Shown here: positions 1 through 34,041 of the stretch, one piece after another | How the letters are laid out: every line of letters begins with the position of its first letter | How positions within the stretch are numbered: position 1 is the stretch's first letter | NCBI RefSeq assembly: GCF_937859865.1 | Contig: NZ_CALMAT010000123.1 | Span: 33,861 to 67,901, forward strand | Source: an uncultured Mucilaginibacter sp. | GTDB taxonomy: Bacteria > Bacteroidota > Bacteroidia > Sphingobacteriales > Sphingobacteriaceae | Direction of reading: 5' to 3' | Length of the DNA: 34,041 nt | The notes under the pieces: model-generated | What the model saw: only the letters and a program-made list of their open reading frames with translations | Told to the model about the DNA's origin: nothing | Databases searched by the model: none | Made by a program: the position numbers and the translations under genes

Positions 1-426
1 ATGATCGTGTAAATAACGGTCTTTCAGGATAAATAAAAACTCGGTCCCGCCAAAAATAGAGCTTAAACGAAGCTGGTCGCCGCCGGTAAACATCACCACA
101 TCTGCTTTTTTGATGCGTGCTAAATAAGCAGGGTTGGCGGCATCTTCGCGGCTGCGGATGTCCAGCACGTTTACGTTCTCCACATCAAGTTGGTTAAAAG
201 CTTTGATATACTCTTCGCCAACCAGTTCCGGGATTTGGGAAGCTGTGGTAACGACTTCAACAATAGAGTTTTCTGTATGGGCAGATTCTGTAATGATCCG
301 TTTTAAAATTCCATGCTCAAAAAACCGGAGGTGGTCTGGCTGTTTGATGTTTTCCAAGGCACTGATGTTCGTACCCAAGTCAACGGCACCGCCTATAATT
401 ACTAATTTGCCTGTTGGTATGCTCAT
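1..426 (-). CDS. cphB: cyanophycinase (peptidase S51 family), C-terminus cut by window edge
   Basis: Cyanophycinase is a serine-type exopeptidase that cleaves the storage polymer cyanophycin (multi-L-arginyl-poly-L-aspartate) to beta-Asp-Arg dipeptides. The 142 visible residues begin MSIPTGKLVIIGGAVDLGTN and contain a segment matching the family's typical FTGGDQ motif (VVMFTGGDQLRLSSIFGGTE). The reading frame stays open to position 1, so the C-terminal half, including the active-site serine region, lies outside the window. The ATG at 426-424 follows a TAnnTTTG-type box on the same strand. The gene is divergent from cyanophycin synthetase, with 152 bp between the two starts, so breakdown and synthesis of the polymer are encoded back to back. 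The + strand ORF that overlaps this gene is an antisense shadow. Confidence 0.88.
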   Translation of the reverse strand, partial: MSIPTGKLVIIGGAVDLGTNISALENIKQPDHLRFFEHGILKRIITESAHTENSIVEVVTTASQIPELVGEEYIKAFNQLDVENVNVLDIRSREDAANPAYLARIKKADVVMFTGGDQLRLSSIFGGTEFLFILKDRYLHDH

Positions 427-451
427 CAATGAAAAATTAAAGGTATTTTTC

Positions 452-459
452 CAAAGATA
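452..459 (-). promoter_or_regulatory. putative Bacteroidota -7 box for the cyanophycinase gene
   Basis: Read on the minus strand this is TATCTTTG, an exact match to the Bacteroidota -7 consensus TAnnTTTG, 26 bp upstream of the cyanophycinase ATG. No clear TTTG element is visible at the expected -33 distance, so only the -7 half is supported. Confidence 0.4.
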
Positions 460-548
460 ACGGCACGCAGCACGAATAGTTGAACGATAATTGTATTTTA
501 TATTCAAAAACTTATTTAATTGCAGGTGTTTCAACAAAAAAACAGGTA

Positions 549-560
549 TAAAAACAGCAT
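549..560 (+). repeat. dispersed motif copy, ACAG form, 5' leader of cphA
   Basis: TAAAAACAGCAT lies 18 bp before the cphA ATG in the divergent cphB-cphA spacer. It is one of 13 exact copies of TAAAAACAGYA in this window (see findings). Confidence 0.7.
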
Positions 561-578
561 TAACAGCATATATATTTT

Positions 579-1943
579 ATGAAGATTGAAAAGATTCAGG
601 TACTGAAAGGGCCAAATATTTGGAGCACTTACCGGAAAAAGTTGATACAAATGCGCCTGGACCTGGAGGAATTGGAAGAACAGCCAACTAATACGATTGT
701 CGGTTTTTACGAAAGGCTGGAAGCTTTTATGCCTTCGTTGTACAGCCACCGCTGTTCGCCCGGTGTGCCCGGCGGTTTTTTTGCCAGGGTAAAAGAAGGG
801 ACTTGGATGGGGCATGTGATTGAGCATATCGCCCTCGAAATACAAAGTTTGGCCGGCATGGATACTGGTTATGGCCGCACCCGAGAAACGCATACCAAAG
901 GTGTTTACTACGTAGTTTTTAATTATGAGGAAGAAAAAGTAGGCGTTTATGCAGCCGAAGCGGCCGTCAGGATTGCTAAAGCACTGATCAATAATTTGCC
1001 TTATGATTTGGAGGAAGATATCCAACAGCTTAAAAAAATCCGCGAGCAAACGCGTTTAGGGCCAAGCACAGGTTCTTTGGTAGAAGAAGCGATTGCCCAT
1101 GATATTCCCTGGATCAGGCTAAACAATCAATCTTTGGTGCAATTGGGTTATGGCAAAAACCAGGTGCGCATCCGTGCAACCATGACCGAGCGCACCAGCA
1201 GTATTGCCGTTGATTTGGCCGGCAACAAAGAAGAAACCAAACGTTTACTGGAAGAACAAGCCATCCCCGTGGCAAAAGGCATGACCGTTACTTCTGTTGC
1301 AGGCGTTCACGAAGCCATCCGAAAAGTTGGTTTCCCTTTGGTTTTCAAGCCTTTGGATGGCAACCACGGGCGCGGCGCAACCATCAACGTAAAAACAGAA
1401 CAGGAAGCTTTGGATGCTTTTGAACATGCCGCAAAGGTTTCCCGGAAAGTGATTGTAGAACGGTTTATTATCGGTTACGATTTCCGGATCTTGGTGATTG
1501 ATTATAAAATGGTGGCTGCGGCACTACGCGTTCCGGCAAATGTAATTGGCAACGGAAAATCAACCATTCAGGAATTAATTGATATGGAAAACAGCGATCC
1601 GCGGCGTGGTTACGGACACGAAAACGTGCTGACCGAAATTAATATTGACCGCGACCTCTTAGATTTACTCGATAAAAGAAGCTATACTTTAGAAAGCATT
1701 CCGCCCGAAGGCGAACAAGTTTTCCTGAAATCCACCGCAAACCTTAGTACCGGCGGAACTTCGGTTGATGTTACCGATATGGTGCATCCGCAAAATATTT
1801 TTTTCTGCGAACGCATTGCGCGCATCATCGGCTTGGATATTTGCGGGATTGATATCATGGCCAAAAACCTTACCCAGCCTTTAACAGAAAACGGCGGCGT
1901 AGTGTTGGAAGTAAATGCTGCGCCCGGTTGCAGGATGCATTAG
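579..1943 (+). CDS. cphA: cyanophycin synthetase, N-terminal part ending at an in-frame TAG
   Basis: CphA polymerises aspartate and arginine into cyanophycin with ATP. It has an N-terminal domain, an ATP-grasp domain and a C-terminal Mur-ligase-like domain. This 454-residue part holds the N-terminal domain (about residues 1-160) and the ATP-grasp domain, which ends in the family motif EVNAAPG followed by CRMH. The protein stops at TAG 1941-1943. The same reading frame continues to 3203 with the Mur-ligase domain, so a single gene of about 874 codons has been split by one stop codon. Known CphA proteins normally read GFRMHLAPS.GLPRN here; this sequence reads GCRMH-stop-ASSADLPRN, the same length with several substitutions. 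Either the gene is a recent nonsense mutant, or the sequence is wrong locally, or two polypeptides are made. An ACAG-form motif copy lies in the leader, and near-matches to the dispersed motif occur at 790 and 1673. Confidence 0.85.
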   Translation: MKIEKIQVLKGPNIWSTYRKKLIQMRLDLEELEEQPTNTIVGFYERLEAFMPSLYSHRCSPGVPGGFFARVKEGTWMGHVIEHIALEIQSLAGMDTGYGRTRETHTKGVYYVVFNYEEEKVGVYAAEAAVRIAKALINNLPYDLEEDIQQLKKIREQTRLGPSTGSLVEEAIAHDIPWIRLNNQSLVQLGYGKNQVRIRATMTERTSSIAVDLAGNKEETKRLLEEQAIPVAKGMTVTSVAGVHEAIRKVGFPLVFKPLDGNHGRGATINVKTEQEALDAFEHAAKVSRKVIVERFIIGYDFRILVIDYKMVAAALRVPANVIGNGKSTIQELIDMENSDPRRGYGHENVLTEINIDRDLLDLLDKRSYTLESIPPEGEQVFLKSTANLSTGGTSVDVTDMVHPQNIFFCERIARIIGLDICGIDIMAKNLTQPLTENGGVVLEVNAAPGCRMH

Positions 1944-1958
1944 GCGTCTAGCGCAGAT

Positions 1959-3203
1959 TTGCCTCGAAATATAGCGGCACCAGTGATTGATATGTTGTAC
2001 CCTTACGGCAAATCCGCCCGCATCCCCATTATTGCTATTACCGGAACGAACGGTAAAACCACAACTACACGTTTAATTGCCCATTTGGTAAAAAACAACG
2101 GTTACCGGGTTGGTTTTACCACTTCGGATGGCATCTACGTTCAAAATACGTTGATGTTAAAAGGCGATACCACCGGCCCGGTGAGTGCAGAATTTATCTT
2201 AAAAGATCCAACGGTCGAATTTGCGGTGCTTGAAACGGCCCGCGGCGGGATTTTACGGTCGGGTTTGGGTTTTGGCCAATGCGATATCGGCGTTTTGACC
2301 AATATCCAGGAAGACCATTTAGGTTTGAACGATATCCATACGCTTGATGAATTATCCAGGGTAAAAGAAGTAGTGATCAATTCGGTGAAAAAAAGCGGTT
2401 GGGCCGTAATCAATGCCGATAATGAATACTGTGTTAAAATCGGCAAAAGGGCCGGTTGCCATGTGGTGTATTTCAGTATGGACGAAAACAACCCGATCAT
2501 CGTGCAGCAATCCAACCTGGGCAATATTTCCTGCGTTTACGAAAACGGTTACATCACCATCAAAAAAGGCGGTTGGAAAATAAGGGTGCAAAAAGCAGCA
2601 CAAATCCCGCTGACTTTTGGCGGAACGGTAAGCTTTATGATCCAAAATGTTTTGGCGGCCACGCTTACAGCTTTTGTTTGGGGTTTCCGTACCGAAGATA
2701 TCAAAACTTCGCTCGAAACCTTTATCCCTTCAGCAGCGCAAACGCCCGGCCGGATGAATATTTTTCCGTTTAAAGATTTTAAAATTATGGTGGATTTCGC
2801 CCACAACCCGGATGGCTTTAACGGTATCAAACAGTTTTTGCAAACCATTGATTCTCCGCAAAAAATTGGTTTGATTGCCGCAACCGGCGACCGCCGGGAC
2901 GAAGATATCCGCGAAATTGGGCGTATCGCAGCAGAAATGTTTGACCACATCATCCTTCGGCAGGAAAACCATTTGCGCGGCCGCAAAAAAGAAGAACTGT
3001 TAAAGCTGATGGAAGAAGGCGTTTTATCGGCAGAAAAAAAACCAACCTACGAAATTGCACCCGGGGAAATGGATGTGTTTGAACACGCCATCCGGATGGC
3101 AAAACCAAGCGCTTTTATTGTTGCTTTGAGTGATGTGGTTGATAATGCAATTGATGTCGTGCTGCGTTTTCAGGAAAAAGAACGTGCCGGAACGTTTATT
3201 TAA
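1959..3203 (+). CDS. cphA: cyanophycin synthetase, C-terminal Mur-ligase part (same frame, after the TAG)
   Basis: This is the remainder of cyanophycin synthetase, in frame with the part ending at 1943. It contains the Mur-ligase ATP-binding loop ITGTNGKTTTTRL at about residues 28-40, GGILRSGLGFG, the EDHLG segment, the VDFAHNPDGF segment and ATGDRRDEDI. In the intact enzyme this domain adds arginine to the aspartate backbone. The only start after the stop is a TTG at 1959, with no ribosome-binding sequence, so separate translation is uncertain and this may be the untranslated remnant of a nonsense mutant. The dispersed motif TAAAAGAAGTA sits in the coding sequence at 2362-2372, read as Val-Lys-Glu-Val. 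The 3' end overlaps the convergent glycosylase gene by 8 bp. Confidence 0.75.
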   Translation: MPRNIAAPVIDMLYPYGKSARIPIIAITGTNGKTTTTRLIAHLVKNNGYRVGFTTSDGIYVQNTLMLKGDTTGPVSAEFILKDPTVEFAVLETARGGILRSGLGFGQCDIGVLTNIQEDHLGLNDIHTLDELSRVKEVVINSVKKSGWAVINADNEYCVKIGKRAGCHVVYFSMDENNPIIVQQSNLGNISCVYENGYITIKKGGWKIRVQKAAQIPLTFGGTVSFMIQNVLAATLTAFVWGFRTEDIKTSLETFIPSAAQTPGRMNIFPFKDFKIMVDFAHNPDGFNGIKQFLQTIDSPQKIGLIAATGDRRDEDIREIGRIAAEMFDHIILRQENHLRGRKKEELLKLMEEGVLSAEKKPTYEIAPGEMDVFEHAIRMAKPSAFIVALSDVVDNAIDVVLRFQEKERAGTFI

Positions 3204-3825
3204 CCTTTCGACGACTCAAATATTCGTGCCATAAAAGCATGGTGGCAATGGTACGATAAGGTTTCCAGGCTTCTGCAATTTGCAGAAGCCTTTCTTTTGA
3301 AGTTTCGGGCGGCAGGTTTTTCACTCGTTTGATGGCTTGGACAACGGCCAAATCGCCAATTGGGAAAACATCTGTGCGATGCAAAATAAAGATGAGGTAA
3401 ATGTCCGTCGTCCAGTTGCCGATGCCTTTTATTGCGGTCAGTTTTGTCCGAACTTCATCGTCTGGCAACAAAACCAGTTCATCTAATTTTAAGTTTCCGC
3501 TTAAAATAGTTGCTGCTAAATCTCGGGCATAAACTGTTTTTTGCCGGCTAAAATAACAGGCTTTCAGTTCTTCATCAGTTAAAGCCAACAGGTTTTCTGC
3601 GGAGATTTGGCCAATTTTTTCTTTCAGTTTTTGCAGTGCCGATAAAGCTGAAGCCAGCGAAACCTGCTGTTCCAAAATGATATGTACTAATGATTCAAAC
3701 GTGTTTGGCCTGCTCCAAAAAGGTGGATAACCGTACACTGAAATTATGGTGCTAAAAGAAGCATCGCGGTTGGCGAGTTCATTACAAAGCTGGTTTAGGT
3801 TTTGTTGGGTGAATGAAGCGGGCAT
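3196..3825 (-). CDS. DNA-3-methyladenine glycosylase, AlkA/HhH-GPD family
   Basis: This base-excision repair glycosylase would remove alkylated purines such as 3-methyladenine from DNA. The 209-residue protein carries the helix-hairpin-helix motif IKGIGNWTTDIYL (residues 132-144) and then the Gly/Pro-rich loop with catalytic Asp158 (VFPIGDLAV), the HhH-GPD signature. It is shorter than E. coli AlkA (282 residues) because it lacks the N-terminal beta domain, as is common in bacterial homologues. It converges on cphA with an 8-bp overlap. Two odd DNA features lie inside the gene: a 25-bp near-perfect palindrome at 3267-3291 and a full copy of the dispersed motif at 3753-3764, which encodes Asp-Ala-Ser-Phe-Ser on this strand. 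I am sure of the family but not of the exact substrate range. Confidence 0.87.
   Translation of the reverse strand: MPASFTQQNLNQLCNELANRDASFSTIISVYGYPPFWSRPNTFESLVHIILEQQVSLASALSALQKLKEKIGQISAENLLALTDEELKACYFSRQKTVYARDLAATILSGNLKLDELVLLPDDEVRTKLTAIKGIGNWTTDIYLIFILHRTDVFPIGDLAVVQAIKRVKNLPPETSKERLLQIAEAWKPYRTIATMLLWHEYLSRRKVK
3267..3291. repeat. 25-bp palindrome inside the glycosylase gene
   Basis: AGGCTTCTGCAA and TTGCAGAAGCCT are perfect 12-bp inverted arms around a single central T. The palindrome is fully within coding sequence, where it encodes part of RLLQIAEAWK. It could fold into a strong hairpin in either strand or bind a dimeric protein; it may also be chance. Confidence 0.6.
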
Positions 3826-3905
3826 CGGCTGTATTAAATGTTAAAGATTGAACATGCTTCGTTGCAGAATGATTTAATTTAGCAACCAATTTAAAATAAT
3901 TTTGA

Positions 3906-5081
3906 ATGACTCCGACTAATCCTTGCAACCGCCTTCAACCCATACTGTTTTTAGCACTGTTTTTTTGCTGCATTTCCGCTTGTTCTTCCCTCAAAAAAGT
4001 ACCGGTAAAAGAAGTATCGGCAACCATCAGCAGCTTAAAATTTTTGGATGAATACGATTTGCCGTACAACCTGCAATACCAAAATACAACAGTCGGCGGT
4101 TTATCAGGCATTGATTACGATGCAAAAAACGATGTGTATTATATCATCAGCGATGACCGTTCGGAGATCAACCCTTCGCGTTTTTATACAGCTAAAATCA
4201 GCTTGGCCGGAAAAGAAATCAACAGCGTAAAACTCATCGCGGTAACTACTTTAAAACAGCAAAACAACCAGCCGTACCCGGATTTGAAGCAGCACACCAA
4301 AGAAACCGTTGACCCGGAAGCCATCCGCTATAACCCCAAAACCAATCAATTAATTTGGAGCAGTGAAGGTGAACGCATTGTAAAACAAGGAGATACAGTT
4401 TTGATTGACCCGGCTGTAAATATCATTTCTACTTCCGGGAAATTGATTAACACCTTGCCGTTGCCCAACAATTTAAAAATGCACGCAACAGAAACCGGGC
4501 CACGCAGAAACGGCGTTTTAGAAGGCTTGACTTTTGCCGATAACTACCAAACGCTGTACGTAAACCTGGAAGAACCGTTGTACCAGGACGGGCCGCGTGC
4601 TGACGTAACACCAAACAATGCCTTGGTCCGCATTTATAAATTTGATTGGAAAACGAAGCAAAACACGGCGCAATATGCCTACCAGCTTGAACCGGTTGCA
4701 TATCCGGCAAAGCCTGAAAACGGGTTTAAAATAAACGGAATCCCGGATATTCTTTCCATCAACAAAAACCAGCTTTTAGTTACCGAGCGTTCTTTTTCTG
4801 ACGGGAAAGAAGGTTGCGTGATTCGCGTTTTTCTGGCTGATTTAACTGGTGCGGACAATGTGGTGGATAATGCTTCTCTCCTAAAAAATCCGCCGCAACA
4901 TTTGATTCGCAAAAAGCTTTTATTAAACATGGATGATTTGAAAATCTATATTGATAACGTGGAAGGAGCAACCTTTGGCCCGACTTTGCCAAACGGACAT
5001 CATACAATCATTTTTGTGGCGGATAACAACTTTGCAAAGACGGAAAAAACGCAGTTTTTGCTGTTTGAGGTGATTCCATAA
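3906..5081 (+). CDS. phytase-like esterase domain lipoprotein
   Basis: This 391-residue protein has a lipoprotein signal: a hydrophobic stretch from about residue 11, then the lipobox ISAC with Cys26. It is therefore expected to be exported and lipid-anchored. The body matches the 'esterase-like activity of phytase' family: repeated beta-propeller style segments GGLSGIDYDAKNDVYYIISD, DPEAIRYNPKTNQLIWSSEG, GVLEGLTFADNYQTLYVNLE and DNVEGATFGP. The substrate is not known for most members, so phosphoesterase activity is a family-based guess. Two copies of the dispersed motif sit in the first 40 codons, an ACAG form at 3943-3953 on the minus strand and a GAAG form at 4006-4017 (Val-Lys-Glu-Val). 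A further copy follows the stop codon by 9 bp. The ATG at 3906 is the only start that keeps the signal peptide. Confidence 0.8.
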   Translation: MTPTNPCNRLQPILFLALFFCCISACSSLKKVPVKEVSATISSLKFLDEYDLPYNLQYQNTTVGGLSGIDYDAKNDVYYIISDDRSEINPSRFYTAKISLAGKEINSVKLIAVTTLKQQNNQPYPDLKQHTKETVDPEAIRYNPKTNQLIWSSEGERIVKQGDTVLIDPAVNIISTSGKLINTLPLPNNLKMHATETGPRRNGVLEGLTFADNYQTLYVNLEEPLYQDGPRADVTPNNALVRIYKFDWKTKQNTAQYAYQLEPVAYPAKPENGFKINGIPDILSINKNQLLVTERSFSDGKEGCVIRVFLADLTGADNVVDNASLLKNPPQHLIRKKLLLNMDDLKIYIDNVEGATFGPTLPNGHHTIIFVADNNFAKTEKTQFLLFEVIP

Positions 5082-5090
5082 ATTTTATTG

Positions 5091-5102
5091 ATGCTTCTTT
5101 TA
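5091..5102 (-). repeat. dispersed motif copy after the phytase-like gene
   Basis: ATGCTTCTTTTA (minus-strand TAAAAGAAGCAT) begins 9 bp after the stop codon of the lipoprotein gene. The following bases, TCGGATAAATTTATGTGTG, resemble those after the copies at 8766 and 12161, so this is the longer version of the repeat. Confidence 0.75.
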
Positions 5103-5138
5103 TCGGATAAATTTATGTGTGCTTTTGTTAATAGTTTT

Positions 5139-5164
5139 TTGGATTAGGATTTCGGTCTTATAAT
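5139..5164 (+). promoter_or_regulatory. possible rarA promoter
   Basis: A T-run ending in TTG (5139-5141) is followed after 17 bp by TATAAT (5159-5164), 16 bp before the rarA ATG. The spacing is promoter-like, but the -7 box does not match TAnnTTTG, so confidence is low. Confidence 0.3.
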
Positions 5165-5180
5165 CTCGAATTTTATTCCG

Positions 5181-6461
5181 ATGAATAACTTACCTCCTTT
5201 AGCTGAGCGAATGCGGCCAAAAAGTTTGGACGATTACGCCGGTCAGCAGCATTTGGTTGGCGCAGGTGCCGTTTTGCGCAAAGCGATCGAATCTGGAAAT
5301 ATGCCTTCCATCATTTTGTGGGGACCGCCGGGCGTTGGTAAAACTACGTTGGCAAATATTATTTCTCAATCCTTGAGTCGGCCGTTTTTTGCGTTGAGTG
5401 CGATAAATTCGGGTGTAAAAGAAGTACGCGAGGTGATTGAAAAAGCTTCAATGCTGAAAAAAAGCGGACAACCGCAACCAATTTTATTTATTGACGAAAT
5501 CCATCGTTTTTCCAAATCGCAACAAGATTCACTGCTTGGCGCGGTTGAAAAAGGCATCATTACGCTGATTGGCGCCACTACGGAAAACCCGTCTTTTGAA
5601 GTTATTTCGGCTTTGCTTTCCCGTTGTCAGGTTTATATTTTAAAGAATTTGACCGAGCAGGAACTCATCGGTTTACTGCAAAAAGCGATTGCTACCGATA
5701 CTGTTTTTAGCACCAAAAAAATCGTGATCGAAGAATATGAAGCTTTGATCCGGCTTTCCGGCGGCGATGCGCGGAAACTGTTGAACATTTTCGAGCTTTT
5801 GGTAAATGCGTTAGACAGCGACGAAATTACCATCACCAATAAATTAGTACTCGATAACGTGCAGCAAAACATGGCTTTGTACGATAAGGCCGGCGAGCAG
5901 CATTACGATATTATTTCGGCCTTTATCAAATCCATCCGCGGTAGCGACCCCAATGCAGCAGTTTATTGGTTGGCCAGGATGATTGCCGGTGGCGAAGATG
6001 CTTTGTTTATCGCCCGAAGGTTGTTGATTTTAGCTTCGGAAGATGTAGGCAATGCCAATCCAAATGCGCTGCTTCTGGCCAATAATTGTTTCCAGGCAGT
6101 CAATGTTATTGGCTGGCCCGAATCGCGCATTATCCTTTCGCAAACGGTTGTTTACCTGGCCAATTCCCCAAAAAGCAATGCCAGTTACGAAGCGATTGGC
6201 AAAGCACAGCAATTGGTAACGCAAACCGGCGATTTGCCTGTGCCTTTGCATCTCCGCAATGCACCAACCAAACTGATGAAAAACATCGGCTACGGCAAAG
6301 AATACCAATATGCTCATGCTTTTGAAGGCAATTTTGCCGATCAGGAATATCTGCCCGATGCCATCAGCGGAACAAAATTGTACGAGCCGGGCAACAACCC
6401 AGCCGAAACGAAATTTAAAGAGCGATTGAAGAGTTTGTGGAAAGAGAAGTATAAGTATTAA
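5181..6461 (+). CDS. rarA: replication-associated recombination protein A (MgsA/RarA AAA+ ATPase)
   Basis: RarA is a clamp-loader-like AAA+ ATPase that acts at stalled replication forks and single-strand gaps. The 426-residue length is normal. The Walker A motif GPPGVGKTT is at residues 48-56 and Walker B ILFIDEIHR at 101-109. The sensor segment GATTENPSFEV and the family-specific C-terminal region (GSDPNAAVYWLARMIAGGED, ASEDVGNANPNAL) are present. Coding sequence contains one GAAG motif copy (5416-5426, Val-Lys-Glu-Val) and one ACAG copy on the opposite strand (5699-5709). The gene stands alone between the lipoprotein and the small antitoxin-like gene. Confidence 0.95.
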   Translation: MNNLPPLAERMRPKSLDDYAGQQHLVGAGAVLRKAIESGNMPSIILWGPPGVGKTTLANIISQSLSRPFFALSAINSGVKEVREVIEKASMLKKSGQPQPILFIDEIHRFSKSQQDSLLGAVEKGIITLIGATTENPSFEVISALLSRCQVYILKNLTEQELIGLLQKAIATDTVFSTKKIVIEEYEALIRLSGGDARKLLNIFELLVNALDSDEITITNKLVLDNVQQNMALYDKAGEQHYDIISAFIKSIRGSDPNAAVYWLARMIAGGEDALFIARRLLILASEDVGNANPNALLLANNCFQAVNVIGWPESRIILSQTVVYLANSPKSNASYEAIGKAQQLVTQTGDLPVPLHLRNAPTKLMKNIGYGKEYQYAHAFEGNFADQEYLPDAISGTKLYEPGNNPAETKFKERLKSLWKEKYKY

Positions 6462-6481
6462 GGTTTAAAAATCGTATAGAC

Positions 6482-6515
6482 TTTGCAACCGCGACAAAAT
6501 CTTTAAGTAAATTTG
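6482..6515 (+). promoter_or_regulatory. Bacteroidota-type promoter for the antitoxin-toxin pair
   Basis: TTTG (6482-6485) and TAAATTTG (6508-6515, exact TAnnTTTG) are separated by 22 bp, close to the usual -33/-7 spacing of the phylum. The -7 box lies 18 bp before the ATG at 6534. This is one of the best promoters in the window. Confidence 0.5.
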
Positions 6516-6533
6516 TTTTTGAAATAGTAAGTT

Positions 6534-6788
6534 ATGATGACTTTGATTGTAAAAAACTTCAACGAAAAACATATTGGGCTTTTAAAAGAAATGGCTGATG
6601 CGCTAAATTTTTCTTTTAAAGAATTGGATAGTTTTCCAACAGAAACAGATGTTCAAAAGAATGCTATTTCTGATGCTGAAGAAAAGGAAATGACTTCTTT
6701 ATCAATGCAGGCATCAACACAATCGCTAACAGAATTGTGGGACAAAGAAGATGATTGTTACTGGAATTCTTATCTCGAAAACCAATAG
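6534..6788 (+). CDS. small antitoxin-like protein (DUF2683-like) upstream of mazF remnant
   Basis: An 84-residue acidic protein begins MTLIVKNFNEKHIGLLKEMA and is rich in Glu, Ser and Lys. It resembles DUF2683-type small proteins that precede MazF/PemK toxins in Bacteroidota. Its stop codon is 3 bp before the ATG of a MazF-like reading frame, the usual spacing for a toxin-antitoxin operon. I infer that it is the antitoxin, which would bind and neutralise the RNase and repress its own promoter (a good promoter lies at 6482-6515). No DNA-binding motif is obvious. The start at the second ATG (6537) is equally possible. Confidence 0.65.
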   Translation: MMTLIVKNFNEKHIGLLKEMADALNFSFKELDSFPTETDVQKNAISDAEEKEMTSLSMQASTQSLTELWDKEDDCYWNSYLENQ

Positions 6789-6791
6789 CTG

Positions 6792-7172
6792 ATGCCATAT
6801 AAGCAAGGCGATGTTGTATTGCTGCCTTTTCCGTTTACCAATCAGCAAGGATCGAAAGTAAGGCCCGGAATTGTAGTTTCTAATTCGTTGGTTAATCAAA
6901 CATCGAAAGATGTGATTATTGTTCAGCTTACCACTTAAAATATAAAAGAACTAACGTTAGCTGTTGAAATAAATAGCCAACATTTAACGGTTCCTTTTAA
7001 AGTGCCGCATTCTACGCAATTTGTTTATTGCAAAAAAGTGTTGGTGATTGAACAGGAGTTGATCTTAAAAAAAATAGCTGAGGTTGATGATATTCAAAAA
7101 TTGGATGAGATATTAACTACGATCAAATCTGTTTTTGAATTGGATAAGCAGCATTTAATTTTCCAATCATAA
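6792..7172 (+). pseudogene. MazF/PemK-type toxin with in-frame TAA stop
   Basis: The frame encodes 48 residues, MPYKQGDVVLLPFPFTNQQG and then SKVRPGIVVSN, a clear match to the N-terminal beta-barrel of MazF/PemK endoribonucleases. It then meets TAA at 6936-6938. The same frame continues for 77 more codons (from NIKELTLAVEIN to KQHLIFQS) and ends at TAA 7170-7172, giving the usual total of about 126 residues. So a single nonsense change, with no frameshift, has broken the toxin while the antitoxin frame stays intact, the expected order of decay for such a pair. The 48-residue fragment lacks the second half of the fold and should be inactive. A sequencing error at one base is the alternative. 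Confidence 0.75.
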
Positions 7173-7184
7173 CGATTAATTTTC

Positions 7185-7214
7185 TTGCTTCCGCTTTTTA
7201 AAATTGTAAATTAC
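7185..7214 (+). promoter_or_regulatory. putative promoter for the permease gene
   Basis: TTG (7185-7187) and TAAATTAC (7207-7214, six of eight match to TAnnTTTG) are 19 bp apart and end 20 bp before the ATG at 7235. Confidence 0.35.
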
Positions 7215-7234
7215 TTGCCGAAATCCCTTCGCCT

Positions 7235-8707
7235 ATGACCAGCATTTTTATCCAGCACGAAATCAAATCCTTTTTGCGTACCGTGGGTGCGGGCAAAAGC
7301 ATCGCCGTAAAAGTGGTGATGGGTATTTTAATTTTATACCTGTTGCTAAACGTGCTGGCGCTTGCTTTTTTTATGGACAAAGTTTTGGAAGCCATTTTCC
7401 CAAACGAAGACCTGGTTGTTTCCTTCTGCAAAATCATTTTATATTATTTTTTGGCCGATTTGCTTTGGCGTTTCCAACTGCAGGAACTGCCAACTTTGCA
7501 GGTTCAACCTTACTTGCATCTGCGCATCAAAAAAAATACGATTGTGCGGTATTTGTCGTTCGCCTCGCTGCTTTCGTTTTTTAATTTGTGGCCTATCATA
7601 CTGTTTTTACCCTTCATTTTTAAGGTGATTTGGGTTGATGCCAGCCACACAACCGCTTTGCTTTTCATCATTGCCGTCATCGGTTTTACGGTTTTTAACA
7701 ACTATCTCAGTTTGTTTATCAAGCGGAAATCAAACTTAAACGGCTGGGTTTATGTTGGTTTTGCGCTTCTGCTGGTATTGTTGGGCCTGGCCGATTTTTC
7801 CTGGCATTGGTATTCTATCCGCAACATCTCTTTTGCGTTTTTTAACGGTTTGATACAGCATCCCTATTATGTTTTGCTGCCGGTTGTTTTGGCTGCGCTG
7901 ATGTATTACATCAACTTCAGTTACCTTAAAAATAATTTGTACCTCGAAGAGTTAGGGTCTAAAAAAACTATTTATAAAAGTAGTACCAACATCCCGTTTT
8001 TCAGCCGTTTTGGTAAAGTTGGCGATCTGGTTTCTAACGAAATCAAACTGATTTTAAGGAATAAAAGAAGCCGGTCTTCCATCGTGATGACCGGTGGTTT
8101 CCTGTTTTACGGCATCCTGTTTTACACCAACAAAAGCTATAGTGACAGCATGAAACTGTTTCCGGCAATTTTTATGACCGGCCTTTTCATCATCAATTAC
8201 GGGCAGTTTATGTTTAGCTGGCAAGCCTCGCATTTTGATGGCATTTTAATCAGTAAAATTAGTTTCACGGATTTCCTGAAAGCCAAATTGTTACTCTTTA
8301 CCACCGTTTCTACGCTGGCTTTTCTGCTCACGTTGCCTTACGTTTATTTTGGCTGGCACGTTATTTTCATCCATTTTGTAATGTATTTGTGGAATATCGG
8401 CGTAAATACCGTCATCGTACTCTTTTTTGCCAACCGGAACTACAGGCGCATTGACCTTTCTAAAGGCGCATCTTTTAATTGGGAAGGTGTTGGCGCTACA
8501 CAATTGCTGCTGGGTTTGCCGTTAATTTTATGTCCTTACCTAATTTATTTGCCCTGCAAATGGTTAGGCCATCCGGATTTTGGGTTGATTTTGATCGGGC
8601 TGACAGGAATACTGTTTGTACTAACACACAGCTATTGGATTAAACAATTGGAAGCGGATTTTTACGAAAAAAAATATACCATTGCCGAAGGTTTCAGAAA
8701 CAAATAA
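7235..8707 (+). CDS. DUF5687-like multi-pass membrane protein, probable ABC permease
   Basis: This is a 490-residue polytopic membrane protein. Hydrophobic segments are visible near residues 25-50, 60-75, 108-135, 140-160, 170-190, 210-230, 290-305, 315-330, 350-375, 380-400 and 425-475. It resembles the DUF5687 family, which in Bacteroidota is paired with an ABC ATPase. The ATPase gene follows 187 bp downstream, so the two probably form one exporter of unknown substrate. The spacer between them holds a facing pair of dispersed motifs, so the genes may not be tightly co-transcribed. Coding sequence has only near matches to the motif (7974, 8062). Confidence 0.7.
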   Translation: MTSIFIQHEIKSFLRTVGAGKSIAVKVVMGILILYLLLNVLALAFFMDKVLEAIFPNEDLVVSFCKIILYYFLADLLWRFQLQELPTLQVQPYLHLRIKKNTIVRYLSFASLLSFFNLWPIILFLPFIFKVIWVDASHTTALLFIIAVIGFTVFNNYLSLFIKRKSNLNGWVYVGFALLLVLLGLADFSWHWYSIRNISFAFFNGLIQHPYYVLLPVVLAALMYYINFSYLKNNLYLEELGSKKTIYKSSTNIPFFSRFGKVGDLVSNEIKLILRNKRSRSSIVMTGGFLFYGILFYTNKSYSDSMKLFPAIFMTGLFIINYGQFMFSWQASHFDGILISKISFTDFLKAKLLLFTTVSTLAFLLTLPYVYFGWHVIFIHFVMYLWNIGVNTVIVLFFANRNYRRIDLSKGASFNWEGVGATQLLLGLPLILCPYLIYLPCKWLGHPDFGLILIGLTGILFVLTHSYWIKQLEADFYEKKYTIAEGFRNK

Positions 8708-8765
8708 TTATAAAGCAGTCTAAATTTTTAGGGTTCGGTTTGAATTTGTACCATAAAAAAATGCC

Positions 8766-8853
8766 ATGCTTCTTTTACCGGGTAAAATTTGGTGTCTGCC
8801 TTATCTCAACTTAAAAACCAATGTCTCACATTTTTAGGTGGTAAAAGAAGCAT
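8766..8853. repeat. facing pair of dispersed motifs (88 bp) between permease and ATPase
   Basis: The left end is ATGCTTCTTTTA (8766-8777) and the right end TAAAAGAAGCAT (8842-8853), perfect 12-bp inverted ends. The left side continues CCGGGTAAAATTTGGTGT. The right side is preceded by CATTTTTAGGTGG. The arrangement could form a long-loop stem in the transcript or be a short inverted-repeat element. Confidence 0.8.
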
Positions 8854-8894
8854 CAACCTGAAAAAAGAGGGATAAAAAAATTTAAACAATTTCT

Positions 8895-9590
8895 ATGATC
8901 AAAATTAAAAACTTAACAAAAACTTACGCCGGCGTTATGGTGGTTGATATTCCTGAATTGCATATCCAAAAAGGCGAAACGATTGGTTTGGTGGGCAACA
9001 ACGGCGCGGGCAAAACCACACTTTTCCGCATGATTTTGGATTTGATACGGCCCGAAAGCGGCGAGGTTTTATCCAACGGAAAAAATGTGATGCACGATGA
9101 AACCTGGAAAAATTACACCGCTTCGTACCTGGATGAAGGCTTTTTGATTGATTACCTCACGCCCGAAGAATATTTTTATTTCATTGGTAGTTTGCACAAC
9201 GAAAACAAGGTTTATGTGGATGAAAAGCTGGCCATGCTGACTGATTTTTTTAACGGTGAGATTTTACAAAAAGGCAAATACATCCGCGATCTTTCAAAAG
9301 GAAACCAGTGCAAAGTTGGAGTGGCGGCTTGCCTCCTGCAAAACCCCGAAATTTTAATGCTGGATGAACCTTTTGCCAACATTGACCCAACCACACAAAT
9401 CCGCTTGAAAAACCTGCTCAAAAATTTAGGTGATAAAAACAGTATGACCACGATTGTTTCCAGTCATGATTTAAACCACGTAACCGATGTTTGCCAGCGC
9501 ATTTTGCTGATGGAAAAAGGCCGGATCATCAAAGATATCCGTACCGATGTAAACACGCTGGCAGAACTGGAAAGCTATTTTGCGGTTTGA
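8895..9590 (+). CDS. ABC transporter ATP-binding protein
   Basis: This is a 231-residue ABC ATPase, the energy-coupling partner of the upstream membrane protein. Walker A GNNGAGKTT is at residues 34-42, the signature is LSKGNQ at 133-138 (Lys in place of the usual Gly), Walker B ILMLDEP at 153-159 and the switch His191 in VSSHDLN. The protein resembles the export-type CcmA/YxlF group. The ACAG motif TAAAAACAGTAT is embedded at 9434-9445 together with its upstream extension (AAAATTTAGGTGA), giving one of the best long-form copies inside a gene. The GNAT gene follows after 5 bp, so the two are probably one transcript. Confidence 0.88.
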   Translation: MIKIKNLTKTYAGVMVVDIPELHIQKGETIGLVGNNGAGKTTLFRMILDLIRPESGEVLSNGKNVMHDETWKNYTASYLDEGFLIDYLTPEEYFYFIGSLHNENKVYVDEKLAMLTDFFNGEILQKGKYIRDLSKGNQCKVGVAACLLQNPEILMLDEPFANIDPTTQIRLKNLLKNLGDKNSMTTIVSSHDLNHVTDVCQRILLMEKGRIIKDIRTDVNTLAELESYFAV

Positions 9591-9595
9591 TTGAG

Positions 9596-10093
9596 ATGGA
9601 AACAGCACTTCGATATGCCACTGCCGATGACGTGCCCATGCTTCGTTTACTGGCAGAAAAAATATGGTGGCCAACGTATGCCGAAATTTTAAGCAAAGAA
9701 CAAATTCGGTTTATGTTGGATAAGATTTATGACGAAGACAAGCTTCGTTTACAGATAGAAAATGAGGAACAAACGTTTTTGATTTTATCAGAAAATAATG
9801 TTTCCATAGGTTTTACCGCTTTTTCTGCAGATCAGGAAAACCCGCAATTGATGACGCTGGAAAAAATTTACTGTTTGCCCGAAATGCAGGGAAAAGGCTA
9901 CGGCAAATTGCTCATCAATACCGTTGAAACCAAAGCGCGCGAAGCCGGAAAAAGCATTTTACAATTGTATGTCCACCGGCAAAACAAAGCCCGCAACTTT
10001 TATGAAAAGCTAAATTTTAAGGTGGTAAAAGAAGTAGACCGGCCGTTGGGGAAATTTTTGCTGACGGATTTTGTGATGGAGAAGAAGGTGTAG
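9596..10093 (+). CDS. GNAT family N-acetyltransferase
   Basis: This is a 165-residue acetyl-CoA-dependent acetyltransferase. The acetyl-CoA binding motif LPEMQGKGYGKLLI is at residues 94-107, and the C-terminal segment NKARNFYEKLNFKVVKEV is typical of the family. The start at ATG 9596 is chosen because it begins METALRYATADDV, the usual start of the fold; the frame is open further upstream but there it overlaps the ABC gene. The substrate cannot be told from sequence. A long-form copy of the dispersed motif lies at 10026-10036, encoding Val-Lys-Glu-Val, with AATTTTAAGGTGG just before it. Confidence 0.85.
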   Translation: METALRYATADDVPMLRLLAEKIWWPTYAEILSKEQIRFMLDKIYDEDKLRLQIENEEQTFLILSENNVSIGFTAFSADQENPQLMTLEKIYCLPEMQGKGYGKLLINTVETKAREAGKSILQLYVHRQNKARNFYEKLNFKVVKEVDRPLGKFLLTDFVMEKKV

Positions 10094-10102
10094 AATATGT
10101 TT

Positions 10103-10555
10103 TTATTTAGGCTTCTTTTTCAATGCTTCAATATCTCCTAAATCTTTTGCCCTTCCTGATGCTTTTTTATTTGCAATAAAATCAGTGATGTTGATGTACG
10201 AAATTTTAAGTTCATCTACTTCTGCATCTATTTTTCCTTTGTATGCATCATCAAAATCAACACCGGATATAGAATTTAAAATGTCTATTCTTAAAGGAGG
10301 ATGACCTAATTGTGTAACGTGGTTTTCCTTTACAAAATCCTTTTGGGCAAGTCTCAAAGAACCAAATCCAAAATCTTTTAAAACTTCCACCATTTTATCG
10401 GCATTTTCAATGCTTGGCTTAATCCATATATCCAAATCACCAGTATGCCTTGGTTGTCCATGAAAAGCTAAGGCGTGAGCACCAACTATCATATACTCAA
10501 CTTGATGAGCGTTTAATAATTCAATAAAATCTACAAAGTCCTTTTCAAAAATCAT
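10103..10555 (-). CDS. nucleotidyltransferase (MNT/AbiEii-like), probable toxin-antitoxin or regulatory partner
   Basis: A 150-residue minimal nucleotidyltransferase. The fold signature is EYMIVGAHALAFHGQPRHTG followed by DLDIWI, with the two metal-binding aspartates in DLD. The family is known for DUF6036/AbiEii-like proteins in mobile defence or toxin-antitoxin pairs, some of which add nucleotides to a partner protein or to tRNA. Here it overlaps the small upstream gene by 4 bp (ATGA), so the two are translationally coupled. Local base composition looks more AT-rich than the neighbours, which suggests later acquisition. The role as toxin or antitoxin is inference. Confidence 0.72.
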   Translation of the reverse strand: MIFEKDFVDFIELLNAHQVEYMIVGAHALAFHGQPRHTGDLDIWIKPSIENADKMVEVLKDFGFGSLRLAQKDFVKENHVTQLGHPPLRIDILNSISGVDFDDAYKGKIDAEVDELKISYINITDFIANKKASGRAKDLGDIEALKKKPK

Positions 10556-10749
10556 AAAGTTCGTTGGGATACTACTTTTTCAATTTTTTCAGGATAAAAG
10601 CCATTTAACCAAGTATAGTAGTTAACCCTTAATCTGGTAACTTCTGCAAGTCTTTCTGTTAAACTTTTAGATTTCCAGAATTGAACATCCAAATAATCTT
10701 CATCTTCCATTTTTACATGGTTAACTACCATTGCCATTTTTCTTTCCAT
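10552..10749 (-). CDS. small partner protein coupled to the nucleotidyltransferase
   Basis: A 65-residue protein read from the ATG at 10749 (MERKMAMVVNHV). A longer frame begins at 10770 but overlaps a TATATTTA box at 10760-10753. The core FWKSKSLTERLAEVTRLR resembles the 'FW.SK..ERL..V..LR' small proteins found directly upstream of nucleotidyltransferase genes in many bacteria. Its stop overlaps the start of the nucleotidyltransferase (ATGA, 10552-10555). I do not know its function; a toxin-antitoxin partner is the obvious guess from gene order. Confidence 0.6.
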   Translation of the reverse strand: MERKMAMVVNHVKMEDEDYLDVQFWKSKSLTERLAEVTRLRVNYYTWLNGFYPEKIEKVVSQRTL

Positions 10750-10803
10750 ACTTAAATATACTAAAAACAAAAATGTGTTTTAGGTTGATTGAAGAGAAAA
10801 ATT

Positions 10804-12099
10804 CTACTCCTCCAACTTCGGAATCCGTTTCGGCGTATCCTTTCCATCCACAATGCTTCTCGAACTTAAAGCAATGGCGCGAATGGTTGCCGTAATATTA
10901 TTTACATCCAACGAACTGAATTCGTCTTTTACGCTGTGGTACAATTTGTCCGAATCAATCTGATCGGTGGAAATGGTGTGCGCCGGAACGCCAACTTTGG
11001 CCAGCGAAGCATTATCACTGCGGTAAAATAAGTTTTGTTCGGGATACGGATCAGGATAAAATTTAAAGTTGGTGCCTTCCAAGTTTTTCTGCAAAATCGT
11101 GCCGAAATCAGAACGCTCAAAACCGGTGATAAAAGCAGTATTTTCTCCGAATTTAGAAGCTTTGCCAATCATTTCGATATTAAACATCGCTACTGTTTTT
11201 ATCGGGTCAATTTGGGTGGCAAAATAAGCTGAACCATATTCTCCTATTTCTTCGGCCGTAAAAGCCACAAAAATTAAAGTACGGGCATTGTTGTTCAGCT
11301 TTTTGTAGTATTTGGCCAGTTCAATTACGGCTGTTGTTCCGCTGGCATCGTCGTCGGCGCCGTTGGCAATCGAATCGCCTGCAACCGGTTTTATAATCCC
11401 TAAATGATCGTAATGGCCGGAAAAAACCACGTATTCTTCTTTCTTGATTTTTCCCGGGATCATTCCTGCAATGTTAAACAAAGGCAGTTTTTCTACTTTG
11501 CCGGTATATTTTACGGCATAAGCTTTTACATCGGTAAAATCGCCCAGAACAAAAACCAATTGTTTGTTGGTGTTTAGTTCTTTGCTAACGTTGCCGCTGT
11601 TGTTGCGTGCTGCAATGCGTTTAAACAAAGCTTCAAACTGCGGGTCAACCAGTACCAGCATTTTTTTATTGCTGCTGATGATTTTGGAATATTCTGTCCT
11701 GAAATTCTTTTCAGCGCTAATTTTTACAATTTCTACATCTGCATCATTGCTCCAATTAAACGAAGCAGAACTACTTTGCACGGTTACGTTTTCTTTTGGC
11801 ACAATTGTATTACCAATGGAAGCTGAAACTTCTACCGGCGTGCTTTTGTACATGCTAAAATTTTGGCGGTAATCTTTATTGCCCGTAAGCGGCAGCAAAC
11901 CGATGTTTTTGTATTCGTTTTCGATAAAACGTGCTGCTTTTTCGATGCCAGGCGTAAAGGTTGCGCGGCCTTGCATATCATCTGCCGAAAGTGTTTTGAT
12001 CACGCGTTCCACATCGGCTTTAACAATTAGTTGTTCGGGTTTTTGAGCAAAGGTCTGGCAATTTATTCCGATTAATAGCAGCAGCAGTTTAAATTTCAT
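10804..12099 (-). CDS. M28 family zinc aminopeptidase, secreted
   Basis: A 431-residue exported peptidase with signal peptide MKFKLLLLLIGINCQTFAQ. The two-zinc M28 site is visible: His229 in FSGHYDHLG, Asp249/Asp250 in NGADDDASG, Glu283/Glu284 in FTAEEIGEYGS, Glu309 in NIEMIG (Asp is more usual) and a late His in PAHTISTDQ. A PA-type insert lies between about residues 90 and 215, as in larger members. It probably trims peptides in the periplasm or at the surface. A GCAG-form motif copy is at 11130-11141 inside the gene. The gene is alone on its strand. Confidence 0.88.
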   Translation of the reverse strand: MKFKLLLLLIGINCQTFAQKPEQLIVKADVERVIKTLSADDMQGRATFTPGIEKAARFIENEYKNIGLLPLTGNKDYRQNFSMYKSTPVEVSASIGNTIVPKENVTVQSSSASFNWSNDADVEIVKISAEKNFRTEYSKIISSNKKMLVLVDPQFEALFKRIAARNNSGNVSKELNTNKQLVFVLGDFTDVKAYAVKYTGKVEKLPLFNIAGMIPGKIKKEEYVVFSGHYDHLGIIKPVAGDSIANGADDDASGTTAVIELAKYYKKLNNNARTLIFVAFTAEEIGEYGSAYFATQIDPIKTVAMFNIEMIGKASKFGENTAFITGFERSDFGTILQKNLEGTNFKFYPDPYPEQNLFYRSDNASLAKVGVPAHTISTDQIDSDKLYHSVKDEFSSLDVNNITATIRAIALSSRSIVDGKDTPKRIPKLEE

Positions 12100-12160
12100 A
12101 AAGGAGAAAGAATAATAGCAAAGATGATGAAAGGTGAAAGCGAATGTTATATCAAAAGCA

Positions 12161-12172
12161 ATGCTTCTTTTA
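12161..12172 (-). repeat. dispersed motif copy upstream of the M28 gene
   Basis: ATGCTTCTTTTA with following TCGGGTTAAATTTAGTGTG, close to the left half of the 8766-8853 element. It is a half element: no facing copy is present in the 129-bp spacer between the M28 peptidase start and the first AhpD-like stop. Confidence 0.75.
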
Positions 12173-12228
12173 TCGGGTTAAATTTAGTGTGGATTATCTT
12201 GATTTAAAAAAGGTTTCAGCCAAGCAGT

Positions 12229-12768
12229 TTAATACTTTCCATAACCAACGTGGGCCATTCTTTCGCCCATTTCTGCATAAGCTTCGTTATGTGCAGGTGC
12301 CCAAGTGCCAAGGCCATCTACATAACGGTTATACATGCAAAAAGCAGCAGCGATCAGCACCGTGTCGTGTATTTCTGTATCCGTTGCGCCTTGTTGGCGT
12401 GCAGCAGCTACATCATCTTTGGTAACATTCTTGCCGTTTTGCTGTACCTGATGGGCAATATGCAATAAAGCCCTTAATTTGTCAGAAACTTCTGTTTCTA
12501 ATAAACCTGCTTTGATATCATCAATCAAACCAAGTCCGCTTTTTAAATGTGCTGCCGCTGCCGCTGCATGGGAAGTGTGGCAGAAATGGCATTTGTTCCA
12601 GTAGGAAACAGAGGCGGCAATAATTTCCCTTTCGCCGCTGGTTAGGGTTGATGGGCCTCTCAATAAAGTTTCTGCAAGTAAAAGAAGTGGCTCGGCAGTT
12701 TGCGGACGATAATTTAACAAGCCAACAATTCCGGGAAGTTCTTCGTTTAATAATTTAATATGTGCCAT
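12229..12768 (-). CDS. carboxymuconolactone decarboxylase / AhpD-like peroxidase-related protein (copy 1)
   Basis: A 179-residue AhpD-fold protein with the redox motif CHFCHTSHA (CxxC plus His), preceded by SGEREIIAASVSYWNKC. Such proteins act as alkylhydroperoxidases or thiol reductants; the exact reaction cannot be told. It is a tandem paralogue of the next gene, 11 bp apart, sharing HDTVLIAAAFCM and NRYVDGL almost exactly. The two are probably transcribed together from upstream of 13361. A near-miss of the dispersed motif (TAAAAGAAGTG) is at 12679. Confidence 0.82.
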   Translation of the reverse strand: MAHIKLLNEELPGIVGLLNYRPQTAEPLLLLAETLLRGPSTLTSGEREIIAASVSYWNKCHFCHTSHAAAAAAHLKSGLGLIDDIKAGLLETEVSDKLRALLHIAHQVQQNGKNVTKDDVAAARQQGATDTEIHDTVLIAAAFCMYNRYVDGLGTWAPAHNEAYAEMGERMAHVGYGKY

Positions 12769-12779
12769 TTTGTTGTTTT

Positions 12780-13361
12780 TTAAGGATTTTGTAATTGTTC
12801 CTGATCTCTGTTTACTTTAAAAGGTGCAGTTAGATAACCTTCGCGTGCGCGCTGTTCGCCCATTTTATCATACAGTTCATCATTATCTGGCTGCCAAGTG
12901 GCCAAACCATCAACATAACGGTTAAACATGCAAAAAGCAGCGGCAATCAACACCGTATCATGAATTTCTATATCCGTTGCCCCTTCATTCCGCGCAAATG
13001 CTACGTCTTCCGGCGTAACGTTTTTTCCGCCGCTTTGTACTTTTGCTGCTATTTTTAATAATGCTTTAAGTTTGCTGCTTATCGGTGCAGTTTCCGGGTT
13101 TGCCAGTACCTGTTTTACAATTTCGGCATTATTGCCCAACTGATGTTTTGCAATTGCGCCATGGATACTGCAACAATATTTACAGGTATTTAAATCGGAA
13201 ACATACGTTGCAATCAATTCGCGCTCACCTGCACTTAATGTTGGGTGCGGATTATGCAACAAGGTTTGTACAAGTGCATTTAATGGTGCTGCAGTTTCAG
13301 GGCGAAACATAAACAGGCTCCTGATACCAGGAAATTCTTCAGGTAGATTAATGTATGGCAT
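12780..13361 (-). CDS. carboxymuconolactone decarboxylase / AhpD-like protein (copy 2)
   Basis: A 193-residue paralogue of the downstream gene. I start it at the ATG at 13361 (MPYINLPEEFPGIRSLFMFR), since copy 1 starts similarly (MAHIKLLNEELPGIVGLLNY); an in-frame upstream start at 13418 only adds a hydrophobic, low-quality extension. The redox motif is CKYCCSIHG, with an extra Cys directly after the CxxC. The C-terminus is extended by about 14 residues relative to copy 1. Confidence 0.8.
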   Translation of the reverse strand: MPYINLPEEFPGIRSLFMFRPETAAPLNALVQTLLHNPHPTLSAGERELIATYVSDLNTCKYCCSIHGAIAKHQLGNNAEIVKQVLANPETAPISSKLKALLKIAAKVQSGGKNVTPEDVAFARNEGATDIEIHDTVLIAAAFCMFNRYVDGLATWQPDNDELYDKMGEQRAREGYLTAPFKVNRDQEQLQNP

Positions 13362-13524
13362 AGTAAAGTATTTTAGGAAGATTGGTTTAAACAGGATTAA
13401 AATTATAAATAAATCCAACTATCACTACAAACTATGAATAATAAAAAATACGATTTTTAAAGTCTATCTTGTAAAACTTATATCCCCCCTCTCAAACGCA
13501 GTAATTAAACCAAAAAAACCTTTA

Positions 13525-13536
13525 TAAAAGAAGCAT
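13525..13536 (+). repeat. dispersed motif copy touching the DUF4407 stop codon
   Basis: TAAAAGAAGCAT ends at 13536, the last base of the minus-strand DUF4407 stop codon (13538-13536). On the coding strand the motif therefore starts at the last A of the stop. Confidence 0.75.
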
Positions 13537-14657
13537 CACGTTTTCAAATCTTCGCGCATCAACTTACGTTCGGCACGTTTTGAAATGTTGTTTTTGGTGA
13601 GGTTGATATTGGTGTTGATGCGATAATCCTGAACGGCGTCTGTAACGGTCATGTCCTGCTCCATATCTTTCTCCGCAAAATGAATATTGGCTTCTTCAGT
13701 TTTGCCCAAAGCCACATCGTACGGGCCTTTCGGCGACATCAGCTTAACCAAAACCGGCAAACACTCAAATAAAATAAACAAGTAACTGATGAAGGATTGC
13801 GCCAGATAAGTGTCCAGTTCGCGCGTTCCGTTGGGGTTGTACGAAAGCTGGCCCAATGCCCAATTCCGGTCGGCAAAACCTGCTACGTTGCTCAAGCTGT
13901 CCAACTGCCGGTCGTTAAATAGTTTGGTATCGGTTACGCCTTCCACGTCTTTTCGGGTGGCAATATATTGTTCCATTTTGGCCTGGTCCTGGCGAACGGT
14001 ATTTAGGCGGGATTCTTTCTCCTTCAAAACCTCGTCTTTTTGTTTGGCAAAAGTGCCGAAACCGGTTTTGCCCGAAGTCTGGTTGGTTTTATCGCCAAAA
14101 ATTTCCTGGTTCAATTGGTAACGCGAACGGTTGATGTCTTTTTCAAGCGAATCCCTTTCGGCTTTAATATCGGCCGCTTTTGCCAAATCCATGCCGTACT
14201 TTTTATTAAAAGTAATGTTCATGGTATCAATTTTAGACCGTTGGCCTTTGAGATAAGCGTTTTTCAGTTTGGAGCGGATTTCTTTGTCAAAAATCTTTAA
14301 CTCCAGCGGACGGGAAATCACAATCCCAATCATGATGGCCAGCAAAATACGCGGCGTGGCCTGCAAAATCTGTTGGTTAACAGAACCTCTTTTGTTAATG
14401 CTGCCCACAATATAGCGGTCCATATTAAAAATGGCGGTGCCCCAAATCAATCCAAATAATATGGCAAAAAACGGTGCGCCAGGGTTTCCGCTGAAAACGA
14501 AATACATGGCATAACCGCCAGACAAGGCAGCAAACAAAGCTGTAAAAAATATAGTTGCCCCGATGCCTACATATTTGTTCATTTCGATCGGGTACTTTTT
14601 TAAAGTATCCAAGTGCACGCCAGAGCAGAACCAGAAAAATCGGTTTACTTGTTTCAT
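13536..14657 (-). CDS. DUF4407 domain-containing membrane protein
   Basis: A 373-residue protein starting MKQVNRFFWFCSGVHLDTL. Hydrophobic helices lie near residues 30-52, 58-75 and 105-122, then a long charged, coiled-coil-like region (about 125-265), then another membrane helix near 290-310 (SFISYLFILFECLPVLVKLM) and a hydrophilic tail. This is the DUF4407 layout common in Bacteroidota. Function is unknown; it may anchor a cytoplasmic or periplasmic coiled coil. It is separated by 195 bp from the divergent rhodanese gene. Confidence 0.82.
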   Translation of the reverse strand: MKQVNRFFWFCSGVHLDTLKKYPIEMNKYVGIGATIFFTALFAALSGGYAMYFVFSGNPGAPFFAILFGLIWGTAIFNMDRYIVGSINKRGSVNQQILQATPRILLAIMIGIVISRPLELKIFDKEIRSKLKNAYLKGQRSKIDTMNITFNKKYGMDLAKAADIKAERDSLEKDINRSRYQLNQEIFGDKTNQTSGKTGFGTFAKQKDEVLKEKESRLNTVRQDQAKMEQYIATRKDVEGVTDTKLFNDRQLDSLSNVAGFADRNWALGQLSYNPNGTRELDTYLAQSFISYLFILFECLPVLVKLMSPKGPYDVALGKTEEANIHFAEKDMEQDMTVTDAVQDYRINTNINLTKNNISKRAERKLMREDLKT

Positions 14658-14737
14658 AATCTCAAAAGTAATAACAAAAATGCTCTACTCGGCTCATATT
14701 TAAAGCGATGCCTTTGTTTACACCAATTTTTACCTTA

Positions 14738-14749
14738 TAAAAACAGTAT
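14738..14749 (+). repeat. dispersed motif copy, ACAG form, DUF4407-rhodanese spacer
   Basis: TAAAAACAGTAT preceded by CACCAATTTTTACCTTA. Read on the minus strand the flank is TAAGGTAAAAATTGGTG, very like the sequence after the copy at 8766. Confidence 0.7.
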
Positions 14750-14825
14750 GTAAATCAAGAACGAGTTTCTTTAAGAATAAATTATCGGCTTATTGTTACA
14801 CGCTGATTTTAATCAATTAAACACT

Positions 14826-14833
14826 TAACTTTG
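14826..14833 (+). promoter_or_regulatory. putative -7 box of the rhodanese operon
   Basis: TAACTTTG, exact TAnnTTTG, 19 bp before the ATG at 14853. No convincing -33 element is at the right distance. Confidence 0.4.
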
Positions 14834-14852
14834 AGGTATAATATTTACAAAA

Positions 14853-15167
14853 ATGAAAGAAATAACCGTACAGGAATTGAAAGAAAAAATGGACGCCGGA
14901 GAAGATTTTCAACTGATTGATGTGCGCGAAGATTTTGAATACGAAATGTCTAATTTAGGCGGAGAACTGATCCCCTTGAGTGGCATTATGATCGAATCGG
15001 GCAAAATTGATAAAAAGAAACCTGTAATTGTACAATGCCGAAGCGGCAAACGAAGTGCGGCCGCAATTATGCAATTAGAGCAGCAGGGTTTTACCAATTT
15101 GTACAACTTAAAAGGCGGAATGCTGGCTTGGGCCGAAGAGATTGACCCGGAAATACAGGTTTACTAA
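14853..15167 (+). CDS. rhodanese-like sulfurtransferase domain protein
   Basis: A single rhodanese domain of 104 residues, with the active-site loop VQCRSGKRSAAAI and catalytic Cys62. The N-terminal LIDVREDFEYEMSNLGGELI is typical. Small stand-alone rhodaneses shuttle persulfide sulfur; the partner is not evident here. The next gene starts 1 bp after the stop, so it belongs to a short operon with the small membrane protein and probably the prohibitin. Confidence 0.88.
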   Translation: MKEITVQELKEKMDAGEDFQLIDVREDFEYEMSNLGGELIPLSGIMIESGKIDKKKPVIVQCRSGKRSAAAIMQLEQQGFTNLYNLKGGMLAWAEEIDPEIQVY

Positions 15168-15168
15168 A

Positions 15169-15354
15169 ATGGGAGCCAAACTTTTTTTAAATATTTTGTA
15201 CAACATCAGTATCATTTTATGTGTGATACTGATATACTGGAGCATCAACCATCAGCGTTATGATTGGACAGCCGCTGGAGTTTTTATCATCGTGATTACC
15301 ATTTTTTTAAAAATACGGCTGGCAAAAGAAGTACGCGCACTTCAAAAGAAATAA
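15169..15354 (+). CDS. small two-helix membrane protein
   Basis: A 61-residue protein read from ATG 15169, one base after the rhodanese stop (TAAAATG). Two hydrophobic helices (about residues 5-24 and 32-49) and a basic tail LAKEVRALQKK are visible. It resembles small conserved membrane proteins of Sphingobacteriaceae (possibly DUF6358, from memory). Function unknown. The tail codons contain a near copy of the dispersed motif (CAAAAGAAGTA, 15323-15333). Confidence 0.65.
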   Translation: MGAKLFLNILYNISIILCVILIYWSINHQRYDWTAAGVFIIVITIFLKIRLAKEVRALQKK

Positions 15355-15372
15355 GGCTTTTAACCTAAATAC

Positions 15373-16278
15373 ATGCTATTAATTATCCTCGGTGTCATCC
15401 TACTTATTGTGGGTGGCGTTTTTAAACGCACGCCTTCTATTAACCCGGCCTATAGCCCAATCATTTCTATTGTTGGCGTTGCCATGCTTCTTTTAGGGCT
15501 AAGTTTTTCGGTTTTTAAAGTGATTGATCCCGGCAAAGTTGGCGTTAAAACTTTGTTTGGCAAGGTTGATAACGATGTGCTGCCGAGCGGTTTGCATCTA
15601 ATCAATCCCTTGGTTGATGTTACTACTTTCGATATCAAAACCCAAAACTACACCATGAGCGGCGTTACTACCGAAGGGCAGAAAGAAGGCGACGATGCCA
15701 TCCGTATTTTATCGGCTGATGGTTTGGAAGTAACGATTGATTTGTCGGTACTTTTTCGTTTGAAAGCGGACCAAGCGCCTTTTGTGCTGCAAAATATCGG
15801 GCCTGATTATGTAGATAAAATTGTTCGCCCGGTTTCTCGAACGGCTATTCGTGATAATGCGGTTTATTATGAAGCCGTTGCTTTGTATTCTACCAAAAGG
15901 CAGGAATTTCAGGATAAAATCTATAAAACCATTGGCGAAAGCTTTGCCAAAAGAGGTATTGAACTGCAACAACTTTTGGTACGGAACATTACCTTGCCGC
16001 AATCCGTTAGAACCACTATTGAATCAAAAATCAATGCTGAGCAGGACGCGCAAAAAATGCAATTTGTGTTGCAGAAAGAACGCCAGGAAGCCGAGCAAAA
16101 ACGCATCCAGGCACAAGGAATTGCTGATTATCAACGCATTATTTCTACCAATTTGAGCGATAAACAATTGCAGTACGAATCTATTTTGGCGCAAAAAGCG
16201 GTTGCATTATCGCCAAATACCAAAGTAATTATTATGGGCAACAGCAAAGGCGCACCTTTAATGCTGACTGATAAATAG
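15373..16278 (+). CDS. prohibitin/SPFH-domain membrane protein
   Basis: A 301-residue SPFH-family protein. Two N-terminal hydrophobic segments (residues 1-17 and about 28-50) are followed by the SPFH/Band 7 domain (VIDPGKVGVKTLFGKV to about residue 235), then a coiled coil rich in Glu, Gln and Arg (about 210-245). Prohibitin-type proteins form large ring assemblies on the membrane and often scaffold proteases. It starts 18 bp after the small membrane gene. A motif copy is at 15484-15495, encoding Met-Leu-Leu-Leu in the second membrane helix. Confidence 0.88.
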   Translation: MLLIILGVILLIVGGVFKRTPSINPAYSPIISIVGVAMLLLGLSFSVFKVIDPGKVGVKTLFGKVDNDVLPSGLHLINPLVDVTTFDIKTQNYTMSGVTTEGQKEGDDAIRILSADGLEVTIDLSVLFRLKADQAPFVLQNIGPDYVDKIVRPVSRTAIRDNAVYYEAVALYSTKRQEFQDKIYKTIGESFAKRGIELQQLLVRNITLPQSVRTTIESKINAEQDAQKMQFVLQKERQEAEQKRIQAQGIADYQRIISTNLSDKQLQYESILAQKAVALSPNTKVIIMGNSKGAPLMLTDK

Positions 16279-16288
16279 TTTTTGGCCA

Positions 16289-16358
16289 ATGCTTCTTTTA
16301 GCACCTAAAAATTAGTGAATAAAAAACCTCACCAAAAAGTAGTGCATAAAAACAGCAT
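16289..16358. repeat. facing pair of mixed motif forms (70 bp) between two convergent genes
   Basis: The left end ATGCTTCTTTTA (16289-16300) is the GAAG form and the right end TAAAAACAGCAT (16347-16358) the ACAG form. The pair fills the whole gap between the stop codons of the prohibitin (16278) and the PAS protein (16361), so it could serve as a two-way terminator. It also shows that the two motif forms can pair within one element. Confidence 0.75.
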
Positions 16359-16360
16359 GC

Positions 16361-16969
16361 CTAATCTGTTTTTTTAACGATGCTATTTACCGCTTTGTCC
16401 AATTGTTCGGCACTGTCGCTTAGCATTTCGCAAATATTGCTCAGGTTTTGATCAATTTCCATCTTGCTTAAAATATTCACCAAACCGATAATGTTGGCCA
16501 CCGGCCGGCGGATCACGTGCGATTGTTCCCAGCCAATCTGTTCTAAAATGCTCTTCTTTTCTTCGATTTCTGTTTTTGCAACTTCCAGTTGCTGGTTGGC
16601 TTTTTCGTATTCTGTAATATCGTAGCCCATACAAAAAACGCCATCCGGCTGGTTTTGGGCATCAAAAATAGCGCGGTATTCCCACTGCGTAATAATGTAG
16701 CCGCCTTTGCCATCGTGCTTTCTGATGGTTGCCGGAAACGATCTGTCCGGGTTTTCAAAACATTTTGCCGCCACTTCTGCGCAAACTTTTGTATCGTCCG
16801 GGTGCATGGTAATGTGGTACGGCTTGCCCACCATATTTTTGGCAATGTAACCGAAAGCATCGGCATAATGCGTGTTTACATAACTGTAATTGCTGTCCAT
16901 CCCGGCAATAATAACATAGTAAAAGTTGGAGTTTTCCAACAGTTTGATCGTTTCGGTAAAATGGTTCAT
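16361..16969 (-). CDS. PAS domain protein with histidine-kinase-like dimerisation helix but no kinase domain
   Basis: A 202-residue soluble protein. A PAS domain covers about residues 8-120 (VIIAGMDSNYSYVNTHYADA, ending with the PAC-like CMGYDITEYEKAN). A helical region follows with WEQSHVIRRPVANIIGLVNI and His151 in the place of the phospho-accepting histidine. The protein ends after this helix pair; no HATPase domain follows. It could act as a phosphotransfer or signalling adapter served by another kinase. The ATG overlaps an ACAG-form motif (16968-16979). Confidence 0.78.
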   Translation of the reverse strand: MNHFTETIKLLENSNFYYVIIAGMDSNYSYVNTHYADAFGYIAKNMVGKPYHITMHPDDTKVCAEVAAKCFENPDRSFPATIRKHDGKGGYIITQWEYRAIFDAQNQPDGVFCMGYDITEYEKANQQLEVAKTEIEEKKSILEQIGWEQSHVIRRPVANIIGLVNILSKMEIDQNLSNICEMLSDSAEQLDKAVNSIVKKTD

Positions 16970-16979
16970 GCTGTTTTTA
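16968..16979 (-). repeat. dispersed motif copy, ACAG form, overlapping the PAS gene start
   Basis: ATGCTGTTTTTA with following TGCCGATAAATTTATCC. Positions 16968-16969 are also part of the start codon (CAT at 16967-16969), so the motif occupies the translation start of the gene. Confidence 0.7.
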
Positions 16980-17070
16980 TGCCGATAAATTTATCCGTTT
17001 TTGCAGGTTGTTTTTACGGATACACGTCTATTATTGATTCAAATTTTTTCTTTTAATTGATGGGCAAAAA

Positions 17071-17922
17071 TCACTTTGTTAAAAACAAGTCCTTTTCGAT
17101 TTTTGGGATTACGCCTGATGCCAAAGCTTTATCAAACAGTATCTTAATCGCTTTACGGCCTTCTTCGCCCAGATCAACCGAATATTTATTCACGTACAAA
17201 TCAATGTGTTTGTACATCACATCTTCGCTCATTTCCTGAGAATGAGAACGGATAAATTCCAAACCTGATTTTGGGTTTTCAAAGGCAAACTCCACTGATT
17301 TTTTTAAAACGCGGTTTATTTTGTGTTGAATTTCTTCGGGCAAATTTCGGTTGGCCACGATGCCGCCAAGCGGAATGGCGCAACCGGTTTGCTGTTCCCA
17401 AAAATCGCCCAAGTCAATAATTTTGTGCAAGCCTTTTTGTTGATAGGTAAAACGGTTTTCGTGGATGATCAAACCCAAATCCGTTTCGCCTTTTATTAAT
17501 TGATTTTCAATCTCCGAAAAAAGGACTTCCTTTTTGTTTTTCCCTTCGGGGAAAGCCAGGCTCAACAAAAAATTTGCCGTGGTATATTTTCCGGGAATAG
17601 CGATTTTTAAGTTGGCAATATTAGCTTTCAGATATTCCTGGTCCAGAAACTTTTCGTTTTTGCAGATCAGCATTGGCCCGACACCAAAACCTAAAGCGCT
17701 ACCTGCATCCAGCAAAACATATTGCTTGGTTACGTAAGCAAAAGCATGGTAACTCAACTTCGTAATGTCCAGTTCTCCGCAGAAAGCTTTTTGGTTCAGT
17801 GTTTCCACATCATCAAAAAACACTTCAAAATCCAAATCTTCGGTATCAATTTTATGGTGAATTAAAGCATCAAAAATAAACGTATCGTTTGGGCAAGGCG
17901 AAAAGCCGAGGGTGAGTTTCAT
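17071..17922 (-). CDS. mqnD: 1,4-dihydroxy-6-naphthoate synthase (menaquinone, futalosine pathway)
   Basis: MqnD converts cyclic dehypoxanthinyl futalosine to 1,4-dihydroxy-6-naphthoate, a late step of the futalosine route to menaquinone. The 283-residue protein starts MKLTLGFSPCPNDTFIFDAL, the family signature, and has the periplasmic-binding-protein-like fold with ELDITKLSYHA and GCAIPLGGIVANR. The pathway fits an organism that uses menaquinone for respiration. It is transcribed towards the PAS gene and lies 181 bp downstream of mqnB on the same strand, separated by a repeat element. Confidence 0.92.
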   Translation of the reverse strand: MKLTLGFSPCPNDTFIFDALIHHKIDTEDLDFEVFFDDVETLNQKAFCGELDITKLSYHAFAYVTKQYVLLDAGSALGFGVGPMLICKNEKFLDQEYLKANIANLKIAIPGKYTTANFLLSLAFPEGKNKKEVLFSEIENQLIKGETDLGLIIHENRFTYQQKGLHKIIDLGDFWEQQTGCAIPLGGIVANRNLPEEIQHKINRVLKKSVEFAFENPKSGLEFIRSHSQEMSEDVMYKHIDLYVNKYSVDLGEEGRKAIKILFDKALASGVIPKIEKDLFLTK

Positions 17923-17930
17923 GGGGTTTT

Positions 17931-17957
17931 AGGTATGAGGTTAGAGGTATGAGGTTT
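17931..17957. repeat. short tandem repeat, 14-bp unit twice
   Basis: AGGTATGAGGTTAG at 17931-17944 is followed by AGGTATGAGGTTT at 17945-17957. It lies just upstream of the mqnD ATG and beside the large inverted repeat. Confidence 0.6.
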
Positions 17958-17963
17958 GGGTTG

Positions 17964-18094
17964 CGTGCTGTCATCTCGATCCGAAGGGAGAGATCTTCTT
18001 TCAACCTGATGCTTCTTTTATCACCTAAAAATCCAAAGATAATTTCTTGAATTTTAGAATAAGACTTCTCCCTTCGGGTCGAGATGACAACACG
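17964..18094. repeat. 131-bp inverted-repeat element (REP/MITE-like) enclosing a dispersed motif
   Basis: Arms of 34 bp at 17964-17997 and 18061-18094 are inverted copies with about 4 mismatches. The core of the arms is TGTCATCTCGA..CGAAGGGAGA, a palindromic repeat type often seen between genes in Bacteroidota. The 63-bp centre contains ATGCTTCTTTTATCACCTAA (motif at 18009-18020). No ORF is inside. It lies between mqnB and mqnD, both on the minus strand. Confidence 0.78.
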
Positions 18095-18103
18095 TGAGTC
18101 AAC

Positions 18104-18718
18104 TCACAATTTTTCTAATAATTCAATGGCAAAATCATTTAAATGCTTAACAGCCAAGCCAATTTTCCAGTTTTCTCGGTTCCGCTTCTCCACATAATTT
18201 GACACCGACCTGATCTGCAGCGCAGGCACCATGCTTCTTTTACAGGCATAAAAAAAGGCAGCGCCTTCCATGCTTTCCAATTGCGGCTTCAACCGTTTGG
18301 CTATTTTTTGAATGGAAATTTCTTCGCCATGAACCGTGTTTACCGTTATCGAACGCAATTTTTTTGCCGATAAAAGAAGCATTGGATTGAGTTGATGGCT
18401 GGCAAAAAATACGCTTTCGCCAAAACCTAAATCTTCAATCGTTAAAAATTGATCATTGTCTTCGGCACCAAATTCGGCTAAACTATCTTCGGTAACTTCA
18501 ACAACTTCGCCTAAAGCAATCGTATGGTCAAAGCTGCCGGCAATGCCTAAATTAATGGCCAAATCATACTTTTTCTGCGCGAACTGTTGCCCCAAAGCAA
18601 AAGCGGTTGTCACCATGCCAACGCCGGTAACCAGCACCTCAAAAGGTTTTTCTCCTTCAAAATGTGTTAACAACGGTTGTATTTCGGCTTGTGTGGCAGC
18701 TACCAAAAGGATGTTCAT
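18104..18718 (-). CDS. mqnB: futalosine hydrolase
   Basis: MqnB removes the base from futalosine to give dehypoxanthine futalosine. The 204-residue protein has the nucleoside phosphorylase/MTAN fold: NLGIAGSFDHTIALGEVVEV, VNTVHGEE and the substrate-binding MEGAAFFYACKR. Together with MqnD this supports a complete futalosine pathway, with the other genes elsewhere. Two facing motif copies lie inside the gene, at 18231-18242 (encoding Lys-Arg-Ser-Met) and 18371-18382 (encoding Met-Leu-Leu-Leu), so both are preserved in different reading frames within one gene. Confidence 0.9.
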   Translation of the reverse strand: MNILLVAATQAEIQPLLTHFEGEKPFEVLVTGVGMVTTAFALGQQFAQKKYDLAINLGIAGSFDHTIALGEVVEVTEDSLAEFGAEDNDQFLTIEDLGFGESVFFASHQLNPMLLLSAKKLRSITVNTVHGEEISIQKIAKRLKPQLESMEGAAFFYACKRSMVPALQIRSVSNYVEKRNRENWKIGLAVKHLNDFAIELLEKL

Positions 18719-18769
18719 AAGCGGTTTGTCAAAGGTAAGGTTAAAAATAGCAGGCTTCTTTTGTTTTGA

Positions 18770-18777
18770 TATATTTG
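18770..18777 (+). promoter_or_regulatory. putative queD -7 box
   Basis: TATATTTG, exact TAnnTTTG, 13 bp before the ATG at 18791, in the 72-bp divergent spacer with mqnB. The -33 side is unclear. Confidence 0.42.
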
Positions 18778-18790
18778 CAGCAGTTTATTT

Positions 18791-19210
18791 ATGATGATTT
18801 ACATTACACGGAAAGAACACTTTAACGCGGCGCACCGGATGTACCGCGACGAATGGAGTGCCGAACAAAACCAAGAAGTGTTTGGCAAATGTGCCAACCC
18901 CAACTGGCATGGCCACAATTACAATTTATTGGTAACCATTAAAGGCGAAGTTACGCAGGAAACCGGTTATTTGATGGATTTGAAAGACCTGAAAGTGATC
19001 ATCAATAATTATGTGATCGAGAAGCTGGACCACAAGAACATCAACTTAGATGTTGATTTTATGAAAGGCAAAATGGCTTCGACCGAATTATTGACGATTG
19101 AGATTTTTAACCAATTGAAGAAGCCCATTGAACAACACCAGGGCGTTTTGCTGCATTCGGTAAAACTGTTTGAAACAGAAAACAACTCTGCCGAATATTT
19201 TGGTGGATAA
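18791..19210 (+). CDS. queD: 6-carboxy-5,6,7,8-tetrahydropterin synthase
   Basis: QueD converts dihydroneopterin triphosphate to 6-carboxytetrahydropterin in the queuosine/7-deazaguanine route. The 139-residue protein has the zinc ligands His15 (FNAAHR), His40 and His42 (NWHGHNY), the catalytic Cys34 (FGKCANP) and the Asp80-His81 pair (KLDHKN). FolE, which supplies the substrate, is the next gene, so the two form a functional pair. The stop codon TAA (19208-19210) is itself the first three bases of a motif copy, TAAAAGAAGTAT. Confidence 0.9.
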   Translation: MMIYITRKEHFNAAHRMYRDEWSAEQNQEVFGKCANPNWHGHNYNLLVTIKGEVTQETGYLMDLKDLKVIINNYVIEKLDHKNINLDVDFMKGKMASTELLTIEIFNQLKKPIEQHQGVLLHSVKLFETENNSAEYFGG

Positions 19211-19277
19211 AAGAAGTATCTAATAAAGTTTTATTGTTCTTTTTGAAACACTAATTTTTAGGTGGTAAAAGAAGCAT
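19208..19277 (+). repeat. two direct copies of the dispersed motif between queD and folE
   Basis: TAAAAGAAGTAT (19208-19219) and TAAAAGAAGCAT (19266-19277), both on the + strand and both preceded by GGTGG. Unlike the other spacer pairs these point the same way, so they cannot form a stem with each other. Confidence 0.8.
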
Positions 19278-19300
19278 TGCCCTGAACAAAAACAAATAAA

Positions 19301-19939
19301 ATGAGCAACGAAAACCACAGCCATAATATGGATGAAGATTTGGATGGCTACGTTAAAATAGACCGCTACAACCCAGAAATGATCAGCAAAATTGCCGGCC
19401 ATTACGAAGATATCCTGACGCAATTGGGCGAAAACCCAAACCGCGAAGGCTTATTAAAAACCCCGGAACGCGTAGCCAAAGCCTTAACTTATCTCACGCA
19501 CGGCTACGATTTAAACCCAACCGATATTTTAAAATCGGCCATGTTTAAAGAAGAATACAGCCAGATGGTGTTGGTAAAAGACATTGAAGTTTACTCAATG
19601 TGCGAGCACCACATGCTGCCGTTTTTTGGTAAAGCGCACATTGCTTATATTCCAAACGGGCACATTGTTGGTTTGAGCAAATTGCCGCGCGTGGTGGATG
19701 CTTTTGCCCGCCGTTTGCAGGTGCAGGAGCGTTTGACCAACGAAATCCGTGATTGCATTCAGGAAACGTTAAACCCGATTGGCGTTGGTGTGGTGATCGA
19801 ATGCCGCCATTTGTGCATGAGTATGCGCGGTATCCAGAAGCAAAATTCGGTTACCACCACTTCTGCCTTTACCGGTGCATTTTTGAACGAAAAAACCAGA
19901 TTGGAATTTTTACAGTTGATTTCCTCCAAACTAAGCTAA
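19301..19939 (+). CDS. folE: GTP cyclohydrolase I
   Basis: FolE converts GTP to 7,8-dihydroneopterin triphosphate, the entry to folate and 7-deazaguanine synthesis. The 212-residue length is normal. Zinc ligands are Cys101 and His104 ([10 protein letters not shown]) and Cys172 ([10 protein letters not shown]). [20 protein letters not shown] is the conserved helix. It lies 90 bp after queD on the same strand and 18 bp before fabD. No dispersed motif lies inside this gene. Confidence 0.95.
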
Positions 19940-19957
19940 GGCAACAAATTATTTTAA

Positions 19958-20842
19958 ATGATAAAAGCATACTTATTTCCGGGCCAGGGCGCACAGTTTA
20001 CCGGAATGGCAACCGGTTTGTACGAAAAGCACGAAGAAGCCCGGGAATTATTTGAACGTGCTAACGAAATTTTAGGTTTCCGAATTACGGACGTGATGTT
20101 TAACGGCACGGAAGAAGATTTAAAACAAACCAAAGTTACGCAACCGGCCATTTTTTTGCATTCGGTTATTCTGGCAAAAACGTTGGGCAAAACATTCGAG
20201 CCAAAAATGGTTGCCGGCCATTCTTTAGGCGAGTTTTCGGCTTTAGTTGCAGCAGGGGCAATTGATTTTGAAGACGGACTGCGTTTGGTTGCGGCGCGTG
20301 CCAATGCTATGCAACATGCCTGCGAGCTGCAACCTTCTACCATGGCCGCAGTTTTGGGTTTGGATGATTTTACGGTAGAAGATATTTGCCACCAGGTAAC
20401 GCGCGTAGTGGTTCCGGCAAATTATAACTGCCCCGGCCAGTTGGTTATTTCCGGTACGATAGAAGGTGTGCAGGAAGCCAGCGAAAAACTGAAAGCGGCA
20501 GGTGCAAAGCGGGTTTTGCCGTTAAACGTGGGCGGCGCGTTTCATTCGCCGCTGATGGAACTGGCAAGGGTAGAACTGGAAACAGCTATTTTAAACACAA
20601 TGATTAAAGTGCCTGTTTGTCCGGTTTATCAAAACGTAAACGCACAACCAACTACCGATCCGGACACGATCAAAACCAACCTGAACAAACAGTTGACCGG
20701 TGCCGTACGCTGGACGCAAACCATGCAAAGGATGATTCAGGATGGTGCCACCCAATTTATAGAAACCGGGCCGGGAAATGTTTTGCAAGGACTGGTTAAA
20801 AAGGTTGACCGTAATGCAGCAACAGCACACGCCTGGATATAA
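19958..20842 (+). CDS. fabD: malonyl-CoA-ACP transacylase
   Basis: FabD loads malonyl groups from CoA onto acyl carrier protein for fatty acid synthesis. The 294-residue protein opens with LFPGQGAQFTGM, has nucleophile Ser89 in VAGHSLGEFSAL and catalytic His196 in GGAFHSPLM, and ends with the ETGPGNVLQGL segment. It starts 18 bp after folE, so the two are probably co-transcribed despite unrelated pathways. Confidence 0.94.
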   Translation: MIKAYLFPGQGAQFTGMATGLYEKHEEARELFERANEILGFRITDVMFNGTEEDLKQTKVTQPAIFLHSVILAKTLGKTFEPKMVAGHSLGEFSALVAAGAIDFEDGLRLVAARANAMQHACELQPSTMAAVLGLDDFTVEDICHQVTRVVVPANYNCPGQLVISGTIEGVQEASEKLKAAGAKRVLPLNVGGAFHSPLMELARVELETAILNTMIKVPVCPVYQNVNAQPTTDPDTIKTNLNKQLTGAVRWTQTMQRMIQDGATQFIETGPGNVLQGLVKKVDRNAATAHAWI

Positions 20843-20897
20843 TTCTTTTTAACCGGGCTAAAATTAATACTACTTTTATACAGGTTTAATCATTGCT

Positions 20898-23800
20898 TTG
20901 GATACATCTGTTAAAGTGCGCTTATTGTTGGTTGTGTTGTGCATAAGCTTCTTTTTTACGGCTTTAACCGTAAAAAAAGCTTACAATGCAGACAATCTGC
21001 TTAAAAGTTCTGCTCTTACGCTGCAAAAAAACCTCAACGAAAACGAAGCCTTTGTTGAAGATTTTCTAAAAAACCCGGTCAATTTTGCCAGCCTTAAAAA
21101 CCTCGGCCAGGACGAAAAAGAAGCTTTAAGGCTGATCAAGGAGCTATCTGGTGGGAAAAAAATCTACTTCTGCACTTATACAAACAACAAGCTTGATTTC
21201 TGGAGCAGCATCCGCATTGTTCCGGATAATTCTTCGGCTTATCAAAACGGTACTTCTTTTATCAGCGAAAAAAATGGCTATTATGAATTGGTCAAAAAAA
21301 CGGAAGGCAATTTTTCGGTGCTCTTTTTTATACCGGTAAAAACAGCATACAGTTATCAAAACCAATACCTTGTTGACCATTTCTCGCCCCAACTTTTAAA
21401 CAATAATTACCTTGCCCTTGCATCTTTGCAGGATAAGCAGGCGTTCAAAATAAACAGTTTGCACAATGTGCCTTTGTTTGCCGTCAAGCTTAAGCCAGGC
21501 CGTCCTGCTTCCGGCAGTTTTGCTTCAGCGGAGGGTATTTTATGGCTATTGAGCATCACGGTGCTTTTTGTGCTGGTTTACAATTTGTGCGGTTATATTG
21601 CGGATAAAGGTTATCGTAATACGGCTGTTTTGCTGGCGCTTTTGTTTGTGGTGTTGTGTACCGGCGCCATCTTTTTTTTGCATGTACTGGAAACTTTGCC
21701 ATCGGGTTCCCGGGTTTCGCTTGTGCAGCTTCAAAAAAGCTATCGTTCGTTTTATTCTATCAAAAATATTGCGCTTTTGATCCTGTTTGCTACCTGGTTT
21801 GCCATTTTTGTGTCCAACCACCGCGGCCTGCTGGCCAAACCCATTGTCAACAAAGGCAAAAGCTACCTTATTTTGGTGCTGATGGGCCTGCTGCTAGTAG
21901 GTTTGTCCATCTCTTTTTCTAATTTGTTTTACGGGCTTACCATTGATTCACAACTCCAGTTTGACATTGACAACCTGGTGAACCTGACCGCTTATAATTT
22001 TATAGGCACCGTAATGTTGTGTTTGGCTTACTTAATTTTTTACCTAATTAGCGAAACCTGCATCAGCATTTGTGCAAAACTTAACATTACTGACCGCGAT
22101 AAACTTGCTGTTTTTATCGGTATAATTTTGCTGGCTACCGCCTGGCATTGGTGGGATTACCAATATTTTACCTGCTATTATTTGCTGTGGGCCGCTGCTG
22201 TTGCCTGGCGTGCCTACAATGTTTTTTATGAAAAAGGCGAAATGCCTGCCATTGCTTTTATCCTGGTCCTGGCTGTTTCTTCGGTTGTGGCCACCAGCCA
22301 GCTTTCGCGGATACAAGACAAGCTGGAACGCGACCAGCGCAAAACCGTATTGCACCAGTTGGTCAATTCTGTTGATTCCAACGCCGAATACATTTTCAGG
22401 AATATCGAAAGCAGGCTTGTTAATGACCCTGATTTGTTGCGTTATGTAATCAACGCCAACCGAAACGAGGTTTATCTGAAAAACCAATTGCGCAAACTTT
22501 ATTTCGACGATTATCTCTCCAAATACAACTTCAAAATGTATGCGTACGATAATCAAAACCACAACATTTCCGGCCAGCAGGATTACGAACTGAATGTTTT
22601 TAAAAGCCAGGTGTTTTTTGGTTCGCTGAAAGTAGACAGCACCCATTACTTTTATCGTGCTGCTGATGCTTTTGGCGAGCGGAGGTATTTTGCGCTCATC
22701 CCCATCAAAGCCAACCACGAAGTTTTTGGAACCCTGGTGGTTGATTTAAAATCTAAAGTTTTAGAAAGCGGCGCTTCTTTTCCGCCTTTGTTGGTTGATG
22801 AAAAGCTAAAGCAGCAAAACGATTATAAAAATTATTCGTACGCTTTTTACAACGATAATAAATTGGTGAGCCAGAACGGGAAGTTTGAGTACAACCTGCA
22901 TAATAGGCAGTTTAAAGGCAGGCTGAAAAGTTATACTACGTTGGAAACAACAAGCGAGGATTATAGCCATTACAGCCATTTAATCTATCAGCCTACAGAA
23001 CGCAAACTGGTTGTGGTAAGCCTGGAAGATACATCTTGGAGCAATAGCCTGTCTGTTTTTATATTTTTCTTTGTGGTTTTCCTGGTATTTGCGTTCATCG
23101 TAGTGGCCTTGTACTGGTTTTTCGGCAAAATACAAGGCTTCAACTTTAATCATTTATGGTGGAGTTTGAGTGTGGCGGCCAACAATTTGCTTTATAAAAC
23201 ACGCATCCAGATATCCATGGTTACTTCGGTTGTTTTTACCTTGTTGATTATTGGTTTGGTTACCATGATCACCTTTAGCAAGCAGTACCAAAAACAGCAA
23301 GACGACATCAACCACGAAAAAATAAAGCGCATTGCCAATGATTACGAAAGCCAGATGATGGATAGCAAAAGCAAAGGCCGCGAAGACTTGGACCTGCGTT
23401 TTAATGCTTTTGCCGAAACGTATTCGGCTGATATGATGCTTTATGATACCTGTGGCGTGCCCGTTTTGTACACCCGGCCGCAATTGTACGATTATGGCCT
23501 GATGGGCCGGCGGATGAATGCCATTGCATACATCAACATGAAGCGCTTGCAAAAATCAGAGTTTTTGAACGAAGAAGAAATTGGCAAATTCAAATTCAAA
23601 TCTGCTTATATGCCCATCCACAACTCGGAAAATAATGTGGTCAATTTTTTGCAACTGCCTTATTTTGACAACGACATCGAGTATAAAAACAGCGTTGGTT
23701 ATTTTATCAACTCGATGATTAACGCTTATGCTTTGGTGCTGGTGGCCATTGGTTTGTTTGCTGTTTTTATCGCTAAAAAAATTACCAACCCGCTTACTTT

Positions 23801-24632
23801 GATCCAGCAGGGGCTGAGCAACACGATGTATGGCCGAAAGACAGAACCGATCAACTGGAAACGGAACGACGAAATTGGTTCTTTGATCAAAGAATACAAC
23901 AAAATGATAGCTTCTTTGGAGTTGAGTGCAAACAGGCTGGCCAAATCCGAACGGGAAAATGCCTGGCGCGAAATGGCCAAACAGGTAGCGCACGAAATTA
24001 AAAATCCGCTTACACCGCTAAAGCTGGGCCTGCAGTTGCTGAGCAAAGCCTGGAAAGACAAGGACCCGAAGTTTGACATCAAGTTCCAGCGGTTTAGCCT
24101 TTCTTTTATTGAGCAGATTGAAAGTTTGTCGCGCATTGCAACCGAGTTTTCAGATTTTGCAAAATTGCCCGATACCAAGCCCGAAGTGGTCAATATTTTT
24201 GATATTATTTCCAGGGCAGTCAATGTTTTTAACCAAAGTAATAACCTCCGCATTGATTATATGCCTTCACCGGATTTGTACCTGGTGCGTGTAGACAAAG
24301 ACCAGCTGCTGCGCTGCTTTAACAACCTGCTTAAAAACGGTATCGAAGCAATGCAGGACGGCCAGCCGGGCATCATCGCTATTACTTATCATATTACCAA
24401 AGAACATATCCTGATTGATGTAAAAGACAACGGCAGCGGCATTCCCGAAAAAATCCGCGACAATATTTTTCAGCCTAATTTTACCACCAAAAGTTCTGGC
24501 ACCGGCCTGGGTTTGGCTTTCATCAAAAGCGCCATCGAAAATACGGGCGGCAAAATTTGGTTTGAGACCGAGATCAATGCTGGCACAACTTTTCATCTGC
24601 TTTTTCCATCGGCCTCTTTGCCAACCGTTTAA
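20898..24632 (+). CDS. large multi-pass sensor histidine kinase (NtrY-like)
   Basis: A 1244-residue membrane sensor kinase. Several hydrophobic segments lie in the first 460 residues, then a large probable extracytoplasmic region (about 470-710), a membrane helix at about 715-740, another at about 775-795, a second extracytoplasmic stretch and a helix at about 935-960 leading into a HAMP domain. The kinase core has the H-box REMAKQVAHEIKNPLTPLKL with His near 1032, the N-box LLKNGIEAMQ near 1147, DNGSGIP, and GTGLGLAFIKSAI. No response regulator is next to it, so the partner is unknown. The start used is TTG 20898, because no ATG is near in frame. Motif copies inside: 21251, 21337, 22106 and 23759. 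A hairpin-forming repeat spans codons 16-28. Confidence 0.9.
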   Translation: MDTSVKVRLLLVVLCISFFFTALTVKKAYNADNLLKSSALTLQKNLNENEAFVEDFLKNPVNFASLKNLGQDEKEALRLIKELSGGKKIYFCTYTNNKLDFWSSIRIVPDNSSAYQNGTSFISEKNGYYELVKKTEGNFSVLFFIPVKTAYSYQNQYLVDHFSPQLLNNNYLALASLQDKQAFKINSLHNVPLFAVKLKPGRPASGSFASAEGILWLLSITVLFVLVYNLCGYIADKGYRNTAVLLALLFVVLCTGAIFFLHVLETLPSGSRVSLVQLQKSYRSFYSIKNIALLILFATWFAIFVSNHRGLLAKPIVNKGKSYLILVLMGLLLVGLSISFSNLFYGLTIDSQLQFDIDNLVNLTAYNFIGTVMLCLAYLIFYLISETCISICAKLNITDRDKLAVFIGIILLATAWHWWDYQYFTCYYLLWAAAVAWRAYNVFYEKGEMPAIAFILVLAVSSVVATSQLSRIQDKLERDQRKTVLHQLVNSVDSNAEYIFRNIESRLVNDPDLLRYVINANRNEVYLKNQLRKLYFDDYLSKYNFKMYAYDNQNHNISGQQDYELNVFKSQVFFGSLKVDSTHYFYRAADAFGERRYFALIPIKANHEVFGTLVVDLKSKVLESGASFPPLLVDEKLKQQNDYKNYSYAFYNDNKLVSQNGKFEYNLHNRQFKGRLKSYTTLETTSEDYSHYSHLIYQPTERKLVVVSLEDTSWSNSLSVFIFFFVVFLVFAFIVVALYWFFGKIQGFNFNHLWWSLSVAANNLLYKTRIQISMVTSVVFTLLIIGLVTMITFSKQYQKQQDDINHEKIKRIANDYESQMMDSKSKGREDLDLRFNAFAETYSADMMLYDTCGVPVLYTRPQLYDYGLMGRRMNAIAYINMKRLQKSEFLNEEEIGKFKFKSAYMPIHNSENNVVNFLQLPYFDNDIEYKNSVGYFINSMINAYALVLVAIGLFAVFIAKKITNPLTLIQQGLSNTMYGRKTEPINWKRNDEIGSLIKEYNKMIASLELSANRLAKSERENAWREMAKQVAHEIKNPLTPLKLGLQLLSKAWKDKDPKFDIKFQRFSLSFIEQIESLSRIATEFSDFAKLPDTKPEVVNIFDIISRAVNVFNQSNNLRIDYMPSPDLYLVRVDKDQLLRCFNNLLKNGIEAMQDGQPGIIAITYHITKEHILIDVKDNGSGIPEKIRDNIFQPNFTTKSSGTGLGLAFIKSAIENTGGKIWFETEINAGTTFHLLFPSASLPTV
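20945..20982. repeat. inverted repeat in the 5' coding part of the histidine kinase
   Basis: AAGCTTCTTTTTTACGG (20945-20961) is mirrored by CCGTAAAAAAAGCTT (20968-20982) with a 6-base centre. The left arm has two extra bases near the AAGCTT end. The outer ends are both AAGCTT palindrome halves. It would fold into a strong mRNA hairpin about 16 codons after the TTG start, and resembles a degenerate facing pair of the dispersed motif. Confidence 0.6.
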
Positions 24633-24653
24633 ATTTAGGCCGGTTTATTTACA

Positions 24654-24750
24654 ATGCTTCTTTTATCACCTAAAAAACAGTAAAGCTTTCTGCGTTTTTT
24701 TAGAAAAGCCCATATTGCCAATACAAAATTTTATGTGATAAAAGAAGTAT
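24654..24750. repeat. facing pair of dispersed motifs (97 bp) after the histidine kinase
   Basis: ATGCTTCTTTTATCACCTAA starts at 24654 and TGTGATAAAAGAAGTAT ends at 24750. The 18-bp ends TTTTATCAC/GTGATAAAA pair extend beyond the 12-bp core. The pair lies 21 bp after the kinase stop. About 45 bp further on is AATTTAAACAG (24793-24803), a fragment seen beside two other elements. Confidence 0.8.
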
Positions 24751-24832
24751 TGTTATCAATCCTGATCCTACTAACATAAAGGATCAAATATGAATTTAAA
24801 CAGAATTTAATTAGCAAGTTCCGGCAAATACA

Positions 24833-24844
24833 ATGCTTCTTTTA
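24833..24844 (-). repeat. dispersed motif copy next to a terminator
   Basis: ATGCTTCTTTTA followed by GGGGCATAAAAAAAGGGA. The A-run of the motif extension merges into the hairpin at 24852-24881. This uptake-signal-like copy is thus joined to a terminator. Confidence 0.75.
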
Positions 24845-24851
24845 GGGGCAT

Positions 24852-24881
24852 AAAAAAAGGGAAACTCAATTCCCTTTTTTT
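24852..24881. terminator. bidirectional rho-independent-type terminator
   Basis: AAAAAAAGGGAA (24852-24863) and TTCCCTTTTTTT (24870-24881) are perfect 12-bp arms with a 6-base loop ACTCAA. It lies 20 bp beyond the stop of the minus-strand coiled-coil gene and ends in a T-run on both strands, so it can stop transcription from either side. Confidence 0.75.
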
Positions 24882-24900
24882 AAAAAGCTGTCGGTTAAGT

Positions 24901-25836
24901 TTATCTCAAACTGAAAGATGATTTGCCCATTTGATAGCCATCGGCATACAACACAACCGAATAAGTCCCTTTTTGAAACTCCGCCGGGTTTACCCAGTCT
25001 ATCGCATAACCGCTGCCATCGTTTTTAAAATCAATAGCGCTTTTGTAGGTGTATTGCATGTCTTGCCCGTTGATGTTAAAAGTGTTTGATTCCGGCGTAG
25101 TAACTAAGTTTCCGGTTGGGTCAATCACCCGCAAATAAATATCATGGAAACCTTTTTCTGCCAGTTCATTTGTGGTAACCGTAAAATTGATCTTGATTTT
25201 TTTAGCGGTAGAAGCACGGGTTACGTCTACTTCTTTTCCACTTTTCTTAATTTTATAAGCCGTAATTGCTACAGTAGATGTTTTAATCGCAGCCGCCGTT
25301 TTTACTTTTGTGCTTAAATCCTGGTTTTGCTGTTGCAATGTGGTCGCTTTTTGGTTAACGGTGGCCAGGTTGGTTTTTAAAGTATCGCGTTCGGTGGTCA
25401 GCGAGGCGTTTTGCTGTTTCAGCTCTTCAATATCAGCGGTGTATTTGGTAACAAAGTACCGCAGTTGTTTGATGTCTTCTTTTGCCGAGTTTAATTGAGC
25501 CACCGTTAAGTGGCCTTTAGCCAAGGCTTTTCTTAATTCCGTAATTTTCGCTTTCAACTGTTCATCTTTTGCCTGCAATGCCTGCGAAATCCGGTGTTTC
25601 CCGCTGTTGGCAGAATCAAGTTGAGTAGTTAAACTATCTAAGGACGATTTTAAACGGGTTTGTGTGCTTACCAAAACTTTGTTGTCGTCCACACTTTGGG
25701 TGATTAATCTTTCTTCCGATTTGTTTTTCTGAAAATACAGGTAAGCATTGGTGCCAAGCAGCGCCAGCACAACAACAATCAGAAAGTAAACTAAGTTGGA
25801 TTTTTTGGCAGGCGTTTGTGGGTTTTGATTGTCCAT
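24901..25836 (-). CDS. membrane-anchored coiled-coil protein, conserved hypothetical
   Basis: A 311-residue protein. A short polar N-terminus is followed by one membrane helix (about residues 16-33, LVYFLIVVVLALLGTNAYLY), then a long coiled coil (about 40-170; many Leu/Gln/Asp/Lys repeats such as LDSLTTQLDSANS and QNASLTTERDTLK), then a compact beta-rich C-terminal part (about 180-311) with ELAEKGFHDIYLRVIDPTGN and FQKGTYSVVLYADG. It looks like a Bacteroidota protein of unknown function that projects a coiled coil and a sensor-like domain from the inner membrane. It is preceded by a GTTTAAG triplet repeat at its ATG. Confidence 0.78.
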   Translation of the reverse strand: MDNQNPQTPAKKSNLVYFLIVVVLALLGTNAYLYFQKNKSEERLITQSVDDNKVLVSTQTRLKSSLDSLTTQLDSANSGKHRISQALQAKDEQLKAKITELRKALAKGHLTVAQLNSAKEDIKQLRYFVTKYTADIEELKQQNASLTTERDTLKTNLATVNQKATTLQQQNQDLSTKVKTAAAIKTSTVAITAYKIKKSGKEVDVTRASTAKKIKINFTVTTNELAEKGFHDIYLRVIDPTGNLVTTPESNTFNINGQDMQYTYKSAIDFKNDGSGYAIDWVNPAEFQKGTYSVVLYADGYQMGKSSFSLR

Positions 25837-25857
25837 GTTTAAGGTTTAAGGTTTAAG
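25837..25857. repeat. three perfect GTTTAAG heptads abutting a start codon
   Basis: GTTTAAG is repeated three times without a gap, beginning one base above the ATG (25836-25834) of the coiled-coil gene. On the coding strand this is CTTAAAC three times. Copy number could vary by slippage and alter expression, but this is only an inference. Confidence 0.65.
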
Positions 25858-26105
25858 TAGATGAATACGTTTTTTAAGGTTCGGTTTTTTAATGGTAATG
25901 TTGGTTAAAATTGCTGTTCGCTGTAACTTTTGTATGGGTTAAAACTATCATTTCTGATGGTATATTGTATCCTTAACAAAAAAATACACAACCGAAGATA
26001 GGATATCCACGTTTTAATCGGTAAAAAAAGTACGTAAAATAAACCGGGACAGGTTTTTTTAAGCTTGTTTGTAATAGCCTGTTTAAATTGATACACGAAA
26101 TGCCC

Positions 26106-26199
26106 ATGCTTCTTTTACCCTATAAAAATTGATGGCCTGATCAATTTAAATAAACCAAAACCAAGTGGTTGCCAATTTTTTAGGCGATAAAAGAAGCAT
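26106..26199. repeat. facing pair of dispersed motifs (94 bp) upstream of the GHL10 gene
   Basis: ATGCTTCTTTTACCCTATAA begins at 26106 and GGCGATAAAAGAAGCAT ends at 26199, perfect 12-bp inverted ends. GCCTGTTTAAATTG precedes it at 26078, matching the outer arm of the element at 31410-31561. Confidence 0.8.
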
Positions 26200-26292
26200 G
26201 GATGCCTGTGAAGAAATTTTTAAGCAAACGCTAAAATGTTTTATTCAAATTAAATTTTTTGTGCCAATAAAATGCTTTGTACCGAGTTTAAC

Positions 26293-26300
26293 TATCTTTG
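26293..26300 (+). promoter_or_regulatory. putative GHL10 -7 box
   Basis: TATCTTTG, exact TAnnTTTG, 20 bp before the ATG at 26321. This also supports starting the protein at 26321 and not at the open frame's first ATG at 26165. A TTTG is present at 26276 but too close for a -33 box. Confidence 0.45.
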
Positions 26301-26320
26301 CCATTTTTAATATTAGTTTG

Positions 26321-27862
26321 ATGTTTAGAGGTATAAAAACAGTATTGCTGTTGCTGCTGATGGTGGTTGGATATGTGCAGGCGCAGGTATTGCCCCAGCC
26401 TAAAAGGGAATTTCGCGGCGTTTGGATTGCAACCGTTGCCAATATTGACTGGCCAAGCAACAGCAAAGCCAATTCTGAACAGCAAAAGCAGGAACTTTTA
26501 AGTATTTTGAGTGCGCACCATCAAACGGGCATCAATGCTGTCATGTTTCAGGTTCGGCCTGCTGCTGATGCTTTGTATGCCAAAAGCCGCGAACCGTGGT
26601 CGCAATGGCTGACCGGCAAACAGGGCAAAGCACCCAGCCCGGCTTATGATCCATTAGAATTTGCCATCAGCGAAGCGCACCAGCGCGGCATGGAACTGCA
26701 CGCTTGGTTTAACCCTTACCGGGCTACTTTCTCAACCAGTCCAAAAGGTATCAGCGATGACCACATCACCAAGCAAAAGCCCGAATGGTTTTTTACTTAC
26801 GCCGGCCGGAAACTGTTTAACCCGGGTTTGCCCGAAGTGCGCGAGTATATCATCAAAGTTATTTTGGATGTGGTGGACAACTACGATATTGACGGTGTGC
26901 ATTTAGACGATTACTTTTATCCGTACCCGGTTTCTGGGCAGTTGATTGATGACGCCCAAACTTTTGCCGACCACCCTGATGGTTTTACCGATATTAAAGA
27001 TTGGCGCAGGCATAATGTAGATACACTGATCCATGCTTTGAGCGATAGTATCCATCACCATAAAAACTATGTTAAGTTTGGCATCAGTCCGTTTGGCATT
27101 TGGGCGAATGTGCGCCAAAACCCGGAAGGCTCGGAAACCGGCGGTGGCTCTTCTTATTACGAGCAGTTTGCCGATTCGCGCAAGTGGATTAAACAAGGCT
27201 GGCTGGATTATATTAACCCACAAATTTACTGGCCTTTTAACAACCGTGCCGCAGCTTATGAAAAACTAGTGGACTGGTGGAGCAACAATACCTACGGCAG
27301 GCATTTGTACATCGGTATGGCTGCTTACCGGATCAACGAACGGATGAGCGCCAGTTGGAAGGAAAGTACGCAAATGCCGCGGCAGCTCCGGTACGACCGG
27401 GAAAACCCGCGTGTGCAAGGCAGCGTTTATTTCAGTTCAAAATCGTTGCAGCGCAATTTGCTGGGCTTTACCGATAGCTTGAAAACTGACTTTTACCGTT
27501 ACCCGGCTTTGCCGCCCGTCATGCTTTGGCGTGATGCTGTTTCGCCCAACATCCCGCGCGAACTGGTGGCTAAAATCACTGGCAGAACCATCAATTTACA
27601 ATGGCAACTGCCTTTGCCAGCCAGCGATGGCAATACCGCTTACGGTTATGTGGTTTATCGTTTTGATCAGCATGAAGCTATTAACCTGGCCGACCCGAAG
27701 CATATTTTAAACATTGCATACACCCAGCAGCGTACTTTTGACGACCCGACTGCCGAAGCCGGCAAAAATTACCAATACGTAGTTACGGCTTTGGATAGGT
27801 TGAAGAACGAAAGTTATCCATCTAACACGGCTGTGGTTAGCGTTCCGGCCAACAGTTTATAG
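26321..27862 (+). CDS. family 10 glycoside hydrolase-like protein (GHL10, DUF187 type), secreted
   Basis: A 513-residue exported protein. The ATG at 26321 gives signal peptide MFRGIKTVLLLLLMVVGYVQ followed by AQ. The TIM-barrel domain starts at about residue 27: REFRGVWIATVANIDWPSNS, then INAVMFQVRPAADALYAKSR, GMELHAWFNPYRATF and DNYDIDGVHLDDYFYPYP. GHL10 proteins such as YngK are thought to act on sugars, perhaps cell-wall glycans. A C-terminal Fn3-like beta domain follows (about 410-510, LVAKITGRTINLQWQLPLPA). An ACAG-form motif copy lies in the signal-peptide codons at 26334-26345. The gene ends 15 bp before the convergent SDR gene. Confidence 0.88.
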   Translation: MFRGIKTVLLLLLMVVGYVQAQVLPQPKREFRGVWIATVANIDWPSNSKANSEQQKQELLSILSAHHQTGINAVMFQVRPAADALYAKSREPWSQWLTGKQGKAPSPAYDPLEFAISEAHQRGMELHAWFNPYRATFSTSPKGISDDHITKQKPEWFFTYAGRKLFNPGLPEVREYIIKVILDVVDNYDIDGVHLDDYFYPYPVSGQLIDDAQTFADHPDGFTDIKDWRRHNVDTLIHALSDSIHHHKNYVKFGISPFGIWANVRQNPEGSETGGGSSYYEQFADSRKWIKQGWLDYINPQIYWPFNNRAAAYEKLVDWWSNNTYGRHLYIGMAAYRINERMSASWKESTQMPRQLRYDRENPRVQGSVYFSSKSLQRNLLGFTDSLKTDFYRYPALPPVMLWRDAVSPNIPRELVAKITGRTINLQWQLPLPASDGNTAYGYVVYRFDQHEAINLADPKHILNIAYTQQRTFDDPTAEAGKNYQYVVTALDRLKNESYPSNTAVVSVPANSL

Positions 27863-27866
27863 GTGG

Positions 27867-27878
27867 TAAAAGAAGCAT
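27867..27878 (+). repeat. dispersed motif copy in a 15-bp gap between two convergent genes
   Basis: TAAAAGAAGCAT preceded by TATAGGTGG. It starts 4 bp after the GHL10 stop and its last base is the last base of the SDR stop codon (27880-27878). The gap holds nothing else, so the motif has replaced the whole spacer. Confidence 0.78.
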
Positions 27879-28624
27879 CAACTGTTCATCACTGCGCCGC
27901 AATTAATATCAATGGTTTGGCCGGTGATTGATTTTTGGCTAAGCAGATAAGCAACCAAATCGGCAATTTCTTCCGGCTGGCTCATCCTTCCTAACGGAAC
28001 GCTTTGCATCGCCATTTTGTAAAATTCATCTTTAGAAATTCCAATTCCATCTGCAATTCCCTGTAAACCCGTTTGCGACATTTCTGTATCTACCCAACCC
28101 GGACAAATCGCATTGACCAGAATATTTTGCGGCGCAAATTGTACCGCCCAAGACCGCATCAAACCTAACAAACCAGCTTTAGAAGCGCAATAAGCCGAAT
28201 AATTAGCCACACCTAAACGCGCCAAAACAGAAGACGTAATGAGAATATGTTTTTCGGCCGGTACTTCTTTTAGCAGATGAAAAAAGGTGTTCACCAGATT
28301 GTAAGTGCCGGTTAGGTTGGTGCTGATGATCTCGTCCCAACGGTCGTTTTCGCCCCAGTAATTCTCGCCGCCTACGCCCGAGTTGGCAATAATTCCATTG
28401 ATAAAAGAAGCATTAATTTGCGATGCTGCTTTTGCCAATTGGTTTTTATCGCGAATGTCTGCCACTAAAGTCTGGTGGTTGTTGCCGGGCAAAGTTTCCA
28501 GCGTTTCTTCCAAATTTCGTGCTGTTCTGCCTAATAAAATACACGTATTGTTTGTTGCCAGTTTTTGGGTAATGGCACGGCCGATACCACTTCCGGCTCC
28601 GCTGATGAGGTAGGTTTTAGTCAT
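27878..28624 (-). CDS. short-chain dehydrogenase/reductase (SDR)
   Basis: A 248-residue NAD(P)-dependent oxidoreductase. The nucleotide-binding SGAGSGIGRA is at residues 8-17, the active-site Tyr-x-x-x-Lys is in YSAYCASKAGLLG, and the late segment CPGWVDTEMSQTG is typical. The substrate is unknown. It follows the ligase gene after 9 bp on the same strand, so it is in the ligase operon without an obvious link. Two facing motif copies lie inside at 28262-28272 and 28402-28413, in different reading frames (Leu-Lys-Glu-Val and Ala-Ser-Phe-Ile). Confidence 0.88.
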   Translation of the reverse strand: MTKTYLISGAGSGIGRAITQKLATNNTCILLGRTARNLEETLETLPGNNHQTLVADIRDKNQLAKAASQINASFINGIIANSGVGGENYWGENDRWDEIISTNLTGTYNLVNTFFHLLKEVPAEKHILITSSVLARLGVANYSAYCASKAGLLGLMRSWAVQFAPQNILVNAICPGWVDTEMSQTGLQGIADGIGISKDEFYKMAMQSVPLGRMSQPEEIADLVAYLLSQKSITGQTIDINCGAVMNS

Positions 28625-28633
28625 AAGTATTAT

Positions 28634-30244
28634 CTAAAGTAAACTTTTCAAACTCTCCAGCGTATCCGCTTCCTCCTTTTTCTTATCATGCCGCCAGCGT
28701 AAAATTCGGGGGAAACGCAAAGCAATGCCGGATTTATGCCGCGAAGACTGGTTAATCCCTTCAAAGCCAATTTCAAAAACTAATTCAGGTTTTACGGTTC
28801 GTACCGGACCAAATTTTTCCAGCGTGTTGCGTTTTACAAAAGCATCCACTTTGCCAATTTCCTGGTCGGTTAAACCGGAGTAAGCTTTGGCAAAAGGCAC
28901 CAAACGATCACCGTCCCAAACGGCAAAAGTATAATCGGTGTAAAGATCAGCGCGGCGGCCGTGGCCTTTTTGTGCATAAATCATCACCGCATCAACCGAA
29001 AGCGGATCAATTTTCCATTTCCACCAGTCGCCGCGCTTGCGGCCAACCTGGTAAGTTGCGTTTTTGCGTTTCAGCATAATTCCTTCCGCAACCATTTCGC
29101 GTGAGTTTTTGCGAATCCCGGCCAGCTCTTCCCAGGAACTGAAATCAATCAAAGGCGACACCCGAAATATAGTGCTAAAAGAAGTATCGCGCTGCAATTG
29201 CTCCAGTATTTCGCGCCGTTCGGTTTGTGTTTTGGTACGGATATCCTCGCCTCCAACTTCCAAACAATCATAAGCAATAAACGCAACCGGGTTTTCTTCC
29301 AGAATTTTTTTGGTGAGGTTTTTTCGTCCGATGCGGGTTTGCAGCAAATTAAACGGAAGCGGTTGTTCATCTCGAAAAGTCAACAGTTCGCCATCTAAAA
29401 CCGTTCCGTCTGGCAGCGCTTGGATAAAAGGGTGCAGTTCCGGGAATTTCTCCGTCGCCAAATCCTCGCCACGGCTCCAGATAAAAATCTCGCCTTTTCG
29501 GTGGATGAGTTGCGCGCGGATACCGTCCCATTTCCACTCGGCCTGCCACTCGTTGGCGTTGCCCAAAGCGGTTTGCATTTCCTCCGGCGATTTCTGTTTT
29601 TCGGAAGTTTCCTGGATGGGATAAGCCAGAAAAAACGGATACGGCCGCGAAAGGTCATCCAGTGCGCCTTGTTCTTCCATCAATTGCGTAAAGGTGTAAA
29701 CTTCCGGGTCCCAACTACCCATAATGCGGTGCGTTAATGTCGGCGCATCTAATTTGGAAATATCGGCCAAAGCTTTTACCACTAAGCTTTGCGAAACACC
29801 GACACGGAAACTGCTCGTCAACAATTTATTAAAAACAAAGCGTTCCTGCCGCGTTAACGAAGCCCAGGATTCGATAAGCCAGAGTTTACGTTCTGTTTCG
29901 TCCAATTTGTTTAAGGCGTTAATTTCGGCAATCCATTCGGTTAGGCTTTTGTTGGATGTTTGGCTGCTTTCGGGCAGCAGCAGCGAAATGGTTTCGGCCA
30001 AATCACCAACCACCTGGTAGCTTTCCTCAAACAGCCAAACCGGAATGTTGGCCAGTTCAATTGCATAGTTTTTTACCAAAGTTGAGTTGATCTGTCGTTT
30101 TGGTTTCCGGCCGCTAAATAAAGCCAGCATGTGCATCTTGTCGGCATCGCTTACGGTTAAAAAATAAGCTTTGATGGCGTTTACCTTTTCGTTGGTTTTG
30201 TTGGTTTCGTCGAGGGCGGCAAAGAGCGCGGCAAAATGTTTCAT
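28634..30244 (-). CDS. ATP-dependent DNA ligase
   Basis: A 536-residue ATP-dependent ligase of the LigB/LigC-like bacterial type. The catalytic lysine is in EWKWDGIRAQL (about Lys238). Further motifs are FIWSRGEDLATEKFPELHPF, TVLDGELL, FIAYDCLEV, EGIMLKRKNATYQVGRKRGD and WWKWK. An N-terminal domain of about 200 residues binds DNA, and an OB domain ends the protein. It follows the exonuclease gene with a 4-bp ATGA overlap, matching the known 'ligase-associated' repair cluster. A motif copy is at 29176-29187 inside the gene (Thr-Ser-Phe-Ser on this strand). Confidence 0.93.
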   Translation of the reverse strand: MKHFAALFAALDETNKTNEKVNAIKAYFLTVSDADKMHMLALFSGRKPKRQINSTLVKNYAIELANIPVWLFEESYQVVGDLAETISLLLPESSQTSNKSLTEWIAEINALNKLDETERKLWLIESWASLTRQERFVFNKLLTSSFRVGVSQSLVVKALADISKLDAPTLTHRIMGSWDPEVYTFTQLMEEQGALDDLSRPYPFFLAYPIQETSEKQKSPEEMQTALGNANEWQAEWKWDGIRAQLIHRKGEIFIWSRGEDLATEKFPELHPFIQALPDGTVLDGELLTFRDEQPLPFNLLQTRIGRKNLTKKILEENPVAFIAYDCLEVGGEDIRTKTQTERREILEQLQRDTSFSTIFRVSPLIDFSSWEELAGIRKNSREMVAEGIMLKRKNATYQVGRKRGDWWKWKIDPLSVDAVMIYAQKGHGRRADLYTDYTFAVWDGDRLVPFAKAYSGLTDQEIGKVDAFVKRNTLEKFGPVRTVKPELVFEIGFEGINQSSRHKSGIALRFPRILRWRHDKKKEEADTLESLKSLL

Positions 30245-31386
30245 AAGGATTCAGGTTGATTGGCTTTGGCTTCACCAAATGTTGTAATAGTTTCGTTTTC
30301 TGCGGATGCTTCTTTTACACCTGTTTTTTTGGTGCCTGCTTCGTCTCCGCTTCCCGATCCTAAATCTTCAGACGGAATTTCGCCCTCACTTTCATCACCG
30401 CCGTACAACGTATGCACTTCGTGCGCATCAAAACCAATCTCCCGTAAATACCTCGAAAAAGAAGCCGTATAACCGTGGGTGAGGTAAACCGATTCGCAGC
30501 CGGTTGCATCAATCGCGCTGATCAAACCGTCCCAATCGGCATGGTCAGAAAGTACAAAGCCACGGTCGGCGGCACGGCGTTTTTTGGCACCGCGTACATT
30601 CATCCAACCGGAACAAAAACCAAATTCAAAAGGCGCCAACTTCCTCATCCAATTACTGCCTACGGCGGAAGGCGGCAACAGCACAATGCCTTTTTTTATT
30701 TCTTCTTTTGGGATTTCAGGATTGATGCGTACTGTTTTTGGTAGATCAATTCCGTTGCGGCGCAAAGCATCATTGGTATTTTCGATAACGCCGTGGGTAA
30801 AAACAGTACCCAGTGAAAGGTCAAGGTTGCATAAAATGCGTTGCGCTTTGCCGAGCGAATAACCGGCAATAATGGTTGCTTTGCCTTCTTCGATGTTCTT
30901 TTCCCACCAGCGGTTGATTTCGTTAAAAATCAATTGCTGCGGTTTCCATTGGTAAACCGGCATCCCGAAAGTGCATTCCGAAATAAAATGATGGCAGGGA
31001 ACAGGTTCAAAAGGTGTAGAAATACCATCGTCTTCCACTTTGTAATCGCCCGAAACTACCCAAACTTCGCCCTGGTATTCTACCCGAGCCTGTGCCGAAC
31101 CAATGATATGGCCAGCCGGGAAAAGTGAAATCTGCACCCCATTTTTATAAACGGTTTCTCCGTAAGGAATGGTTTGGAGGGAAATATCAGCGCCTAAACG
31201 GTATCTTAAAATTTCGCGCGAAAGCTCGTGCGCCAGATATCTTTTGCTTCCCGTTCGGGCATGGTCGGCATGGGCATGGGTGAGAACGGCATCGTCAACA
31301 GGCCGCCACGGGTCAATATAGAAATTGCCTTCGGCACAAAAAATACCGTTATCGGTAAACTGGAGGAGCTGCTTTGCCATATCCAA
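30241..31386 (-). CDS. ligase-associated DNA exonuclease (metallo-beta-lactamase/beta-CASP fold)
   Basis: A 381-residue MBL-fold nuclease. The metal-binding motif THAHADHARTG contains HxHxDH at residues 37-42, and further conserved segments are FPAGHIIGSAQARVEYQGEV, GDYKVEDDGI, ECTFGMPVYQW and LSDHADWDGLI. Proteins of this kind are always found with the ATP-dependent ligase and act in DNA repair. Its C-terminal 50 residues (from about GGDESEGEIPSEDLGSGSGD) are acidic and low complexity. A motif copy (30306-30317) falls in that tail as Val-Lys-Glu-Ala, and an ACAG copy is at 30798-30808. Confidence 0.9.
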   Translation of the reverse strand: MDMAKQLLQFTDNGIFCAEGNFYIDPWRPVDDAVLTHAHADHARTGSKRYLAHELSREILRYRLGADISLQTIPYGETVYKNGVQISLFPAGHIIGSAQARVEYQGEVWVVSGDYKVEDDGISTPFEPVPCHHFISECTFGMPVYQWKPQQLIFNEINRWWEKNIEEGKATIIAGYSLGKAQRILCNLDLSLGTVFTHGVIENTNDALRRNGIDLPKTVRINPEIPKEEIKKGIVLLPPSAVGSNWMRKLAPFEFGFCSGWMNVRGAKKRRAADRGFVLSDHADWDGLISAIDATGCESVYLTHGYTASFSRYLREIGFDAHEVHTLYGGDESEGEIPSEDLGSGSGDEAGTKKTGVKEASAENETITTFGEAKANQPESL

Positions 31387-31409
31387 AGATAAGCAGCAAA
31401 GCCATAAGA

Positions 31410-31561
31410 GCCTGTTTAAATTTTGTTCGATTTAATTTCCATGCTTCTTTTACCGCCTAAAAAACATCAAACCTCCATGCTTTTTGCATTGGCATATAAT
31501 CCAGGCACCAATTTTATAGGCATAAAAGAAGTATTGTTTTTTTGACATAAATTTAAACAGG
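31410..31561. repeat. 152-bp nested inverted repeat with motif pair
   Basis: Outer arms GCCTGTTTAAATTT (31410-31423) and AAATTTAAACAGGC (31548-31561) are perfect 14-bp inverted copies. Inside is a facing motif pair: ATGCTTCTTTTACCGCCTAA from 31441 and GGCATAAAAGAAGTAT ending at 31533. The element lies between the exonuclease start and the protease terminator and has no coding capacity. It has the look of a miniature inverted-repeat element. Confidence 0.78.
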
Positions 31562-31582
31562 CCCTAATTTAGTTTGAAACAA

Positions 31583-31611
31583 AAAACCTCCGGGTTTTGG
31601 CCGGAGGTTTT
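31583..31611 (-). terminator. terminator of the S41 protease gene
   Basis: AAAACCTCCGG (31583-31593) and CCGGAGGTTTT (31601-31611) are perfect 11-bp arms with a 7-base loop, 8 bp beyond the protease stop on the minus strand. A run of T follows the stem on that strand (31586-31581 as AAAAAA on +). Confidence 0.75.
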
Positions 31612-31618
31612 GGTGAAT

Positions 31619-33745
31619 TTATGGTTTTTTTAACCCGATGTAGTCGGTGAGGATTTGCCCGGCTTCTATTTTCAAAAAGTCGGCGTCCTTATCTTTGGCT
31701 TGTTTTTCGCCTTTGGCCAACGGTTTTAAGCCAAGTGCCGCTCTTCGTGCGTTATCATGTGCCAATGATTTTGCATCGTCTTCTTCGTGTTGCTTTTTCA
31801 ACGCTGGTTCGTTTAGCGTTACGGTCTTTTCGGCATCACGTTTTTTGTATTCGGCAATGTCTTCCAGCAGGTTTTTGTAGTTTACATTGCTTTGCATCCG
31901 TGTATCATGCTGCGTTTTTAACTGTGGGATTACGGCCGTAAAACTTCCGTAAGTGGCATAACTGCTTTTTGGGATCATATCAAAAGGCAGGGCAGAAGGC
32001 TCCGTATCTTCACCATATTTATCCAACGGAATAGCAGACGGAAACTGGATATCCGGCACTACGCCTTTGTGCTGCGTAGAACTACCATTGATGCGGTAAA
32101 ATTTGGCAATGGTGAGGTTAATTTGACCGTAGCCAACGGGTTGTCCGTCTGTTTTTACATTGCCCGACTTTCCTTTTACATTAGCCAATAAGTTAGAAAA
32201 AGAATTGCCAATTACCCGGTCTAAATCAATGGCCGATTGTACGGTGCCTTTGCCATAAGTTTGTGTCCCAACGATTAAACCGCGGCCGTAATCCTGAATG
32301 GCAGCGGCAAAAATTTCGGAAGCAGAAGCGCTAAAACGGTCAACTATCACGGCCATCGGGCCAGTCCATGCAATCGAAGGGTCGTCATCGGTATCCTGCT
32401 CAATCCGGTTTTTAATATCGCGAACTTGTACAACCGGGCCGGTTTTGATAAACAAGCCTGTTAATTGTATCGCTTCGGGCAAAGAACCGCCGCCATTTTG
32501 GCGAAGGTCAAGCACTACGCCATCCACTTTTTGCGCTTTCAGGCTGTCTAAAATTACTTTTACATCGCGGCTTACGCTGCGGTAGTTTTTGTCGCCGGCC
32601 TGGTAAGCTTTATAATCTAAATAAAATCCCGGAACGGTGATAATTCCGATTTTAAGTTTTTTTCCGTTTTGGTCGTAAGTCCTGATTTCTTTGCTTGCCA
32701 ATTGGTCTTCCACCACAATTTTTTCGCGCATCATTTCAACAATTTTGGCGTTGGTGGCGGTTTTTCCTTTGGAAAGGATTTTTAAGCGGACAACAGTTCC
32801 CTTTGGCCCGCGGATCAAATTAATTGCGTTGTCAATCCGCCAGCCAATAATATCCTGAAATTCACCGGTTTTGCCCTGCGCCACACCAATAATGCGGTCA
32901 TCTACCATCAACTGTTTGCTGCGTTCGGCCGGGCCGCCTTTTACAATTGCTTTAATAGTGATGTAATCGTTTTCAAATTGCAGCGATGCACCGATGCCTT
33001 CCAAAGTTTTAGACATTTGGATGTTAAACTGTGCCGCATTGGAAGGATTAAAATAGTTGGTGTGCGGATCAATGGATTCGGTAAACGCATCCATAAAAAT
33101 CTGAAAAACGTCCTGGTTGTTCAGCTTGTCCGATTGTGTGATCAGGTTTTCGTAACGCTTTTTTAAGATTTCTTTGTCTTTATTGATGTCTGGCGTGGCC
33201 AAATTCAGGTTCAGCAGATCATATTTCACGCGCTTGTCCCAAAACTTGTTCAGGTCGCTTGCCGTCGAAAACCAGGGCTGCTCTTCCCTGTCGAACATAA
33301 AACTTTCCTGCTGGTTAAAATCGTAGTTTTTGCCCAACTGTTCCAGCGAGTATTTGATCCTTTCGTTGTACCGTTTTTGGTAAACATTAAACATGTAAAA
33401 CACGTGGTTCAGTTCGCCGTTCTGCAGGTCGTCATCCAACTGCGTTTTATACTGGTCAAAATCTTTCACATCCGAAGCCAGCAGGTAATTATGGTTTTCG
33501 TCAAGCGCTTTTAAATAACGCTTATAGATCACAGTCGAGATCGAATCGTTCAGCTTGATTTTTTTGTAGTTGTAGTTGGTAATCATTTCGGTTACTTCCT
33601 TACAAACTATGGCCTGTTGTTCGTCAGGTTCTATGTTTTTAGAACCGGCTACTTTTATCGGGGCTCCGGGCGTGGCATGGCAGGCCACCGAAGCGCCCAG
33701 GATAGCCATCATATATAACTTTTTGAACATGTTTTTTATTCGCAT
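31619..33745 (-). CDS. prc: carboxy-terminal processing (tail-specific) protease, S41 family
   Basis: A 708-residue periplasmic serine protease if read from the ATG at 33745 (MRIKNMFKKLYMMAILGASV). Starts at 33769 and 33730 are also possible; I prefer 33745 or 33730 because both put the hydrophobic signal near the start. Order: N-terminal helical region, a PDZ domain (IGASLQFENDYITIKAIVKG, GGPAERSKQLMVDDRIIG), then the catalytic core with VVDLRQNGGG-like LDLRQNGGGSLPEAI, Ser in DRFSASASEIFAAAIQ and Lys in GTQTYGKGTVQSAI, and a C-terminal DUF3340-type tail rich in Lys/Asp. Such proteases trim periplasmic proteins and lipoproteins. No motif copies lie within this gene. It ends at a strong terminator. 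Confidence 0.92.
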   Translation of the reverse strand: MRIKNMFKKLYMMAILGASVACHATPGAPIKVAGSKNIEPDEQQAIVCKEVTEMITNYNYKKIKLNDSISTVIYKRYLKALDENHNYLLASDVKDFDQYKTQLDDDLQNGELNHVFYMFNVYQKRYNERIKYSLEQLGKNYDFNQQESFMFDREEQPWFSTASDLNKFWDKRVKYDLLNLNLATPDINKDKEILKKRYENLITQSDKLNNQDVFQIFMDAFTESIDPHTNYFNPSNAAQFNIQMSKTLEGIGASLQFENDYITIKAIVKGGPAERSKQLMVDDRIIGVAQGKTGEFQDIIGWRIDNAINLIRGPKGTVVRLKILSKGKTATNAKIVEMMREKIVVEDQLASKEIRTYDQNGKKLKIGIITVPGFYLDYKAYQAGDKNYRSVSRDVKVILDSLKAQKVDGVVLDLRQNGGGSLPEAIQLTGLFIKTGPVVQVRDIKNRIEQDTDDDPSIAWTGPMAVIVDRFSASASEIFAAAIQDYGRGLIVGTQTYGKGTVQSAIDLDRVIGNSFSNLLANVKGKSGNVKTDGQPVGYGQINLTIAKFYRINGSSTQHKGVVPDIQFPSAIPLDKYGEDTEPSALPFDMIPKSSYATYGSFTAVIPQLKTQHDTRMQSNVNYKNLLEDIAEYKKRDAEKTVTLNEPALKKQHEEDDAKSLAHDNARRAALGLKPLAKGEKQAKDKDADFLKIEAGQILTDYIGLKKP

Positions 33746-34041
33746 TAAATTAAATTCTCCAGCGGGCATTCGTTTATTTGTAAATACAGTTTGCTAATCT
33801 AAAACAAAAAAAAGACAGACAAAACGGCTGCCTGTGCTAATGATAACAATATTACAATGAATTGTTTTTAACGCAACCGCTGTAAACCAAATCATTACGC
33901 CGTGCTGCTTTTATGCCGGTAAAAACAGCATCAGGCGCATTGCCTGGCAAACCGAAATTAAAACGTAAAGCAGGTGGGATGGTAGCTGTAATAATTAGCA
34001 AACTGGTTTTTAAACGTTCAAAATAAACATTAAGGTATAGT
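33746..34041. other. gene-free end region upstream of the protease
   Basis: About 296 bp upstream of the protease without a convincing reading frame. It holds an A-rich segment just above the protease (a likely promoter area), the palindromic motif pair at 33903-33931, and nothing else recognised. Confidence 0.5.
33903..33931. repeat. tight hairpin made of two motif copies (GCAG and ACAG)
   Basis: TGCTGCTTTTA (33903-33913), a 6-base centre TGCCGG, and TAAAAACAGCAT (33920-33931). The arms are complementary except for one position. This is the closest-spaced facing pair in the window and shows that the 12-mer behaves as a half-site of a palindrome. Confidence 0.75.

Follow-up and report, generated by a model that had tools for sequence, protein, structure and literature searches.

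A cyanophycin synthetase gene of an uncultured Mucilaginibacter sp. with an in-frame TAG inside a short patch of altered codons, probably the result of a local error in the consensus or the assembly

The DNA analysed here (the window, 34,041 bases from an uncultured Mucilaginibacter sp.) comprises bases 33,861-67,901 of the 67,901-base scaffold C123, which belongs to a scaffolded draft genome of 177 contigs and 3.98 Mb in which the N gaps are short (10 or 100 N). Close to its start lies a cyanophycin synthetase reading frame (cphA1) with one interruption, next to the first part of a divergent cyanophycinase gene (Table 1). The first-pass annotation had described a cyanophycin synthetase cut by an in-frame TAG with the frame kept on both sides, and this was borne out by the sequence; the frame starting at the ATG at 579 reaches the TAG and is open and in register beyond it to the stop at 3201-3203. 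Read through with the TAG as X, the frame gives 1244 bits against TIGR02068, above the curated cut-off of 850, while the 5' piece (454 aa, 681 bits) and the 3' piece (545 bits) each fall below it. Pfam searches revealed the Cyanophycin_syn N-terminal domain and RimK ATP-grasp in the 5' piece and Mur_ligase_M together with Mur_ligase_C in the 3' piece, where two possible restarts, TTG 1959 and ATG 1992, are found 16 and 49 bases 3' of the TAG. The motifs GTNGKTTTT and EVN are present, the identity to the uninterrupted genes of two same-genus genomes is 87% (G002) and 85% (G001), and when compared with the solved CphA1 structures (7LG5/7LGJ, 7WAC) residues 1-861 align to 7lg5_A with E 4.5e-283. 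The interrupted gene encodes a cyanophycin synthetase of the ordinary bacterial type (CphA1), differing from the TIGR02068 proteins in that the chain of N, G and M domains, continuous in CphA1, is broken by the TAG at codon 455 and in that four positions of the segment EVNAAPGFRMH...RNV, invariant among relatives, are altered.

Table 1. Features at the cphA1 locus; positions are those of the window except where a scaffold position (C123) is given.
Feature	Position	Strand	Basis or remark
10-N scaffold gap	C123:33851-33860		ends one base before window position 1; inside divergent cyanophycinase gene
Divergent cyanophycinase, first 142 codons, cut by 10-N gap	1..426	-	TIGR02069
Cyanophycin synthetase (cphA1) reading frame, one interruption	579..3203	+	TIGR02068 score on read-through; identity to same-genus genes
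5' piece: N domain and ATP-grasp (G) domain without last ~27 residues	579..1943	+	TIGR02068, Pfam
Patch: six departures within 15 codons, TAG among them	1929..1973	+	codon-by-codon comparison with L003, L004 and 106 relatives
In-frame TAG, codon 455	1941..1943	+
3' piece: ATP-grasp end and Mur-ligase (M) domain	1944..3203	+	TIGR02068, Pfam

The partial cyanophycinase matches TIGR02069 with E 7e-26 and 91 bits (cut-off 126.6, for a protein cut by the gap) and has no Pfam match, and its coding sequence matches relatives on both sides of the 10-N gap. A cyanophycinase gene commonly lies near that of CphA1, without strictly defining the enzyme. Adjoining it, about 0.5 kb before the window, is a gene of 280 aa resembling Asparaginase_2 and isoaspartyl peptidases (C123:32527-33366 on the minus strand, L113:12527-13366), with a Pfam E value of 3.1e-75 and 119 bits against the NCBIfam beta-aspartyl-peptidase model (cut-off 567). 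When up to 3 kb of the sequence flanking cphA was considered on both sides, 67 of the 80 cphA loci L032-L111 were found to contain a relative of this gene; the 80 loci are the best matches to the cphA1 gene of the window, many of them from Mucilaginibacter and Pedobacter, and no sample of all Bacteroidota. In each of the 30 of these 67 cases for which positions were listed it is situated upstream of cphA on the opposite strand, and the Thr at the beta-subunit start of solved isoaspartyl peptidases (the nucleophile position) is aligned in 66 of the 67. An excerpt of PMC10206079 describes the isoaspartyl dipeptidases of Firmicutes and Bacteroidota as still undiscovered, and a literature search for later work gave nothing beyond that paper. 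For the cyanophycin dipeptide hydrolase of Bacteroidota the Asparaginase_2 gene may be put forward as a candidate, and as such it is of more interest than the patch in cphA1.

Two further observations were made elsewhere in the window. Around 10091-13538 there is a stretch of about 3.4 kb that corresponds to about 0.4 kb in the syntenic interval of G002, and its frames we take to be nucleotidyltransferase-like, M28-peptidase-like and, in two cases, AhpD/carboxymuconolactone-like. The frame at 9608-10090, presumably GNAT-like, carries 29 own-lineage residue changes in 161 codons, in several clusters, compared to 11 and 10 in the siblings, which may reflect either faster evolution or replacement.

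When cphA1 was compared codon by codon with its relatives (106 in all, from the 80 loci L032-L111 and the 26 loci L003-L028, giving 101 distinct rows), six departures were identified in codons 451-465, namely F451C, L455 to stop, P457S, E459A, G460D and V465I, a departure being a residue unique to this genome where both same-genus genes agree. The segment reads GCRMH*ASSADLPRNI (the asterisk marking the TAG), it contains no N and its nearest N gap is about 1.9 kb away. Inspection of the codons showed the minimal base differences at the six departures to be of mixed type. All four changes listed in the first-pass annotation (Phe to Cys, Leu to TAG, Pro to Ser and Gly to Asp) are thus present, but the extent given there for the cluster was incomplete, as the changes at codons 459 (1953, Glu to Ala) and 465 (1971, Val to Ile) join it. 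The residues F451, R452, M453, H454, P457, G460, R463, N464 and V465 are present in 106 of 106 relatives, and among them F451, P457, G460 and V465 are replaced by C, S, D and I in the window gene, leaving the C-terminal segment of the ATP-grasp domain without its full set of invariant residues. At the position of the TAG, where the family had been said to have Leu, this holds for 80 of the 106 relatives, but Ile (23), Val (2) and Thr (1) occur as well.

To what degree these changes are clustered can be seen from the 210 columns that are invariant among the relatives, at four of which (451, 457, 460 and 465) the window gene departs, and at none of the other 206. Random placement of four departures among the 210 columns put all of them within 15 codons in 8 of 200,000 trials. 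In a leave-one-out comparison of 102 distinct sequences, a test that is lenient towards any sequence with a very close sister among those compared, as its departures can then be hidden, the maximum number of departures per 15 codons was zero in 79 sequences, one in 20, two in 2 and four in the window gene only. The clustering of the patch exceeds chance by the invariant-column test; as many or more departures in total can be found in other sequences (ten in L021 and four each in L026, L027 and L028), all of them scattered. A cruder count, that of residues unique with respect to two same-genus relatives, does not set a value of 6 per 15 codons apart: in variable genes of this scaffold the maximum is 7 for the own lineage and 8 for that of G002.

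The remainder of the gene was studied by counting own-lineage codon changes, only at positions where both siblings have an identical codon. Nonsynonymous to synonymous changes were 15/50 in codons 1-449 and 8/46 in codons 467-873, with 12/55 and 11/59 for the same flanks in G002 and 21/75 and 10/60 in G001, while codons 450-466 gave 4/1 for the own lineage versus 0/0 and 0/4 for the siblings. These numbers suggest ordinary purifying selection in both flanks and, being sibling-like, indicate that cphA1 is under normal constraint or had been so until very recently. The earlier description of an otherwise well-kept gene is therefore sound, the flanks being about as well kept as those of the siblings. 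A long-standing pseudogene, where cphA1 was lost earlier and is now decaying, would be expected to contain a premature stop and changed invariant residues, as this gene does. However, stepwise decay after the stop would have spread over the gene, while here all four invariant-column departures are confined to 15 codons, an arrangement as rare among random placements as given above, the frame is kept throughout and selection in both flanks is comparable to that in the siblings, with no sign of relaxation. Old decay must therefore be regarded as highly improbable.

A third option raised in the first-pass annotation was a natural split into ATP-grasp and ligase subunits, with the second product restarting at TTG 1959 or ATG 1992, and to this may be added read-through of the stop or the use of TAG for an amino acid. 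The frame kept on both sides of the TAG and the restart codons shortly downstream are what such readings call for, but the position of the stop argues against them. In excerpts of PMC9427784 the ATP-grasp (G) domain of TeCphA1 is stated to end at residue 487, and the exchange of its Arg458 for Ala to impair activity. With an alignment offset of 6 we infer that the G domain would end around codon 481 in the present gene and that Arg458 would correspond to R452, three codons before the stop. By this mapping the stop would be situated about 27 residues inside the G domain, leaving a 5' product without the end of its core domain, and the invariant F451, P457, G460 and V465 beside it are lost as well. 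In a split enzyme the break would be looked for at a domain boundary and in common with relatives, and neither was found by this mapping or in the relatives examined. Among 59 relatives, 26 have a cphA match of at least 821 residues (one of them cut by a contig end) and none of these 26 contains a stop, nor was any stop seen in codons 440-478 of the other aligned sequences. In total, a cphA match was obtained in 202 of 399 genomes, the own genome included, and among the matches listed six other stops were flagged, of which four after realignment coincide with the C-terminal end (residue 872), the other two being absent from an alignment that reaches to residue 868. The same TAG in relatives, proposed earlier as a sign of a real split, was accordingly not seen in any relative whose alignment or row was examined. 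TAG is an ordinary terminator here, ending 14 of 96 orthologues, which speaks against a reassignment of the code. RNA structure that could serve recoding at the stop was not found beyond chance (z = 0.15), and no suppressor tRNA was present among the 6 tRNAs in the sampled 22% of the genome, an observation of little weight. Searches for cyanophycin synthetase, Bacteroidetes, Sphingobacteria and split forms gave no report of a split CphA1 in the titles and abstract openings listed. The suggestion of two subunits is thus unsupported, and among the explanations considered a natural split, read-through or recoding is the least probable, and very unlikely.

Other genes of the scaffold and of the genome were compared as well. 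In rarA and fabD, on the same scaffold, no departures were found at the 149 and 109 columns, respectively, that are invariant among 29 relatives each (the loci returned by a search of 41 genomes, the own locus excluded). Sampled sequence amounting to 863,263 bases (41 of the 177 contigs, some partial and four only N) was set against 500 kb of G002, whereby 134 frames were matched at 65% identity or more, covering 44,620 codons. Stops were flagged in five of the 134 frames, cphA included, and cphA is the sole one with an internal stop away from N gaps and frame ends. The stop in C38 was rejected as its frame adjoins a 10-N gap and that in C29 as it is at residue 245 of 246, while the stops in C18:54651 (residues 25 and 31 of 192) and C123:51833 (residues 10, 20 and 24 of 309) come early in the reference frame, towards its 5' end, and were read as start-site differences. 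Two of the 134 frames are split, each at a 10-N gap. Neither contig-wide decay nor a large number of error patches was found in the scaffold genes or the 134 sampled orthologous frames, and no second cphA copy was found in the genome. Amino-acid mismatches within 60 nt of gaps are not raised (23/194 compared to 6,091/45,211 overall), and as the gap edges are not rich in mismatches the assembly shows no general tendency to bad patches at its joins. The 10-N gap before the window shows that the assembly is fragmented at this locus, without touching the patch.

The main rival to an error in the sequence is a real and very recent inactivation in the strain by one clustered mutation event, such as a template switch, error-prone repair or a mutation shower. 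The trace left by a single recent event would likewise be one compact cluster in an otherwise intact gene, and the clean rarA and fabD together with the absence of another such stop among the 134 frames are in line with it. Part of the patch falls within an imperfect inverted repeat (11-nt arms at 1953-1963 and 2007-2017, 91% complementary), but on inspection the arm disagrees with the window at base 1955. When searching for a template within 1 kb, one offset was found to fit all six changed bases, but with only 41% identity over the patch, and with random bases a fit to all six turned up at one offset or another in 129 of 200 trials, so that template switching from nearby sequence does no better than random bases. 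No direct repeats were found at 1850-2050. A search of the genome sequence with the patch returned itself and a 17-base chance match (E 1.66), and its 25-base core with up to 3 mismatches returned only itself; neither a second copy nor a gene-conversion donor was found in the genome sequence searched. Exact matches to the patch reach up to 12 bases in the sampled genome and 10 within window positions 1-4000, lengths for which there is no control. A clustered mutation is a possible explanation, though a distinctly less probable one than an error.

Consensus errors in draft and metagenome assemblies are a general class, which the present case resembles in its very short patch, mixed base differences, clean flanks, absence from the relatives examined and scaffold with N gaps, and from which it differs in that the gap edges of this assembly are not enriched in mismatches. 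An error is favoured by six departures in 15 codons with mixed base differences, the four at invariant columns being isolated, by the clean flanks, by rarA and fabD without departures and by a draft assembly with short N gaps, as well as by the lack of a donor for the patch and of a second cphA copy that could relax selection. With no habit of error at gaps and no second such gene in 134 frames, a one-off error and a one-off mutation look alike. Nevertheless, for an isolated patch with good flanks, absent from the relatives examined and located in a draft assembly, sequencing or assembly is the most likely cause, and we consider it probable that the TAG and the patch at 1929-1973 are a local consensus or assembly error. 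The first-pass reading of a local sequence error or recent damage is supported to this extent, the invariant-column departures falling in one patch of about 43 bases, the rest being well kept and the stop having no counterpart in the relatives examined.

If the patch is real, which we hold to be possible but doubtful, a very local clustered mutation would have hit the catalytic core of the cyanophycin synthetase in this lineage, recently enough for the rest of the gene to be undecayed so far. The strain would then make no cyanophycin but keep its cyanophycinase, and could only use polymer from outside; it would provide an uncomplicated example of clustered mutation restricted to one gene, and a natural setting in which to see whether the retained cyanophycinase supports a scavenging life. 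According to the favoured explanation, an error, positions 1929-1973 would be a short wrong consensus in a fragmented draft, for example from thinly covered or wrongly joined reads, and the break would not be in the organism. The enzyme would be whole in the cell, its ATP-grasp domain adding Asp to the backbone and its Mur-ligase domain adding Arg to the side chain (roles as given in excerpts of PMC9427784), and the divergent cyanophycinase would degrade the product. From the record as it stands, neither a synthetase in two parts nor the loss of nitrogen storage should be concluded.
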